DNA of 64,000 nt from an uncultured Roseburia sp. (GTDB lineage Bacteria; Bacillota; Clostridia; Lachnospirales; Lachnospiraceae): positions 20,023 through 84,022 of the forward strand of contig CALWHT010000008.1 in NCBI GenBank assembly GCA_944380515.1. The letters run 5' to 3'. The notes below the pieces were generated by a model. The model worked only from the letters and a program-made list of their open reading frames with translations. It had not been told where the DNA came from and did no database searches. This document shows positions 1-64,000 of the stretch, piece after piece (the stretch's first letter is position 1; every line of letters starts with the position of its first letter). A program made the translations under genes and the position numbers.

Positions 1-98
1 GATAAAATCTTCTCCGCCCGGATATCAAGCTGCGCCGCTTTTTGGCTTTTTCTGACTGCCGCCACGCGGCCTGTCTCCTCAATGATTCCCGTAAACAT
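1..98 (-). CDS. ribE: Riboflavin synthase alpha chain (RibE), 5' part only
   Basis: The first about 32 codons are present and run off the window edge. The protein begins MFTGIIEETGRV, the highly conserved start of the lumazine-binding fold of riboflavin synthase, which converts two molecules of 6,7-dimethyl-8-ribityllumazine to riboflavin in the cytoplasm. The start codon lies inside the 3' end of ribD (20-bp overlap), so translation is probably coupled. It belongs to the rib operon under the FMN riboswitch at 1416-1520. The identification rests on the N-terminus and the operon position. Confidence 0.9.
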   Translation of the reverse strand, partial: MFTGIIEETGRVAAVRKSQKAAQLDIRAEKIL

Positions 99-1218
99 CA
101 TTGTTCCCCTCGCTTTTCTTATAATTAATTTCCCCGGTAATGCAAATATCCTCTCCGACTATCTCCAGCGTCCGGTTTTTCAGGAAAAATCCATGATCCG
201 GTGAGTCCACGCCGCTTCCCGCGACAGGGGTCTTTGCCGCGGCTCCGCCCAAAAGCTTTGGGGCGATATAGATATGCGCTTCGTTCACAATACCGCTTTG
301 CAGCGCCGTCCAGTTCAGCTCCCCGCCGCCCTCAAGCAGAATACTGTCAATCCCGCGCGCACCCAGCTCCCGCATCAGCTCATTCAAGCTGACCCGCCCG
401 CGGCATTCGGAAACCGTAACGACCTCGCAGCCGAGGGACTCATATGCCGCAATCCGCTCTTTATCCTTTGTGCAGGACGCAAATATTGTCCGCTGCTCCC
501 TCGCCGTCTGTACGACACAGCTCTCAAGCGGTGTCCGAAGTGTCGTATCACAGATAATGCGGATTGGATTTTTTGTTTCCGGCAGACGGCAGTTGAGCTT
601 TGGATTATCCGCCGCCACCGTCCCCACTCCCACCATGATCGCGCTTAATTCGTGGCGCATCCTGTGTACCCGGGCTCTTGCCGCCTCCCCGGTAATCCAC
701 CTTGCATTTCCGCCCGCCGCCGCGATTTTTCCATCCAGCGTCATTGCATATTTCATGCACACATAGGGCGTATGCTCCCTGATATAGTGGAAAAATATAC
801 GGTTCTGCTTTTCACACTCCTCCCGCAGTACTCCCTCCGTAACCTCCAGACCATGCGCACGCAGAATCGCAATGCCCTTTCCCCCGACAAGCGGGTTTAC
901 ATCATTCGCCCCAACTACTACCCGGCTGATGCCCGCATCCAAAACCGCGTCCGTGCAGGGAGGTGTTTTTCCGTGGTGGCAGCACGGCTCCAGCGTCACA
1001 TAAAGGGTGGCCCCGGCCGGACTCTCTCCCCTGCTCCTGCAATCCGCAAGCGCTCTGCGCTCCGCATGAGCTTCTCCGCAGCGCTCATGATACCCCTGCC
1101 CAATGATACGTCCCTCCCTGACGAGCACCGCCCCGACCACCGGATTTGGAGCCGTCCATCCCCTTCCATGCTCTGCGAGTTCCATCGCCATCCGCATATA
1201 TCTCACATCCTGTTCCAT
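79..1218 (-). CDS. ribD: Bifunctional riboflavin biosynthesis protein RibD (deaminase/reductase)
   Basis: The 379-residue protein has an N-terminal cytidine-deaminase-type domain with zinc ligands HAE (51-53) and PCCHHGKTPPC (from 78), and a C-terminal reductase domain from about residue 150 (MKYAMTLDGKIA). It carries out the deamination and reduction steps after GTP cyclohydrolase II in riboflavin synthesis. I chose the ATG at 1218 because GGAGG lies 6 bases upstream; an ATG at 1230 is possible, and longer in-frame extensions run into the leader terminator. ribE starts inside its 3' end. Control is by the FMN riboswitch and terminator upstream. Length is normal for RibD. Confidence 0.95.
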   Translation of the reverse strand: MEQDVRYMRMAMELAEHGRGWTAPNPVVGAVLVREGRIIGQGYHERCGEAHAERRALADCRSRGESPAGATLYVTLEPCCHHGKTPPCTDAVLDAGISRVVVGANDVNPLVGGKGIAILRAHGLEVTEGVLREECEKQNRIFFHYIREHTPYVCMKYAMTLDGKIAAAGGNARWITGEAARARVHRMRHELSAIMVGVGTVAADNPKLNCRLPETKNPIRIICDTTLRTPLESCVVQTAREQRTIFASCTKDKERIAAYESLGCEVVTVSECRGRVSLNELMRELGARGIDSILLEGGGELNWTALQSGIVNEAHIYIAPKLLGGAAAKTPVAGSGVDSPDHGFFLKNRTLEIVGEDICITGEINYKKSEGNNDVYGNH

Positions 1219-1241
1219 CTTTTCCTCCATCCCTGTAAAAA

Positions 1242-1278
1242 TCAAAAAACTCCCTGAACATTTTGTCCAGGGAGTTTT
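1242..1278 (-). terminator. Intrinsic terminator of the FMN riboswitch expression platform
   Basis: An 11-bp stem (AAAACTCCCTG with its complement) is followed on the minus strand by a run of six T. It lies between the FMN aptamer and the ribD start, the position expected of a riboswitch-controlled terminator. FMN binding is expected to favour this hairpin and stop transcription of ribD-ribE. Confidence 0.85.
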
Positions 1279-1415
1279 GACGCGGCAGCAGAAACCCCTT
1301 TTCGGAGAAGCCCGCCAAAACGCGCGCCTCAAGTGTACAAACAAAAAGCTCCGGAATACAACGATTCCAGAGCATAAGCTTCATACACAGATATTTCTAT
1401 CTGCCTCACGAATTA

Positions 1416-1520
1416 TCTTCTTTCATCCAGACTATACTGTCGGCTTCGGAGTTGCACCGAATCATGCCTTGCGGCTCGTGGGCTGTACCACCGGTAGGGA
1501 CTTGCACCCTGCCCTGAAGA
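1416..1520 (-). ncRNA. FMN riboswitch (RFN element)
   Basis: Reading the minus strand, the conserved blocks of the RFN aptamer appear in order: GGGCAGGGTGCAAGTCCC, TACCGGTGGTA, AGCCCACGAGC, CCGAAGCCGACAGTATAGTC and TGGATGAAAGAAGATAA. This is a textbook FMN-sensing leader upstream of ribD. The 374 bases between the ribD start and the next gene hold only this riboswitch, its terminator and the promoter at 1541-1568. Confidence 0.96.
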
Positions 1521-1540
1521 CTGTTATTTATTTTTCTTAG

Positions 1541-1568
1541 AGTATATCACTCATTTGCCAAAAGTCAA
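1541..1568 (-). promoter_or_regulatory. Promoter of the rib operon
   Basis: On the minus strand -35 TTGACT (1563-1568) and -10 TATACT (1541-1546) are separated by 16 bp, placing the start about 15 bases before the FMN aptamer. The -35 overlaps a small hairpin (AAGCGG/CCGCTT, 1566-1584) that may end transcription of the preceding gene. Confidence 0.7.
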
Positions 1569-1592
1569 GCGGTATTTTTCCGCTTCCTCTGC

Positions 1593-2756
1593 TTACACAT
1601 AGGACGTATCTACCCGGATCACCACATGATAGCTGTTTCCGAGGCGTTCCCTCACCTGAGCTTCAATCATTGCAGTCAGCTCATCGTCAGCAATCCGAAA
1701 CTTATAGGGAACCAGAACGTCAAAAATCAGATTTGTATGCGTCGGTCCCGCCACAACACGGAAATCATGCATATCCACAGCCGAATCAATTCCCTTGATA
1801 ATCGAAGCCACCGCCGCTTTCAGCTCGCTGACGTGCTCATCCGAGGTGACAATCGGGTCCATATGTATCGTGGCCTCGCAGCCGAGCTTTTCCTGCAGCT
1901 CATTCTCAATATTGTCGATGATGTCATGGATTTCAAGGATATTGCCCTCTGCCGGCACTTCGGCATGCAGCGACACCATACGTCTGCCCGGACCGTAGTC
2001 GTGCACTACCAGATCATGGATCCCGCAAATCTCCTCATGCGCCATCACAATTTTATCGATCTGCTGCACAAATTCACCCTCGGGCGCCTGCCCCAGCAGC
2101 GGATCCAGCGTCTCCTTGGCCGAACGTATGCCTGCATACAGGATAAACAGGCCCACCAGCGCGCCGCAGTACCCGTCTATGGCAAGCCCCGTAAAATGTC
2201 CTACCACCGTCGCCACAAGCACTACCGCCGTCGCGCAGGTATCGCTTAAGCTGTCCGTCGCGGTCGCTTTCATTGCCGCGGAATCAATCTTTTTCGCGAC
2301 ACTGCTGTTATAGTAATACATATAAAGCTTCACCAGAATGGAAACTGCCAGAATTACCACAATCAACGCGGAAAATTCTGTTTCCTCCGGATTCAGGATT
2401 TTTGCTATCGAATCGCGCAGCAGCTCATAGGCCATCAGAAGAATGGCCGCCGACACCACAAGTCCCGACACGTATTCGATCCTCCCATGCCCGAACGGAT
2501 GCTCCGAGTCCGGCTTTGCCCCGGCCAGCTTAAACCCCACGAGCGTAACCACCGAGGACGCCGCGTCGGAAAGATTATTAAACGCGTCGGCGGTAATCGC
2601 GATGGATTTGCTGATTGTCCCCGCAAAAAACTTCCCCAAAAAAAGCAGTATATTCAGGAAAATGCCCACAAGCCCGCAGAGCATCCCGTATTCACGGCGT
2701 ATTTTCGCCTTATCTGCCGTTTCTCTGATAAAAATTTTCGAAAGAAATGTTATCAA
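1593..2756 (-). CDS. Cation diffusion facilitator (CDF) family divalent metal exporter
   Basis: The 387-residue protein has about six membrane helices in its first 220 residues, with the CDF metal-site motifs DAFNNLSD in helix 2 and HPFGHGR after it, and a cytoplasmic ferredoxin-like dimerisation domain at the C-terminus. CDF proteins exchange protons for Zn, Mn, Fe or Co; the metal cannot be read here. The apparent start is TTG at 2756, preceded at 9 bases by AGGGAG that overlaps the lepB stop codon, so it is probably coupled to lepB (12-bp gap). The rib promoter begins just past its stop. Confidence 0.88.
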   Translation of the reverse strand: MITFLSKIFIRETADKAKIRREYGMLCGLVGIFLNILLFLGKFFAGTISKSIAITADAFNNLSDAASSVVTLVGFKLAGAKPDSEHPFGHGRIEYVSGLVVSAAILLMAYELLRDSIAKILNPEETEFSALIVVILAVSILVKLYMYYYNSSVAKKIDSAAMKATATDSLSDTCATAVVLVATVVGHFTGLAIDGYCGALVGLFILYAGIRSAKETLDPLLGQAPEGEFVQQIDKIVMAHEEICGIHDLVVHDYGPGRRMVSLHAEVPAEGNILEIHDIIDNIENELQEKLGCEATIHMDPIVTSDEHVSELKAAVASIIKGIDSAVDMHDFRVVAGPTHTNLIFDVLVPYKFRIADDELTAMIEAQVRERLGNSYHVVIRVDTSYV

Positions 2757-2768
2757 AGTCTCACTCCC

Positions 2769-3356
2769 TTACTCTATTTTTCCGAAATCCGAAAGCGGCC
2801 AGTAAATGAGCTCTCCCTTCCCCAGAATTTTCTCGCGTGCCACATAAGTATTTGCCCAGTAACGCGCGTCCCACGAGTCGTTTCGATTATCGCCCAGCAC
2901 AAGATAGCAGTCCTCCGGTACCTCAAACAGGAAGGGCCCTGTCTCCACCGTCCACTCCTCCTTCAGATAACTCTCCTCAAGCGGCGTATCGGAGCCATCT
3001 ATATAAATCTTCCCTTCCTCAATCCGCACTTCCTCACCGGGAAGTCCGATAATCCGTTTTACATAAAGCTCTTCCTCGTCGTCCGGATAGTGAAAAATAA
3101 TGACGTCTCCCCGCTGCGGGTCTTCTCTTAAGTAGGCCAGCCGGTTGCCAATTAACCGGTCGCCCGGCATGATCGTATTTTCCATGGAGCCGGTCGGCAC
3201 ATCCGCATTGATAATCAGATAATTTTTGATAAGAAAGGCCGCGCCGATGGCGAGCGCAAAGGTAAGTATCCAGCTTATGATTTCCCTGACCGCCGAAAAG
3301 CTTTCCTTTGATTTTTCCGTATTTTTGTGCTCATCTTCGTAATTGAAATCTTTCAT
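2769..3356 (-). CDS. lepB: Signal peptidase I
   Basis: A 195-residue type I signal peptidase with a single N-terminal membrane anchor (about residues 27-47). The catalytic serine is in TGSMENT (Ser57) and the general-base lysine in YVKRIIGLPGEEV (Lys100), followed by the conserved GDNRNDSWDAR box. It cleaves signal peptides of exported proteins on the outer face of the membrane. GAGGAA precedes the ATG. It is the first gene of a two-gene unit with the CDF transporter; the pairing is probably positional rather than functional. Confidence 0.95.
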   Translation of the reverse strand: MKDFNYEDEHKNTEKSKESFSAVREIISWILTFALAIGAAFLIKNYLIINADVPTGSMENTIMPGDRLIGNRLAYLREDPQRGDVIIFHYPDDEEELYVKRIIGLPGEEVRIEEGKIYIDGSDTPLEESYLKEEWTVETGPFLFEVPEDCYLVLGDNRNDSWDARYWANTYVAREKILGKGELIYWPLSDFGKIE

Positions 3357-3427
3357 TTTTTATTCCTCAAATTGTCTATCTCTACTCTCCGCGCAGACCG
3401 CCGCACAGAGAGTATGCATTAAAAATT

Positions 3428-3457
3428 ATTTTAACACATCCTGCCCTCGTTTGACAA
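3428..3457 (-). promoter_or_regulatory. Promoter of lepB
   Basis: Minus-strand -35 TTGTCA (3452-3457) and -10 TAAAAT (3428-3433) with an 18-bp spacer, about 70 bases before the lepB start. Only the match to the sigma-A consensus supports it. Confidence 0.55.
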
Positions 3458-3581
3458 GGACGCATGCCTTTCCTCCGCGATGTTCTTTACGCAATCTTAA
3501 TGTGAGGACTTATCCGTTTATATCTTCTTAAAATCAAACATCATATAATGGTGGCAGAACAAAAGAAAGAAGGGACATCAT

Positions 3582-4919
3582 ATGGAAGAACTTTTACATA
3601 AAAAGAGGCGGCTCACATCATTTCAGATTATTATACTGGGGTTTGCAGGGGTAATCCTGTTCGGAGCTATTCTTTTAATGCTTCCCATATCCTCCAAAAG
3701 CAGTATGATAACTCCCTTTCATGAGGCATTGTTCACCGCCACATCCGCAGTTTGCGTCACCGGTCTTGTGGTACAGGACACTGCAACTTACTGGTCTGCA
3801 TTCGGCCAGGTTGTTATCATTATACTGATTCAAATCGGCGGACTGGGAGTTGTTACGGTAGCGGCATCCTTTGCCCTCCTGTCGGGCAGAAAAATATCAC
3901 TGATGCAGAGAAGTACCATGCAGGAGGCAATTGCAGCTCCGAAAGTAGGCGGAATTGTCCGGCTGACCTATTTTATTCTGAAAGCCACAGTTCTTTTTGA
4001 ATTGTTGGGTGCTCTTGCCATGATGCCGGTATTTTGCAGGGATTTCGGTATAAAAGGTGTATGGATGTCCTTTTTCCATTCCATATCCGCTTTCTGCAAC
4101 GCAGGCTTTGATCTCATGGGCAGCCCGGACTCGCTTTTTCCTTCACTGACTGCTTATATTGGGGACCCCGTAATCAACATTACGATAATGCTGCTTATCA
4201 TTATTGGAGGAATCGGCTTTCTCACCTGGGAGGATATCTACACACACAGGCAGCACTTTAAACGCTACCGTATGCAGAGTAAGGTCATTCTGTTGACAAC
4301 GGCGCTGCTTATCGCAGTTCCCGCCGCTTTCTTTTTCTTCTATGATTTTGCGGATATGCCTATTGGCGAAAGAATCCTCAGTTCCTTCTTCCAGTCGGTC
4401 ACACCGAGAACGGCAGGCTATAACACAGCGAACCTTGCAGCAATGACCGGGGCAGGCCAGGCGATTATGATTATGCTGATGCTCATAGGCGGTTCGCCGG
4501 GGTCTACCGCGGGCGGTATGAAAACAACAACCCTTGCGGTTCTCTTTGCAAATGCACTTGCCATTTTCCGCCGCAAAGACGACGCGCAGTTTTTCGGCCG
4601 CAGAATTGACGGGAATACCGTAAAAAACGCAGCTACAATTTTAATAATGTACTTAACGCTGTTCTTTGGCGGGGCATTGGTCATCAGCGTTGCAGAGGAT
4701 TTGCCTCTTAGCTCCTGCCTCTATGAAACAGCGTCGGCTGTCGGCACGGTAGGACTTACGCTCGGCATCACACCGGAACTTAGTATATTATCCCAGGGTA
4801 TTTTAATTATTCTTATGTTCCTCGGCAGGGTCGGCGGTTTAACGCTTATTTATGCCGCGCTCTCAGGCAGCAACAAAAACCTTTCCAAGCTGCCGCAGGA
4901 AAAAATAACCGTAGGTTAA
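3582..4919 (+). CDS. ktrB: KtrB/TrkH-type potassium channel subunit
   Basis: The 445-residue integral membrane protein has the four pseudo-repeats of the SKT superfamily; each filter glycine is visible (SAVCVTGL, AFCNAGFD, TPRTAGYN, ASAVGTVGL). It forms the ion-conducting dimer for K+ uptake. The length matches KtrB rather than the longer proteobacterial TrkH. The gating protein gene follows 14 bp downstream, so the two form a Ktr system. AAGGGA lies before the ATG. The unit continues into a sensor kinase and response regulator that resemble KdpDE. Confidence 0.92.
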   Translation: MEELLHKKRRLTSFQIIILGFAGVILFGAILLMLPISSKSSMITPFHEALFTATSAVCVTGLVVQDTATYWSAFGQVVIIILIQIGGLGVVTVAASFALLSGRKISLMQRSTMQEAIAAPKVGGIVRLTYFILKATVLFELLGALAMMPVFCRDFGIKGVWMSFFHSISAFCNAGFDLMGSPDSLFPSLTAYIGDPVINITIMLLIIIGGIGFLTWEDIYTHRQHFKRYRMQSKVILLTTALLIAVPAAFFFFYDFADMPIGERILSSFFQSVTPRTAGYNTANLAAMTGAGQAIMIMLMLIGGSPGSTAGGMKTTTLAVLFANALAIFRRKDDAQFFGRRIDGNTVKNAATILIMYLTLFFGGALVISVAEDLPLSSCLYETASAVGTVGLTLGITPELSILSQGILIILMFLGRVGGLTLIYAALSGSNKNLSKLPQEKITVG

Positions 4920-4933
4920 AGGAGAACACATTT

Positions 4934-5581
4934 ATGAAATCTATTTTACTTATCGGACTCGGAAGATTCGGCAAACATATTGCCATGCAATTAAACGTAC
5001 TTGGCCATCAGGTAATGGCAGTTGACCACAACGAGCAGCGGGTGAACGATACTCTGCCCATAGTCACCAATGCACAGATCGGCGACAGTACAAATGAAGA
5101 ATTTTTAAACTCACTGGGAATCGGCAATTACGATGTCTGCATTGTCGCCATCGGCAACGATTTCCAGAGCTCCCTGGAAACCACCTCTCTGTTAAAGGAA
5201 CACGGGGCAAAGCTTGTAGTGTCCCGTGCGGAGCGTGATGTACATGCCAAGTTCCTGCTCCGCAACGGAGCGGATGAAGTGGTCTACCCCGAAAAACAGA
5301 TGGCCAAATGGACGGCCATCCGCTACAGCGCCGACCATATCCTCGACTATATCGAACTGGATGATTCCCACGCTATTTTGGAGGTGTCCGTGCCGAAAGC
5401 CTGGATTGGAATGAGCGTCGGGCAAATTGATATCCGAAAGAAATATAATATCAACATTATGGCGGTGAAGCAAAACGGTAAAATGAATATGATGGTAACG
5501 CCGGATACCGTTCTGACGGAAGATAAAACAATGCTCGTGCTCGGTGAATACAAAGCCCTGCAAAAATGCTTCCACATATAA
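4934..5581 (+). CDS. ktrA: KtrA/TrkA-type potassium uptake regulatory subunit
   Basis: A 215-residue soluble protein with an N-terminal RCK Rossmann domain (GLGRFGKHIA at 8-17, acidic VDHNE after strand 2) and a C-terminal RCK_C domain from about residue 135. Octameric rings of KtrA bind nucleotides (ATP/ADP), and in several Gram-positives c-di-AMP through RCK_C, to open or close KtrB. It lies 14 bp after ktrB with AAAGGAG before the start. Length is normal. Confidence 0.93.
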   Translation: MKSILLIGLGRFGKHIAMQLNVLGHQVMAVDHNEQRVNDTLPIVTNAQIGDSTNEEFLNSLGIGNYDVCIVAIGNDFQSSLETTSLLKEHGAKLVVSRAERDVHAKFLLRNGADEVVYPEKQMAKWTAIRYSADHILDYIELDDSHAILEVSVPKAWIGMSVGQIDIRKKYNINIMAVKQNGKMNMMVTPDTVLTEDKTMLVLGEYKALQKCFHI

Positions 5582-5614
5582 ACACCGCAAACAAAACCAA
5601 GGTGGTGATCTTAC

Positions 5615-5905
5615 ATGAAAGAAGCAGTACTTGTCGCAGCTGTTCTTCTGGCATTTAAATACGGATATTCTCTGATGAAAAGACTTGACAAATTCCTCGA
5701 TGAAAGCCATCAGGCTATCGAAAAAGAATCGGAAAAAAAAGAACCGTCCTGCGTTATGCTTACCGAAGAACTTTCGGATGAGGAAGTCGCGGCGGAAATA
5801 CGGCGCTTCCGCGCAAAGCACAAAAGAACACGCATCATGCTCTGCGCCGATACCGACACGAAATCAGCGGACGGTTTCGAATCTCATATTGACCAAAGCC
5901 GGTAG
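5615..5905 (+). CDS. Small protein of unknown function in the ktr operon
   Basis: A 96-residue protein with one hydrophobic N-terminal stretch (about residues 4-20) followed by a highly charged tail rich in Glu, Lys and Arg, compatible with a single-pass membrane protein. I do not recognise a family. It lies 33 bp after ktrA and 60 bp before the sensor kinase on the same strand, with GGTGG before the ATG, so it is probably co-transcribed. An accessory role for the Ktr channel or the kinase is only inference from position. Confidence 0.6.
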   Translation: MKEAVLVAAVLLAFKYGYSLMKRLDKFLDESHQAIEKESEKKEPSCVMLTEELSDEEVAAEIRRFRAKHKRTRIMLCADTDTKSADGFESHIDQSR

Positions 5906-5965
5906 CTTATTTCACAAACTTATGGTATAAATATAATATTCAGAAGCACAAAGGCGGTATTGGAG

Positions 5966-7600
5966 ATGGATAAAAAGAAAATGACCGGCATTGGGGAAGA
6001 CTGCGAACATACCCGCATGCTTCCCGATACGCTGGCATACGGTACATATCACAAAAAGAAAAAGGAACTGGCAAAACATCTCATACCGTATCCGAAGGAT
6101 CTGCTGATCACCGGACTGATCCTTACCGCGGCAACAATAACCGGCTCGCTATTCCTGAAGCTGGGTTTTACCGAATCCAATATCATAACAGTGTACATCC
6201 TCGGCGTACTGCTCACATCACTTTTTACAAGAGGATATGTATGCAGTGTGATCGACTCTATACTGAGCGTTTCACTCTTTAACTTTTTCCTTACAGAGCC
6301 GAGACTGACCTTCCATGCCTACGGTTCCGGCTACCCGGTAACTTTCGCAATCATGCTTGCGGCCTCTGTTATTACCGGTACGCTCGCTTCCAAGCTGAAA
6401 GCTCATGCCAAACTCTCCGCCCAGGCAGCGTTTCGTACAAAGGTCTTATTTGATACAAACCAGCTGCTGCAGCAGGCACAGGATGATAATGATATTATCA
6501 ATATTACGGCAAGTCAGCTTTTAAAACTCCTTGACCGTGACATCATTGCATACCCGGAAACGGACGGAAATCTGTCCAAAGGTTATTTATTCACTGTGTC
6601 GCCGGAAACAGCGCATGATATTTTCTTCTCTGCCAAAGAAACTGCTGCCGCCGAATGGGTTTTGAAAAACCAAAAACAGGCCGGTGCTTCTACCGACATC
6701 TTCAATCAGGCCAGATGCCTGTATTGTGCCGTCCGTCTCAACACCAAGATATACGGTGTGATGGGCATACATATAAACGGCAAGCCCCTTGATTCTTTTG
6801 AAAACAGTGTACTTCACTCTATACTTGGTGAATGTGCGTTAGCAATAGAAAACAGCCGCAATGCAAAGGAAAAAGAACTTGCCGCAGTACTTGCCAGAAA
6901 TGAACAGCTACGGGCAAATCTGCTCCGCGCGATTTCCCACGATCTGCGCACTCCGCTGACCTCCATTTCCGGTAATGCCGCAAACCTTCTCTCCAACTAT
7001 GACAAGCTGGATGATGAGACGAGAATGCAGATGTTTACCGATATATTCGACGATTCACAGTGGCTTATCAGTCTTGTGGAAAATTTACTGTCAGTTACAC
7101 GTATCGAGGAAGGAAGAATGAACTTTAATATGTCGGTACAGCTTATCGATGAGGTAATTGAAGAAGCTCTGCGGCATATCAACCGCAAAAGCGCCGAACA
7201 CAGCATTTCTGCAGAATACAGGGATGAGCTGCTGCTTGCCCGCATGGATGCCAGACTCATTATGCAGGTGATCATCAACATCGTAGACAATGCTGTCAAA
7301 TATACGCCTGCGGGTTCGGAAATTAAAATAACAGCAACAAAAGAGGATGGAACAATCGTTGTGAGCATTGCGGACAACGGTGCCGGCATACCCGACAGCA
7401 GCAAACAGCGTGTGTTCGAAATGTTCTTCACGGGAGATAATAAAATCGCAGACAGCCGCCGCAGCCTCGGCCTGGGTCTGCCGCTCTGTAAATCCATCAT
7501 CCACGCACACGGCGGTGAAATAACCCTGACGGACAATTCCCCGCACGGCTGCGTATTTTCTTTTACTTTACCGTCAAACGAGGTGAACATCAATGAATAA
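5966..7600 (+). CDS. KdpD-like membrane sensor histidine kinase lacking the KdpD/USP input domains
   Basis: About 544 residues. Four membrane helices near residues 35-125 match the DUF4118 region of KdpD, followed by a GAF-like segment, a HisKA domain with the phosphorylation site AISHDLRTPLT, and an HATPase domain (NIVDNAVKYTP, DNGAGIP, GLGLPL). The large N-terminal cytoplasmic KdpD and USP domains of classical KdpD are absent. I use the ATG at 5966 with GGCGG 8 bases upstream; a TTG at 5960 is the alternative. It overlaps the response regulator gene by 8 bp. It probably senses K+ or turgor and controls this locus, an inference from the neighbours. Confidence 0.85.
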   Translation: MDKKKMTGIGEDCEHTRMLPDTLAYGTYHKKKKELAKHLIPYPKDLLITGLILTAATITGSLFLKLGFTESNIITVYILGVLLTSLFTRGYVCSVIDSILSVSLFNFFLTEPRLTFHAYGSGYPVTFAIMLAASVITGTLASKLKAHAKLSAQAAFRTKVLFDTNQLLQQAQDDNDIINITASQLLKLLDRDIIAYPETDGNLSKGYLFTVSPETAHDIFFSAKETAAAEWVLKNQKQAGASTDIFNQARCLYCAVRLNTKIYGVMGIHINGKPLDSFENSVLHSILGECALAIENSRNAKEKELAAVLARNEQLRANLLRAISHDLRTPLTSISGNAANLLSNYDKLDDETRMQMFTDIFDDSQWLISLVENLLSVTRIEEGRMNFNMSVQLIDEVIEEALRHINRKSAEHSISAEYRDELLLARMDARLIMQVIINIVDNAVKYTPAGSEIKITATKEDGTIVVSIADNGAGIPDSSKQRVFEMFFTGDNKIADSRRSLGLGLPLCKSIIHAHGGEITLTDNSPHGCVFSFTLPSNEVNINE

Positions 7601-8294
7601 AGCACTTATACTTGTTGTGGAGGACGATGCGCCTGTCCGCAATCTCATCTCCACTACCTTAAAAGCCCACGATTATAAATTTATTGTTGCTCCTTCAGGA
7701 GAAAACGCCATAATGGAAGCGGCTTCGCACAATCCGGATATTGTCCTGCTTGATTTGGGACTTCCGGACATAGACGGAGTAGAAGTCATTAAACGTATAC
7801 GCACATGGTCAAATATGCCGATTATCGTGATAAGCGCAAGAAGTGAAGACACGGATAAAATCGAAGCATTAGACAGCGGCGCAGACGATTATCTGACGAA
7901 ACCCTTCTCAGTAGAAGAACTGCTTGCAAGAATCCGTGTGACACAACGCCGCCTGTCTGTCATGCAGGCAGGCGCGTCGGCAAATGATTCCGTGTTTACA
8001 AACGGCAGCCTCCGAATAGATTTCGCCGCCGGCTGCGCCTACCTCAATGAAACGGAGCTTCACCTGACCCCTATTGAATATAAGCTTCTCTGTCTCATGG
8101 CGCAAAATGTGGGCAAGGTTCTCACCCACACCTACATTACACAAAAAATTTGGGGCAGCAGCTGGGAAAACGACGTAGCCTCCCTGCGCGTATTTATGGC
8201 AACACTTCGCAAGAAAATAGAGTCGACCCCTGATTCACCGCAGTATATCCAGACACATATCGGTGTCGGCTACCGGATGATGAAAGTGGAATAA
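7593..8294 (+). CDS. KdpE-like OmpR-family response regulator
   Basis: A 233-residue regulator with a receiver domain (acidic pocket EDD at 10-12, phospho-acceptor Asp54, Lys in TKPFS) and a C-terminal winged helix (VGYRMMKVE end). It is the partner of the overlapping KdpD-like kinase. No kdpFABC is visible in the window, so the likely targets are ktrBA or genes elsewhere. Translation is coupled through the 8-bp overlap. Confidence 0.9.
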   Translation: MNKALILVVEDDAPVRNLISTTLKAHDYKFIVAPSGENAIMEAASHNPDIVLLDLGLPDIDGVEVIKRIRTWSNMPIIVISARSEDTDKIEALDSGADDYLTKPFSVEELLARIRVTQRRLSVMQAGASANDSVFTNGSLRIDFAAGCAYLNETELHLTPIEYKLLCLMAQNVGKVLTHTYITQKIWGSSWENDVASLRVFMATLRKKIESTPDSPQYIQTHIGVGYRMMKVE

Positions 8295-8309
8295 ACTATC
8301 ATCTGCCGC

Positions 8310-9242
8310 CTATTCCTCAAACAGCGCCGTGGAATAATACCTGTCGCCGCTGTCCGGCAATATCACAACGATCGTTTTTCCCTCATTCTCCGGGCGCTTC
8401 GCAAGCTCTATCGCCGCATACAGCGCCGCACCGGAGGAAATACCGACCAAAACGCCCTCCGCCTTTGCCAGCTCTTTTCCCGTCGCAAAGGCATCCTCGT
8501 TGGAAACGGGAAATACCTCGTCATAGACTTTGGTGTCAAGCACCTTCGGCACAAAGCCCGCGCCGATTCCCTGAATCTTATGCGCTCCCGCTGTCCCCTT
8601 CGAGAGAACCGGTGAGGTTTCCGGCTCCACAGCTACAATCTTCACATCCTGCTTTTTCGACTTTAAAAAGCCGCCCGCGCCCGTGATGGTTCCGCCGGTT
8701 CCGACTCCGGCGACAAAGATGTCCACCGCCCCGTCGGTATCCTCCCAGATTTCGGGGCCCGTCGTCTCAAAATGCGCCTTAGCGTTTGCAGGATTGTCAA
8801 ACTGGGCAGGGATAAAAGCCTCCTTAATTTCCTCTGCAAGCTCGTTTGCCTTTTCAATCGCGCCCTTCATGCCCTTTGCCCCGTCGGTCAGCACAATTTC
8901 CGCCCCGTATGCCTTTAAAATATTGCGTCGCTCCACGCTCATGGTTTCCGGCATGGTCAGGATGATGCGGTAGCCTCTTGCCGCGGCGATAGACGCAAGG
9001 CCGATACCCGTATTGCCGGAGGTCGGTTCAATGATGACCGAGCCCTCGCCAAGCAGCCCTTTTTTCTCCGCGTCCTGAATCATATAATATGCGGCGCGGT
9101 CCTTCACGCTTCCAGAGGTATTAAAATATTCCAGCTTTACGAGAACCTTCGCCTTTAATCCCTTTTCTTTTTCCAGATTCGTTACTTCCAGTAACGGCGT
9201 TTTCCCGATGAGCTCCGTTGCGCTCTGATGAATGTTTGCCAT
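8310..9242 (-). CDS. cysK: Cysteine synthase A (O-acetylserine sulfhydrylase)
   Basis: A 310-residue PLP enzyme of fold type II. The cofactor lysine lies in TSGSVKDRAA (Lys47), the substrate loop is PTSGNTGIGLA, and GTGGTITG binds the PLP phosphate. It makes cysteine from O-acetylserine and sulfide. AAGGAG precedes the start. It has its own promoter and lies downstream of nifS-nifU on the same strand, which makes sense because cysteine is the sulfur donor for NifS. It converges with the response regulator gene across 15 bp. Confidence 0.95.
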   Translation of the reverse strand: MANIHQSATELIGKTPLLEVTNLEKEKGLKAKVLVKLEYFNTSGSVKDRAAYYMIQDAEKKGLLGEGSVIIEPTSGNTGIGLASIAAARGYRIILTMPETMSVERRNILKAYGAEIVLTDGAKGMKGAIEKANELAEEIKEAFIPAQFDNPANAKAHFETTGPEIWEDTDGAVDIFVAGVGTGGTITGAGGFLKSKKQDVKIVAVEPETSPVLSKGTAGAHKIQGIGAGFVPKVLDTKVYDEVFPVSNEDAFATGKELAKAEGVLVGISSGAALYAAIELAKRPENEGKTIVVILPDSGDRYYSTALFEE

Positions 9243-9272
9243 AATGCTGTCTCCTTTTCTTTTCTAACTTCT

Positions 9273-9301
9273 GTTATAATACCTGTTTCCCGCTTCGTCA
9301 A
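9273..9301 (-). promoter_or_regulatory. Promoter of cysK
   Basis: Minus-strand -35 TTGACG (9296-9301) and -10 TATAAC (9273-9278) with a 17-bp spacer, 31 bases before the cysK start. A MITE target duplication begins only 22 bp upstream of the -35, so the element sits just outside the core promoter. Confidence 0.65.
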
Positions 9302-9331
9302 GCCGCTCATGCCGCAGACGTTTTAGTAATC

Positions 9332-9496
9332 GTAACAGTTCAGCCCGCGCCATTCGCAAAGCCGCGCCAGAGGCGCTTCTCCGCTGCTACGCAGCTATCT
9401 TTGCTCATTATCGGGCGCTCAGCTCATAAGCTGCATGACAAGCAACTTCATGCAAGCATGATTTGCCTGTCATACAGCTTATGGCTGAACTGTTAC
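9332..9496 (-). mobile_element. IS66-type MITE, intact copy, 165 bp with 8-bp target duplication
   Basis: The ends are perfect 14-bp inverted repeats, GTAACAGTTCAGCC at 9332-9345 and its complement at 9483-9496. They are flanked by identical 8-bp direct repeats TAGTAATC at 9324-9331 and 9497-9504. Termini starting GTAA and 8-bp target duplications are hallmarks of the IS66 family, so this is a non-autonomous derivative that an IS66 transposase could move in trans; no such transposase is in the window. The interior holds a long hairpin (arms CATAAGCTG/CAGCTTATG around CATGCTTGCATG) and a CTGC-GTA-GCAG hairpin. A related copy lies at 42053. It has no coding capacity. Confidence 0.85.
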
Positions 9497-9933
9497 TAGT
9501 AATCTTCTTCTTCCTCTTTTTCGCTGATGTCATCGACCGGGGGATTGAGGCCCTCGATTTTGATGCCGTTTTTCTCCGCATAATCCCAGAGTGCCGCATG
9601 AATCGCCTCCTCCGCCAGAAGCGAGCAGTGCACCTTGACGGGCGGAAGACCGTCGAGCGCCTCCATCACCGCTTTGTTTGTAACCTCAAGCGCCTGCTGC
9701 ACGGTCTTTCCCTTTACCAGTTCCGTCGCCATACTGCTGGTGGCAACCGCCGCTCCGCAGCCGAAGGTCTTAAATCTCGCCTCCTGTATCACACCGTTCT
9801 CATCGATATCCAGATACATGCGCATAATGTCTCCGCATTTCGCATTTCCAACGGTCCCGACGCCGCTCGGATTTTCGATTTCTCCCACGTTTCTCGGGTT
9901 ATTAAAATGGTCCATTACCTTTTCACTGTACAT
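9496..9933 (-). CDS. nifU: NifU/IscU-like Fe-S cluster scaffold protein
   Basis: A 145-residue IscU-type scaffold with the three cluster-binding cysteines in NAKCGD, KTFGCGAA and VHCSLLA. It takes sulfur from the desulfurase encoded directly upstream and passes [2Fe-2S] or [4Fe-4S] clusters to apoproteins. AAGGAG precedes the ATG. The C-terminus is acidic (EKEEEEDY). The stop codon TAG is formed partly by the last base of the MITE; before insertion the codon would have been TAA at the same place, so the protein is unchanged. Confidence 0.93.
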   Translation of the reverse strand: MYSEKVMDHFNNPRNVGEIENPSGVGTVGNAKCGDIMRMYLDIDENGVIQEARFKTFGCGAAVATSSMATELVKGKTVQQALEVTNKAVMEALDGLPPVKVHCSLLAEEAIHAALWDYAEKNGIKIEGLNPPVDDISEKEEEEDY

Positions 9934-9981
9934 AGCTTTCTACTCCTTTTCCTCGTCTTCGCATTTGTTTTCCGATACCGT

Positions 9982-11166
9982 CTAATCCTGCTGCTTTTTT
10001 ACAAAATCCTCGTAAAGCGGGGACATACCGCGCAGACGCTCAATGATTTTTTTCAGCTCCTCCACCGTGTAGTCAATCTCCTCCGCCGTATTTTTTTCCG
10101 ACAGCGTCAGCCGCAGGGAACCGTGCGCAATCTCATGCGGCAGCCCGATGGCAAGCAGCACATGGGACGGGTCTAAGGAACCCGAGGTGCAGGCCGAACC
10201 GCTGGATCCGCAAATGCCCGCCTGGTCGAGAAGGATCAGCATGGATTCTCCCTCGATAAAACGGAAGCAGAAGTTCGCGTTATTCGGGAGGCGGTCACTC
10301 CGGTGACCGTTCAGTCTTGTATACGGAATTTCCTTTAGCACCCGCTCAATGAGGTAATCGCGAAGCTCCGTCTCTTTTTTGCTCCGCTCTCCCATCGTGC
10401 GTGCCGCCAGCTCGGCCGCCTTCCCGATCCCAACGATGCCCGGCACGTTGTGAGTGCCGGCGCGGCGCTTCCGCTCCTGCGCTCCTCCGTGGATAAACGA
10501 ACGGATTTTCACGCCCTTGCGGATATAGAGCACGCCGACGCCTTTCGGGCCGTTGATTTTATGTCCGCTCGCGCTCAGCATATCAATGTTCATTTCCTCC
10601 ACGTCCAGAGGGATGTGTCCGAACGCCTGCACCGCGTCAGTGTGGAACAATACGCCGTGTTCCCGGGCGATTTTGCCGATTTCCCGGATTGGCTGAACCG
10701 TTCCGATTTCATTGTTCGCCGCCATAATGGAAATCAGTATTGTATCTGGGCGGATCGCCGCCTCCAAATCCGACAGGCTTATCTTCCCGTCCTCATCCAC
10801 ATCCAGCCAGGTCACCTCAAAGCCTTTCTTTTCCAGATACGCGCAGGTGTTTAAAACCGCGTGGTGCTCAATCTTGCTGGTGATGATATGCTTTCCTTTT
10901 TCCCCATATGCCTCCGCCGCAGCCTTTATGGCCCAGTTGTCCGATTCGCTGCCGCCGCCGGTAAAATAGATTTCCTCCGGCTTTGCGTGAAGCAATCCGG
11001 CAACGCTCTCCCTCGCCTGGTCCACCGCCTTCGCGCTCTCGGCCGCAAAGGTATAAACCGACGACGGATTTGCATAATATTCCGTAAAATAGGGAAGCAT
11101 CGCATCGAGTACCTCCGGGTAAACCTGCGTCGTTGCAGCATTATCCAAATAAATTACTTTTTCCAT
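9982..11166 (-). CDS. nifS: Cysteine desulfurase (NifS/IscS type)
   Basis: A 394-residue class V aminotransferase. The PLP lysine lies in SASGHKINGPKG and the sulfur-carrying cysteine in GSACTSGSLDPSH. It releases sulfur from cysteine for Fe-S cluster assembly and hands it to NifU, encoded 48 bp downstream. AAAGGAA precedes the start. The promoter overlaps a 25-bp palindrome (11291-11315) that is probably an operator. Confidence 0.95.
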   Translation of the reverse strand: MEKVIYLDNAATTQVYPEVLDAMLPYFTEYYANPSSVYTFAAESAKAVDQARESVAGLLHAKPEEIYFTGGGSESDNWAIKAAAEAYGEKGKHIITSKIEHHAVLNTCAYLEKKGFEVTWLDVDEDGKISLSDLEAAIRPDTILISIMAANNEIGTVQPIREIGKIAREHGVLFHTDAVQAFGHIPLDVEEMNIDMLSASGHKINGPKGVGVLYIRKGVKIRSFIHGGAQERKRRAGTHNVPGIVGIGKAAELAARTMGERSKKETELRDYLIERVLKEIPYTRLNGHRSDRLPNNANFCFRFIEGESMLILLDQAGICGSSGSACTSGSLDPSHVLLAIGLPHEIAHGSLRLTLSEKNTAEEIDYTVEELKKIIERLRGMSPLYEDFVKKQQD

Positions 11167-11277
11167 AATATTGGTTCCTTTCTATATCCTTATATTACCC
11201 ATTCGTGCCTCTGGTTAACCGTGCTCATATCCAAACCGAAAACGTGTTATTTCCTAGTTATTCCATATGATATTTGT

Positions 11278-11315
11278 ATTATACACCCATAATTCCTATT
11301 GTCAAGATAGGAATT
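11278..11315 (-). promoter_or_regulatory. nifS promoter overlapped by a palindromic operator
   Basis: Minus-strand -35 TTGACA (11300-11305) and -10 TATAAT (11278-11283) are a perfect consensus pair with a 16-bp spacer. Perfect 9-bp arms AATTCCTAT (11291-11299) and ATAGGAATT (11307-11315) flank the -35, so a bound repressor would block polymerase. Palindromes of this kind are typical targets of Rrf2-family regulators; an Rrf2 gene lies at 18728-19159 and its own promoter carries a related half-site. The assignment to that regulator is inference. Confidence 0.75.
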
Positions 11316-11365
11316 GGTTTTTTTTGAATACAAGCTTATGGCTACTGTTCGCCCCTCAAAAAGGA

Positions 11366-11394
11366 ATGACAGCCGGATAAGGCGGTGCTATAAT
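11366..11394 (+). promoter_or_regulatory. Promoter of the unknown gene at 11429
   Basis: -35 ATGACA (11366-11371) and a perfect -10 TATAAT (11389-11394) with a 17-bp spacer, followed 35 bases later by the gene's start with GGAGG in between. Confidence 0.65.
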
Positions 11395-11428
11395 AGGTTT
11401 CATATGAAAGTTCCACCTGGAGGTTATT

Positions 11429-12463
11429 ATGAATCATTTATTTTTTCCGGAGCTGATCCCGGATTATATGCACGCACACCCCTCCTTTGGCGTAAGGCGT
11501 GTTCTGACCTATACGATTTTTCGTTTCTTTTCCTTTGCCGGAAAAGAGAACAGTGATTTGGCTCTCCGCCTGAAGGAGCTGCTGTTTCCCGTTGAGGCAA
11601 CCCTGGATTTTTCGGTCATAGAAAGCTATCTCGCCGAAGACCTGTTTTTTTCTCCGTCTCTGGAGGAAGACAGCTTTGACGCCTTTTTCCTGTATGCCGC
11701 TGTCAGCATCGTAGAAAATGCCTTCGACGAATTTTCCGCGGGAGACGCCCTCGCCGTAGTGGACAATCTGGTCATCTCCCTGTACCCGGTGCTTTGCTCC
11801 GCGGCGCTTGACGACACCGATACCCGCCTGGACGCAATCGTGGAAAACGGCGCGGAATTTTACGCCGCACTTTATCTTGCGCTTACAAGATATTCAAGCT
11901 CACTGGGGATTATTTTGCCGAAGCTTTCGTCTGTCTACCGGCCGGAATTTCATTTTACCGGTGAGGACACGGTTTTGTATGATTTTATGGATGAATATTT
12001 CGAGACAAAGAACTGCGTGCTGCAGCCCTCCTATACGGAAATGATTGATACGCTGGTGCAGGCGACGCTTAGCTACTATAAGACAGATCTTGATACGCTG
12101 CTCTCGGGTGACGTGTCGGCTATGCTTTCGGGCACATCCTCGCGTTTTGCCATGATGAAGCGCTTCGGCTCCCTGACGCTTGGCCGTACCCCGGGCCATG
12201 ACGCCTCCCTTGACATGCTTCGTGAAATGCTCCGCTACGCGGCTGCCTATGAGCTGCGCAGCAATTTGTTTGATTACCACCTGGATGAGGATAATCTCAT
12301 CACACTGGACAACTGGAAGGAAAAGCTTCGCTGGCATTATGTCCAGTACTCCAATGTGCTACAGCCCGCGCTCGATATGTTCTATGCGGCAGTGCTCTCC
12401 GGTCGGCTGCTGCGGGCAGAATTTGAACGAGAGCTGGCGGCACTCGGATTTACCGTTTTCTAA
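11429..12463 (+). CDS. Conserved-looking hypothetical protein, 344 residues
   Basis: I do not recognise the family. The protein is predicted soluble and mostly helical, is acidic, and has no signal peptide, no clear membrane segment and no metal-binding cluster. The start is well supported by GGAGG 7 bases upstream and by a consensus promoter. It is a single-gene unit, divergent from nifS and closed by a strong bidirectional terminator at 12472-12512. Codon use resembles the neighbours. No function is proposed. Confidence 0.75.
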   Translation: MNHLFFPELIPDYMHAHPSFGVRRVLTYTIFRFFSFAGKENSDLALRLKELLFPVEATLDFSVIESYLAEDLFFSPSLEEDSFDAFFLYAAVSIVENAFDEFSAGDALAVVDNLVISLYPVLCSAALDDTDTRLDAIVENGAEFYAALYLALTRYSSSLGIILPKLSSVYRPEFHFTGEDTVLYDFMDEYFETKNCVLQPSYTEMIDTLVQATLSYYKTDLDTLLSGDVSAMLSGTSSRFAMMKRFGSLTLGRTPGHDASLDMLREMLRYAAAYELRSNLFDYHLDEDNLITLDNWKEKLRWHYVQYSNVLQPALDMFYAAVLSGRLLRAEFERELAALGFTVF

Positions 12464-12471
12464 CGCCGGAT

Positions 12472-12512
12472 CCAAAAGAGCGCCTGCCATATCTTATGGC
12501 AGGTACTTTTGG
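12472..12512. terminator. Bidirectional terminator hairpin
   Basis: A two-part stem, CCAAAAG and CCTGCCATA pairing with TATGGCAGG and CTTTTGG, lies between convergent genes (the unknown gene and the CNNM-type gene). It lacks a long T tract, so termination strength is uncertain, but the position and symmetry fit. Confidence 0.65.
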
Positions 12513-12547
12513 CACTACAAACTTCCCGGCAGCATCCGAAATACACG

Positions 12548-13816
12548 TTATGACTCCTCCTCGTCCTGCGGCGCTTCTCCCAAATCCGTAACCCGCACCT
12601 GCTCCACGCGCTTGCCGGACATCGCGGTAACCTCTACCTTAAGACGTGATTCCGTATCCTCGATACTGTCGCCCGCCTTGGGGATACACTCAAACAATTC
12701 CATCACCCAGCCGCTGACTGTCTGCACCTCAAACTCCTTGTCCCTGTCCAGACACTCAAAAAGCTTCTCCACTCTCGTCTTGCCGGCTACCAGATATACG
12801 TCCGGCTCAATCTGCTCAATCTCTGTCTCCACCTTATCATGCTCGTCCCAGATTTCTCCGACCAGCTCCTCCAGAATATCCTCGAGCGTAATGATTCCCG
12901 CCGTTCCGCCGTACTCATCCATAACGACCGCGATATGCAGCTTTTTCTGCTGCAGCTCCTTCATCAGGTCGTCAATCCTTTTATTTTTCGCAATATAAAT
13001 GACCGGGCGCACGGACTCCTTAATTCCCGTATCCGTGTGATAAATAAAGTTGTAAAAATCCTTCTGATACAGGATTCCGATAATCTGATCTATATTTTCC
13101 TCATACACCGGAAGTCTGGAATATCCCGTCTCCGCAAATACCTGGGCGATTTTGTTTTTCGGCATGTCCACCGGGACGCCTACGATATCCACCCGCGGCG
13201 TATAAATATCCACCGCCTCAAGCTCGTTAAACTCAATCGCGCTTCGTATCAGGCTTCCCTCGTTTTCTCCGATTCCTCCGCCCGCCTGCGCCTCATCGAC
13301 AATCGTGAGCAATTCCTCCTCGGTAATACCTGTATCCTCTGAGGATTCGAAAATGCGCGACAGCAGCTTCTTCCACTGCGCAAACAGCCAATTTAGCGGC
13401 ATCAATATTTTCATCAGAACGTTGATGATCGGCGCCGAAAACATCGCGAATTTCTCCGGGGATTCCTTGGCAATGCTCTTAGGCGAAATTTCTCCGAAAA
13501 TAAGCACCACAACCGTGGAAACCGCGGTAGATACACTCGCGCCCGCGTCCGAGCCGATCAGCCGGACAAACAGTACCGTCGACACGGATGCCATCATGAT
13601 GTTTACGATATTATTTCCGATTAGAATCGTAGACAGCAGATTGTCATAGCGCTCGGAGAGCTTAAGTACCAGCTCCGCCCTCTGATTCCCTTTTTCCGCC
13701 ATATTTTTTACACGGATTCGATTCAGGGAGGAAAACGCCGTCTCCGTTGCAGAAAAATAAGCAGACATCACAACACATACTACAATGATAATCAATGATA
13801 TTGTGTCACTTCCCAT
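12548..13816 (-). CDS. CNNM/CorC (HlyC) family transporter with CBS pair
   Basis: The 422-residue protein has an N-terminal DUF21/CNNM membrane domain (residues 1-190, including YFSATETAFSSLN and the GEISPKSIA motif), a CBS pair (about 200-320) and a C-terminal CorC_HlyC domain. Bacterial members such as Bacillus and Staphylococcus MpfA and Thermus CorC export Mg2+; older annotation calls them hemolysins. AAGGAAGGG precedes the ATG. A 280-nt leader with a promoter, a 57-codon ORF and a terminator precedes it (13893-14131). Mg2+ export is inferred from the family. Confidence 0.9.
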   Translation of the reverse strand: MGSDTISLIIIVVCVVMSAYFSATETAFSSLNRIRVKNMAEKGNQRAELVLKLSERYDNLLSTILIGNNIVNIMMASVSTVLFVRLIGSDAGASVSTAVSTVVVLIFGEISPKSIAKESPEKFAMFSAPIINVLMKILMPLNWLFAQWKKLLSRIFESSEDTGITEEELLTIVDEAQAGGGIGENEGSLIRSAIEFNELEAVDIYTPRVDIVGVPVDMPKNKIAQVFAETGYSRLPVYEENIDQIIGILYQKDFYNFIYHTDTGIKESVRPVIYIAKNKRIDDLMKELQQKKLHIAVVMDEYGGTAGIITLEDILEELVGEIWDEHDKVETEIEQIEPDVYLVAGKTRVEKLFECLDRDKEFEVQTVSGWVMELFECIPKAGDSIEDTESRLKVEVTAMSGKRVEQVRVTDLGEAPQDEEES

Positions 13817-13892
13817 AATCTATTCCCTTCCTTTTTCTGATTGGTTCATCTGTATGGAAATTTGCGTCTTATCAGGAAATCATCGCCCATTT

Positions 13893-14066
13893 TTAGACGC
13901 AAAAAGGCATAGCTTCGTCTCCTGACGCAGCTATGCCTTTCCTGATATACAAGGCGGCCGTTTCGAAATATGCCGCCTGTTTTATCTGATACGCCGTCCC
14001 GGCGCAAATACCTGTTCCCTTCTGACTATGACAAGGAGACGTGTCTCCATCTTCACTGTCTGGCAT
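13893..14066 (-). CDS. Candidate 57-codon leader peptide ORF overlapping a terminator
   Basis: The frame starts at an ATG with GGAGG 5 bases upstream and begins MPDSEDGDTSP, very acidic with prolines at 2 and 11. It ends YIRKGIAASGDEAMPFCV, so its last 17 codons run through the terminator hairpin at 13903-13940 and stop just beyond the T tract. Such an arrangement is typical of ribosome-mediated attenuation. Acidic, proline-containing N-termini are also the signature of intrinsically ribosome-destabilising leaders such as the Mg2+-sensing MgtL. The downstream gene is a probable Mg2+ exporter. No homologue is known to me; whether it is translated is unproven. Confidence 0.5.
   Translation of the reverse strand: MPDSEDGDTSPCHSQKGTGICAGTAYQIKQAAYFETAALYIRKGIAASGDEAMPFCV
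13899..13940 (-). terminator. Terminator in the leader of the CNNM-family gene
   Basis: An 11-bp stem (AAAGGCATAGCT with AGCTATGCCTTT) capped by a nested CGTC-AGGA-GACG hairpin, followed by five T on the minus strand. Two other helices compete or interlock with it: TTTGCGTCT (13861-13869) with AGACGCAAA (13895-13903), which takes up the T tract, and TATCAGGAAA (13870-13879) with TTTCCTGATA (13938-13947). Confidence 0.75.
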
Positions 14067-14102
14067 ACAAACCTCCATAACAAACTTTATGCTATAATCG
14101 CT

Positions 14103-14131
14103 ATTATAACAAATCCCGCATGTTTCGGCAA
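14103..14131 (-). promoter_or_regulatory. Promoter of the CNNM leader transcript
   Basis: Minus-strand -35 TTGCCG (14126-14131) and perfect -10 TATAAT (14103-14108) with a 17-bp spacer, about 38 bases before the leader ORF. Confidence 0.7.
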
Positions 14132-14155
14132 GTTTTTTCTTTTGCCTTTTGGGAC

Positions 14156-15556
14156 TCATCCATGATGACGCTCTTTGAGCTTTGCGGTATTCGCCTCGAC
14201 CCGCTTTTTATCCAGCGGATAAATCAGCCACAGAATTGCCGCCACGGCAAAAAATCCGATTGCCGGGACAATCGTAGAGGTGACGTAAAGACCCTCGATA
14301 ACCTCGGGCGTCTGCACCTTTGCCGCTGATTCATAACCGATAATAGTGAGCGCCCAGCCCCCGGCGCCTCCCGCAAGCGCCTGTCCCACCTTTCTTGCAA
14401 AGGAGTACACCGCATAGACCGTTCCGTCCTCCCGGTGGCCGGTTCTTGCCTCCTGGTCGTCAATCACGTCCGTGATGTTTGCCCAGATGACGGTGTTAAA
14501 AAATCCGAGCCCCAGATATCCGAGCATAGACAGCAGAATAAACAGCCACATATTTTCTATGTGCAGAAAATACATCAGCAGATACACCGCACCGGAGAAA
14601 AGCATCCCCACAACGGCAGCCTCTTTTTTCCCGAACCGCTTTGAAACAGGTACACTTAAGGGAACTACCACCAAAAGTATTACCAGGGTGGACGCGACAG
14701 TAAAGACGGAAATTCCCCTTGCGTTTCCAAAATATTCCGGATAAATGTAATTGTTCATTGACGTTATCAAAAGCTGGGCGAGCAGCAGAAATACCGCGGC
14801 TCCTATAATTCCCAGCAGCGCCCGGCTGGAAAAAACCTCTTTGAGCGTCCGCGCCAGCGATATGCGGCCGCCGGCATCCTGCTCTACCTGCACACGCTCG
14901 GTCGTCAGTTTATAGCAAATCAGATAACACACAATGGAAAGAACGGAAAAAACACCGGCGACAATCGTGAACGCCGCCCCGCCCCGTACAACCTGATTTC
15001 CCGCCTCATCCGTCGTATAGATAAAAATTGGCGTTCCCACACCGATGACAAGACCCGCAAGGGTGGCCCCCATGGAACGGAAGGTAGAGAGGGAAGTCCG
15101 CTCGTTCGGGTCCGCGGTAATGGCTGACGCCATGGACCCGTACGGAATATTGATAGAGGTATAAAAAACACTTCCCCACAGAAGATAAGTCACATACATA
15201 TAAAGCATCTTCATTCCCTCGGACGCTCCCGCCATCGACGTCTGATACATCAAAAAGCTGGAAAGAGCTACCGGCCCGCACATTCTGCGAATCCAGCAGC
15301 GGAATTTTCCGTCCTTCGCCGGCTTTGCGGAATCCACGATGCGCCCCATGGTCACATCCGTAAAGGCATCCACAAACCTGGCGATCAAGAACAGCGTCCC
15401 CACCGCCGCCCCGCTGATTCCAAGCACCTTGGTGTAAAATACCATCAAAAAGGAGCTGGCAAAAATAAACGTAAAGTCATTGCCGAAATCTCCAAACATA
15501 TATCCGATTTTGTCCCGCAGACCGAAAGGTCTTTCCGTACCGTTGTTCGTTACCAT
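14156..15556 (-). CDS. GPH-family sugar (glycoside-pentoside-hexuronide) transporter
   Basis: A 466-residue, 12-helix transporter of the GPH branch of the major facilitator superfamily. Family features include the N-terminal LRDKIGYMFGDFGNDFTF and the Asp in helix 2 (RFVDAFTDVTMGRIVDS). These cation-coupled carriers import melibiose, glucuronides, xylosides and similar. The start at 15556 has AGGAGG 5 bases upstream. No glycosidase gene is adjacent, so the substrate is open. It is divergent from the DtxR-like regulator gene. Confidence 0.88.
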   Translation of the reverse strand: MVTNNGTERPFGLRDKIGYMFGDFGNDFTFIFASSFLMVFYTKVLGISGAAVGTLFLIARFVDAFTDVTMGRIVDSAKPAKDGKFRCWIRRMCGPVALSSFLMYQTSMAGASEGMKMLYMYVTYLLWGSVFYTSINIPYGSMASAITADPNERTSLSTFRSMGATLAGLVIGVGTPIFIYTTDEAGNQVVRGGAAFTIVAGVFSVLSIVCYLICYKLTTERVQVEQDAGGRISLARTLKEVFSSRALLGIIGAAVFLLLAQLLITSMNNYIYPEYFGNARGISVFTVASTLVILLVVVPLSVPVSKRFGKKEAAVVGMLFSGAVYLLMYFLHIENMWLFILLSMLGYLGLGFFNTVIWANITDVIDDQEARTGHREDGTVYAVYSFARKVGQALAGGAGGWALTIIGYESAAKVQTPEVIEGLYVTSTIVPAIGFFAVAAILWLIYPLDKKRVEANTAKLKERHHG

Positions 15557-15733
15557 TGTATCCTCCTGCAAAATTCTGCACTTTCTTGTTGTTTTAATCC
15601 TATTTTCCCCAAAAATGCCTATCCTATGCTTTTACCGTTTGCCGGCATCCTGAAAATATGCTATACTGTTCATAATGCAAAAAACGTTAATTACGGCAAT
15701 TTCAGATAAAATAAGATAACAAGGGGGACTTTT

Positions 15734-16093
15734 ATGATTGTAAACGAATCCGCGGAAAATTATTTAGAAACGATCCTGATTCTCAGTAAACGCAACCCCG
15801 TGGTGCGCTCCGTCGACATCGCCGAGGAGCTGGGCTTTAAAAAATCCAGCGTCAGCGTTGCCATGAAAAATCTGCGCGAAAAAAATAATATTACCATGAC
15901 AAAGGAAGGTTACATATACCTGACCGAATCGGGACGTGAAATCGCCGAGATGATTTATGAGCGCCACGAGCTGCTGACCGACTGGCTGACCCGTCTTGGG
16001 GTCGACCCGAAAATCGCTGCCGAGGACGCCTGCCGGATGGAGCATGTCATCAGCAAGGAGAGCTTTGACGCGATTAAGCGCCATATCAAATAA
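15734..16093 (+). CDS. DtxR/MntR-family metal-dependent regulator, short form
   Basis: The 119-residue protein has an N-terminal winged helix (ETILILSKRNPVVRSVDIAEEL, recognition region KKSSVSVAMKNL shown in parts) and a dimerisation segment with the metal-ligand pattern M-E-H (CRMEHVISKESFDAI). It lacks the C-terminal SH3-like domain of DtxR, like MntR. Such proteins repress metal uptake genes when Fe2+ or Mn2+ is bound. AAGGGGG precedes the ATG and a strong terminator follows. Targets are not evident nearby. Confidence 0.85.
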   Translation: MIVNESAENYLETILILSKRNPVVRSVDIAEELGFKKSSVSVAMKNLREKNNITMTKEGYIYLTESGREIAEMIYERHELLTDWLTRLGVDPKIAAEDACRMEHVISKESFDAIKRHIK

Positions 16094-16140
16094 ACTGGAT
16101 AAAAAATATTTGCGGAGGGCAGATCATTCATAAGAAATGA

Positions 16141-16194
16141 AAGCCAGATAAAGCATCAGATTGAAATATCTGTTACTTTATCCGGCTTTTTTTA
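16141..16194 (+). terminator. Intrinsic terminator after the DtxR-like gene
   Basis: A stem of AAGCCAGATAAAG with CTTTATCCGGCTT (one mismatch pair) and an inner CAGAT/ATCTG helix is followed by seven T. Confidence 0.85.
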
Positions 16195-16274
16195 TTTTTA
16201 AGTTTTTAACAGAATAGCGTTCATCGGAGGGTCTGCAATCACAATTGCAGCGTCAGAGAAGAATTTCCGCATTT

Positions 16275-18269
16275 TTACTTATACTGCCTGCGGAACTGCA
16301 CCGGCGTCATATCATATGCCTTTTTAAACAGCCGGTTAAAATGCTCCACATTCTCATAGCCCACGCTTGCGGCAATCGACTCCACCGTCTGATTTGTCTC
16401 CTTTAGCATCCGCCTTGCCTTTTTCATCCGGGCCGCTTTCACCGCGTCCTGAAACGTCATTCCCGATTTTTCTTTGATATATTTGGAAAGGTAAGGCTTG
16501 GAAAGATGAAACTTTTCCGCAAGCACATCCATCGTCACATCCGCATAATGGTTCTGAATAAAATTCATGATTTCCATGACGCGCGCATCCCTGCCCTCGC
16601 AGATATTTTCGCTTTTCGCCATCTTATTTGCGGCCGTAACAAGCGCTGCGATGGAGCTCTTGATAATATCCTCGTCAATGCCGACGCCCCAGAACTGTCT
16701 GCCCTGGCAGATGATTTCCACATATGCCGCCGCTCTTGCGGAGGAACCAACCGAAATCGCATGCTCCTGGTAAATTGCAAGCTCGTAGCTTACGCCAAAA
16801 TACATCTTGATCGCATTGCTGACCGCGTCCAGACGCCCGTTTCCGTTTGTCTCAATCACTCTGCGCTCGCCGCCCTGCTCAATCGTCACCTTTGCGGAGA
16901 TTCCGTCCTTCTGCTCAAAATGACATTCCGGAATGTCAAACACATCCTTCTGGTTGACATAATGTTCACAAAAAATCTGATAAATCATATCCGGCGTCAA
17001 TTCCTCGTGCCGGTGGTCGGAAACACCCTTGACCAGGTAGCCGACCTCCTCCTTCATCTGATCCGGCAGCACCATGCCAAAATTCTGTTTGAGCACAAAT
17101 GCGACGCCGCCCTTTCCGGACTGGCTGTTGATACGGATAACGTCCGACTCGTATTCCCTTCCGACATCCTTCGGGTCAATCGGCAGATACGGCACATCCC
17201 AGCGCTCCCCGCTCTTTCCCGCTTCTCTCCACGCCATACCCTTGGATATCGCGTCCTGATGGGAACCGGAAAACGCGGTAAACACCAAATCTCCGGCGTA
17301 GGGAGTTCTCTCGTATACCCGCATGCGCGTAAAACGCTCATATTTTTCACGGATGGCGGGCAGGTTGGAAAAGTCAAGCTTCGGGTCTACCCCGTGGCAC
17401 ACCATGTTCAGCGCCAGCGTCACGATATCCACATTTCCGGTACGCTCTCCGTTGCCGAACAGCGTGCCCTCGATGCGGTCCGCCCCCGCGAGCACGCCGA
17501 GCTCCGCGTCGCTGATGCCGCAGCCCCGGTCATTGTGCGGGTGCACGCTCAGCACAACATTGTCCCTGTATTTTAAATGCTTGTGGATGTACTCAATCTG
17601 GCATGCAAACACATGCGGCATTGCAATCTGAACCGTCGTCGGAATATTGATGATCGCCTTGTGCTCCGCATCCGGCTTCCAGACATCAAGCACCGCATTG
17701 CAGACCTCCACCGCGTAATCAACCTCCGTGCCCGGAAAGCTCTCGGGGCTGTACTCAAAGGTAAAGTTGCCGTCGGTCTGCTCCGCAAGCTCCTTTAACA
17801 GCACCGCGCCGTCCACCGCAAGCTGCTTTACCTCCTCCCTGCTCTTTTTAAACACCTGCTCGCGCTGCGCCACGGAGGTGGAGTTGTAGAGGTGAATCAC
17901 GGCGTGGGGCGCTCCCTTGACCGCCTCAAAGGTCTTTTTGATGATATGCTCCCTCGCCTGCGTCAGCACCTGAACCGTAACGTCTTCCGGTATCATATTC
18001 CGCTCGATTAACGCCCTCATAAAATTGTATTCCGTCTCGGAAGCCGCAGGGAATCCTACCTCGATCTCCTTAAAGCCAATATCAACAAGCATCTGGAAAA
18101 ACTCGATTTTTTCCTCGAGGCTCATCGGCTCAATGAGCGCCTGGTTTCCGTCTCTTAAATCGACGCTGCACCAGATGGGCGGCTTGTCGATCGCGTCCTT
18201 TTTTACCCAGTCATAGGTAATTTCCGGCGGCATAAAGTAAGATTTTCCGTATTTTTCTGCAATATTCAT
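16275..18269 (-). CDS. leuA: 2-isopropylmalate synthase fused to a C-terminal AraC-type DNA-binding domain
   Basis: Residues 1-330 form the HMGL-like TIM barrel (metal site SVDLRDGNQ and VHPHNDRG), about 430-560 the LeuA dimer/allosteric domain that binds leucine, and about 565-664 a complete AraC-type double helix-turn-helix (MDVLAEKFHLSKPYLSKYIK, then TVESIAASVGYENVEHFNR, ending TPVQFRRQYK). The frame is open without a break, so this is a genuine fusion of 664 residues against about 560 for leuA2-type enzymes. The enzyme condenses acetyl-CoA with 2-oxoisovalerate. I chose the ATG at 18269 because GGAGG lies upstream. A leucine T-box controls it. The product may also act as a leucine-responsive regulator. 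Confidence 0.92.
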   Translation of the reverse strand: MNIAEKYGKSYFMPPEITYDWVKKDAIDKPPIWCSVDLRDGNQALIEPMSLEEKIEFFQMLVDIGFKEIEVGFPAASETEYNFMRALIERNMIPEDVTVQVLTQAREHIIKKTFEAVKGAPHAVIHLYNSTSVAQREQVFKKSREEVKQLAVDGAVLLKELAEQTDGNFTFEYSPESFPGTEVDYAVEVCNAVLDVWKPDAEHKAIINIPTTVQIAMPHVFACQIEYIHKHLKYRDNVVLSVHPHNDRGCGISDAELGVLAGADRIEGTLFGNGERTGNVDIVTLALNMVCHGVDPKLDFSNLPAIREKYERFTRMRVYERTPYAGDLVFTAFSGSHQDAISKGMAWREAGKSGERWDVPYLPIDPKDVGREYESDVIRINSQSGKGGVAFVLKQNFGMVLPDQMKEEVGYLVKGVSDHRHEELTPDMIYQIFCEHYVNQKDVFDIPECHFEQKDGISAKVTIEQGGERRVIETNGNGRLDAVSNAIKMYFGVSYELAIYQEHAISVGSSARAAAYVEIICQGRQFWGVGIDEDIIKSSIAALVTAANKMAKSENICEGRDARVMEIMNFIQNHYADVTMDVLAEKFHLSKPYLSKYIKEKSGMTFQDAVKAARMKKARRMLKETNQTVESIAASVGYENVEHFNRLFKKAYDMTPVQFRRQYK

Positions 18270-18292
18270 AATAATCCTCCTAAATTTCCATA

Positions 18293-18595
18293 AAATAAAA
18301 AAGTCTCCGTAGAAAACCTTTCGATTCATCTACAGAGACGCAAAATCATTCTTTACGCGGTACCACTCTGCTTCATGACGTCCGCTTTCCCGCAAAACGC
18401 CACGCTCTCTCCGGCACTGTTATGCCTTCTCCCCTTTCTACGGCGGGCACTCCGTCCGAACCTACCCAACACGCGTATCCCGCATGCCTTCAGCCGGCAG
18501 CTCCAAGGTGAGTTCCCCGTATTCCTCCGACCGCCTTGCACCCTCCGGCGGCTCTCTGATTTCCGGTCCACGGCTACTGCTCCTTTTCATCGCTT
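18293..18595 (-). ncRNA. Leucine T-box leader with terminator
   Basis: The minus strand carries the T-box sequence AGAGTGGTACCGCG (18356-18369), the Stem I AGTA motif (GCAGTAGCCG), and a specifier region GAACTCACC whose CTC codon (18510-18512) specifies leucine. A terminator follows: GTCTCTGTAGA pairs with TCTACGGAGAC, then six T (18293-18339). Uncharged tRNA-Leu should stabilise the antiterminator and switch leuA on. The 458 bases between leuA and the Rrf2 gene hold this leader and its promoter. Confidence 0.93.
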
Positions 18596-18620
18596 TTCAT
18601 TTGGAACAATTGTGTTATAC

Positions 18621-18650
18621 ATAGTAACACATCCTGCCTGTACATGGCAA
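18621..18650 (-). promoter_or_regulatory. Promoter of the leuA T-box transcript
   Basis: Minus-strand -35 TTGCCA (18645-18650) and -10 TACTAT (18621-18626), 18-bp spacer, about 25 bases before the T-box Stem I. Confidence 0.6.
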
Positions 18651-18727
18651 GGTGTTATTTTATCAATTTTCTTGATTTATTATATCGTTTTTGAAAACGA
18701 TGTTACACACCCCTTTGGCGCATATTC

Positions 18728-19159
18728 CTATATAATATATTCTCCGGCACGCTGCCGCTCAAAATCCACCAAATCCGCAAGCGTAATGCTGTCCACCACT
18801 TCGTTTATGGCATCGTTCATCTTTTTCCATACCATGAGGGTGGCGCAGTCATGCATCCTTTTGCACTGCATTTCATCCTCCACACACGCCACGGGCGCAA
18901 GGCTTCCCTCCGTCAGGCGCAGAATCATCCCCACCGTGTATTCCTCCGGCCGCTTTGTCAGAATATAGCCTCCCTGCGCGCCCCGGACACTCTTGACATA
19001 CTTCGCTTTATTCAGAACCGAAATAATCTGCTCCAGGTATTTATCCGAGATTTCCTGCCGCCTCGCGATATCCTTAAGACTGACCGGCTCTCCGGTGTGA
19101 TGAAGCGCCAAATCAAGCATCAGGCGCAGCGCATACCTTCCTTTTGTCGATATTTTCAT
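18728..19159 (-). CDS. Rrf2-family transcriptional regulator (IscR/CymR-like)
   Basis: The 143-residue protein begins MKISTKGRYALRLMLDLA, the standard Rrf2 start, with a winged helix (DIARRQEISDKYLEQI) and the wing SVRGAQGGY. Three cysteines (ACVEDEMQCKRMHDCATL) have the IscR-type spacing for an Fe-S cluster, which suggests cluster sensing. AGAGGAAAAG precedes the ATG at 19159. It has its own promoter. Candidate targets are nifS-nifU, whose promoter carries a palindrome, and itself; this is inference. Confidence 0.9.
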   Translation of the reverse strand: MKISTKGRYALRLMLDLALHHTGEPVSLKDIARRQEISDKYLEQIISVLNKAKYVKSVRGAQGGYILTKRPEEYTVGMILRLTEGSLAPVACVEDEMQCKRMHDCATLMVWKKMNDAINEVVDSITLADLVDFERQRAGEYII

Positions 19160-19220
19160 GCTTTTCCTCTTTCCTTTACAAACTCCGGCAGCCCTTTTCG
19201 CGCCGCCTTCCTTTACGCAA

Positions 19221-19249
19221 AGTATAGCCCTGTATTCATACCGTGTCAA
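19221..19249 (-). promoter_or_regulatory. Promoter of the Rrf2 gene
   Basis: Minus-strand -35 TTGACA (19244-19249) and -10 TATACT (19221-19226) with a 17-bp spacer. The bases just upstream of and into the -35, AATCCTATTGACA, resemble the half-site plus -35 of the nifS promoter (AATTCCTATCTTGACA), suggesting shared control. Confidence 0.7.
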
Positions 19250-19255
19250 TAGGAT

Positions 19256-19576
19256 TTAAAACACCTCGCACCGCCATTGATACCGCTCCAAATCCACATG
19301 TCCGTCCGACACCTCCACGCCGTCCGCCTCAAGCAGAAGCTTCTGGCGGTTCACGCCTCCGAACGCAAAGGCATCGGAGAGCCGTCCCTCCCGGTTGACG
19401 ACCCGGTAACAGGGAATCGACTCCGGGTCCGGATTTACGTGGAGGGCATAGCCTACGACTCTGGCCCATCTGTGGTTGCCCGCAAGCGCCGCTACCTGCC
19501 CGTAGGTCGCCACCGTTCCCCTGGGAATCTGTTTTACCACCTCGTAAATTTTTTGATAGGAATTTTTCTCCTGCAT
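19256..19576 (-). CDS. Alkyltransferase-like / MGMT-family DNA-binding protein
   Basis: A 106-residue protein consisting only of the C-terminal DNA-binding domain of O6-methylguanine methyltransferase: RGTVATYGQVAALAG helix-turn-helix, the Arg finger in NHRWARVVG, and the active-site region IPCYRVVNREG. The methyl-acceptor cysteine is kept but the usual PCHRV has Tyr in place of His, which should weaken cysteine activation. Alkyltransferase-like proteins, which lack the Cys, flag lesions for excision repair. The start at 19576 has GAAGGT upstream. It may be a weak transferase or an ATL-like protein. Confidence 0.85.
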   Translation of the reverse strand: MQEKNSYQKIYEVVKQIPRGTVATYGQVAALAGNHRWARVVGYALHVNPDPESIPCYRVVNREGRLSDAFAFGGVNRQKLLLEADGVEVSDGHVDLERYQWRCEVF

Positions 19577-19641
19577 ACTTACCTTCTCTCCTGCGATATG
19601 TATCACTTTACTATGTGCATTTTATCACAATAAAAATTATT

Positions 19642-19671
19642 TTGACATAATATGACAAATGATACTAAAAT
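19642..19671 (+). promoter_or_regulatory. Promoter of the first chemoreceptor gene
   Basis: -35 TTGACA (19642-19647) and -10 TAAAAT (19666-19671) with an 18-bp spacer, 53 bases before the start. Confidence 0.55.
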
Positions 19672-19724
19672 ATAGTCAGTTTTAAAATCTTGTAGATTTC
19701 TTAGTAAAACGAAGGAGGTTTTAT

Positions 19725-21242
19725 ATGAATACAATATCCAAAGATCTTACACAACCAGACATTGCGAACGCAAGCCGTAATCAATCAGCGCTTGTCGGTG
19801 TCTGCATTATGAACGTCATTCTGCTGGCAGCTTATCTGATTGAATATATAAAGGGCGCCCGATCCCTGCCGTCCTTCGCAATTGTGGCTGCTGTCTGTAT
19901 CCTTCCCAGCGTCATTTCACTTTTCATCTATACCAGGCGGCAGGATGCGCTGTCTATCCGCTATATCTGTGCCGTCGGCTTCGGCATCCTGTATGGCTAT
20001 GTGATGTTCACCACCACCACGGATTTGTCTTTCTGTTATGTAATCGTCATATTCGTTATCCTGATTGTATATATGGATTTAAAGCTTTCTTTTTCGCTCG
20101 GCGGCTTTGCCCTTTTGGTGAACCTTATCCGCACTGTCTACATCGCGAGTACAAGAGGACTGTCCTCCACAGACATCACAAATGCCGAAATTATTTTTGC
20201 CTGCATTATCTTGTCTTGTGTATTTACCGTTCTCGCCGTCTCCAAGATGTCAAAAATTAATGAAGCAAATATCACAAAAGCCGATAACGATAAAGCGCGC
20301 TCTGACGAGCTGCTGAAGCTTACCTTAAAGGTCGCAGCTTCGCTCGCTGAAAATATCCAAAACGTATCGAACAACGCGGCCCGGCTCCATGATTCGATTG
20401 CCACCACCCAGTCGGACATGGAAAAGCTTTCAAACGATACGGCTGAAACAGCCGACGCGATTATCAGCCAGCAGAAAAATACAGAAGAAATCAATCATCA
20501 GATTTCCTCTGTCTCATCCATAACGGAGGCCTTGTTAAACAGCGCAACTGAAACCTCAAATAATTTGGATGCCAGCAGGCAGGTAATGCAGGAGCTCGTG
20601 CATCAGGTCCAGGTTTCCGGTAATTCCAGCAATATGGTATCTGACTCCATGAAGGATTTAAAGGATTATGCCGACCGGATGCAGAGCATTATGGCCCTGA
20701 TCAGCAGCGTCGCTTCCCAGACGGCTCTTTTAGCGCTCAACGCAAGTATAGAAGCTGCCCGCGCGGGAGAAGCCGGACGCGGCTTTGCGGTAGTCGCATC
20801 GGAAATCTCCAGCCTCGCCGCCCAGACTAACAATGCAACCGGCGACATCAACCAGTTGATTGAAAATATTGTAGGGGCCATTTCTTCGGTCACGGATTCC
20901 ACGGGAAGCCTGCTCGAAAGTCTTTCTCAGCAAAGCACCTACATCGGTTCTGCCGCCGATTATTTTTCGATGATTGAAAATAATACTCAGAGTACGTTGT
21001 CCCATATGGAAGAACTCAAAGAAACAGTTGACGCCGTTTCCGGCGCCAACATTGAGATTATCAACAGTATCAATCACGTGTCTGACATCACCCGCAAGGT
21101 TGCTGCGGGTGCAGCGACAACCCTTTCCGCCTGCCGCGAAAACCTTGAGAGCATTTCAGACATTACCGCAATTACGGAAGCTCTGAAAAAAGACGCCAAC
21201 GATTTAAAGACTCATTCAAATCTTCCCAACGGTGCCTCATAA
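19725..21242 (+). CDS. Methyl-accepting chemotaxis protein with a multi-helix membrane sensor
   Basis: A 505-residue protein with about six membrane helices in residues 22-190 and no large extracellular domain, then a long coiled-coil signalling domain with the hairpin tip [24 protein letters not shown]. The protein is expected to signal to CheA/CheW; its stimulus is probably perceived within or at the membrane. No HAMP domain is obvious. GGAGG precedes the start. Its 3' end overlaps the convergent lipoprotein gene by 31 bp. No other chemotaxis genes are next to it. Confidence 0.9.
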
Positions 21243-21796
21243 TCCGCATGGCCGCTGCTCCACGCATTGCCCTCCACCAATATGGTGAGGTACTCCGCGT
21301 CATAGGCTTCCAAAAAAGTATTCACAACACCGCCGACGGAGACATACTCCCCGGCGGTTCCGTAATTGGAGACAAACTGCTCAAACTCTGCGGATAAATC
21401 CAGCGTAAGCTGTTCTCCGCCGTCCGAAAAGGACAAAACCTCCGTCTCCTCCGGCACCACATCCTTTTGTGCCAGCGCCGCAATGATATTTTCCGGCGTC
21501 AGCTCTGACAACGTCACAATCTCGGTGTCAAACCCGTCGGCGTTCGCGTTTCCATAATATAACGTAATCTCAACAAAACCTTCCTCCACCATCTCGCTTC
21601 CGCCGTCCAGGGAAAGTTCCGTTTCCGATGCGGGCTCTTTTGTTTCGGACACATGTTCCGTACTTCCGTTTGGCTCCTGCACATTCCCCTCCTGCGTATT
21701 ACCGTTTTCCGCAGGGGCATTTCCGTTCGTACCGCCGCATCCTGCCAGCATCAGGCACAGCGCCGCTGCTGCAAACAAATATCGTCTCTTTCTCAT
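21212..21796 (-). CDS. GerMN-domain lipoprotein
   Basis: A 194-residue protein with a type II signal peptide (lipobox LAGC, Cys20), a low-complexity Asn/Glu/Ser/Thr linker (21-70) and a C-terminal GerMN domain ([13 protein letters not shown] start, [21 protein letters not shown]). GerMN domains occur in sporulation and germination lipoproteins and in cell-envelope proteins. The start at 21796 has GGGGGGA upstream; another ATG at 21808 is possible. It overlaps the chemoreceptor gene tail to tail. Confidence 0.82.
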
Positions 21797-21904
21797 AATT
21801 CCCCCCATTTCTGCGCTGCTTTGCGCAAAGCTGTATTTGTTTTATTATAATATATTTTCCCCAAGCTGTGGGACTTTGACCCTGAAATTAAGAAATTCTT
21901 CAAA

Positions 21905-22741
21905 CTAATGGAAGCTTTCCCCAGCTCTGCCGAGGATTTGAACGGATATTTCGGTCACGTAATCCTCCTCCCGCTCCGCCATGAGCTGGTCCACCGCATA
22001 GACCTCTACAAATTCCCCGGCAAGCCGCAGTCCGTTTTTCTTTGCGTAGTCGAGCATTTTTTCATAGGCATCGCCGATATTTCTCCAATGGCCCTGAAAA
22101 TAAGTGACCAGATATTCGCCCTCCGGCAGCTCTGAATAGTTCAAACCGCCCTCTTTTTTCTTCATCAGCAGTATGACATTTCCGTAATTGTCATAAATCC
22201 TTTGTCGGATGTCCCTTTCATACTGGATATACCCGATTTCATAGCAGACGCTCCTGCTGCGGCTCTCGTAAAACGCAATCAGCTCCGCCGTCTTCTCTGC
22301 AAAAACCGTATCGCTGGAATTCTCAAAGGTGCGCATCAGATAATAATACCGGGGCTGCTGCCGTATCACGAACTGCCCCTCCTCAAGATTCAGCCAGCTT
22401 CTCACCTTCGCGCTCTTTTCCCGCATCCATTGCTTTCGGTCCTTTAATCTCCGAATCCGTTCATCCAGAAGCTTTTCCTCCCTGCGAAACAGCTCCAGCA
22501 GCTTTTGGGGATTCCTGCCGTTTAAAAATTCGCGGATTTCGTGCAGGGACATACCAAGATCCTTTAACATGATAATCGCATCCAAAACCTCTATCTGATG
22601 GATGGAATAATAACGGTATTCGTTATCCAATACGATTTCCGGGCAAAAAAGACCGATTTTATCATAGTGAAACAATGTATTTTTTGTGACATGGGCAAGC
22701 TTTGCCAACTCTCCGGTCGTCAGGTATTGGCTTCGGTCCAT
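21905..22741 (-). CDS. MerR-family regulator with a GyrI-like effector domain
   Basis: A 278-residue regulator. The N-terminal winged helix starts [22 protein letters not shown], followed by a long coiled coil (about 80-125) and a C-terminal effector domain resembling GyrI/BmrR that binds hydrophobic or drug-like compounds. The start at 22741 has GGGAGA upstream. It is divergent from a MATE efflux pump gene whose promoter has the stretched spacer and palindrome typical of MerR activation, so it probably activates the pump in response to substrate. Confidence 0.88.
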
Positions 22742-22772
22742 AACGTTCTCCCTTCTTCCTGCGAAAAAACAC

Positions 22773-22803
22773 TTGACTATATGGTAACCATATAGTTTAT
22801 CAT
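22773..22803 (+). promoter_or_regulatory. MerR-type promoter of the MATE pump with palindromic operator
   Basis: -35 TTGACT (22773-22778) and -10 TATCAT (22798-22803) are 19 bp apart, the overlong spacer that MerR proteins untwist. The spacer holds a perfect palindrome, ACTATATGGT (22776-22785), one central base, ACCATATAGT (22787-22796). Confidence 0.85.
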
Positions 22804-22844
22804 AGCATTTGTGCCGTTTTAGGGCAAGAAAGAAGGAGGTTATT

Positions 22845-24173
22845 ATGGCACAGTCCATCGGTCAGAAATTTACACCCGCAGCTTTGCTTCGATTTGCATT
22901 TCCATCAATGGTTATGATGATGCTCATGTCCTGCTACACCATTGTAGACGGAATTTTTATTTCACGCTTTTTGGGGGATAACGCATTATCCTCGGTAAAT
23001 ATTGTTTATCCCGTTATTAACATTCTGCTGGCCATCGGCGTAATGTTGTCCACCGGAGGCAGCGCCGTTGTGGCAAAAAAGATGGGGGAGGGGAAACAGG
23101 ATGAGGCCAAACAGGACTTTTCCATGTTTACCGCCATCGGCGTTGGCGCAAGTCTTGTGATCCTTGCCGCCACGCTTCTGTTTTTGGAGCCTGTCTGCCG
23201 TATGCTGGGTGCGAACGATGCCCTGCTTAACAACTGCATGGCCTACCTGCGCACGGTAATTTTATTTGCCCCGGCCTGCATGCTCCAAAGCCTGTTCCAG
23301 GCGTTTTTCGTGACGGCCGGGAAACCGCATATCGGACTTACCCTCATTGTCAGTGCCGGCATCTGCAACGGCATCCTGGACTATGTTTTTCTCGGTCCGC
23401 TTGGCTTCGGCATCGAGGGAGCCGCCCTTGCCACCGGAATCGGACAGATGATTCCCGCCGTATTCGGCGTCTGCTATTTTTTCTTTGTAAAAGGGGATTT
23501 GCATTTCACGGGATTCCGTGTTTATGGAAAGACACTGGGCGCAGCCTGCGTAAACGGTTCGTCCGAAATGGTCACAAATCTCTCCAACGCGGTAATTACG
23601 TATCTGTTCAATCAGACCATGCTGCGCCTTGCGGGAGAATCCGGCGTTGCCGCGATTACGATCATCCTGTACGCGGAATTTTTATTTAACGCGCTCTACC
23701 TTGGATTTTCGATGGGAGTTGCCCCGGTAATCAGCTACCACTATGGGGCAAAAAACGATGCGGAGCTTCAAAATATCTACCGTATCAGCCGGAGGTTTGT
23801 CATTCTTTCCTCCTTCGTGATTATGGCGGCCTCCTTCCTTTCCTCAAATGGTATTGTGGGGATTTTTGTCGACAGCGGCACACAAACCTATGCGCTTGCC
23901 GTGGAAGGGTTTTCCCTGTTCTCCCTGGCCTTTTTGTTCAGCGGATTTAATATATTTTCGTCGGCGCTCTTCACCGCTCTCTCCGACGGAAAAACCTCGG
24001 CGATCATCTCTTTTATAAGGACCTTCGGTTTTATCCTGATATCTCTTTTAACGCTCCCGGCGCTTTTCGGCGTAACCGGCGTGTGGATGGCGATTCCGAC
24101 GGCAGAATTTTTTACCATGTTTTTATCGTGGTATTTCCACCGCTCCAAGAGCAGTGTTTACCATTATGCCTGA
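22845..24173 (+). CDS. MATE-family multidrug efflux transporter
   Basis: A 442-residue, 12-helix protein of the MATE/MepA type ([20 protein letters not shown] start, [26 protein letters not shown]). It uses Na+ or H+ gradients to expel cationic drugs. The start at 22845 follows AAGGAGG; it is controlled by the MerR-type promoter. The 3' end overlaps the convergent CBS gene by 10 bp. Confidence 0.9.
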
Positions 24174-24583
24174 TGGGAAGACTCCGAGGCTTTTCTGCCG
24201 AGATACGCCAGAATGTCCTTTCTTGTGACGATACCGATAAATACGCGCTTGTCATCCACTACAGGGACAAAATTCTGGTTCATGACCTTGTCAAACAGGT
24301 TTTCCATGGATTCCCGGATATTGACAGCCTGATTGTCCCTCCGGCGCTCAATGGATGTAATCGGCATGTCCTCCAAAAATTTAAGCTGCGGAAAATTCCG
24401 GTCCTTTAAGAACCAGAGCAGGTCGCCTTCGGTAACGGTTCCTATATATCTGCCGCCCTCGCTTAAAAGCGGAATTGCGCTGTAGCCGTGGTGTTCCATC
24501 TTTTCCAGGACCTGCCGAAGCGTATCTGTCTCCTCCACATATGCCACCTCTTTCTTCGGCGTCAAAAAAAATAATATGTTCAT
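24164..24583 (-). CDS. Tandem CBS domain protein
   Basis: A 139-residue protein made of two CBS motifs only (GYSAIPLLSEGGRYIGTVTEGD, in parts, and FVPVVDDKRVFIGIVTRKDIL). Such small proteins bind adenine nucleotides or S-adenosylmethionine as energy or metabolite sensors; the partner is unknown. GAAGG lies before the start. It is transcribed toward the MATE gene and overlaps it by 10 bp. Confidence 0.88.
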   Translation of the reverse strand: MNILFFLTPKKEVAYVEETDTLRQVLEKMEHHGYSAIPLLSEGGRYIGTVTEGDLLWFLKDRNFPQLKFLEDMPITSIERRRDNQAVNIRESMENLFDKVMNQNFVPVVDDKRVFIGIVTRKDILAYLGRKASESSHQA

Positions 24584-24752
24584 ACAAGCACCTTCAATTC
24601 TGATGTATTTGATGGTCCTATTGTATCAGAAATTTCCTTGTTCCGCAAACGTGCCGGGCAGCATTATATGTTTTAAATGGGGCTCCTTACTCTGTCCCAT
24701 ACAATAATTAAAAAGAGGACAACCGCCCATGATTACTATTTTTTACATTTCA

Positions 24753-25416
24753 TTACGCTTCTGACAGCAACCGTTTCTTAATCCTCTCTATTTGCACCTC
24801 TTCCAACCCGCAGCTCTTTAAATAATTTTCTGCGGAACCGTACCTCTCTATCATCAAATCATAAAAGGCTCATTAACAGCATTGCCATAACACCGGTTCT
24901 GTCTTTCCCAGCCGTACAATGAAACAAAATACAGCCTTCAGGTGCCTTTTCGATTGCTGTAAAAATTTCCCTGCTTACCTCTTTGTTTTCTAACATCCTT
25001 GCATACAATGTGCCAAGTCCCATTTCGATATCTTCCGCCCTGACCTGCGTAGCATCTGTAACGTCTCTTCCTAAAAAGGGGATTCTTACATATTCTACTC
25101 CTTCTATCCCCATCAAACAATCCGGAAATTTTTCCGCTTCGGCATCACTGCGCAAATCTACAACTATACGCACGCCATATCCCAGCAAAAAATCTGTATC
25201 TTCATCTGTAAGGGCGCTTATATCATCTGCGCGTAAAAAGCGATGATATACCGTCTGTCCGCCATCCTTCACAGGATAACCGCCAAGCTCTCTCACATTA
25301 CAGGCATTTTGCAAAGGCAGACGTACCCAGTTTTTTTCATAATCTAACCTCTCGAATAACGCATATAAAAAGTATGATGAAGATTTACCATTCTCAAGAT
25401 TAACTATATAAAACAA
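24753..25416 (-). pseudogene. Tyrosine/dual-specificity phosphatase pseudogene with internal deletion
   Basis: The first part matches the bacterial tyrosine phosphatase family (NVRELGGYPVKDGG, the catalytic loop HCTAGKDRTG), but the frame stops 13 codons after the loop. The next bases read, in another frame, MIERYGSAENYLKSCG to a stop at 24753, which is the normal C-terminus of this family. The alpha-helical segment of some 50-60 codons that normally joins them is missing, so a deletion has removed it and broken the frame. The 5' end has only a TTG in the T tract of a terminator, so it may be truncated too. Confidence 0.8.
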
Positions 25417-25475
25417 AAATACCGTCTGGCAAGTCGATATTTGTCTCCCCAGACGATTGACACTTGCCAGACGGT
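25410..25475 (-). terminator. Strong terminator hairpin after the CPBP operon
   Basis: Perfect 14-bp arms ACCGTCTGGCAAGT (25421-25434) and its complement (25462-25475) enclose a loop with a nested GTCT/AGAC helix. On the minus strand the stem is followed by ATTTTTGTTTT. It ends transcription from the CPBP side. The upstream stretch 25476-25673 also holds hairpins but no gene that I can support. Confidence 0.8.
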
Positions 25476-25673
25476 ATAATCATAAAAAAAGCAGACAGAT
25501 AACCACCCAGCGAATCGCAAAATGCAACTTCATTTCTCATGTTAGACGGGTGGAATTTATTTTTTCTCAAACTGCTCCAGTCGTCTGTTTGCCATGCAAA
25601 CAAACAGACTTCCTAACACGGATTATTTCCTATACACTCTATTCGCAGACAGCATCCCGAAATTTTTCTCTTC

Positions 25674-26540
25674 CTACTCTTTAATCGTGGCAATCTGCTC
25701 TTCCACCTCATTTTCAAATTTCTTTGAGAAAAATATATATAGTATTATAATTGCAAAAAAGACCATATTAGCATACCGAATAATCATACTAATCTCTGTC
25801 GTGTAAGAGGACAGTAACTGGCTGCCTATTAAATTACTAAACATATGCACCAATGCTCCTGCCATTATGCTTCGCTTCGTCTTAATGTAAACAAAGGTAA
25901 CAAAGGAACTTAGCATCATTACACTGGGAATAAACATAATTGCATGAAAAACGGAATCCTGTAATAAATTATACTGTGCCTGTCCCGGTGTAAAATACCA
26001 TGGCAGATGCCATATTCCCCATATAAATCCTAATATCGTCGAAGCTCCAAAAAAGCCGAACCGGAGTAACAATTTATCAAGAGCATATCCTCTCCATCCG
26101 AATTCTTCATTCAATGGACCGGATATAAGCGAAATCAGTAAAACCAATAACAGCATAATCGGATTATCAATAATGGCATGCATAAAATCCATTGTAGGCA
26201 TATCATATTTTAATAATCCAACTCCTATAAACAAGCTTATGACTGTTATGGCCGAAAAAACGCAGATAGAAATTAGCGGCCATTTCCATCCCATATATTT
26301 GAAACTAAAACATCTACGAAAATAATCTTTTATCTTTTCCTTAGGATATGTGAAAAACACAAGGAACAATGCTACGACAGAAGGTGCACCACCACCAAAA
26401 TAAAACAGAAAAGTACCAGCCGGTGTACCTGTAAAATCGAGTATTACCGGTATGAACCCACATATCCATGTCCATAAAAGTGTAAGTACAAAAAAGAGAA
26501 GCAAATATTTATCCGACATATATTTTCTGCTATTCTTCAT
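25674..26540 (-). CDS. CPBP-family intramembrane metalloprotease (CAAX protease-like)
   Basis: A 288-residue, eight-helix protein with the CPBP motifs: EEFGWRG (glutamate pair and arginine), IWGIWHLPWY and LVHMFSNL supplying histidine ligands. Bacterial members serve in bacteriocin self-immunity or signal processing. The start at 26540 has GGGGAAG upstream. It is the last gene of a LytTR-DUF3021-CPBP operon and overlaps the DUF3021 gene by 11 bp. The region is more AT-rich than its surroundings. Confidence 0.88.
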   Translation of the reverse strand: MKNSRKYMSDKYLLLFFVLTLLWTWICGFIPVILDFTGTPAGTFLFYFGGGAPSVVALFLVFFTYPKEKIKDYFRRCFSFKYMGWKWPLISICVFSAITVISLFIGVGLLKYDMPTMDFMHAIIDNPIMLLLVLLISLISGPLNEEFGWRGYALDKLLLRFGFFGASTILGFIWGIWHLPWYFTPGQAQYNLLQDSVFHAIMFIPSVMMLSSFVTFVYIKTKRSIMAGALVHMFSNLIGSQLLSSYTTEISMIIRYANMVFFAIIILYIFFSKKFENEVEEQIATIKE

Positions 26541-26937
26541 ATGACTTCCCCACTTTCTTTTCAGCAAGTTTTAGATTAATTGCTTGAACATCTCGCCTCA
26601 TTTGTGTAATTCCCAACAAATACGCTAAAACAAAAACGGGAGTCACATATATAAAAGACATCCACCAATTTATTTCGATGAACCATCCATTGAATATTCC
26701 AATAACCAAAACCATACTTTCCACTAAAATATATTTACAGATTAATTCCTTCAAAAAGCTATCATAAAATATGTACGATGTAAAATAATGAATTCCCATA
26801 CCTAGAAACGACACAATCAAAATTAAGAAATTCAGTTTCATCTCTTCCCTATATTCAAAACACAAGAACGAAACTAACGTCACAATAATCCATATTATTG
26901 CTGACAGCATTAATGATTTTTGTATATATTTCTTCAT
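26530..26937 (-). CDS. DUF3021-family four-helix membrane protein
   Basis: A 135-residue protein with four membrane helices and a charged C-terminus (MRRDVQAINLKLAEKK). DUF3021 proteins are nearly always encoded beside a LytTR regulator and are thought to act as a membrane partner that restrains it. Here the LytTR gene lies 2 bp upstream. It overlaps the CPBP gene by 11 bp, so the three are translationally coupled. Confidence 0.82.
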   Translation of the reverse strand: MKKYIQKSLMLSAIIWIIVTLVSFLCFEYREEMKLNFLILIVSFLGMGIHYFTSYIFYDSFLKELICKYILVESMVLVIGIFNGWFIEINWWMSFIYVTPVFVLAYLLGITQMRRDVQAINLKLAEKKVGKSYEE

Positions 26938-26939
26938 AT

Positions 26940-27380
26940 CTACACCTCCTTAAAAATCTTTCTTTTTATTTCCGGAATATAAGTTCTTGAAACAATTATT
27001 TTTTCTCCGCTAGACAACTCCGCTTCCAATCTACTGTTGGCCAACGCCTTTATATGTACAAGCTCATTAATATTCACCAAACAAGTTCTACTCACTTTTA
27101 CAAAATCATATTCTTTCAGTTCATTTTCTAACTGGTACAAGCGTTTTTCACTTCTGAATACCATTCCCTTTGTATATATAAAAGTACGCTTATCAACGCT
27201 TTCTATATAAAAAATATCCGGCACCAAGACTTTATAATTTCTGCCGTTCTCGCTACCAATTAGAAACTGTTCCTCTGTTCTCAGTTTCTGAATGATACGT
27301 GATACTTGGCTACTCTGCTTGGGATATTCCACTGTCACAGTTAATTTCACATCCGGATTTTCCTTAAGTATTAGTTTCAT
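26940..27380 (-). CDS. LytTR DNA-binding domain regulator
   Basis: A 146-residue protein whose C-terminal 100 residues form a LytTR domain (VPDIFYIESVDKRTFIYT, YDFVKVSRTCLVNINEL, SRTYIPEIK). There is no receiver domain; the N-terminal 45 residues are of the LytTR-DUF3021 class. The start at 27380 has GGGGGTGG upstream. It probably autoregulates this operon, with the DUF3021 protein as inhibitor. It is the first gene of the operon. Confidence 0.87.
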   Translation of the reverse strand: MKLILKENPDVKLTVTVEYPKQSSQVSRIIQKLRTEEQFLIGSENGRNYKVLVPDIFYIESVDKRTFIYTKGMVFRSEKRLYQLENELKEYDFVKVSRTCLVNINELVHIKALANSRLEAELSSGEKIIVSRTYIPEIKRKIFKEV

Positions 27381-27528
27381 TGCGCCACCCCCTGTACATA
27401 TCATATCTATTCGCTTACTTGATTTCAACCATCACACAACTGATCTACAAAATATCATAACTTAGTTACAAAAAAAAATTATTAATTCTGAACACAGCCT
27501 TTTGTCTTAATCAGCTCGTTCTTATACA

Positions 27529-27882
27529 TCACTTATGTATCAACGGCTGCTTCTTCAACATTGCCTTCTGCGTCCTCCACACCTGATCCATAATCGCTTT
27601 CACTTCTGCCATATCCTCTTCATAAACATTCCCGGTACTGTTAATTCTCTTCGCAATCTGATTCAGATTTCCACTGATTTTTCCAAGTGTTTCATTGTAT
27701 TGTCTTAAATAAGAATAATCCACATCATAAACAAATCCAAAGAGTATCAGTGTCCTGATATAATCCGATGCACTCTTCCGCTTTGACAACTCTACCTTCC
27801 TGTCCAGGATATATTTCTCATTATCACTCAAATAAATTTTCAGTTCATTTTTCCTCGTTCTATTGGCTCTATCCTTTCTCAT
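27529..27882 (-). CDS. mobC: MobC-like mobilisation (relaxosome) protein, orphaned
   Basis: A 117-residue basic protein with an N-terminal ribbon-helix-helix-like start (KNELKIYLSDNEKYIL) and the MobC core (LGKISGNLNQIAKRIN). MobC proteins help a relaxase open oriT during mobilisation of plasmids and integrative elements. The relaxase gene that normally follows is absent; the next gene downstream is the LytTR operon. Upstream, a hairpin GCCTGTG/CACAGGC (27961-27980) could be part of an oriT. Confidence 0.75.
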   Translation of the reverse strand: MRKDRANRTRKNELKIYLSDNEKYILDRKVELSKRKSASDYIRTLILFGFVYDVDYSYLRQYNETLGKISGNLNQIAKRINSTGNVYEEDMAEVKAIMDQVWRTQKAMLKKQPLIHK

Positions 27883-28160
27883 AATTTTATGAGTTAGGGA
27901 ATTCTCCCTGAATGATAAATTTGAGTATTTCTTCTGTAGGAGAAATCACTCGTTTTATCGCCTGTGAGGGAACACAGGCAGTGCTTGCTATGTTAGTTTT
28001 TGTCCTTTTCTGTTTCTATTGCCTTTTGTTCTTTTCCGCCTTTGAATAGCTTGGTAAATTTCTGCAAATCCTGCCCGGTCAGCAACGATATTTTCTGACA
28101 GACAGATATTCTGAAACCCCAGGTGCTTTACGACTTCTCTGGTCACCTCATCAAAGCTTT
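27883..28160. other. Mobile-element remnant without an intact gene
   Basis: The stretch holds a 7-bp hairpin (27961-27980), a second small inverted repeat AGGGA/TCCCT near 27897-27911, and on the minus strand two short overlapping readable frames upstream of a TAA near 27995, one ending LLTGQDLQKFTKLFKGGKEQ. Both stop or end at the junction with the integrase at about 28155. This looks like the tail of a lost element gene joined to integrase by a deletion. The gene family is not recognised. Confidence 0.45.
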
Positions 28161-29075
28161 GTGGAAGACGATACCAGGAAGGTCAAACGAAAATACACCT
28201 ACCCGGCTTACTTCTCCAAACCGGAAATGGCTTATACCTATCTTGCTGAATACAATAGCGGAGCCGTTGTTCCGGAACATATGAAATACTCGGAGATTAG
28301 TGATTCCACATGGCGAAATTATGAGATTGCTTTTAATCATTTCCGTGAGCTGCATGACCGCAAATTTATTTCCATCAGGACAAATGATCTGCAGCAATGC
28401 TTAAATGCCTATAATCACAAGTCGCAGACTACGATTTCTTCCATGCGAGCCGTCCTGAAGGCTATGTATCAATACGCTAAATTGAATGAATACATAGACC
28501 GGGATTTAACAGAAGGTCTGGTTTATGAATGGACAAACTCTACGGAGCAGATCCATGACAGATATTCCGATGAAGAAATTAAAACACTCTGGTCGAAGCT
28601 ATATGAAATCAACAATGTAGATATTATCCTGGTTATGATTTATACCGGCTTGCAACCAACCGAGCTGTTGGAAATCCAGACGGAAAATGTATATTTAGAC
28701 GAAAAGTACATGATAGGTGGCATGAAAACCGAAGCCGGGAAAGACAGAATTATTCCACTAAACGATAAGATTATTCCTCTCGTCAAGAACCGCTACGACC
28801 CAAACAAGAAATACCTGATCAATAACAAGTTTGGAAATCATTACACTTACGGAACTTACATGAACGGTAATTTTAATACATGCATGGGAAAACTAAAAAT
28901 GAAACACCTGCCCCACGATGGCAGACACACCTTTGCTTCTCTCATGGACAGTGCCGGAGCAAATGATGTATGTATCAAATTGATTATGGGACACAGCATG
29001 AGAAATGACACCACAAAAGGAACATACACCCATAAGACATTAGAAGAACTTCTTACTGAAGTGAATAAAATTTAA
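28161..29075 (+). pseudogene. Truncated tyrosine recombinase (integrase) with Gln replacing the first catalytic Arg
   Basis: The 304 residues cover the core-binding and catalytic domains of a Tn916-like integrase: HDGR (His252, Arg255), GHS (His278) and nucleophile Tyr289 are present. The first catalytic arginine, normally in TGLRxxEL, is Gln165 (TGLQPTELLEI), which in this family abolishes strand cleavage. The N-terminal arm-binding domain is absent; the frame opens with a GTG at 28161 that has no ribosome binding site, at the junction with another fragment. The protein is therefore most likely inactive. Confidence 0.8.
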
Positions 29076-29116
29076 GGTTTACAGAGAAAATCATCCTAAA
29101 ACAACAAATACAGAGT

Positions 29117-29158
29117 GTATACCACCTGTATATCACTTGTATACCACGTGTATATAAC
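29117..29158 (+). repeat. Four direct repeats with 11-bp period downstream of the integrase
   Basis: GTATACCAC, GTATATCAC, GTATACCAC and GTATATAAC start at 29117, 29128, 29139 and 29150. The exact 11-bp period places every copy on the same face of the helix. The place is where integrase arm-type or excisionase sites lie in Tn916-like elements, so this may be the remaining attachment-end region. No direct repeat marking the element boundary was found. Confidence 0.65.
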
Positions 29159-29228
29159 GACCTCAAAATAACGTAAATTATCTTCTATTTATGAATATTC
29201 TGACAATTCTTTTGTCACTTCAACACAT

Positions 29229-29285
29229 AAAGAAAAGTCCCATAAACACCAGTCAAATCGAAGATTTGATTTGTTTACAGGACTT
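29229..29285 (-). terminator. Terminator of gdhA
   Basis: On the minus strand nested helices AAGTCC/GGACTT, TAAACA/TGTTTA and CAAATC/GATTTG form one long interrupted stem followed by TTTTCTTT. It ends about 50 bases after the gdhA stop codon and marks the right edge of the decayed element. Confidence 0.75.
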
Positions 29286-29336
29286 ATCCATATCTTATAT
29301 TATCTTAGAAATTCGCAATTAGCTGTTAATCGCAGA

Positions 29337-30752
<1,416 letters not shown>

Positions 30753-30766
30753 TCATCAACACCTTT

Positions 30767-30795
30767 ATTTTAGTATAAAATGAAGCTTCGTGCAA
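30767..30795 (-). promoter_or_regulatory. Promoter of gdhA
   Basis: Minus-strand -35 TTGCAC (30790-30795) and -10 TAAAAT (30767-30772), 17-bp spacer, giving a leader of about 90 nt with a CATGCATG palindrome near its middle (30716-30723). Confidence 0.6.
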
Positions 30796-30883
30796 TCATT
30801 TTTTCTTTATCCCGCTAAATTATTAAAGTTTTTCGGCAAACTGCAGTCATTTTTGCAGGATTTTGTCACAAAAAATTCATTTT

Positions 30884-32566
30884 CTATTCCAGTATGAACC
30901 TGGCGATTTCTTCCCGGAGCTTCTCCGCCAGCCCCGCCACATCCTGACTGGAGCGTGAAACCTTTTCGATGGACTCCGACTGTATATTGACCGACGCAGC
31001 CGCCTCCTGCATACACGCCGCATTTTCCTGCGACAACGCCGAGAGATCGTTGATCACATCCACGATGGTTTTACGGCTCGTCTTCATGTCCTCCGTCGAT
31101 GCCTCCAGCCTGTCACACTGCTGCTCCATGGCCTGGATGGTCCGTGTGATTTCGTCAAATTTCTGCTTCGTCTTTTCGACGCTGTCATTCTGCTCAACGG
31201 ACGCTTCCTGCATAACCCCGATCGTGTCCACCGCTTCCTGCATTTTATCGTACAGCTCTTTGATGATTCCCTCAATCTGCGCCGTCAGTGAATTGGTCTC
31301 CTGCGCAAGGTTTCCGATTTCAGTTGCGACCACGGCAAAGCCCTTTCCGGCCTCGCCTGCCCTTGCCGCTTCAATCGACGCGTTTAACGCCAACAGGTTC
31401 GTCTGTCCCGCGATTCCGCGGATTTCCTCGCTGGCGCTCTTGATGCGTTCTGTCTGCCGGCTGGTCTCCTCGATCACCGTCTGCACGCGCCTGGAGCTCT
31501 CACCGTTCTGCTGCGTTTTTTCCACAAGAACATCGAGCACCTCGACGCCCTGACGCTCAATTTCCTCCACCGCAGAGGTTGCTTCCTTCAGGCTGTCCAT
31601 GTTATGCTCCACCACCTCAATGAGCTCATTTAAGCGTCCCATCTGGGCGTTGCCCTCGGTTGTCTGATGCGCCTGCGTGGTCGCCCCCTCCGCAACCTCC
31701 TCCACCGTCTTGGAAAGCTGCGCGCTGCTGTCACGCACCTCCGTGCACACCTCGGAAAGATTTCCCGACTGGCTGCCGAGCTGTTCGGAAACCTGCTGGA
31801 TGTTCGCCGCCATATTGACCAGACTATCCTGCATCACCAAAAAGCCGCTGCTGATCATTCCGATTTCATCGGAACGTTTCCGATATTTTTGAAGGATATC
31901 TCCTTCCTCCGACCTTAAATCATAATGCGCAAGCCTGTCAATCCGCACGCCAAGCTGCCGCAGAGGCTTTGAGAGGATAAAGAAAATAAAGCCGCAAAGC
32001 AGAACAATCAAAACAGCCGCAAGCGTAACGGATATTGCCGTAACCTTGGCAATCGTCTGATTCAAAATCCCGTTCATCGTCTCCTCATCCACCGGAATAC
32101 CGATATTGAGCGCTCCCTGCAGCACCCCGCTGTCATCATAAATCGGTGTGAGGATATCGAGTGTCCTTCCGCCGCTGACCGGATCCGTATAATATCCGGC
32201 ATATGCCTGACCGTCCCGCGCCGCCGCCAGGCTTCCCTCATCTTCAAACACAAGTCCGATCCTATCGTGATTGCTGTGTGCAATCGCCGTTACGGCGCCG
32301 CCCACATCCTCCAGATAGAGCGCGTAATTAAACTCATTCTGACTGTTAATATCATCAATAAATTCCTGATACTGCTCCGCCGTCTCACAGCCCCTGGCTT
32401 TCATAATCTGCCCGTAAGCCACCACCAGCTTATAGTCCTCCGTCTTCCACTGGTTTAATACCTCTTCTTCCAGAATATTGATTACCACATAGTTGTTAAT
32501 GATAAAAACAATGGCAAGCGCAATGGTAATAAACGGTATCAGCTTCAGATTAATGCTTTTCCTCAT
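30884..32566 (-). CDS. Methyl-accepting chemotaxis protein with extracellular Cache-like sensor
   Basis: A 560-residue classical chemoreceptor: membrane helix at about 10-30, an extracellular single-Cache-type domain (30-180, with [20 protein letters not shown]), a second helix (182-206), a HAMP domain (206-265) and a signalling domain with the tip [20 protein letters not shown]. It senses an extracellular ligand and drives CheA. Its start codon overlaps the stop of a 22-codon leader ORF (ATGA), and a terminator lies inside that ORF, so expression is probably attenuated. Confidence 0.93.
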
Positions 32567-32631
32567 ACAAACTCCTCCTTCCGAAAAAAAAGACCTGCGA
32601 CATCAAAGAAACGCAGATCTTCCTTCCCCAT
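32563..32631 (-). CDS. 22-codon leader ORF overlapping the chemoreceptor start
   Basis: The frame starts at an ATG with AAGGAGAGG 4 bases upstream and encodes a peptide beginning [16 protein letters not shown]. It runs straight through the terminator stem and T tract (32584-32620) and ends in a TGA that overlaps the ATG of the chemoreceptor. Translation of the leader would disrupt the hairpin and deliver ribosomes to the receptor gene. Whether it is translated is not shown by sequence alone, but the ribosome binding site and the ATGA junction are strong signs. Confidence 0.6.
32584..32620 (-). terminator. Attenuator in the chemoreceptor leader
   Basis: A 9-bp stem (AGATCTGCG with CGCAGGTCT, one G-U pair), 12-nt loop and seven T on the minus strand, only about 20 nt upstream of the chemoreceptor start. 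Confidence 0.85.
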
Positions 32632-32646
32632 TTGTCCTCTCCTTAT

Positions 32647-32675
32647 AAAGTACAATAATAGAGCGAATTTGTCAA
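32647..32675 (-). promoter_or_regulatory. Promoter of the chemoreceptor leader
   Basis: Minus-strand -35 TTGACA (32670-32675) and -10 TACTTT (32647-32652) with a 17-bp spacer; the start would lie close to the leader ORF ribosome binding site. Confidence 0.6.
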
Positions 32676-32725
32676 TTTTTTCTATACACATTTGCATTAT
32701 ATGATAATTTTTGAAAAAATGGTTA

Positions 32726-32986
32726 CTACAAAAGGCGATATATCAGAATAGCCACCAAAATGCCGATAATACTTGCGATCGTGATTTTTATCGACAATCC
32801 GAAGGTAATCACCAGAATTCCCAAATCCAGAACGATTGGTTCCGCGAATCCGAAGCTCTGCCCGTAATTAAGCCAGCTCAGTCCCGATACGCCCGCCGCC
32901 AGATTTCCGATAAAGCCTCCCAGTACGATGCCTGCCAATAACAGCAGAAATAATGCCCAGTTATTTTTTCCTAAAATCCCTCTGCT
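32726..32986 (-). CDS. DUF4321 small membrane protein
   Basis: An 86-residue protein with two membrane helices (about 10-30 and 52-84) and the family pattern GIVLGGFIGNLA ... LDLGILVITFGLSIKITIAS. DUF4321 is common in Clostridia and has no assigned function. The start at 32986 has GGAGG 7 bases upstream. It lies in the order uridine kinase-like gene, then DUF4321 on the same strand. Confidence 0.8.
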   Translation of the reverse strand, partial: SRGILGKNNWALFLLLLAGIVLGGFIGNLAAGVSGLSWLNYGQSFGFAEPIVLDLGILVITFGLSIKITIASIIGILVAILIYRLL

Positions 32987-33049
32987 CATGCCGTCCTCCG
33001 TTTCTTTCACGCGTTTTTGCCTGTCCCATTCCCGGCACGCGCTGTTTTA

Positions 33050-33691
33050 TCACAAATGAAGCTCCTCATAGCCCCGGATAATCAAATCGCTGTTCTCCCG
33101 GATGCGGAACTTTTTGAAATACGCCGTCTCCTTCGGGATCCAAAGCTTTCGAAACAGCTCCAGTTTCTGTTCTCCGCTGCGCTTTCTGATATTGTAAATT
33201 TGATTTTCGTCATCAATATCCACAAAAATTTTCAGATCATACGGTTCCCCGAAATACGGGTGCATACTATAAGAGCCCTCCACAATATTGACCGCGGCCG
33301 GAAAAATCAGCTCTTCCTCCCGAAAGCTCCTGACTGCGCAGTCAAAGGGGCGGTAGCAAACCGGAGCTCCGTCAAGAAGGGGCTTTAACACTTCTTCCCG
33401 AAAACGCTCATAATCGACATTCCCGCCCGTCTCCGCCAGCCGTTCCTCCGTCCGCTGGCTGTCCTGAAGGAAAAAATCGTCCATATGAAAAAGATTGGCA
33501 TCAAACCGCCGTTTCAGATAAAACCCGAGCGTTGTTTTTCCACTCCCGCATTTTCCGTCAATCGCTATCAGCAGCGGCTTTCGCCCCTCCTGCTCCATCA
33601 GCCGGCCGACCGCCGTAACAGCAGGCTCAAACCGCCTCCTGCACTCATCCTTTAACGGCGGCACACCGGAGGCCAGCGTTTCATCCCTCAT
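33050..33691 (-). CDS. Uridine kinase-like P-loop phosphotransferase
   Basis: A 213-residue protein with a Walker A motif in IDGKCGSGKTTLG (about 44-56), the DDFFL motif after strand 2 (HMDDFFLQ), and VEGSYSMHP, as in the uridine kinase/phosphoribulokinase superfamily. The substrate is uncertain; it may phosphorylate a nucleoside or another small alcohol. It lies 63 bp before the DUF4321 gene on the same strand. The fab operon ends upstream of it at a terminator. Confidence 0.8.
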   Translation of the reverse strand: MRDETLASGVPPLKDECRRRFEPAVTAVGRLMEQEGRKPLLIAIDGKCGSGKTTLGFYLKRRFDANLFHMDDFFLQDSQRTEERLAETGGNVDYERFREEVLKPLLDGAPVCYRPFDCAVRSFREEELIFPAAVNIVEGSYSMHPYFGEPYDLKIFVDIDDENQIYNIRKRSGEQKLELFRKLWIPKETAYFKKFRIRENSDLIIRGYEELHL

Positions 33692-33818
33692 AATTTCTTC
33701 TTATCCTTTCCATGTCGCTTTGACATAACATAAGCCCATTGTATCATATTTTCCGGATAAAGTTGAAGCTTTTTTATCATACGAAACGGCTGTGCCCGAA
33801 GGAGGTTTTTATTGGCAC

Positions 33819-33863
33819 AAAAACGGGACTTGGCGCTGCCAGGCGGCGTCAAATCCCGTTTTT
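33819..33863. terminator. Terminator of the fab operon (bidirectional)
   Basis: AAAAACGGGA (33819-33828) pairs with TCCCGTTTTT (33854-33863), with further pairing TTG/CAA and CG/CG inside. It lies 6 bases after the fabT stop codon and has T tracts on both strands. Confidence 0.85.
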
Positions 33864-33868
33864 ACTAT

Positions 33869-34321
33869 TTATTCTTCATTCTCTCCGTAGACCTGCTGAA
33901 AAAAGTCTACCAGCTTCGCCAGTGAATAAATCAGAACCGTCGTCTCCTGCTCCGACAAGGCTCCCTTGACGTGGTCAATCATCCGCCAGTGAAATTCCTC
34001 ATGGTGCTTATAGGCTCTCTTTCCCTTCTCGGTAAGGTAAACCCAGACGACCCGTTTATCCTGCTTGCTGCGCTCCCGCACGACATATCCTTTATCCGTC
34101 AGTCCGTCCATCGCCTTCGTTAAGGTTCCTGTCGTGACGTTCATCAGCTTTGCCACGGCGCTCATGCTTTTGGGCTCCGCCGTGCCAATCGCCTCGATCA
34201 CGTGAAAATCATTGTAGGTAATGTCCTTAAATTCGTCGGTAATCAGAGACCTTCCCTCAATCTCCATGATATCCTTGAACAATCTTACCAATAATGTATT
34301 TAATACTTCATCCGTCGTCAT
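33869..34321 (-). CDS. fabT: MarR-family regulator, probable FabT
   Basis: The 150-residue MarR-type winged-helix protein (SAVAKLMNVTTGTLTKAMDGL recognition region in parts, wing DKRVVWVYLTEKG) is encoded in the fatty acid operon. In streptococci and enterococci FabT of this family represses fab genes when bound to acyl-ACP. Its usual place is the first gene; here it is the last, after fabH. Two palindromes matching the FabT type lie at the operon promoter (41975-42018). AGGAG precedes the start. FabT identity is inferred from context. Confidence 0.82.
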   Translation of the reverse strand: MTTDEVLNTLLVRLFKDIMEIEGRSLITDEFKDITYNDFHVIEAIGTAEPKSMSAVAKLMNVTTGTLTKAMDGLTDKGYVVRERSKQDKRVVWVYLTEKGKRAYKHHEEFHWRMIDHVKGALSEQETTVLIYSLAKLVDFFQQVYGENEE

Positions 34322-34387
34322 CCGTTATACTCCTATTCATGACAGCTTACGACCCCCGCCGTCTGTCTGTCGGAGTACGCCTGCCCC

Positions 34388-35365
34388 CTACCAGACCAAA
34401 ACCGTTGCTCCCCAGGTCAGCCCCGCGCCAAAGCCTGCCAAAACAATTTTATCGCCTTTTTTTATCATACCGCGCTTATTTACACTGTCGAGCAGAATCG
34501 GAACACTGGCCGCGGAAATATTGCCGCACTCCTGCAGATTGGTAGGAAACTTTTCCATCGGCTGATGCAGTCTTTTTGCCACAGATTCGATGATGCGCAG
34601 GTTTGCCTGATGAAGAATGAACCAATCGATCTCATCCATGGAAAAGCCTGACTGCTCCACGACCTCCCGAATGGCTTCCGGCACAGTCTTAACCGCAAAT
34701 TTGTAGACCTCCTGCCCGTTCATAAAAACATAGGAAAGCGACGCGTCATTTTTTACGAATGGGTTGTTCACCGGGCGGTTGTTGCAGTTTAAAACCATGC
34801 CGCGGGCACCGTCAGAGCCCTGCAGCATACTGATAATCCCGCCTTTTTCCGCACTGCTCTCCTCCGCCGTAACGACCGCCGCCCCCGCGCCGTCGCCAAA
34901 CAGCACGCAGGTTCTCCTGTCGGTCCAGTCCATAATTTTTGAGAGCGTCTCGGCTCCGATGACAAGCGCATTTCGGTAATTGCCACCCGCAAGATACATC
35001 CGGGCGGTATTCAGTGCGAACAGAAATCCCGAGCATGCCGCATTTATGTCAAACGCCACGGCATTGGACGCTCCGAGCGCACTCTGCACCTCGCAGGAGA
35101 GATTCGGCAGAAGCTTATCCGCCGTCACGCTCGCCGCTATTATAATGTCCAGTTCCTCCGGTTTCAATCCGGCATTTTCGAGCGCCTGTCCGGCAGCCTC
35201 CACCGCAAGCCCCGTCGTCGTCTCCTCGACCGCCAGATGACGCGCCTCAATCCCGGTCCGGGTCCGAATCCACTCGTCCGAGGTATCCATCAGCCTGCTC
35301 AAATCATCGTTGGTCACTCTAAGCTTTGGAACCGCGCTTCCGGTTCCCTTTATTTTGATATCCAT
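34388..35365 (-). CDS. fabH: 3-oxoacyl-ACP synthase III
   Basis: A 325-residue thiolase-fold enzyme with the Cys-His-Asn triad in AACSGFLFAL, ILHQANLRI and CGNISAAS. It starts fatty acid synthesis by condensing acetyl-CoA or branched acyl-CoA with malonyl-ACP. The start at 35365 has GGAGG upstream. It lies between accDA and fabT, at the 3' end of the operon rather than near the beginning. Confidence 0.95.
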   Translation of the reverse strand: MDIKIKGTGSAVPKLRVTNDDLSRLMDTSDEWIRTRTGIEARHLAVEETTTGLAVEAAGQALENAGLKPEELDIIIAASVTADKLLPNLSCEVQSALGASNAVAFDINAACSGFLFALNTARMYLAGGNYRNALVIGAETLSKIMDWTDRRTCVLFGDGAGAAVVTAEESSAEKGGIISMLQGSDGARGMVLNCNNRPVNNPFVKNDASLSYVFMNGQEVYKFAVKTVPEAIREVVEQSGFSMDEIDWFILHQANLRIIESVAKRLHQPMEKFPTNLQECGNISAASVPILLDSVNKRGMIKKGDKIVLAGFGAGLTWGATVLVW

Positions 35366-35431
35366 ATAAACCTCCATTCAGGAGCCGCAAACCGGGAATA
35401 TCATACATACGGCAACTCGCTGCTTCCCGTC

Positions 35432-37252
35432 TTAAAATGCACGGAAACGCGCATAGCGCTCCGCTGCAAGCTGCTCTCCCGTCTTGCCCTGCTGCCGCTC
35501 TAAAAACGCTTTCATATGTCCTTTCATGTATCTGGAAATAGACTCGCACGCCTTTTCGTCGGCAGTTCCGTATTCCGGAATAATCTCCTCTATCACATGA
35601 AGCCGGTACAAATCCTGCGCCGTAATTTTCATAACCTCGCTTGCTTCCTTCGCCCGTTTTCCGTCCTTCCAGAGAATTGAGGCAAAGCCCTCGGGGGAAA
35701 GCACGGAGTACGTCGCGTTTTCCAGCATCCATACCTCGTTGCCGACCGCCATTGCAAGCGCGCCGCCGCTTCCGCCCTCGCCAATCATCAGGCAGAGCAC
35801 CGGAACCTTAAGCGCCGACATTTCGTAAAGATTTCTCGCGATAGCCTCGCCCTGTCCGCGCTCCTCCGCTTCCTTTCCGCAGAATGCGCCGGAAGTATTC
35901 ACAAACGTAATCACGGGCCGGTTGAACTTTTCCGCCTGCTTCATCAGGCGCAGCGCCTTGCGGTAGCCCTCCGGGGACGGCATGCCGTAGTTGTGCTTCA
36001 TGCAGTCCTTCAGATCCTTGCCCTTATGAATGCCGATTACCGTTACCGGCTGCCCGTCAAGATACGCGATGCCGCCGACAACCGCCGGGTCGTCCGCATA
36101 CTGCCGGTCTCCGTGCAGCTCCATGAAATCGTCAAAAATATGCTCCATATAATCAACCGATGCACAGCGGTCTACCTTTCGCGCCGCCTTGACCTTTTCC
36201 CAGGCGCTAAGCGGGTGCGACTTTGCCGCGCGCTCCTTCATCAGCTCCGTCGGCTCGTAGCAGTCGTCGCTGCGCAGCGGGTCGAAGTTCGCATAGCCCT
36301 CCGTCTTATGATGCATTTTCAAAATGCGGTAAAGCGTCATCTTTAAATCCTTCCGCTCTACCACCGCGTCCACGAAACCGTGGGAAAGCTGAAATTCCGC
36401 GCGCTGGAAGCCCTCGGGAAGCTTTTCCCCGATGGTCTGCTCAATGACACGGGGACCGGCAAAACCAATGAGCGCGCCCGGCTCTGCCAGAATAATATCT
36501 CCAAGCATCGCGAAGCTCGCGGTCACGCCGCCCGTCGTCGGGTCGGTCAGTACCGGCACATACAAAAGACCGGCGTCGGAATGGCGTTTCAATGCCGCGG
36601 AGGTCTTTGCCATCTGCATCAGGGAAATAATTCCCTCCTGCATCCTCGCCCCGCCGGAGCAGCAAAACAGAATCACCGGAAGGGAGAGCTCCGTCGCGCG
36701 CTCTACAGCAAGCGCGATTTTTTCTCCCACTACATGGCCCATGCTGCTCATCAGAAATCTCGCGTCGCAGATACCGAGCACGGCATCCTCCCCGTATATT
36801 TTGCAGCGTCCGACCGTAACCGCCTCGTGAAGCCCGGTTTTTTCCCTTGCCGCCTCAAGTTTTTCGGGATAACCCGGAAAATCGAGCGGATTTTCCTCCG
36901 CAAGGTCCTCAAACCACGGCTCGAAGGTTTTTGCGTCCGCAACCATCTTGATCCGGTTCTTGGTACGCACACGGAAGTAGTTTCCGCACTCGTAGCAGAC
37001 ATATTTATGCTTTTCCGCTTCCTTCTTGCTGATTTCCCTGCCGCAGGAGGGACATACGATAGTTTTCGGCGCTTCCTGCTTTTTTTCCGATGCAGCAGAA
37101 TCTGCAACGGCATTTGCCGTGGCATTTGCCGCAGCATTTTTCGCCGCTTCCTCTTTCGGCGCCGCGCCCTCATGCTCTGCGTTTATTTCCTCACCTTTTC
37201 CAAAAGGCGCTTCTTTTGCAGTTTCCTTTTTCCTTTTAAAAAATGCTGCCAT
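35432..37252 (-). CDS. accDA: Fused acetyl-CoA carboxylase carboxyltransferase, beta-alpha (AccDA)
   Basis: A 606-residue single chain. Residues 1-60 are a low-complexity Ala/Glu/Lys stretch; about 64-86 are a zinc ribbon (CPSCGR and CYECGN) as in AccD; 87-320 the beta domain ([24 protein letters not shown]); about 340-600 the alpha domain ([12 protein letters not shown]). It transfers the carboxyl group from biotin to acetyl-CoA. In most bacteria accD and accA are separate genes. No accB or accC is in the operon, so carrier and biotin carboxylase must be elsewhere. AGGAGAG precedes the ATG. Confidence 0.94.
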
Positions 37253-37264
37253 TTTGCTCTCCTG

Positions 37265-37696
37265 TCATCCTCCGATGGCAAAGGTCAGCTCGGCGGCACA
37301 GACGACCTTGCCGTCTACCGTCGCTTTCGCGCTTCCCACGCCAATCGGGCCTTTCTGCTTTATGATTTCCGTCTCCAGTATCAATACATCACCCGGGACA
37401 ACCTTCTGCCTGAATTTTGCGGAATTGATTCCCGCAAAATAAGCGGTTTTCCCCCGGTTTTCCTCCATACCGAGAATCGCGACCGCACCGGTCTGCGCCA
37501 GCGCCTCAATAATCAGCACGCCCGGCATTACCGGCTCATTCGGAAAATGCCCGTTAAAAAACGGCTCATTGTAGCTGACGCATTTTTTTGCCACGGCACG
37601 CACGCCCGGCGTAAGCTCCTCCACCGTATCAATCAACAGAAACGGCTGGCGGTGCGGAATGATTTCCATAATCTGTTTCGTTGTTAAAACCGACAT
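37265..37696 (-). CDS. fabZ: 3-hydroxyacyl-ACP dehydratase
   Basis: A 143-residue hot-dog-fold enzyme with the catalytic His in [14 protein letters not shown] and Glu in [10 protein letters not shown]. It dehydrates 3-hydroxyacyl-ACP during elongation and starts [13 protein letters not shown], as usual. It lies 12 bp before accDA and 15 bp after fabF in the operon, with GGAGGG before its start. Confidence 0.96.
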
Positions 37697-37711
37697 AGTT
37701 TCCCTCCATTC

Positions 37712-38947
37712 TCAGCCGCTGTATTTCTTCAGCAGTATGCTCGCATTATGTCCGCCAAAGCCCAGGGAATTGCTCAGGGCGTAGGGAATATCCATATGAA
37801 CCGCCTCTTTACAGTAATCAAGATCCAGCTCCTCATCCGGTGTCGTATAGCCTACGGTCGCATGGATGAAGCCTTCCTCCAGCTCCTTGACGCAGGTTAC
37901 GAACTCGATTGCGCCTGCCGCTCCCAGCAGATGTCCCACCATGGACTTTGTGGAATTGATTTTCAGTTTGTCCGCGTATTCGCCGAACGCCAGCTTGATT
38001 GCCCGCGTCTCAAACAGATCGTTGTGGTGCGTAGCGGTTCCGTGCGCATTGATGTAGGTAACATCCGCCGGAGTTACCCCTGCGTCCTCCATCGCGTTTA
38101 CCATTGCCCGCGCCGCTCCCGCGCCGTCCTCCGCCGGCGAAGTGATGTGGTATGCGTCCGAGGAATTGCCGTAGCCGACAACCTCTGCATAGATTTTCGC
38201 GCCTCTCGCCTTCGCGTGCTCCAGCTCCTCGAGCACAACGATTGCCGCGCCCTCGCCCATGACAAAGCCGCTTCTGTTTTTATCGAACGGAATCGAGCAT
38301 TTCTTCGGGTCGCTCTCGGAAGAAAGCGCGGTCAAAGCCGCAAATCCGGCAATTCCAATCGGGCAGACCGCCCCTTCCGTACCGCCGGAAACCATCACGT
38401 CCGCCTCACCGTACTGGATGCTGCGGAACGCTTCTCCGATGCTGTTGGTTCCCGTCGCACAGGCGGTTACTACGTCGATGCTCTTTCCTTTCAAACCAAA
38501 CTGAATGGCAATATTGCCCGCCGCCATGTTGGAAATGACCATCGGCACAAACAGTGGGTTGACCCTTCCCGGGCCTTTTTCCATCAGCTTTTTGTGCTCC
38601 CGCTCAATTCCCTGAAGGCTTCCGACGCCGCAGCCGATTGAGGTTCCCACACGGTACGCATCCTCTTTTTCCATGTCAAGCCCCGCGTCCTCGATTGCTT
38701 CCTTCGATGCCGCTACCGCATACTGGGTGAACAGCTCCATGCGCTTCGCCGCTTTCGCGTCTATATACTGTTTGGGGTCAAAGCCCTTGACCTCAGCCGC
38801 CAGATGGCACTTATATTCACTCGCGTCAAAATGGGTGATTTCCGCAAATCCGATTTTTTTCTCTTTGACCGACTGCCAGAATTCTTCCACGCTTAAGCCA
38901 ATCGGTGTGATTGCTCCCATTCCCGTTACCACAACTCGTCTGCTCAT
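37712..38947 (-). CDS. fabF: 3-oxoacyl-ACP synthase II
   Basis: A 411-residue condensing enzyme with the Cys-His-His triad in VTACATGTNSI, NAHGTATHHND and KSMVGHLLGAAGA. It elongates acyl-ACP with malonyl-ACP and begins RRVVVTGMGAITPIG. The start at 38947 has AAAGGAAAGG upstream; a longer frame upstream lacks a conserved sequence. In many Clostridia accB follows fabF; here fabZ follows directly. Confidence 0.95.
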   Translation of the reverse strand: MSRRVVVTGMGAITPIGLSVEEFWQSVKEKKIGFAEITHFDASEYKCHLAAEVKGFDPKQYIDAKAAKRMELFTQYAVAASKEAIEDAGLDMEKEDAYRVGTSIGCGVGSLQGIEREHKKLMEKGPGRVNPLFVPMVISNMAAGNIAIQFGLKGKSIDVVTACATGTNSIGEAFRSIQYGEADVMVSGGTEGAVCPIGIAGFAALTALSSESDPKKCSIPFDKNRSGFVMGEGAAIVVLEELEHAKARGAKIYAEVVGYGNSSDAYHITSPAEDGAGAARAMVNAMEDAGVTPADVTYINAHGTATHHNDLFETRAIKLAFGEYADKLKINSTKSMVGHLLGAAGAIEFVTCVKELEEGFIHATVGYTTPDEELDLDYCKEAVHMDIPYALSNSLGFGGHNASILLKKYSG

Positions 38948-39026
38948 AACCTTTCCTTTCTCTCTATCCAAAAGATACCCCGGCAACAGTGCCAAAGCCT
39001 GCTGCCGGGCGATAATTTTTCATGCC

Positions 39027-39767
39027 CTACATGCTCATTCCGCCGTCCACGGAGATTACCTGCCCCGTGATATAGGACGCGCGCTCCGAAGCCAGGAACG
39101 TTACGACACCCGCAACATCCTCCACGCTTCCCGCCCGCATAAGCGGCACCTGCGCCAGCAGGTTTTCTTTTGCCGCCTCCGGCATTTTTTCGGTCATTTC
39201 CGTCTCGATAAAGCCGGGCGCCACCGCATTGCAGGTGATTCCCCGGGAGGAAAGCTCCCGCGCCACGCTCTTTGTCAATCCGATGACACCCGCCTTGCTC
39301 GCACTGTAATTCGCCTGTCCCGGATTTCCAACGACGCCGGACACGGAAGAAATATTGATAATGCTGCCCGAACGCTGCTTTAACAGATAGCGGGAGAGAT
39401 GGCGGATGGTGTTGAAGGTTCCCTTGAGGTTCGTGGCAAGCACGCCGTCGAAATCCTCCTCGCTCATCTTCATAAGCAGATTGTCCCGCGTAATTCCCGC
39501 GTTGTTCACCAGAATGTCAATATGCCCGTATTCCTTGATGAGCTCCTTTATCATATCGCCGCATGCGTTAAAATCGGAAACGTCGCAGCCATACACCGCC
39601 GCATTTCCGCCGGCAGCGGTAATTTCTGCCGCAACTGCCTCCGCGCGCTCCTTTGAGCCGTTATAGTTTACAATCACAAACGCGCCTTCCTTCGCCAGGC
39701 TTTTTGCGACGGCGCTTCCGATTCCACGGCTTGCCCCCGTCACAAGCGCTACTTTTCCCGTTAACAT
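39027..39767 (-). CDS. fabG: 3-oxoacyl-ACP reductase
   Basis: A 246-residue short-chain dehydrogenase with the NADPH motif GASRGIGSAVAKSLA, NNAGITRDNLL, and the catalytic Ser-Tyr-Lys (NISSVSG, YSASKAGV). It reduces 3-oxoacyl-ACP. It overlaps the fabD gene by 7 bp, with GGAGGGAG before its start. Confidence 0.96.
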   Translation of the reverse strand: MLTGKVALVTGASRGIGSAVAKSLAKEGAFVIVNYNGSKERAEAVAAEITAAGGNAAVYGCDVSDFNACGDMIKELIKEYGHIDILVNNAGITRDNLLMKMSEEDFDGVLATNLKGTFNTIRHLSRYLLKQRSGSIINISSVSGVVGNPGQANYSASKAGVIGLTKSVARELSSRGITCNAVAPGFIETEMTEKMPEAAKENLLAQVPLMRAGSVEDVAGVVTFLASERASYITGQVISVDGGMSM

Positions 39768-40705
39768 AAGCTTTCTCCCTCCTGCAGCGGATGGGTGCCA
39801 ACGAACGCTTCAAAATCCTCCAGCTTATCGATATTGCACACCTTCACGTCACGGTTGATTTTTTTCATAAAGCCGCTGAGCGTCTTTCCCGGCCCGATTT
39901 CCACAAATTCATCGACGCCGTCCGCAATCAGGCGCTCGATGGTCTGCTGCCAGCGGACGGAAGCTGACACCTGCTCCTTAAGCAGTGGCTTTACAGCCTC
40001 CGCCTCCGTCACGTAATCGGCGGTCACATTTGCCACATAGGGAATTTCCGGCTTATGCACCGTCACATGCGAGAGCTCCTCGGCAAGCTTTTCTCCTGCC
40101 CCTTTTAACATCGCCGAATGGAACGGGCCGCTGACCTTAAGAGGTACAACTCTTTTTGCCCCGGCCTCCTTGCAGGCCTCTCCGGCCTTTGCAACTGCCT
40201 GTTCCTCGCCGGTAATGACAATCTGCCCCGGGCAGTTGTAGTTGGCAATGGATACGATGCCCTCCGTCTCCCCGCAGGCCTCCTCAATCGCCGCCGCGTC
40301 AAGTCCCAGCACCGCAGCCATCGCACCGCCGGTCGGAACCGCCTCCTGCATATAGATGCCTCTTTTGCGCACCAGCGCAAAAGCGTCCGCGAACGTCAGC
40401 GCACCGCAGGCAATCAGCGCACCGTATTCGCCAAGGCTTAAGCCCGCCGCGACATCCGCGCGATAACCTTTCTCCTGCAGCGCCTTAAGGATTGCCGCCT
40501 CCGCAGTCAGCATACAAACCTGCGTATACTCCGTGATATTGATTTTCTCATTCTCCTCAAAGCATAAGGCTGCTATATCAAGCCCCGACGCCTTTGATGC
40601 AATTTCAAACACCTCTCTGCACGCCGGAATGCTCTCGTAAAACTCTTTTGCCATTCCTATATACTGTGCTCCCTGTCCCGGAAACATAAATGCAGTCTTT
40701 CCCAT
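39761..40705 (-). CDS. fabD: Malonyl-CoA:ACP transacylase
   Basis: A 314-residue enzyme with FMFPGQGAQYIGM at the N-terminus, the serine nucleophile in AAGLSLGEYGAL and the catalytic His in SGPFHSAML. It loads malonate onto ACP. It overlaps fabG by 7 bp and lies 43 bp after fabK. Confidence 0.96.
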   Translation of the reverse strand: MGKTAFMFPGQGAQYIGMAKEFYESIPACREVFEIASKASGLDIAALCFEENEKINITEYTQVCMLTAEAAILKALQEKGYRADVAAGLSLGEYGALIACGALTFADAFALVRKRGIYMQEAVPTGGAMAAVLGLDAAAIEEACGETEGIVSIANYNCPGQIVITGEEQAVAKAGEACKEAGAKRVVPLKVSGPFHSAMLKGAGEKLAEELSHVTVHKPEIPYVANVTADYVTEAEAVKPLLKEQVSASVRWQQTIERLIADGVDEFVEIGPGKTLSGFMKKINRDVKVCNIDKLEDFEAFVGTHPLQEGESLC

Positions 40706-40748
40706 GTCGTCTTCCTTTCCCTCGTTGTATGCGCCCGCCGGTGAAAGC

Positions 40749-41681
40749 TTACGCCGGGCTGTGGTTTAACAGGGCGTCTGCCTCTGTCATAATTTCCTCT
40801 ATGATTTCCCGGCAGCTCTGCTCTTTTTTGACCAGTCCCGCGCTCTGTCCGGCCATCAGGCTTCCGTGCACCACGTCGCCGTCGATAACCGCCTTGCGCA
40901 GAGAGCCCAGCGTGAGCTGCTCAAGCTCCTCAAAGGAGGCTCCTTCTTTTTCCATTTTGAGGTATTCACGGCTCATCTGGTTGCGCAGCACGCGAATCGG
41001 ATGTCCGGTACTCATGCCCGTCACCTCGGAATCAATATCACGGGCTTTGATGACGCGCTCCTTATAATTCGGATGCACGATGGATTCCTCTGCCACGACA
41101 AAACGTGTACCAAGCTGAACACCTTCTGCACCAAGCATGAAGGCGGCCGCTACGCCCCTGCCGTCGGCGATCCCGCCGGCCGCAATGACCGGAATTTTTA
41201 CCGCATCCGCAATCTGCGGAACCAGTGTCATGGTTGTCTGCGCGCCGATATGGCCGCCGGATTCCATGCCCTCCGCCACGACCGCGTCCGCGCCGCCGCG
41301 CTCCATCATTTTCGCCATGGCGACACTCGCGACAACGGGAATCACCACAACGCCCGCCGCTTTCCAGGCATCCATAAACTTGCCCGGGTTTCCGGCTCCG
41401 GTAGTCACGACCTTCACGCCCTCCTCAATGACAATCTGTGCGACCTCGGCCGCATTTGGGTTTAACAGCATGACATTGACGCCAAACGGTTTGTCCGTCA
41501 GCTTTTTCGCCTCCCGAATCTGCTCCCGGACTACCTCCGGCGGCGCACTGGCCGCTCCGATGATACCAAGTCCTCCCGCATTGGAGACGGCTGCCGCAAG
41601 ATGGTACTCAGCCACCCATGCCATGCCGCCCTGAATCACCGGATATTTTGTTCCAAGTAATTCGCTTACCCTCGTATTCAT
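40749..41681 (-). CDS. fabK: Enoyl-ACP reductase II (FabK type)
   Basis: A 310-residue FMN-dependent TIM-barrel enzyme of the FabK/nitronate monooxygenase superfamily (YPVIQGGMAWV, GGLGIIGAAS, AEGMESGGHIG, AAGGIADGRG). It carries out the last reduction of the elongation cycle and replaces triclosan-sensitive FabI. Its ATG follows the acpP stop codon directly. The neighbourhood supports FabK over nitronate monooxygenase. Confidence 0.93.
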   Translation of the reverse strand: MNTRVSELLGTKYPVIQGGMAWVAEYHLAAAVSNAGGLGIIGAASAPPEVVREQIREAKKLTDKPFGVNVMLLNPNAAEVAQIVIEEGVKVVTTGAGNPGKFMDAWKAAGVVVIPVVASVAMAKMMERGGADAVVAEGMESGGHIGAQTTMTLVPQIADAVKIPVIAAGGIADGRGVAAAFMLGAEGVQLGTRFVVAEESIVHPNYKERVIKARDIDSEVTGMSTGHPIRVLRNQMSREYLKMEKEGASFEELEQLTLGSLRKAVIDGDVVHGSLMAGQSAGLVKKEQSCREIIEEIMTEADALLNHSPA

Positions 41682-41915
41682 TTATTCGACACCTTTTCCT
41701 TTTAAGTATTCGATTACGTCATTTACGGTTGCGATTGACTCTAAATCCTCGGACGGAATCTCTACGCCGAATTCCTCCTCAAGCGCCATAACAAGCTCGA
41801 ATAAGTCCAAAGAATCTGCTCCAAGGTCCTCTTTGAAGTTGGACTCAGCCTTAATCTCAGACTCCTCTACATTTAACTGCTCTGCGATAATCGGTTTCAT
41901 TTTCTCTAACATCAT
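41682..41915 (-). CDS. acpP: Acyl carrier protein
   Basis: A 77-residue acidic four-helix protein with the phosphopantetheine serine in [18 protein letters not shown]. It carries the growing acyl chain. It is the first gene of the fab operon; AGAGG precedes two adjacent ATG codons at 41915 and 41912, either of which could be used. Confidence 0.96.
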
Positions 41916-41974
41916 TCTACCTCTTTCTCTTTTTCCTTATTTTTCGCTATAATTCTTGTTTGTCCTCCATTTAT

Positions 41975-42031
41975 TTTGACAGTCAAACAATTAGCTTTTC
42001 AAAGTATATGACTGTCATGTAATTTTGTCAA
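41975..42031 (-). promoter_or_regulatory. fab operon promoter with two FabT-like operators
   Basis: Minus-strand -35 TTGACA (42026-42031) and -10 TATACT (42003-42008) with 17-bp spacing form a near-consensus promoter. A palindrome ATGACTGTCAT (42008-42018) lies between and touching the -10, and TTTGACAGTCAAA (41975-41987) lies just downstream of the start site. Both resemble FabT boxes of streptococci (TTTGA-TCAAA type). The leader then has GGAGG and about 60 nt more before acpP, with no riboswitch seen. Confidence 0.8.
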
Positions 42032-42052
42032 CGCTAAATTTGTAAACATTTT

Positions 42053-42165
42053 GTAACAGTTCAGCCATGTCTCATTTGACTGGCAAATCATGCTTGCATG
42101 AATTTGACTGGCATGTGAGACATGAGCGGAGCGCCCGATTATGAGCAAAGACAGCTGCGAAGCAG
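42053..42165 (+). mobile_element. Second, decayed copy of the IS66-type MITE
   Basis: It begins with the same 14-bp terminus GTAACAGTTCAGCC and matches the copy at 9332-9496 (read from its right end) through CAAATCATGCTTGCATGAA, GAGCGCCCGAT-ATGAGCAAAGA and AGCTGCG-AGCAGCGG. The other terminus is not recognisable, so no target duplication can be defined and the right boundary is approximate. Its main stem has a different sequence (CATGTCTCA/TGAGACATG) but still pairs perfectly. It fills most of the 199 bases between the fab promoter and the ABC permease gene. Confidence 0.75.
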
Positions 42166-42230
42166 CGGCTTGCCTGTTTCGGCCGCCTGTGCTAACATAA
42201 ATTCCAGCTTTGAACAATTTGGAGATTCTT

Positions 42231-43229
42231 ATGAAAAACCATCGTTTTTTTACCATATGCTTACTTTTATTTCTGCTTTTATGCTCCGTCTTTCTCGGAA
42301 TTTTATTTGGGAGCGTAACGGTGCGCCCGTCCGACGTGTTTGCCGCCCTGGCCGGGAAAAATACCGGTTCCACCGCCTGGGTGCTGATTACGACCGTGCG
42401 CGTTCCACGCGTGCTCGGCGGGCTGTTCGCGGGAATCGGGCTTGCCTGCGCGGGCGTTATTTTACAGACGGTCATGAATAATTCCCTCGCCAGCCCAAAC
42501 ACCATCGGCGTCAATTCCGGCTCCGGTTTTGCCGTCATGCTCTCGATGCTGTTTTTTCCGGCAAATTCCCCCGCGCTGCCGCTGTTCGCTTTTTTGGGCG
42601 CGCTCCTTACGACGCTTGCCATCTATCTGCTCGCCGCCCTCTCCGACAGCTCCCGCACCACCATCATTCTTGCTGGCATTACGGTTTCCAGCTTCCTTAG
42701 CGCCGGCATCAATACCGTGAAGCTCCTTGATACGGATATCACCATCAACCTTACCTCGTTTATGATCGGCTCGCTTTCCGGGCTTACCGCGGCTAAGCTG
42801 ATGCTGCCCTGCGCCGGGATTGCGGCGGCGTTTCTGGTTTCCCTGCTGTTTGCAAAACCGCTCAATATGCTTGGACTCGGTGACGACATTGCGCGCTCCC
42901 TCGGCCTGCATGTGGCTCCCACGCGATTTGCGCTTCTTGTTCTCTCAAGTGTCCTTGCGGGGTGCGTGGTCAGCTATGCAGGGCTTTTGAGCTTTATCGG
43001 GTTGATTGTACCCCATATCTGCCGCCGTCTGTTTGGGAACGACGCGCGTATTCTGCTGCCCGCCTCGGCGCTGCTCGGGGGGAGCTTTGTCATTTTATGC
43101 GACCTTTTGGGCCGGGTACTTTTTTCCCCGTTTGAGCTTCCCGCCGGAATCCTGATGTCCTTTATCGGCGGACCGTTTTTCCTGTATTTGCTTCTGAAAA
43201 GGAAAGGAGGACGCAGAGTCAATGCTTGA
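42231..43229 (+). CDS. FecCD-type ABC importer permease
   Basis: A 332-residue, about ten-helix permease of the FecCD/BtuC family (TVRVPRVLGGLFAGIGLACAG in parts, NSLASPNTIGVNSG, GLIVPHICRRLFG). It forms the membrane channel for iron-siderophore, heme or corrinoid import. I chose the ATG at 42231 with GGAG 7 bases upstream; a TTG at 42210 is less likely. It overlaps the ATPase gene by 8 bp. The binding protein is encoded on the opposite strand at 45432-46457. Confidence 0.9.
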   Translation: MKNHRFFTICLLLFLLLCSVFLGILFGSVTVRPSDVFAALAGKNTGSTAWVLITTVRVPRVLGGLFAGIGLACAGVILQTVMNNSLASPNTIGVNSGSGFAVMLSMLFFPANSPALPLFAFLGALLTTLAIYLLAALSDSSRTTIILAGITVSSFLSAGINTVKLLDTDITINLTSFMIGSLSGLTAAKLMLPCAGIAAAFLVSLLFAKPLNMLGLGDDIARSLGLHVAPTRFALLVLSSVLAGCVVSYAGLLSFIGLIVPHICRRLFGNDARILLPASALLGGSFVILCDLLGRVLFSPFELPAGILMSFIGGPFFLYLLLKRKGGRRVNA

Positions 43230-44031
43230 ATTTCGAAATGTATCGGTTTCCTGTCAGCGGACACCAATATTAAACGACATCTCGGTTTCTTTCCGGGCGG
43301 GGGAAATCACCGCCGTCATCGGCCCCAACGGCTGCGGCAAAACCTCTCTGCTGCAATGCTTAAACGGTGTATCTAAGGTCACCGCGGGGACCGTTTTGCT
43401 GAACGGGCGGAATTATCTTTCGATTCCGCTGCGCGAGCGCGCGAGAAATGTGGCGTTTCTTCCCCAGGTGCGGACGATTATCCCTGCTATCCCCGTCAAA
43501 ACGCTGGTAGAGCACGGGCGCTTTCCCTATCTCGGTTTCGCCCGGAAAAAGTCAGAGAAGGACGTCGCCATCGTGGAACGCGCGATGGAGCTTGCCCATG
43601 TGACGCAATTTGCAAATCAGTCGGTGGACACGCTCTCCGGCGGTATGCGCCAGCGCGTCTTTTTTGCCATGACGCTCGCGCAGGACTGCGATTATATCGT
43701 GCTAGACGAGCCGACCACCTATCTGGACTTAAGCGGACAGCGGGATTTTTTTTCGATGATAAGAGAACTAAAACACCGGGGGAAGACTGTGATTCTGGTG
43801 CTCCACGATTTGAGCCAGGCAATCCGCATTGCGGACAAGCTGGTGATTATGGACAGGCTCGCCCCCTCCCCCGGCGTTTCCAAAGCCGAAAACGCGGCGC
43901 GCGGCTTCGGCAGGATTGCCGGGGTGGGGACGCCCGAAGAATGTTTGAAGCTTCATCTGATTGATGATGTGTTTGATACCTCCTGGAAACGCTTCTCGGA
44001 CCCGGAGGGCGATTATTACTTTTTTCAATAG
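43222..44031 (+). CDS. FecE-type ABC importer ATPase
   Basis: A 269-residue ATPase with Walker A GPNGCGKTSLL, signature LSGGMRQRV, Walker B DYIVLDEPTTYLDL and the H-loop VLHDLSQA. It powers the FecCD permease encoded just upstream (8-bp overlap). The C-terminus contains an inserted Pro/Ala-rich stretch (APSPGVSKAENAARGFG) before the end. It converges with the siroheme synthase gene, overlapping by 7 bp. Confidence 0.92.
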   Translation: MLEFRNVSVSCQRTPILNDISVSFRAGEITAVIGPNGCGKTSLLQCLNGVSKVTAGTVLLNGRNYLSIPLRERARNVAFLPQVRTIIPAIPVKTLVEHGRFPYLGFARKKSEKDVAIVERAMELAHVTQFANQSVDTLSGGMRQRVFFAMTLAQDCDYIVLDEPTTYLDLSGQRDFFSMIRELKHRGKTVILVLHDLSQAIRIADKLVIMDRLAPSPGVSKAENAARGFGRIAGVGTPEECLKLHLIDDVFDTSWKRFSDPEGDYYFFQ

Positions 44032-45392
44032 TCTGTCAGCTTAAGTCCGGCGGCCGCCCCGACTACGAAAATGGCGGGCGGCGTCATCCCGGACGCTTTT
44101 ACCCTCTGCGCGATGTCCGAAAGCGTTCCCCGGACACACTCCACATTTCCGTCAAACCCACCGTGCACGGCGGCTGCCGGCGTATCGGCGGGTTTTCCGT
44201 ATTCTACAAGCTTTTGGGCAAGCTCTCCGATGCGGTGAAAGCCCATCAGAAAAATGAGCGTACCGTTTAGCTTTGCGAGCTCTCCAAGCTGCTCCGGCAG
44301 ACCGTCTGTGCCCTCCCCGGTGCGGGCCGACACCACATGAAAGCTCCGGGCAAGCCCCCGGTGCGTGACGGGAATCCCCGCCGCGGCCAAAACGGCAATG
44401 GCAGAGGTAAGTCCCGGCACCTCGCCCGTCCTTGCGCCTGCCTCCCGCAGCGCAAGCATTTCCTCGCCGCCCCTTCCGAAGACAAACGGATCCCCGCCCT
44501 TTAAACGCACGACACGCCTGCCCTCCGCCGCTTTTTCGGTCAGCAGGGCGTTGATTTCCTCCTGTTTTTTACTGTGCCGTCCCATGCGCTTTCCCACGTA
44601 AATCTTTTCACAGCTCTCGGCCGCGTGCTCCAGCAGGCGTTCATCCAAAAGATCGTCATAAACCAGAACCTCCGCATTTCGAACCGCCGCAAGCCCGCGC
44701 AGCGTGATAAGGTCGTACGGGCCGCAGCCCGCCCCCACCAGCGTAACCTGCCCCGTTTCCTTTTCCGCGCACTCGCCCTCACCTGCATAAAACGCCATAC
44801 GCGCATCTGTCTCCGCCGCATCCGGAATCCGGTTTTCCGCCATACAAAGCTCCGCCATTTCCCTGAGGAAACGCGCCCGTTTCCCATCCTCCGTGATTCG
44901 CTCTTTGGCCGGGCCGCGCAAATCGGCAAGATAATCCATTATTTCCTCCGTCCGCCCGGGAAGCTCCGACGCAATCCTGCTTCGCAGCAGGGCGGCCGTG
45001 CGGGGGCTTGCTCCCTCCGTACAGATACCGACTGTCAGTTTTCCTTCCTTTACCAGCGCCGGAAACAGAAAGCCGCAGTCCTCCTTCTCGTCCACGGCGT
45101 TGACAAGGATTCCCCTCTCCCGGCAGAGCATACTGACACGGTGGTTTAATTTCCTGTCATCCGACGCCGCGACAACAAAAAAGCACTCCTGCAGATCGCT
45201 TTCAAGAAACGCCCGCTCCAGACAGGCAAGCGCCGGATTATCCTTCAATTCCCGCTCGATTTGCGGTGCAACTACGGTAAGCCTCGCCCCAAACGTAGAC
45301 AGCTTTTCTATTTTATGCGCCGCAATCCTGCCTCCGCCCACAATCAAGCCTTTTTTTCCTGCTATATCAATAAAAAACGGAAAATATCCCAT
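44025..45392 (-). CDS. cysG: Siroheme synthase: precorrin-2 dehydrogenase / uroporphyrinogen III methyltransferase fusion
   Basis: A 455-residue fusion. The N-terminal half is a Met8/SirC-like NAD-dependent dehydrogenase and ferrochelatase (GGGRIAAHKIEKL, NAVDEKEDCGFLFPA); the C-terminal half from about residue 212 is a SUMT methyltransferase (LVGAGCGPYDLITLRG, VRLKGGDPFVFGRGGEE, PVTHRGLA). Together they can make siroheme or precorrin-2 from uroporphyrinogen III. Domain order matches CysG. It follows the ABC binding protein gene by 39 bp, so the importer may concern a tetrapyrrole, iron or cobalt; this is inference. Confidence 0.92.
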   Translation of the reverse strand: MGYFPFFIDIAGKKGLIVGGGRIAAHKIEKLSTFGARLTVVAPQIERELKDNPALACLERAFLESDLQECFFVVAASDDRKLNHRVSMLCRERGILVNAVDEKEDCGFLFPALVKEGKLTVGICTEGASPRTAALLRSRIASELPGRTEEIMDYLADLRGPAKERITEDGKRARFLREMAELCMAENRIPDAAETDARMAFYAGEGECAEKETGQVTLVGAGCGPYDLITLRGLAAVRNAEVLVYDDLLDERLLEHAAESCEKIYVGKRMGRHSKKQEEINALLTEKAAEGRRVVRLKGGDPFVFGRGGEEMLALREAGARTGEVPGLTSAIAVLAAAGIPVTHRGLARSFHVVSARTGEGTDGLPEQLGELAKLNGTLIFLMGFHRIGELAQKLVEYGKPADTPAAAVHGGFDGNVECVRGTLSDIAQRVKASGMTPPAIFVVGAAAGLKLTDY

Positions 45393-45431
45393 ACCCTTCT
45401 CCTTTTTCTCTCAGCGCACGGCGCGTCACCC

Positions 45432-46457
45432 TCACGGATATAAAATATCGGCAAGCTGCCGGTAAGCCTCGCCCCATTTCGCGTTCGGCTTCAGATTAAA
45501 GAGACGTTTATCCAGCAGATAATAATTTCCCTCCTTTACCGCCGTAAGGGAAGCCCACGCCGGATTCGAAATGAGTAAATCTTCCACGTTCTGCATTGCA
45601 GCCTCGCTGTCGTTCCCCTGTATCGTCACAAAAATATATTCCGGGTCCGCGGCGATGATTGCCTCCATGCTCAAATCGTCCAGCAGGCTTTCGCTGCTGT
45701 CCGCGATATTGACACAGCCCAAATCCGCCAGCATTTCGCCGCAGACATTGCCGTCGCTGCCCTTTGCCCTCACGCTGCTTCCGGATGCCCGCAGAAACAA
45801 TACCGTCGGCGCGCTGCCATCGGCCCGCTGCTTTATCTGCTCGATTTCTCTTTGCACCGCCGCGCCGTTTTGCTCATATAAGTCCTTCCTTCCGGTGATG
45901 TCAGTGCAGATATCAAGCATCCGCAGGTAATCGTTAAAATTCGCAACGTCAAAATACGCCACCGTAATGCCCGCCTGTGTTAAGATTTCCTCAAGCGCGA
46001 CATCCGCGTCGGTATTGGAGCTTGCCAGAACAAAATCCGGCTCTGCCGCGATAAGCTGCTCCACATCCGGCTCTAAAATGCTTCCGAGGTTTACCACATC
46101 TTCGCCCAAATCAAGCTCCAGGCTCTCCCACGCGTCGTTTGCGGCCGCGATAAGCTCCCCTCCGGCAAGCTGCCACACATCCGCAAAGCTCCCGATAAGA
46201 GCCGCCACGCGCCCGGCCGAGTTCACCGTGACCTCCCGTCCCAAAGCATCCGTGAAGGTCACCTCCGTGCCTGCGGCAGGGCTTTCCGTTTCCTCTGTTA
46301 CAGCGCTTTCCGTTGCCGCTTGTGCACCGCTCTGCGGTTTGCCGGCATCTGCCGTCCCTGCCGCCGACGTGCCGCAGCCCACCGCGGCAAACCCGCCTGC
46401 GACTGGCAGTAACAGCGCCGCCAAAAATATCCTTAAATTCCACTTTATATTTTTCAT
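45432..46457 (-). CDS. ABC importer substrate-binding lipoprotein (BtuF/FhuD class)
   Basis: A 341-residue protein with a signal peptide and probable lipobox (AVGCGTS, Cys28), a low-complexity linker (30-62) and a two-lobe periplasmic-binding-protein type III fold (GREVTVNSAGRVAALIGS, EPDFVLASSNTD, GEAYRQLADILYP). It belongs with FecCD permeases that import corrinoids, heme or siderophores. GGAG precedes the ATG. The 113-bp hairpin element at 46480-46592 lies directly upstream. It forms a unit with siroheme synthase. Confidence 0.88.
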   Translation of the reverse strand: MKNIKWNLRIFLAALLLPVAGGFAAVGCGTSAAGTADAGKPQSGAQAATESAVTEETESPAAGTEVTFTDALGREVTVNSAGRVAALIGSFADVWQLAGGELIAAANDAWESLELDLGEDVVNLGSILEPDVEQLIAAEPDFVLASSNTDADVALEEILTQAGITVAYFDVANFNDYLRMLDICTDITGRKDLYEQNGAAVQREIEQIKQRADGSAPTVLFLRASGSSVRAKGSDGNVCGEMLADLGCVNIADSSESLLDDLSMEAIIAADPEYIFVTIQGNDSEAAMQNVEDLLISNPAWASLTAVKEGNYYLLDKRLFNLKPNAKWGEAYRQLADILYP

Positions 46458-46461
46458 ATTA

Positions 46462-46610
46462 TCTCCATTCCGGAGCGTTCAGCGACGGGGCGACGCAAAT
46501 CTTCAATTTGCGTCTGCCATCAGAGGGATTTGTGACGCCCCGGCACAAATCCCCGTGTGAAAAATAAGCTATCGAGCTTATTTTTCACGCTGTCTCCATT
46601 CCAAAACGTT
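46462..46610. repeat. 113-bp hairpin element between imperfect 18-bp direct repeats
   Basis: TCTCCATTCCGGAGCGTT (46462-46479) and TCTCCATTCCAAAACGTT (46593-46610) flank a segment that begins CAGCG and ends CGCTG. The segment contains three hairpins: GACGCAAAT/ATTTGCGTC, GGATTTGTG/CACAAATCC, and a 14-bp GTGAAAAATAAGCT/AGCTTATTTTTCAC, with CGGGGCG/CGCCCCG bridging them. The repeat nearest the gene supplies the ribosome binding site of the binding protein gene. It looks like a small inserted element, but its family is unknown. Confidence 0.6.
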
Positions 46611-46834
46611 ATATCGAACAGGAATCTCTATTATAGCATGCTAGGTTTTGCAGTCAACCGTTTTCCATATTATTTTGCCTGAGTTTCCACAAACCGCTCC
46701 TAATAAATGAATATGTCTGTCCTGATTGCCCATCTGCCGTTTTTTGAAAGACTGAGTATGGCAGTTCTGTGAATAGCGACACTTTAATAAGTCCTACGAG
46801 ATTCTGAATTTATGAAACATATTCTTATATCTAT

Positions 46835-47141
46835 CTAAATGCCTCTTTGATATTTGGGTATCAACTTCGGTCCAAACTCATGATTTGTGTCTCTTGGTAT
46901 ATCGATGGGGAATTCCCTATGCTGACTTTTTAGTATTTTAGTAGAATAGCCTTTCCTCTTATTTGCAGATACTGTTTCACCCTTTCGATTTTTTCATATC
47001 CTAAAGCAACATCTATTTTGCTCACATAAGCTCCTGCAAAATATCTTTGCCCCCTTCTTCCAGATAAACATGCACGTCCGTAACAATTGTGAAATTGTTA
47101 TCTGCAATAATTCGCCGAATTTGTTCCTTTGTAACAGCCAT
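46835..47141 (-). pseudogene. IS256-family transposase remnant
   Basis: Starting MAVTKEQIRRIIADNN, then switching frame at a TGA to DVALGYEKIER and again to RKGYSTKILKSQHREFPIDI followed by PRDTNHEFGPKLIPKYQRG, this is the N-terminal 100 residues of an IS256-type (mutator-like) transposase broken by at least two frameshifts and cut off at a TAG. The DDE catalytic domain is missing. It retains AAAAGGAG before the ATG. The flanks 46611-46834 and 47142-47320 show nothing further that I can support apart from an inverted repeat TAAGAATT/AATTCTTA upstream. Confidence 0.8.
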
Positions 47142-47320
47142 AAAAATACTCCTTTTCAATAAGAATTGTCATGTCATAATTCTTACCAAAAAGGAGTTAC
47201 TTATTTCCATAGACACAAAATATTTTATACTGCCGAAAAAAAATTCCTCAATCTCTTTTCCAAAGGGTCGCGTTTTTTACCAATATTAACTTAATAACAT
47301 TGATCTCATACTCTCGTTTA

Positions 47321-47566
47321 TTATTTCAATTTATCTTTAATACTTTGAAGTAAATCTATAATCTCACCTATTCCAAATGCCAACATTCCAATTGTAAGTG
47401 TTCCAACTTCTAGCCCCCAAAACAATCCTGTATTAAATCCATATCCTTGACATGCAATGTAGAAACTCCCATATGAACTTGAAATCATAAATAAAACTGC
47501 AAATAATTTTAAAATTGCTGCTGGAATGTTTCTGCTTTGTGCGTTTTCTGTTTTATTTTCTTCCAT
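47321..47566 (-). CDS. Small two-helix membrane protein of unknown function
   Basis: An 81-residue protein with a charged N-terminus (MEENKTENAQSRN) and two membrane helices (about 16-36 and 42-66), ending in a charged helix. I do not recognise a family. The start at 47566 is chosen because the upstream extension is not conserved-looking and GGGAG lies 12 bases before; the choice is uncertain. It is divergent from the thiT leader and more AT-rich than neighbouring genes. Confidence 0.55.
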   Translation of the reverse strand: MEENKTENAQSRNIPAAILKLFAVLFMISSSYGSFYIACQGYGFNTGLFWGLEVGTLTIGMLAFGIGEIIDLLQSIKDKLK

Positions 47567-47645
47567 CCCTTTATTACTCCCTTCATATGTAATATATATC
47601 GTCAATTATAGTAGCTTTTCTGGCCATCGTCAAGTATTTTGCGTA

Positions 47646-47674
47646 TTGACATTTCCCCATCAACTTGCTATAGT
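47646..47674 (+). promoter_or_regulatory. Promoter of the thiT leader
   Basis: -35 TTGACA (47646-47651) and -10 TATAGT (47669-47674), 17-bp spacer, 24 bases upstream of the TPP aptamer. Confidence 0.7.
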
Positions 47675-47697
47675 AGGAACCGTTAAAAATAAATACA

Positions 47698-47784
47698 GAA
47701 CGCTAGGGGTGCGGAATGCTGAGAGATGTTTTTCATCGACCCTTATTACTTGAACCGGATAATACCGGCGTAAGGAAGCGGTTT
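47698..47784 (+). ncRNA. TPP riboswitch (THI element)
   Basis: The conserved TPP aptamer blocks are present in order: AGGGGTGCGGAATGCTGAGA, ACCCTTATTACTTGAACCGG and ATAATACCGGCGTAAGGAAG. It lies upstream of thiT. Thiamine pyrophosphate is expected to switch the transporter off. Confidence 0.95.
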
Positions 47785-47795
47785 CCATGAAATGT

Positions 47796-47835
47796 AATCC
47801 TCCCTGGCACTTTGTATTTACCAAGGAGGATTTTT
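47796..47835 (+). promoter_or_regulatory. Expression platform hairpin hiding the thiT ribosome binding site
   Basis: AATCCTCC (47796-47803), extended by TGG, pairs with GGAGGATT (47825-47832), extended by CCA, which contains the Shine-Dalgarno sequence of thiT; five T follow within the stem end. It could act as a sequestering hairpin, a terminator, or both under TPP control. Confidence 0.75.
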
Positions 47836-48519
47836 ATGAATAACTTTTTTGCAACTCCCGAAGGGGCATGGGGCGACGGCTCCGTTCATTTGACCGCAGC
47901 AGGAATCGGCATTGTCATCGCCGTGATTGCCATTTTACTGATTGTCGCTGCAATCATGCGCCACCGGAATGAAAGCCGCAAGGCCGCGCTTACTACAAAG
48001 CAGCTTGTTTATTCGGCAGCCGCTATCGCAATCGCCGTGGTCTGCTCCATGATTAAACTGTTCGAGATGCCGATGGGCGGCTCCGTGACCCTGCTTTCCA
48101 TGCTGTTTATCGTGCTGATCGCTTACTGGTACGGCCCTTACGTCGGCATTATGACCGCCGTTGCCTACGGTCTGGTGCAGTTTGTGACAGAACCGATTTT
48201 TTATACGATTCCGCAGATGCTGCTGGACTACCCGCTGGCATTTGGCGCGCTGGGTCTTGCAGGATTTTTCCATAAGAAAAAATGGGGATTGCAGATAGGC
48301 TATGCGGTGGGTGTCGTAGGACGTTTTATCTTTTCTACGATTTCCGGCGTCGTTTTCTTCGCCTCCTACGCCCCGGAGGGCATGAGCCCGCTGGCCTACT
48401 CGATGGGCTATCAGGCTTCCTATCTCCTGCCGGAGGCAATTGTGACGCTTATTATCATCAGCATCCCGCCGGTAGCAAAGGCGCTTGCGCACGTAAAACG
48501 AAATGCGGTAGAGGGGTAG
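47836..48519 (+). CDS. thiT: Thiamine-specific ECF transporter S component
   Basis: A 227-residue, six-to-seven-helix protein. The ThiT signature region (KLFEMPMGGSVTLLSMLF, GLVQFVTEPIFYTIPQMLLD) binds thiamine; the extra N-terminal helix (18-40) precedes the core. It works with the shared ECF energising module (EcfA, EcfA', EcfT), which is not in the window. AAGGAGG precedes the ATG at 47836. Control is by the TPP riboswitch. Confidence 0.93.
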   Translation: MNNFFATPEGAWGDGSVHLTAAGIGIVIAVIAILLIVAAIMRHRNESRKAALTTKQLVYSAAAIAIAVVCSMIKLFEMPMGGSVTLLSMLFIVLIAYWYGPYVGIMTAVAYGLVQFVTEPIFYTIPQMLLDYPLAFGALGLAGFFHKKKWGLQIGYAVGVVGRFIFSTISGVVFFASYAPEGMSPLAYSMGYQASYLLPEAIVTLIIISIPPVAKALAHVKRNAVEG

Positions 48520-48574
48520 GTAAAGGGTATTTTCTTCATCCGCCTCTCCATTATAAAAATTTGCAATAAATAGG

Positions 48575-48602
48575 TTGAATTTCTCCTATTTCTGCTTATA
48601 AT
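48575..48602 (+). promoter_or_regulatory. Promoter of the phd-doc pair
   Basis: -35 TTGAAT (48575-48580) and -10 TATAAT (48597-48602), 16-bp spacer, 30 bases before the antitoxin start. Autorepression by the antitoxin is expected, but no clear palindrome is seen. Confidence 0.6.
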
Positions 48603-48632
48603 AAAAGTAAAGAAAGCAAAGGAGGTTTTCCT

Positions 48633-48875
48633 ATGAACATCAATACAAACAATCTGGTTTCCATCACAGAAGCGAACCAGAACTTTTCTAAAGTTGCTCG
48701 CCTTGTTGACGAAAGCGGTGCGGTCGTCATATTAAAGAACAACGTTCCCCGATACCTTGTTGTGGAATTCAGTGCCGCTGAAGAGGAACAGCTTGCTGCC
48801 GATGAAGATGTTATGTCTATTTCTAAACGTCTGATTGAAAAGAACCGGCAGGCCTATGAGGTGCTTGCCAAATGA
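48633..48875 (+). CDS. phd: Phd/YefM-family antitoxin
   Basis: An 80-residue protein starting with the Phd/YefM fold (LVSITEANQNFSKVARLVDE, VVILKNNVPRYLVV) that binds DNA and, through its C-terminal tail, the toxin. AAAGGAGG lies before the ATG. Its stop overlaps the toxin start by 4 bp (ATGA), as in many type II pairs. Confidence 0.9.
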   Translation: MNINTNNLVSITEANQNFSKVARLVDESGAVVILKNNVPRYLVVEFSAAEEEQLAADEDVMSISKRLIEKNRQAYEVLAK

Positions 48876-49249
48876 TCCGGCTTTCCAAGCCCCAGATACT
48901 TCTTATACATGAACAGCTCATAGACGAGATCGGCGGCTCATCTGGTGTACGCGATGAAGGTATGTTGGATTCCGCACTAAACGCTCCGTTCCAGACCTTT
49001 GGCGGAGAGGATGTGTATCCATCCCTCCAGCAAAAAGCAGCCCGTCTCTGCTTTGGCCTTGTTAAAAACCATCCCTTCGTGGACGGAAACAAACGGATTG
49101 GTGCTCACGCCATGTTGGTATTCCTCGCTCTCAATGGCGTCGAGTTACAGTATTCTCAGACGGAGTTATCCGGTGTTATTATTCAGTTAGCGGCAGGAGA
49201 GATCCAATCATCCGATTTACTGAGCTGGATAATCACTCACCAAGTATAA
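48872..49249 (+). CDS. doc: Doc-family toxin (Fic fold)
   Basis: A 125-residue protein with the Fic/Doc catalytic motif HPFVDGNKRIGAH and the N-terminal RLSKPQILLIHEQLI typical of Doc. Phage P1 Doc phosphorylates elongation factor Tu and stops translation. The motif here has the Fic-like DGNKR, whereas P1 Doc has DANKR, so the exact chemistry is open. It is the partner of the overlapping antitoxin gene. Confidence 0.9.
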   Translation: MIRLSKPQILLIHEQLIDEIGGSSGVRDEGMLDSALNAPFQTFGGEDVYPSLQQKAARLCFGLVKNHPFVDGNKRIGAHAMLVFLALNGVELQYSQTELSGVIIQLAAGEIQSSDLLSWIITHQV

Positions 49250-49275
49250 AAGCCATCTCGCTGTGGATGGCTTTT
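49248..49275. terminator. Terminator after the phd-doc pair
   Basis: AAAAGCCATC (49248-49257) pairs perfectly with GATGGCTTTT (49266-49275); the A and T tracts make it potentially bidirectional between phd-doc and the convergent sugar transporter gene. Confidence 0.8.
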
Positions 49276-49330
49276 CAGTAGATAATTCATAATCTAATGG
49301 CGCAACCGCCCTTCTTTTCAGTTACCGTCT

Positions 49331-50878
49331 CTATGCTTCCCGAAACTTTTCCGGCACATCTTCCACTTCTTTATACTTTTCCATAGCGTCTTCTAAGCTC
49401 ATACCATTGGAAATCGCCTCCTTGCGGGCGCCGTTCACTATCTGAATTTCTTTCATCCGGGCGCCGGTGAGGGAATATCCCTTCATGGCAATCAAGGTTG
49501 CCACCCATGCCAGCATCGGAACAATGCAGAACAGTATAATGACTACCCCATGCATGCCGTCCGCATACGGCGTATTGCCGTCCGGCAGTGTGTGGATACC
49601 GATCATTGCTATCACTCCGCCTACAATCGTGGAGCCAAGCGAGCTTACCAGCTTATCCACCAGGGAGAACAGCGTACCCATGATTCCCGGGATGTAGCGT
49701 CCGGAGCGCCAGGTCTCGTAATCGGAACAGTCTGCCACCATCGGAATCGGCATGTCCGCCGTCGCATAATACGCGCCGTACCCCACACCAAAGAAAATAA
49801 TAAACAAAATCGTATATATATTGATGGGAAACAGGCTCAGGTTAAACGCCGGGTTGCCCTGCTTCCAGAATAGCAGAAGCACCAGCACGCCCACATACAT
49901 AATCAGCGCCAATGTGGTATAGCGCACCAGAGACGCTTTCTGCCCATGCTTCTGCGAGGTGCGTACCGTCAACAGGAAAAACGGCACGGAAAACACATAT
50001 CCGATTATCATCATCGGCAGATATAATCCGCCGTAATTTCCCATCATCGCACCGTACAGCATACAGAGCACGGTCATATTCGTTGCAATCGAAAATGCCA
50101 GCTTACAGCCTGCACCGGCAACCATCAAACGCTGCAATTCCTTGTTTGCCTTTAAAATCGCCACATATTCCCGGAACGGAACCTTTTCCTGCCGGACGCC
50201 CACACCGAAAAACTCCGGGCGGTCCTTCTCGGCAATACCGATTACCGCAAGAAGCGTGAGCACGGCGGACACCACGATTGCAAGCGGAATCATCACGTCA
50301 AAGAAGGCCGCGCTGTTGTAACCGCCTAGGTGCTCGCTTAAGATGGGCGCCAGGAACTGAACCAATCCCATTCCGATCAGGCTTGCCACGGTATTAAATA
50401 CCGTAAACAACGGTCTCTGCTTCGGATCATTGGTCAGACAGGTCTGTCCGGAGCGCGTGCATGCTGTCTGGAAGGTATATCCGATGACATACAACGCGTA
50501 AAACAGCACATAGCATACGTAGCGCAGCCACATGACGTCCTCCGGAACGATGCGTATACCAAAATACAGCAGAAGGGACGATATAATCATTATTCCGTTT
50601 CCGAGTACCATATACGGACGGAATTTGCCGAACTTCGTAGAGGTCCGGTCAATCAACGCACCGATGATCGGATCGGTCACTGCGTCAAACAGACGCATGA
50701 CCGTAACCATCGTTGTCGCAAACATGAGAGCCAGGCCCAGAACACCATTTGCATAATAGGCAATAAAGTTCATGGTCACAATGTAATATACATTCGTAGC
50801 TCCGTTATTCATCGGGAAAAGCACAAGCTGATACAATTTCGCCCGATTTAAAGATGCTGAATTTCTTTCTTCGCTCAT
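49331..50878 (-). CDS. GPH-family sugar transporter of the glycoside operon
   Basis: A 515-residue, 12-helix carrier of the GPH family (RLFDAVTDPIIGALIDRTSTKFGKFRPY region in parts, ADCSDYETWRSGRYIPG). It is the last gene of an operon with a GH3, a GH2 and an SDR dehydrogenase and probably imports the glycosides or sugars that those enzymes handle. The start at 50878 has GAAAGG upstream. It begins 18 bp after the GH3 stop. Confidence 0.9.
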   Translation of the reverse strand: MSEERNSASLNRAKLYQLVLFPMNNGATNVYYIVTMNFIAYYANGVLGLALMFATTMVTVMRLFDAVTDPIIGALIDRTSTKFGKFRPYMVLGNGIMIISSLLLYFGIRIVPEDVMWLRYVCYVLFYALYVIGYTFQTACTRSGQTCLTNDPKQRPLFTVFNTVASLIGMGLVQFLAPILSEHLGGYNSAAFFDVMIPLAIVVSAVLTLLAVIGIAEKDRPEFFGVGVRQEKVPFREYVAILKANKELQRLMVAGAGCKLAFSIATNMTVLCMLYGAMMGNYGGLYLPMMIIGYVFSVPFFLLTVRTSQKHGQKASLVRYTTLALIMYVGVLVLLLFWKQGNPAFNLSLFPINIYTILFIIFFGVGYGAYYATADMPIPMVADCSDYETWRSGRYIPGIMGTLFSLVDKLVSSLGSTIVGGVIAMIGIHTLPDGNTPYADGMHGVVIILFCIVPMLAWVATLIAMKGYSLTGARMKEIQIVNGARKEAISNGMSLEDAMEKYKEVEDVPEKFREA

Positions 50879-50896
50879 TTTTTGCCTTTCTATCAC

Positions 50897-53800
50897 TTAT
50901 GCCCGGTTGGAGTCTGCCTTGTAAGCAGCTTTATACTCCTTGAAGCTTACATAGATTTCAGACTTTTTAAATTTTTGTTTCTTAACGATCCACAGCACTG
51001 CGGATAAGCAGAAGAGGAAGGTAAATCCGCACGCGAGAATCATACATATCGTAATGACTGTCGGCGTTGTTTCCTGGATGGTTGTATTGGCGCCCACACC
51101 GTTCATACCACAGGAGTTCGCGAGAGCATACAGGTTGTGGTGGCAGGCCTCCCTCATTGCCGTTACAACGACAGGATCATTTTCGTACTCCGGAAGCTGA
51201 TCCGTCACATACGGAAGCATCGCGTCAAAGTAGGAAACTCCCGCAAGAATACCGTCTACGCCATTGACATAAGTCGTAAGTACATTGTCCGTGATGGTCT
51301 TGCCCTGGCTTCCCCACTCACCTCTTAAGATTCCGCTCATCAGGTTCTGATTCGCGCCGGACCAGATGCATCCCCAGCGGGTATACGCCGTCATGACGCC
51401 GTTTCCGTTCCCCTGCTCAATCGGAGCCTGGAAGGCCTTGAGGTAAATTTCACGGGCTGCCTGTTCACTGATCCACACGCCGAGACCGATACGGTCCTGC
51501 TCGCTGTCATTCAGCGCAAAGTGCTTCATCACGACATCCACACCCTTTGCCTGAATCGCCGCAACCTCATACTGGCTCATTTTTTCGGACAAAAATCCGT
51601 CCTCGCTGTAATATTCGAAATTTCTTCCGCCGTAAGGTGTTCTGTGTATATTATTGCCAGGTCCGTACAGGCAGGCAATCTCCGCATGCAGACAGTTATT
51701 TCCGATGACATTGCCGATTTCCGTCATAAGATCCACGTTAAAGGTTGCCGCCATAACATCCTCGGAGGTAAATGCGGTCGCGTCAAGCTGTGTCGCATTG
51801 GAGCCAAGCAGGGATGCTGTCAGACCCTGCGGGCCGTTCTCCTCGCGCGTACCGGGCGCCTCTACGGATTTCACCGGCATAGTCCAATGGAAGGAATCGC
51901 CAATCAGGCTTACCATCTCATCAAACGTCAACTGATCCAGTAATTCATCCCACTTCGGGTCGTCATAGGAAAGACCGATCATATCGACAAGCTTCAGGCC
52001 GTTGTCCCTGCCCATCGCCGGCATCGTAACCGCCTCATAATCCGCCGGGTCATACTGCACATCCTGTAACTGGCTTATCATCTGCTCTGTCAGCGAAAGC
52101 TGTGTAATCTGTGTCGGGAAGGTTCCCGTCCAGTCATTTCTGGTCAGATATGTAACGCCCTGTCCGCCGTTTCCTGAATACAGATTAATATCAGATTCCG
52201 AAAGCTGGTTGGTAATCTCCGTTCCGTTTAAGGATTCTGCATAGGTAACCGCATCAAATTCCGGATTGTTCCACAGCCAGGTAAGTTCCGCATTTCCGTC
52301 CGCATCCATACGGCCCTCTGTCGACTCTACGGTATAGCCCTTTGCAGCCAATGTGTTGTTTACCGCATTGTGCGCATCCGTCGCAACCGTCAGGTAGTAA
52401 TCTCCGTCATCGAGGATATAGGTTCCCGCACCATACGCGTCGTAGGAGGCGAGTTCTCTTCTATCCACATAAACAGTGACTGTCTCGGAGGCTCCCGGCG
52501 CCAGAATATCCGTCTTTGCAAATCCGCAAAGCGCTACGGAGGCCTTCTCTACACTATTTTCAATGTCATATTCCGTATATGGGGACTGTGCATATACCTG
52601 GACGGTCTCTTTTCCGGACCAGGTATCACCCGTATTTGTCACGGTGACCGTTACTTCAAACTGGTCGGTAGAAGCATTATAATTTACGCTCATGTCGCTG
52701 TACTCAAAATCCGTATAGCTTAAACCGTAACCGAACGGGAATGCCACATCATCGGAATATGCATACTCGCCGGCGTTGCCGGTTCCCATTACATAATCTT
52801 CATAGCGTGTCTCATAGTATTTGTAGCCTACATAGATTCCTTCCTGATAAATCATGTAGGTGCTTGCATTCTCGGGAATAATCCCCTCCTCATAGCCTTC
52901 ATATGTCGTCGGGACAAAATTTACCATGGCCGGAGAAGAAAAGTTGTCATAAAGATAAGTATCTACCAGGCTTCCCGACGGATTCACCGTGCCCGCCAGA
53001 ATCTCCGCAACCGCATTGATACCGGAAATGCCGACATCTCCAATCCAGAGGCATGCGTCCACATCATATTCATTATCTTTTAAGAAATCAACCTGCAATG
53101 TATTCGCGGAGTTAATCAGCACGATGATTTTATCTACCGTTCCATCGGCTTTCATCGCAGCCACGTTGCTCAGCATTTCCTTTTCATTCTCGTCTAAAGC
53201 AAGGTAATTGGTTGTCTGAAAATCTGCGTCTGCTCCCTCGCCGCCGACACGTGAGAGAACAACGATTGCCGCGTCACCGTAGGAAGCGACGGATTCTTTT
53301 ACCTCATCCGTATAAACATTCCACGGAACTTCCGATACAACCGCACTTGTGGTAGTCACGACGCCGCCGTTTTCACGCGCATAGGGAGCTCCTTCTCCCT
53401 CCGCATAAAAATCCCAGAGCGTCTCATTTACCTCAAAGCCGGCTTTCTCCAACGCAGTCTTAAGATTATCCGCTTTCGACGCGTCAATGTTGCCGGAACC
53501 CGTACCGCCGTATACTAAATTTACAGATGAATTTGAGAAGCAGCTTACCTTCGCCCCTGCTGCAAGCGGAAGTGCGTCATTTTCATTCATAAGAAGCGCC
53601 GCACCTTCCGCCTCCACCGTCTTGCAGAGCTCTATGCCGTAATCGGTCATCTCCTCTACCGTCTCAAAATCAGATTCAAAATATACGGCGCTCTCATCTT
53701 CATTCTCAAGCTTCCAGAAGGTTCCGCCTACGAACGCCGCAACCGTGTTGTCAAACATAGACAATATCACGGTCACCGGAATCATAATAATCGCAATCAC

Positions 53801-53902
53801 GGCACTTAAAATCGTAAGTCCCTTCCACGGTCTGATTGCTTTTCTTCTCGCCTTGTGCCAGGCTTTTTTACGCGCTTTGTACTCTTTTTTCTTTTCATCC
53901 AT
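50897..53902 (-). CDS. Membrane-anchored glycoside hydrolase family 3 with permuted domains
   Basis: The 1001-residue protein has a basic N-terminus and a membrane helix (about 28-50), then the GH3 C-terminal alpha/beta domain (GAALLMNENDALPL, SRVGGEGAD, NSANTLQVDFL), a fibronectin III-like domain (about 395-500), then the GH3 TIM-barrel (LLDQLTFDEMVSLIGD, GPGNNIHRTPYGGRNFEYYS, MKHFALNDSE), and a second membrane helix near 945-965. In common GH3 enzymes the barrel comes first. The likely nucleophile is the Asp in GKTITDNV. It probably removes beta-linked glucose or xylose at the cell surface. GGGGAA precedes the ATG. Confidence 0.88.
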   Translation of the reverse strand: MDEKKKEYKARKKAWHKARRKAIRPWKGLTILSAVIAIIMIPVTVILSMFDNTVAAFVGGTFWKLENEDESAVYFESDFETVEEMTDYGIELCKTVEAEGAALLMNENDALPLAAGAKVSCFSNSSVNLVYGGTGSGNIDASKADNLKTALEKAGFEVNETLWDFYAEGEGAPYARENGGVVTTTSAVVSEVPWNVYTDEVKESVASYGDAAIVVLSRVGGEGADADFQTTNYLALDENEKEMLSNVAAMKADGTVDKIIVLINSANTLQVDFLKDNEYDVDACLWIGDVGISGINAVAEILAGTVNPSGSLVDTYLYDNFSSPAMVNFVPTTYEGYEEGIIPENASTYMIYQEGIYVGYKYYETRYEDYVMGTGNAGEYAYSDDVAFPFGYGLSYTDFEYSDMSVNYNASTDQFEVTVTVTNTGDTWSGKETVQVYAQSPYTEYDIENSVEKASVALCGFAKTDILAPGASETVTVYVDRRELASYDAYGAGTYILDDGDYYLTVATDAHNAVNNTLAAKGYTVESTEGRMDADGNAELTWLWNNPEFDAVTYAESLNGTEITNQLSESDINLYSGNGGQGVTYLTRNDWTGTFPTQITQLSLTEQMISQLQDVQYDPADYEAVTMPAMGRDNGLKLVDMIGLSYDDPKWDELLDQLTFDEMVSLIGDSFHWTMPVKSVEAPGTREENGPQGLTASLLGSNATQLDATAFTSEDVMAATFNVDLMTEIGNVIGNNCLHAEIACLYGPGNNIHRTPYGGRNFEYYSEDGFLSEKMSQYEVAAIQAKGVDVVMKHFALNDSEQDRIGLGVWISEQAAREIYLKAFQAPIEQGNGNGVMTAYTRWGCIWSGANQNLMSGILRGEWGSQGKTITDNVLTTYVNGVDGILAGVSYFDAMLPYVTDQLPEYENDPVVVTAMREACHHNLYALANSCGMNGVGANTTIQETTPTVITICMILACGFTFLFCLSAVLWIVKKQKFKKSEIYVSFKEYKAAYKADSNRA

Positions 53903-53947
53903 AGCTAATTCCCCTGTTTTCGTTTGTGTTTTATTTCCGTTACTGTG

Positions 53948-55891
53948 CTATACCCAGTTTTGGCTTTTTCCCTTTGTCACCTTATACTCCGGCCGCGCCT
54001 GCGCAGTCTTATATACGACTGCCGTATCGGTCAGCGTCCCGCTTTTCGCTTCCAGGTGATTCTCCGCTTCCAAAGTCACTTTAAAGTGAAACGCGTGCTC
54101 ACCGGTTTTCGTCCCGACCAGCCTGCCGTTGTTATAAAGCGATACCTCGTTCCGGTTTGAGTATACGGTAACCTCTGTCGTCCTGCCGGTACGGTATTCA
54201 TACCGTTTTCCGCAGAGATGAACGAACGGTTCCTCGCTCCACCACGCTTTGTAGATATAAAAGCTGTCCTTCTTAATCTTCCGGTCAAAGGTGATAAGAC
54301 CTTTATGGTTCATGCCCGGCTCACCGCCCTGGTCTCTGGCATCCGCCGCGAAATCAAACATATTCCACACGTAGGTGGACCATAAAAACGGATGGCGCCG
54401 GAAGCACTCCAGCATGTATTCATGGTATTTTGCCTGATATTCCTCGGTATGGTCCCCGCGTCTCGGGTGCGCGCTGTGAAGATTGGGCATGCCCTCCGCG
54501 CCGTATTCCGAATACCCGAGCGCTCTCTTCGGATATTTCCAATGATAGAATTTCATAAACCAGTCGTTTAAGAACAGCCCCGGCACGTACCAGCCGAGAT
54601 ACAAATTCCATGCCACGACATCCGATATTTTGGTCACCGGATGGAACGGATGGCACATCGCATAGCAGGCCAGCGTCGTCGGCCTGGTCGGGTCCAGCTC
54701 TTTGCAGAGCTTCTGCAGTGCATGGTGGTTATCCAGCATATCCGCCCGGTGTTTGCCGGAAATCGTAATTTCGTTGGAAATTCCCCAGGTCACAATGCAC
54801 GGATGATTGTAATTCTGTACGATCAGCTCACGCATCTGGAAAAAGGTATTTTCCCTTCCCTCCGGCATATGCGCGGAGATATAGGGAATCTCTGCCCACA
54901 CAACCATACCGTATTTATCGCACAAATCATAGAAATGCCCGTCATGCTGATAGTGCGCCAGACGGATGGTATTCGCTCCCACCTCGCGTATAAGCTCCAT
55001 ATCCCGCTCCATGTGCTCATAAGAAATCGCATTTCCGATTCCCTTCCAGTCCTGATGCCTTGACACGCCGCGGAGCGGATAGGATTTTCCGTTCAGGAAA
55101 AATCCCTTATCCGGGTCAATAAAGAATGTCCGAATCCCGCACTTACAGCTCACCTCATCCACCGCTTCGTCATTCTTCATCAGAGAAGCCTCTAAAGTAT
55201 ACAGATAGGGATCCTTTATGCCATTCCAGAGATGTGCCTCCGGCACCTCTAAAGCAGCCTCCCCGCCGCCGTTTTTTTCGCAGACGACCTTTCCTTCGTC
55301 ATCCAGGAGACAAAACCGGATGCTCATCCCCGCTTCCGCGAGATTCTTTACATTGGTGTAAGCGGTCACGTGAACGATTCCCGTGCTGCCCTTTACCTCA
55401 GTCGTTACACGTATTCCGTTTCCGCCGTAATAATCCAGATCAAAGTGCTCCTTTGGAACAATCAGGAATTCAACCTCACGGTAAATGCCGCCGTAAAATG
55501 TGAAGTCCGCTTTCTGCGGGTAAACCTTCTGATTGACACTGTTATCTGCCTCCACCCGCAGCAGATTCTCATCCTGCAATACATCCGTTACATCCATGCG
55601 AAATGTTGCATAGCCGTTGTGATGCGTACAGATTTCTTTTCCGTTCCAAAGCACTCTCGCGCTGGCATTGACGCCGCGGAACTGAAGATACACGCGCTCG
55701 TCTGCGCTAAACTGCGGCGCGGCAACCGTTTTCTCATACACGCAGGTTCCGCGGTAATAGTCATTGCCGCCGTCCTGCCCGTCCGCGGCATTCCATGTAT
55801 GCGGCAAATTGACCTGACATTTTTCGCCGGTCCGGCCGATAAACGTCCAGTTATCCATCAGCTTTTGTGTTCTTCTTATATTGCCCTGCAT
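53948..55891 (-). CDS. Glycoside hydrolase family 2 (beta-galactosidase/beta-glucuronidase-like)
   Basis: A 647-residue GH2 enzyme with a sugar-binding jelly-roll (NLPHTWNAADG, YYRGTCVYEK), an immunoglobulin-like domain, and a TIM barrel with acid/base Glu in WGISNEI and nucleophile Glu in LGYSEYGAEG. A C-terminal segment contains MNHKGLITFDRK, which aligns with the N-x-K region of glucuronidases but is also found in galactosidases, so the specificity is open. No signal peptide is visible, so it is likely cytoplasmic. It begins 2 bp after the SDR gene. Confidence 0.92.
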   Translation of the reverse strand: MQGNIRRTQKLMDNWTFIGRTGEKCQVNLPHTWNAADGQDGGNDYYRGTCVYEKTVAAPQFSADERVYLQFRGVNASARVLWNGKEICTHHNGYATFRMDVTDVLQDENLLRVEADNSVNQKVYPQKADFTFYGGIYREVEFLIVPKEHFDLDYYGGNGIRVTTEVKGSTGIVHVTAYTNVKNLAEAGMSIRFCLLDDEGKVVCEKNGGGEAALEVPEAHLWNGIKDPYLYTLEASLMKNDEAVDEVSCKCGIRTFFIDPDKGFFLNGKSYPLRGVSRHQDWKGIGNAISYEHMERDMELIREVGANTIRLAHYQHDGHFYDLCDKYGMVVWAEIPYISAHMPEGRENTFFQMRELIVQNYNHPCIVTWGISNEITISGKHRADMLDNHHALQKLCKELDPTRPTTLACYAMCHPFHPVTKISDVVAWNLYLGWYVPGLFLNDWFMKFYHWKYPKRALGYSEYGAEGMPNLHSAHPRRGDHTEEYQAKYHEYMLECFRRHPFLWSTYVWNMFDFAADARDQGGEPGMNHKGLITFDRKIKKDSFYIYKAWWSEEPFVHLCGKRYEYRTGRTTEVTVYSNRNEVSLYNNGRLVGTKTGEHAFHFKVTLEAENHLEAKSGTLTDTAVVYKTAQARPEYKVTKGKSQNWV

Positions 55892-55893
55892 CT

Positions 55894-56739
55894 TTACACT
55901 CCCGAATACGCCGCAAACGCTCCGTCAACCGGAATGCATACGCCGCTTACGAATCCGCTTGCCTCGGAAGATGCCAGGAACAATAATGCTCCGATTAATT
56001 CTTCCGGCTCACCGAAGCGCTCCATCGGCGTTCCCGCCAGAATCTTGCCTGTTCTGGGCGTCGGCGTCCCATCCTCATTGAACAGCAGCGACTGGTTCTG
56101 TGCCGTCACAAGAAAGCCCGGCGCGATTGCGTTGCAGCGAATGCCGACCCTGGAGAAATGAACCGCCAGCCACTCTGTAAAGTTTACGATGGCCGCCTTC
56201 GCTCCCGAATAAGCAGGAATCTTGGTAAGCGGCGTGTAAGCGTTCATCGACGCGATGTTGATGATATTCGCCCCCGGCTTATTTACCATATCCTCCGCAA
56301 ACACCTGCGTGGGAAGCAGCGTTCCCATGTAGTTTAAGCTGAATACAAAGGAGACTCCGTCCGGATCAAGGTCAAAGAAGGTCTTCATCTGTCCCATATC
56401 TTCCGGCTTGAAGTATTCATCATCCGTGGTCGCTCTCGGGTTATTTCCGCCCGCTCCGTTTACAAGAATATCGCAGGTTCCAAAATCGGCTGCAATGGCG
56501 TCTCTCGCCGCCTCAATGCTTGCTTTCTCGAGCACGTTGCATTGATAGCCCTTTGCCGTAAAGCCCTGCGCCGTGATGGCGTCCGCATGCTTTTTCGCCG
56601 CCTCCTCGTTTAAGTCAAGCAATGCAACCTTAGCGCCGGATGCGGCAAGCGCTTCCGCCATAACAGAACAAATCACACCGCCTGCTCCCGTCACCACCGC
56701 AACTTTTCCTGTTAAGTCTACTTTGATTGGTAATTTCAT
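55894..56739 (-). CDS. SDR-family oxidoreductase, probable D-mannonate/fructuronate-type
   Basis: A 281-residue short-chain dehydrogenase with the NAD(P) motif VTGAGGVICSVMAEALA, NGAGGNNPRA, a catalytic Ser in NIASMNAY and YSGAKAAIV. The long form with the NNPRATTDDEYF insertion is typical of SDR mannonate oxidoreductases (UxuB/YjmF type) that reduce fructuronate; this suggests uronic acid breakdown in this operon. The start at 56739 has AAGGCGG upstream. It is the first gene of the operon; an IS110 element lies directly upstream. Confidence 0.82.
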   Translation of the reverse strand: MKLPIKVDLTGKVAVVTGAGGVICSVMAEALAASGAKVALLDLNEEAAKKHADAITAQGFTAKGYQCNVLEKASIEAARDAIAADFGTCDILVNGAGGNNPRATTDDEYFKPEDMGQMKTFFDLDPDGVSFVFSLNYMGTLLPTQVFAEDMVNKPGANIINIASMNAYTPLTKIPAYSGAKAAIVNFTEWLAVHFSRVGIRCNAIAPGFLVTAQNQSLLFNEDGTPTPRTGKILAGTPMERFGEPEELIGALLFLASSEASGFVSGVCIPVDGAFAAYSGV

Positions 56740-56869
56740 TTTTATAGTCCGCCTTTCTGCGAAAGGCACCAATGCGTCATGAAACATGTTGGCTAACTTT
56801 CGCTTTTCTAATCTATCTTCCTTCTGATATGATTTTTTATAAGACTGACACACTACAGAACACGTTGAG

Positions 56870-57051
56870 GTGAGTGGCGGGGCTGTATAGCGGCGACCTC
56901 GTATCTTTATATGTTGTCGGTCATCCGTTAAGGCATCAATGATTGGCGCATAACGTAGCCCGCAAACTTATCTCTTCCAAAGTCGACTCGATTTTGCCGG
57001 ATGACCAGTCACTGTCAGTTTTAAACTTACAATCATCAGGAGGTTATTTTA
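56870..57051 (+). ncRNA. Candidate bridge RNA region of the IS110 element
   Basis: About 180 noncoding bases precede the IS110 transposase gene. A perfect 9-bp stem GGTCATCCG (56919-56927) with CGGATGACC (56998-57006) encloses about 70 nt. In IS110-group elements this left-end noncoding region is transcribed into the bridge RNA that guides target and donor recognition. The 312 bases between the SDR gene and the transposase hold this region and the operon's 5' leader; the exact left end of the element was not found. Confidence 0.55.
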
Positions 57052-58311
57052 TTGTCATTTAAAATTCTCAAAAACAATTGTTGTGGGCTTGATGTCCACA
57101 AAACCTGGATCTATGCCTGCATTGGTATTACCGATTCTCACAGCCGTACAGAATATAAGCAAGCTCGCTTTTCTTCCTTTACAAGAGGATTGCAAGAGTT
57201 GTGTAACTGGCTTGCAAAATATAACTGTACTGACGTCTGTATGGAATCTACCGGCAAGTTTTGGATCCCTGTATTCAATATCCTGGAAAAGAATAATATT
57301 CTCGTCACTCTTTCCCACCCCAAATATACCAAACCGCAGAAGGGAAATAAGACGGACCGCAAAGATGCCAAATGGATCTGTGATCTGTATATGTGCGGTA
57401 TGGTCAAGCCTTCTTTTATCCCTCCGGCTGATATCCGTCAGCTAAGGGATCTGGTAAGATACCGTTTCAAGCTCACCTGTATGATCACCGGTGAAAAGAA
57501 TCGTGCTCATAACTGTCTTACCGTCTCCAATTTTAAGTTGGATGAGGTCTTCTCTGATATATTTGGAAAATCTTCCCGTTCCATTACGGAACAGATTTTA
57601 CAACACCCCGGGGAAACTTTTGATGTGACACCTTTTGTGGATAGTAGATGTAAAACTCCTATCGAAGAAATACAGGCTGCTGTTGACGGTGCCATCTCAG
57701 CGGAACAAGCGGTGAAGCTCAGACAATGTCTCGATCACATCGATGAATTAGAAAAGCACAAAGCAGAAATAGAACGGGAAATCTTTCGTCTCAGTGATAA
57801 ATACGAAGAAGCCCTCAACCTTATACGAACCGTACCAGGATTCGATAAGAACCCATTAACTGCAATCCAGGTGCTTTCTGAAATCGGAGGTGATATGTCT
57901 GTCTTCCCCACAGCTAAAAACCTCGTTTCATGGGCAGGATGCTGTCCTCGCAATGATCAAAGCAATCAAAAAATCAAATCAACCAGGATTTCCCGTGCTG
58001 GTTCTTATTTTAAACCAGTTCTGGTGCAAGTTGCAAATGCTTTAATCAAATCGAAAAAACATCCTGAAATAACTACCCGTTATCGACGTATAAAAGCACG
58101 CCGTGGGCACAAGAAAGCTATCATTGCAATCTGCCGTATGCTCCTGACCGCTATCTGGCACATACTCACAGATTTAAAGCCATATACACCGGAGGGCTTT
58201 CTTGAATCACGTCCTGTGAATGAATCAAAAATACTGACTACTTCACAGGCACTTCATTTGCTGAAACAACGAGGATACACCATCAAAGATGATGCTGTTC
58301 CGATTACCTGA
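57052..58311 (+). mobile_element. IS110-family transposase (recombinase) gene
   Basis: A 419-residue DEDD transposase. The RuvC-like domain shows CGLDVHKTW, MESTGKFW and KTDRKDA; the C-terminal Tnp20 domain has LIRTVPGFDK, AIQVLSEIGGD, SWAGCCPRNDQS and the conserved serine region TRISRAGSYF. The start is TTG at 57052 with AGGAGG 8 bases upstream. The frame is intact, so the element may be active. Right-hand noncoding sequence (58312-58502) has a small AGCCA/TGGCT hairpin; the end is not defined. No terminal repeats or target duplication are expected in this family. Confidence 0.92.
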
Positions 58312-58502
58312 TTAGGTGTTGCGTCTATATTTTATTTTTAGCCACCGAAAGATGGCTTACTTGCTATGCCCTTTATTTCTTGGCTGTCTTTCACTTATTT
58401 GTTTCAAACTTATCCTCTCTCTTTTCTTAAAAATCCCTGTGTAATACAAAATATCCGGAATACATGCTAAATAAAAAACATTAAAATCAAATTAAGCCGT
58501 TA

Positions 58503-60800
58503 CTATAAAGAATAATATTCCAAATTTTCCCGCAATTCATCCGTAATCTTTCCGCCGGATTTCACGTACTTATCGTAAACTCCCTTAATGCGCTGAACCT
58601 TTTTCGCCGTCAGAATATCATAGCGGTGCAGTGCGCTCTGGTACATCGGATTTCCCTTTAAATCTTCCCTGATTTCCTTTGCAAACGGACAGTACGTAAG
58701 CAGAATTTCCCGCGACACCTTATTCAGACGAAAACTTCCTTTGGACTCATATTTGATCCAATTCTGGTAATCTTTTACGAAAACTTCCCGGTAATTATTC
58801 TTGCCCCGCAGCAGCGCAGTTCTGATTTTCTCCTTGGCATCTGTCGAAAGATCATTGTTCTTCTTGTAGAACTGGATATAATCACAATATTCTGCCGTCA
58901 GTGACTTATCCCGGATATCATTCCAATGCACGCCCTGGATTTTCCGGCAGATTTCCCAACGATATCTTCCGGTTGTTTCCACCATCATATCATCCAAATC
59001 CACCGCCGTAAAAATCGGGAACATATAACGCGCCGGCGTATCACGCTTTACTCCCGCCGTTTCCTGCCACATCATCGCTCTGGTTCCCGCATTCGGCATC
59101 AGAATAATGTTCGGAAGTACCTCTTTCATAATCATTTCGCGGTTGATACCCTTATCCGGGTCTGAAAATACAACCTCACGGTAAAATACGGAGAAATCAA
59201 TCTTGCGTATCTTATTGATGGCATCATCGAGCCTCTGTGCCGTCACAAGCATCTTATCCACGGTATTAATCAGATCATTTTCGCCGAGAATCGGACAAAA
59301 CGTCGAAATTCTTCCGTAAGTTATGCGGTTTCCTGACATAAACATATTCTGGATTTCAAACCGTACCTTCATCTCGCGGTTATCCGCATATTGACGCATC
59401 TGCTCCATGGTAATCTTGCCCATTTTTTTCTGCTCCGCAAGATACCCCATATAATCCAGGTCAAACTCATTTTTGGACGGCTCATTCTGGCCCGTGTAAA
59501 TTGTTTTCAGCCATTCAAATATAGTGAAGATATGCTCGGAATTGCACATATCCAGATGCTCCGTCAAATCGTACAAAATATTGGCATTCTCCTCGCCGGC
59601 CATCTGCACATCCATAAAACCGAAATTTAAAAACATCTGTACAATCGGAGTCGGTACGTCATCATCCTTCATGACCTTCATAAATACTTTATAATAGGTA
59701 TCATAAAATATCTGCGACAGGCGTTTACGCAAATTGAAGGCCTCGGCATCCGTAGACAACATATCCGGAAGCTCCCTGTATTTTAAGATCAGGCCTCTCG
59801 TCTCTTCAATCTGCTCCTCCTTATATCCTGCATAAGTTAAGATATGCACCAGACAATCCTCGCCTTCCTCGGCACTCTCATCCCATTCGTCCTCGGCCTG
59901 ACCTTCTTCGTCCATTCCCGGGGTCGCAAATTCGTTGATCGGATACTGCGTGAAATCATGATTCCGATATTCGTCCATACGATAAGCAACCAGCTTTTCA
60001 TCGTAAATATTCAGCTTTTTTATGACCTCCGCCATCTTATCCATACGTTCCTTTAACGGCTTCACATCATAATTATTCATCTCTGCCTGAATTACCAATT
60101 CAAAATAAAGATGAAACATGTCTTTTTCAGATTCTGAAAGCAAAATATCCTGATTATATTTCAGATATTCCACCATCTCGATAATTCCCTGGGTAACACG
60201 CCTCGTCTGGTAGCAGGCCTCCATGATCGCTCCGATACAAAGGCTGTCATCCTTCTGCATCAGATGCAGATATTCATCCAAAAAACCCTTTTTCATCAGA
60301 CTGGTGCTGTTATTTACCTCCCAGTTTTCCGCCTTATGTACCATCTCCAGCGGTTTAAAATTATCCATGCGGTTAAAGCTCTGTCTTTCCAGCCGAAACT
60401 GGCTGCAAAACATCGTATAATCATTATATTCCGCCTCAACGAAGGAATGAAACTGGCGTACCAGATTCTGAAAACCCGCATACATTTCCAAAAGCATCTG
60501 GCGCTGCTTTAACGCCGCACGAAGCAGCGTTCCGCGCATACTCTCCTGCCCGTTGAGCACCTTTATCAAATCATCCGCTGTATCATACGGAAAAACGGCA
60601 AGGACGGAATCCTGTCTCGCAACATAATCGCACAGATATCTGTCATTTTCCGAAATGCCAATTACGCTGTCCTTTTCCAATATCACCCGCGCATAGGAAT
60701 TCCGCTGCACTACGGAACCCTCCAAAATCAAATACCATGCTTTTACCTTTTCCTTCTGCTTTGCAATGACCTGATTTTTCTGTACTTTCATTGTCTCCAT
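58503..60800 (-). CDS. Large uncharacterised protein with a cyclic nucleotide-binding-like N-terminus
   Basis: A 765-residue soluble protein. Residues 1-75 have the layout of a truncated cyclic nucleotide-binding beta barrel (AWYLILEGSVVQ, VILEKDSVIGISE), without a recognisable phosphate-binding cassette. The rest is helical, with an acidic stretch (MDEEGQAEDEWDESAEEGED near 305-325) and no helix-turn-helix. I do not recognise the family beyond this. The start has only a weak GGGTGA site. It lies 30 bp after coaBC on the same strand and may be co-transcribed with it. Confidence 0.75.
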   Translation of the reverse strand: METMKVQKNQVIAKQKEKVKAWYLILEGSVVQRNSYARVILEKDSVIGISENDRYLCDYVARQDSVLAVFPYDTADDLIKVLNGQESMRGTLLRAALKQRQMLLEMYAGFQNLVRQFHSFVEAEYNDYTMFCSQFRLERQSFNRMDNFKPLEMVHKAENWEVNNSTSLMKKGFLDEYLHLMQKDDSLCIGAIMEACYQTRRVTQGIIEMVEYLKYNQDILLSESEKDMFHLYFELVIQAEMNNYDVKPLKERMDKMAEVIKKLNIYDEKLVAYRMDEYRNHDFTQYPINEFATPGMDEEGQAEDEWDESAEEGEDCLVHILTYAGYKEEQIEETRGLILKYRELPDMLSTDAEAFNLRKRLSQIFYDTYYKVFMKVMKDDDVPTPIVQMFLNFGFMDVQMAGEENANILYDLTEHLDMCNSEHIFTIFEWLKTIYTGQNEPSKNEFDLDYMGYLAEQKKMGKITMEQMRQYADNREMKVRFEIQNMFMSGNRITYGRISTFCPILGENDLINTVDKMLVTAQRLDDAINKIRKIDFSVFYREVVFSDPDKGINREMIMKEVLPNIILMPNAGTRAMMWQETAGVKRDTPARYMFPIFTAVDLDDMMVETTGRYRWEICRKIQGVHWNDIRDKSLTAEYCDYIQFYKKNNDLSTDAKEKIRTALLRGKNNYREVFVKDYQNWIKYESKGSFRLNKVSREILLTYCPFAKEIREDLKGNPMYQSALHRYDILTAKKVQRIKGVYDKYVKSGGKITDELRENLEYYSL

Positions 60801-60830
60801 AGTAATTCACCCGTCGCCTTTTCCCGCATT

Positions 60831-62024
60831 TTATTTCTTTCTTATCGTTAACAGTTCCTCTAACAGGCAGTTTGCAGCCTCCTCCTTGCTCATCAGCGCC
60901 AGCTGCCTTTCCCTGTCAGCCGTAATCAAAGTCAGTACGTTGGTATCCACTCCGAATCCGGCCCCCTCCTGCCTTAAATTGTTTGCAGCAATCATATCAA
61001 GATTTTTCTGCTTTAGCTTTTTTCTGGAATTTTCCAGCATATGCTCCGTTTCCATCGAGAATCCGCAGAGAATCGTATCGCCCTTATTTTTACCAAGCTC
61101 TGCCAAAATGTCCGTCGTTTTCTCCAGCGCAAGACTTGCACGGCCCCCGTCTTTTTTTATTTTCTCCTCCGCAACCTCAGCAGGACGGTAATCTGCAACC
61201 GCTGCCGCCTTAATAATCATGTCCTGCTGTTTTGCCCGCGCCATAACCGCCTCATACATTTCGGCGGCCGTCACAACCGGAACCGTCTGCACAAACATGG
61301 GCGGTGTAAGAGAAACCGGACCCGTCACAAGTGTCACATCCGCTCCGCGCAGCATAGCCATTTTCGCAACCGCATATCCCATTTTTCCCGTCGAATGATT
61401 GGAAATAAAACGTACAGGATCCAGTGCCTCCTGCGTAGGTCCCGCCGTCACAAGAACCTTCAGTCCCGCCATATCCTTATCGAAAGCCAGCTCTCTTATC
61501 ACATATTCTGTCAAAGTTTCCTCGGAAGGCAGCTTGCCGTCTCCCGTATCTCCGTTTGCAAGCATCCCGCACACCGGGTCTATGATCTCATAGCCGTGCC
61601 TCTTTAATTTCTGCAGGTTTTCCTGCACAATGGAATTATGATACATATGATGATTCATCGCCGGAGCCACCAAAATCCGGCAGGTACATGCCATCACCGT
61701 CGTCGTGAGCATATCATCCGCAATCCCGTTTGCAATCTTTCCAATCACATTCGCAGTCGCCGGAGCCACCAGAACCAGATCCGCCTGCTTTGCCAGCGCC
61801 ACATGTTCCACGGAAAACTCAAAATTCCGGTCAAAAGTATCAATCAGGCATTTATTTCCGGTCAACGTCTCAAAGGTTGTCGGCGTAATAAAATTTATGG
61901 CATTCTGCGTCATCAGCACGTGTACGTTGCAATGCAGCTTTTTCAGCATCCTCGCTACATTCGGCATCTTATAAGCCGCAATCCCGCCTGTCACACCAAG
62001 TAATACTGTTTTTCCCTGCAGCAT
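60831..62024 (-). CDS. coaBC: Bifunctional phosphopantothenoylcysteine decarboxylase / phosphopantothenate-cysteine ligase
   Basis: A 397-residue fusion with the flavin-dependent decarboxylase CoaC first (GVTGGIAAYK, catalytic His in FEFSVEHVALA, APAMNHHMY) and the ligase CoaB from about residue 185 (VTAGPTQEALDPVRFISNHSTGKMG). It makes 4'-phosphopantetheine from 4'-phosphopantothenate and cysteine on the way to CoA. Its ATG overlaps the stop codon of the pantothenate-type ECF gene (TGATG), so uptake and use of the vitamin are coupled. Confidence 0.95.
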   Translation of the reverse strand: MLQGKTVLLGVTGGIAAYKMPNVARMLKKLHCNVHVLMTQNAINFITPTTFETLTGNKCLIDTFDRNFEFSVEHVALAKQADLVLVAPATANVIGKIANGIADDMLTTTVMACTCRILVAPAMNHHMYHNSIVQENLQKLKRHGYEIIDPVCGMLANGDTGDGKLPSEETLTEYVIRELAFDKDMAGLKVLVTAGPTQEALDPVRFISNHSTGKMGYAVAKMAMLRGADVTLVTGPVSLTPPMFVQTVPVVTAAEMYEAVMARAKQQDMIIKAAAVADYRPAEVAEEKIKKDGGRASLALEKTTDILAELGKNKGDTILCGFSMETEHMLENSRKKLKQKNLDMIAANNLRQEGAGFGVDTNVLTLITADRERQLALMSKEEAANCLLEELLTIRKK

Positions 62025-62671
62025 CAGCCTGCCCTCCCATTACGATATCGAACTGCTCCGTTTAACGCTTTGCACACTGCCGTTGTGAGCACGGCCGCCA
62101 CAATGGCTTCCGGTATACCGTTTGCCGCTATAATTGCTAAAATCGCTCCGTATACCGCATCCGCAGCAATTGCATTCGCTGCCGCAAACTGCTCGCTGAA
62201 GCAAAAATAAATCAAATGCATGACCAGAATTGTATTGGTAAGCGCTCCCGCCACACCTGCCACAGGCAGCGCAAGCCAATCCGTCCCGCGTCTCTCCCGA
62301 AACAGCTTTTTCAATCCTATGTACACAAAATAAGGCACTACACCAACCAAAATCCTCGGGACAAAGCAAATGACAAGACTGAAAAAATTCCCGCCGATTT
62401 CTCCAACAGAATAAAACGGAGAAAAGGCAAAGGACAACAGACTCGGATTGAACGTGTTGTTGATCAAACTTGTGCATCCGAACACAAAGCCCAAAAATCC
62501 GCCCTTCTTAGGCCCGAGCATGATTGAACCGATAATTACCGGCACGTGAATCAGCGTCGCTTTAATCACTACCAAATTAATGTAGCCAAGGTACGGCACG
62601 AAGGCCATGATGATGATTATTGCGGTAAAAAGTCCCGTCAATATCATCTGATACGTTTTCTTTCCAGACAT
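62024..62671 (-). CDS. panT: ECF transporter S component, probably for pantothenate
   Basis: A 215-residue, six-helix S component (LTGLFTAIIIIMAFVPYLGY, VVIKATLIHVPVIIGSIMLG, GPKKGGFLGFVFG). The substrate is inferred from translational overlap with coaBC, which acts two steps downstream of pantothenate. The energising module is not in the window. AGAGGAG precedes the ATG. Confidence 0.85.
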   Translation of the reverse strand: MSGKKTYQMILTGLFTAIIIIMAFVPYLGYINLVVIKATLIHVPVIIGSIMLGPKKGGFLGFVFGCTSLINNTFNPSLLSFAFSPFYSVGEIGGNFFSLVICFVPRILVGVVPYFVYIGLKKLFRERRGTDWLALPVAGVAGALTNTILVMHLIYFCFSEQFAAANAIAADAVYGAILAIIAANGIPEAIVAAVLTTAVCKALNGAVRYRNGRAG

Positions 62672-62771
62672 AATCTCCTCTTTCTGCTCTCGTTCAAATT
62701 ACTTTTGATACGATGCTTTTTTATTTTCATTTGTATTCTATACTTTTTTCCCCCATTTCGCAATAGTCTGC

Positions 62772-63779
62772 TTATCCCATTGCCTTCACATAATGTTTCA
62801 CCTGTTTGAGCTTGCGGATGAAACGATTGTCAAGCTCATAAAATCCCAGTCCTGCAGGCACAGTCACCAAAATATTGAAGGGCACCGCCACATACCAATC
62901 CGCGCTCATAATTCTCCCGCCCAGTTCAAAGTGATAATAAACCATCTGAACAAGAAAAATATGATACGAGGCTTTTCCTATCCAAACCAAAAGCGAACCG
63001 AACACTCCCGGAATCCGGGCATGATAAAACTTTCGAAACAATAATACGACAATCGGGAAAATATAAAAGGCAACCGGCATCGCCGTCGTTTTCCAATAAT
63101 CAAAAATTACAAAATCTTTATTGAAATCAAATACCGCCACGATATAGGCAAATCCCACCAAAAACATAAGAAGCATTTGATACTTTTTCAGCCTGTGCTC
63201 CGGATGAAGATAAAGATAACAGCCAAAAGCAATTAAAATCAAATATCTTCCGATACTGAGACGATAATAATATTTATCCATCTCAAATACCTTCACCGCT
63301 ATCTCAAACAACAGGTTTGCGGCTCCCGCAGCTGCAATTCCAAGCTTGGCATTCTTTTCCACAAGTACATATATAATGGGAAAAATCACCAGAAGCTGCA
63401 GCATTACCGGCACATAATAGCTTCCCGGCCCATACGCGCCAAGCAAAAAAATGCGCAGCGGATGAATACTTCTATCCTCTATGTACAACAAAATGATCTC
63501 AATGATACAGATTGTAAAAAAAGGAACAAGAAAACGAATCAGCTTAGGCTTTAACACATTCCAGCCATACATTTTCTTTAATTTCCCTTCGGCATTTTTC
63601 CGGTTTGACATGGCAAAATTATAGCCGCTGACAATCATAAAAACCGGAACCGCCATATTAATCAGCATCGTAAAAAACGGCGACGTCTTATCGGTCCAGT
63701 CATAATGTGTGATAATTACCATAATCACACATACCGCTTTTAAATAATCCAAAAAATCAATTCTCTTTGTCTCACTCAT
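62772..63779 (-). CDS. Acyltransferase family 3 membrane protein
   Basis: A 335-residue, about ten-helix protein of the acyltransferase-3 family (OafA/WecH type): FLDYLKAVCVIMVIITHYDW carries the catalytic His in helix 1, and NMAVPVFMIVSGYNFA follows. Such proteins O-acetylate or succinylate cell-envelope sugars. The start at 63779 has AGAGGG upstream; a longer frame starting at 63854 has no support. The substrate is unknown and no polysaccharide genes are adjacent. Confidence 0.87.
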   Translation of the reverse strand: MSETKRIDFLDYLKAVCVIMVIITHYDWTDKTSPFFTMLINMAVPVFMIVSGYNFAMSNRKNAEGKLKKMYGWNVLKPKLIRFLVPFFTICIIEIILLYIEDRSIHPLRIFLLGAYGPGSYYVPVMLQLLVIFPIIYVLVEKNAKLGIAAAGAANLLFEIAVKVFEMDKYYYRLSIGRYLILIAFGCYLYLHPEHRLKKYQMLLMFLVGFAYIVAVFDFNKDFVIFDYWKTTAMPVAFYIFPIVVLLFRKFYHARIPGVFGSLLVWIGKASYHIFLVQMVYYHFELGGRIMSADWYVAVPFNILVTVPAGLGFYELDNRFIRKLKQVKHYVKAMG

Positions 63780-63910
63780 ATTAACCCTCTTTTCACATGC
63801 ATATCCGCATACTGCCTCTTGTACCGCAGTAATTCCTCCCGGTATCCTTTTCACTTTCCGGCTGTCCCCTGCACATCGCCACCTGTCCCCCGCACATCTC
63901 CTATAGCGTT

Positions 63911-63939
63911 AAAAATCCCCGGAACTCTCATTCCGGGGA
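63911..63939 (-). terminator. Terminator after tRNA-Arg
   Basis: TCCCCGGAA and its complement (63916-63924, 63931-63939) form a perfect 9-bp stem followed by TTTTT on the minus strand, 9 bases after the tRNA 3' end. Confidence 0.88.
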
Positions 63940-63948
63940 CTTCTCCTA

Positions 63949-64000
63949 CGTGCGCGAGAGGATTCGAACCCCCGACACCTTGGTCCGTAGCCAAGTGCTC
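63949..64000 (-). tRNA. tRNA-Arg (anticodon ACG), 3' part only
   Basis: The minus strand shows the anticodon stem-loop CTTGG-CTACGGA-CCAAG with anticodon ACG, the T arm GGGGG-TTCGAAT-CCTCT and the acceptor 3' strand CGCGCAC plus a G discriminator. The 5' acceptor and most of the D arm lie beyond the window edge. CCA is not encoded. A terminator follows immediately. Confidence 0.92.

Follow-up and report, generated by a model that had tools for sequence, protein, structure and literature searches.

The minus-strand gene at positions 16275–18269 of the window (the whole stretch of DNA analysed, 64,000 nucleotides) encodes a 664-residue protein joining LeuA to an AraC-type double helix-turn-helix (HTH), and this protein, LeuA-AraC, is likely to act both as a leucine-inhibited synthase and as the leucine-switched autogenous class II activator of its own gene. 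From sequence comparison there is a fusion, its conservation, selection on its HTH, an operator-like element upstream of leuA, a link between that element and the HTH, and a characteristic promoter geometry.

The frame of leuA-araC, recovered as an open frame, by Pfam and by genome and order searches, is unbroken on the minus strand from a start ATG at 18269 to a stop at 16275, with an upstream in-frame ATG that would give an alternative product of 684 residues. Every Pfam match scored above its gathering threshold, in the order HMGL-like (residues 32–307, 237.7 bits), IPMS_D2 (327–394, 114.8 bits), LeuA_dimer (PF08502, 423–550, 92.5 bits) and HTH_18 (583–662, 81.2 bits, profile positions 1–80 of 80). 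The LeuA part, with the catalytic HMGL-like domain, IPMS_D2 and the leucine-binding LeuA_dimer, occupies residues 1–551 (16617–18269, minus strand). It is followed by a variable linker at residues about 552–567 (16569–16616, minus strand), delimited by sequence entropy and by a coil at 554–561 in an AlphaFold2 model, and then by the double HTH at residues about 568–664 (16278–16568, minus strand), with recognition helices near 590–600 and 640–651. Against NCBIfam, residues 17–549 matched 2-isopropylmalate synthase PRK03739 at 796.6 bits (cut-off 455), and TIGR00970 scored 664.1, below its cut-off of 697.4; judged by domain and family profile matches, the protein is an isopropylmalate synthase. 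Its HMGL-like domain contains VDLRDGNQ, HPHNDRG and SGSHQDAI, which we take to be the metal and active-site motifs. In the region of the leucine pocket Y500, E502, H503 and G476-N477-G478 are invariant across 67 fused proteins, and Y500 aligns with Tyr554 of M. tuberculosis LeuA, a position of known role.

The AlphaFold2 model of the fusion (mean pLDDT 81.3, pTM 0.59, 67 sequences) is poor at residues about 321–390 and unreliable in the placement of the domains relative to each other; following a short linker it contains seven helices within residues 562–663, the pattern of an AraC DNA-binding domain, at a block pLDDT of 80–90, falling to 73 over the final four residues. The best solved relative of the body was M. 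tuberculosis LeuA, and those of the tail included YesN (3lsg), XylR (4fe4), SoxS (7w5w), AraC (2k9s) and MarA (1bl0). The preliminary description had placed LeuA and an AraC double HTH in one frame, and this is borne out by the intact 664-residue frame, the Pfam matches and the seven modelled helices. Within its own genome leuA-araC is the only full-length LeuA match, the other 20 matches falling on the HTH part, apart from one that covers 106 residues of the catalytic domain with 27% identity.

Among 36 same-genus genomes (G000–G035) the full-length fusion was found in 30; one more genome has it split over two contigs, in another it is truncated where a contig ends, and the remaining four had no fusion at the search threshold. 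The same search covered 24 genomes belonging to other families of the order and found it in none of them. Sampling of the order detected it in at least 87 of 393 genomes, covering 30 genera that all belong to the window's family. In a sample of the phylum (398 genomes) four of the 21 genomes with a match at E <= 1e-230 were fused, and one fused genome of this sample (G792) lies outside the window's family. Among the named organisms that carry it are Sporomusa ovata DSM 2662, S. silvacetica and Anaerocolumna sp. AGMB13025, the record of the last being titled a complete chromosome; most holders are gut bacteria. One fused match among these genomes (G265:C2:6116-8110; one of the at least 87) carries a single in-frame TGA. 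Since the fusion recurs at 66–98% identity in many separate genomes and on a complete chromosome, a join made during assembly, which the preliminary description had allowed for, is excluded. That a sequencing or assembly artefact fused two genes is accordingly given practically no probability, being refuted by conservation in 30 sampled genera and by the Anaerocolumna sp. AGMB13025 chromosome.

Conservation of the HTH was examined in the same 67 fused proteins. Mean entropy came to 0.52 in the catalytic domain and 1.10 in the dimer domain; the linker (551–566) reached 2.29 and the HTH (567–661) 1.08, with values of 0.64 and 0.60 for the two recognition helices. S595, K596, E642, H643 and R646, at positions assumed here to be DNA-facing by analogy to MarA, are each a single residue in 66–67 of the 67 proteins; among 12 AraC paralogues position 642 is occupied by S, A, C, Y, K, N or E, and positions 595, 596, 643 and 646 vary less. 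When the window was paired with each of eight relatives, dN of the HTH was lower than that of the dimer domain in 8/8, and its dN/dS was 0.02–0.05 in the four of eight pairs in which dS was unsaturated. By these measures the HTH is under purifying selection and its recognition helices are nearly fixed, and the earlier suggestion that the HTH residues might lack conservation in homologues falls away. An HTH serving as a structural or oligomerisation appendage which does not bind DNA is very improbable, as the recognition helices are conserved beyond the domain average, purifying selection is acting and a DNA element is linked to the domain.

This element is a conserved operator-like sequence of 47 bp at 18648–18694 (minus strand), scoring 43.6 bits with a leuA matrix whose training set included this site. 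Its two blocks are ATAATAAATCAAG (18671–18683) and ATAAAATAACACC (18651–18663), both on the minus strand, and TTAAAATAAATCAA and TTAAATTTAATCA repeat inside it at 23 bp (22 in some loci). Described as a 23-bp direct repeat (0.140) or as an inverted repeat about its middle (0.164) the element fits similarly, which counts against the preferred reading, since AraC-type domains bind direct half-sites in tandem. In the genome of the window it is the only core-pattern site at zero or one mismatch, with five sites at two. A gapped-word search recovered TAAA-N4-ATCA in 70 of 93 fused leuA upstream regions and in 1 of 93 reversed controls, and with the 47-position matrix 91 of the 93 regions exceeded 15 bits, the reversed maximum being 8.2.

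Across all distinct upstream regions of at least 300 bases, the element (at least 15 bits) was present in 108 of 112 fused loci, in none of 43 HTH-less loci (28 near relatives and 15 from a distant LeuA branch), in the single locus with an out-of-frame HTH (L213) and in all five leuA genes cut by contig ends. Regions of fused genes without a scoring element were L030, L036, L233 and L248 (4/112), and these also speak against the preferred reading; by eye L233 has the blocks at altered spacing and L248 a weaker copy. A search for the HTH in the 43 HTH-less loci, L213 and 11 later loci found it in L213 only, where for 19 of the 43 less than 400 bases past LeuA were examined and a distant detached HTH could escape (that of L213 was still seen). 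Hold-out loci behaved similarly, 17 of 19 new fused regions reaching at least 33 bits (one duplicate excluded) and all 18 new HTH-less regions remaining below 10; among later loci the fused L303 of G792 scored 40.9 bits and 11 further HTH-less regions all scored below -1, L302 and L304 being duplicates of loci already scored. When clades were held out both ways, with the site register taken from the full matrix, fused regions exceeded 14 bits in 41/45 and 59/67 cases, with HTH-less maxima of 13.6 (L215) and 5.2 and reversed maxima of 7.3 and 6.6. In one of these hold-outs the HTH-less L215 outscored 4 of the 45 fused regions, a further point against the preferred reading.

The element is gone in three nested HTH-less lineages, namely L066 (-16.9 bits), L090 (-18.5) and L211 (-11.7), and in L066 the flanking AACGCACCTTG persists next to the decayed element. 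The leuA of Sporomusa retains it. As the sampled genomes are related, only the three HTH losses, Sporomusa and G792 approach independent events. Because presence and absence of the element follow the HTH, LeuA-AraC is probably a regulator of its own synthesis. The earlier proposal that LeuA is also a transcription factor gains support here from a conserved HTH together with a DNA element that tracks it; the palindrome that had been anticipated upstream of ilv/leu genes in common was not found, the conserved element sitting at leuA itself.

Instead, the element might serve a different regulator (CodY, or a LysR type with a T-N11-A box) or be an UP element, the HTH having some other role. AT-rich and placed at the distance of an UP element, it has a core, ATCAA-N5-TTGAT, that is compatible with the spacing of T-N11-A, which we take to be the LysR-type box consensus. 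However, C and G positions within it are fixed (0.98 and 0.88), it is absent from 43/43 HTH-less leuA regions and was lost three times together with the HTH, and of the 31 sites with zero or one mismatch in 53 fused genomes leuA accounts for 27. This alternative is therefore judged improbable, and CodY site, LysR site and UP element were each rejected as the identity of the element on account of its tie to the HTH and its fixed C and G positions.

The position of the element relative to the promoter bears on how LeuA-AraC would act. A likely weak −35 hexamer, TTGCCA (18645–18650, minus strand), overlaps the end of the 47-position matrix, so that the element abuts the −35 of leuA, and a likely −10 hexamer, TACTAT (18621–18626, minus strand), follows at a spacer of 18 bp; both are read from the sequence, and a scripted choice of the −10 fell on TATAAC, a few bases downstream of TACTAT. 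Across loci a −10-like hexamer lies at a preferred distance from the element, at strip positions 62–63 or 67–68 in 78 of 96. The best −35 match to TTGACA, sought within stretches no longer than 160 bases, placed by the element in fused regions and by the T-box in HTH-less ones, averaged 3.80/6 in 90 fused regions, seven short ones being left out, versus 5.17/6 in 24 HTH-less regions with a T-box (p 6e-8, kinship ignored). Activators of class II among the AraC type sit directly upstream of the −35. Activation is thus favoured over repression, given the position of the element and the poor −35.

The same protein and site could also form an autogenous repressor of the PutA kind with leucine as co-repressor, which is regarded as rather unlikely although it is the most serious of the alternatives. 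The element touches the −35, a position that could equally serve repression, and a second word, [AG]TCAA-N5-TTGA, is found 58 or 74–77 bp downstream of the first element at 14 loci, contig ends truncating two of these; it thus falls close to the start site or beyond it, a placement suited to looping or roadblock operators. This word was also found six times in the matching upstream interval, however; other loci with the main element show no second one, and the −35 hexamers of fused promoters are weak. The loci with the second word are L040, L041, L013, L043, L118, L045, L048, L018, L049, L127, L028, L081, L083 and L097. A different candidate operator, GTGTTA-N7-TAACAC at the −10 of the window, was dropped since the genome has a single copy and, across the loci scanned, it was seen in no species but that of the window and a 98% sister. 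The leuA −10 is spanned at approximately 18609–18630 of the window (minus strand) by a perfect inverted repeat, GTGTTACTATGTATAACAC, present once in the genome and, across the loci scanned, shared with the 98% sister alone; it is possibly the site of another regulator.

A 35-bp pattern was used to locate sites throughout 53 fused genomes, six of which gave no match at two mismatches. All 14 sites with zero mismatches and 13 of the 17 with one are at leuA, and this concentration suggests that the main target of LeuA-AraC is its own gene. In G034 (L254:2909-3257) and G013 (L255:6097-5737, minus strand) the element is followed by a T-box and then by a gene of the CstA family (Pfam CstA at E 4e-147 in G034; alike by eye in G013), and the specifiers of these T-boxes look leucine-like by eye (CUA, CUC). 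The G013 site is one of the four one-mismatch sites away from leuA and that of G034 is additional. The other one-mismatch copies elsewhere than leuA are at G292:C3:32354, G284:C1:1725460 and G382:C5:2107552. On a small contig of G019 (L250:1-449, minus strand) an element of 39.9 bits precedes a response-regulator-like frame.

Downstream of the promoter in the window, a covariance match places the T-box leader of leuA at 18331–18599 (minus strand; 83.1 bits, E 1.6e-18), below the Rfam gathering score of 93. From the alignment its specifier loop was read by eye as GAA-CUC-ACC, giving the leucine codon CUC. The genome of the window has 13 T-box matches, and among the ten whose downstream gene was readable by eye leuA is the only one for branched-chain amino acid biosynthesis. 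A regular expression found T-boxes in 24 of 112 fused loci (none in 88) versus 24 of 43 HTH-less ones, so that it is the HTH-less loci of near relatives that make the contrast. As the expression misses some T-boxes (for example those of L215 and L225, found by cmscan), cmscan was run on 40 loci and detected a T-box in 3/20 fused versus 17/19 HTH-less loci (Fisher p 3e-6, kinship ignored; the unfused count is 17/20 with the out-of-frame L213 included). The fused L013 and L040 have no T-box, and neither does L066, which lacks both element and HTH. T-box and fusion occur together in the window species and in its sister at 98%. The two-level control that had been envisaged thus holds for the window species but is a minority state among fused genes, as shown by the 24/112 found with the regular expression. 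Other RNA elements noted were a Clostridiales-1 RNA between T-box and HTH-less leuA at L212:1922-2085 (minus strand), an FMN riboswitch at 1411–1525 of the window (minus strand) and a TPP riboswitch at 47695–47793 (plus strand).

The fusion was placed among other LeuA proteins with a quick tree built from 159 cores, which carries a long-branch warning. All 115 fused rows fell within one clade of 119 (SH-aLRT 84); the four non-fused rows inside it are L066, L090 and L211, which are without HTH, and L083, which is cut by a contig end. Further HTH-less relatives, from Faecalibacterium and other families, lie farther out. The genomes of L090 and L211 (G215) gave only generic AraC matches, the best at 36% and 31% identity to the HTH, and L090 has an upstream sequence identical to that of L210 (G346). 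In L213 (also L258; G420:C6 near 72500) the HTH stands right behind LeuA in another frame at a run of A8, and the element is kept; this break may be a real gene split, slippage or a sequence error. In the tree L213 lies outside five rows that lack the HTH (L091, L084, L212, L088 and L214), with weak branch support (82–89), and if this placement is right the fusion would be older and lost more often. The Sporomusa rows nest among Anaerocolumna-like ones (support 83), so that leuA-araC of Sporomusa was probably acquired by transfer.

These observations can be combined in a single mechanism. The LeuA dimer would hold out two AraC DNA-binding domains behind its leucine-binding domain, and these would bind the 47-bp two-block element just upstream of the leuA −35, where the bound protein may make up for the poor −35 by aiding RNA polymerase. 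Leucine on the dimer domain would inhibit the enzyme, rearrange the HTHs and lower transcription, a single allosteric event thereby acting on both the activity and the synthesis of LeuA. In most sampled lineages LeuA-AraC control would replace the T-box, and in the window species the two would operate in series. DNA binding, activation over repression and a leucine switch through the dimer domain are what we infer here from sequence, leucine responsiveness because the leucine-binding domain is retained. We further lean, by a small measure, towards the feedback domain being the sensor of the fused AraC domain, with the enzyme and its operator as a cassette that replaced the T-box in much of the family and moved whole to Sporomusa.

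If true, end-product control would here take a compact form, the enzyme that is inhibited also serving as the transcription factor, and an RNA switch, the T-box, would have been exchanged for a DNA-binding enzyme. Sequenced bacteria offer each of the two states, their combination and reversals, and given the predicted site one promoter fragment and one protein would suffice for a direct test. Many copies of LeuA-AraC are contained in the sequence collections. To our knowledge no LeuA-AraC fusion has been described, and none appeared in the titles and abstract openings of the best matches in the literature searched, which included few subscription papers. The trigger-enzyme and T-box/leuA literature likewise had nothing on the fusion by title or abstract, a literature search for RbkR found nothing, and a term search of the main text of PMC5171806 gave no mention of leucine or isopropylmalate.

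Enzymes joined to a DNA-binding domain that act as regulators include Ada (an alkyltransferase with an AraC-type HTH), BirA and NadR, and these differ from LeuA-AraC in belonging to DNA repair or cofactor pathways and in responding to other signals. The AraC/XylS regulators (XylR, SoxS, AraC, MarA and the YesN-type DNA-binding domains) have the complete double HTH in common with LeuA-AraC, whose attached domain is instead the LeuA enzyme with its feedback domain. M. tuberculosis LeuA (1SR9; 3FIG with leucine bound) is of the same LeuA type, with 44–46% identity over the full-length chains as aligned by Foldseek and a sequence match over residues 26–519, but it matches the LeuA part only, the alignments showing no DNA-binding domain. 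T-box control acts on the same gene and, in the window, senses the same end product as charged tRNA (CUC); it differs in being RNA antitermination and is largely complementary to the fusion across the sampled loci. A self-regulating enzyme with a DNA-binding domain is of a known kind, as PutA, a proline catabolic enzyme with a DNA-binding domain, is described as the autogenous regulator of its regulon (PMC5293562). Trifunctional PutA and LeuA-AraC are alike in combining a metabolic enzyme and a DNA-binding domain in one chain. PutA works in catabolism as an autogenous repressor that switches to the membrane, and its ribbon-helix-helix (RHH) domain is N-terminal, whereas LeuA-AraC is biosynthetic, has its AraC domain at the C terminus and has a site adjoining the −35; by Pfam the RHH and proline dehydrogenase domains are absent from LeuA-AraC, which has the AraC HTH and isopropylmalate synthase domains in their place.
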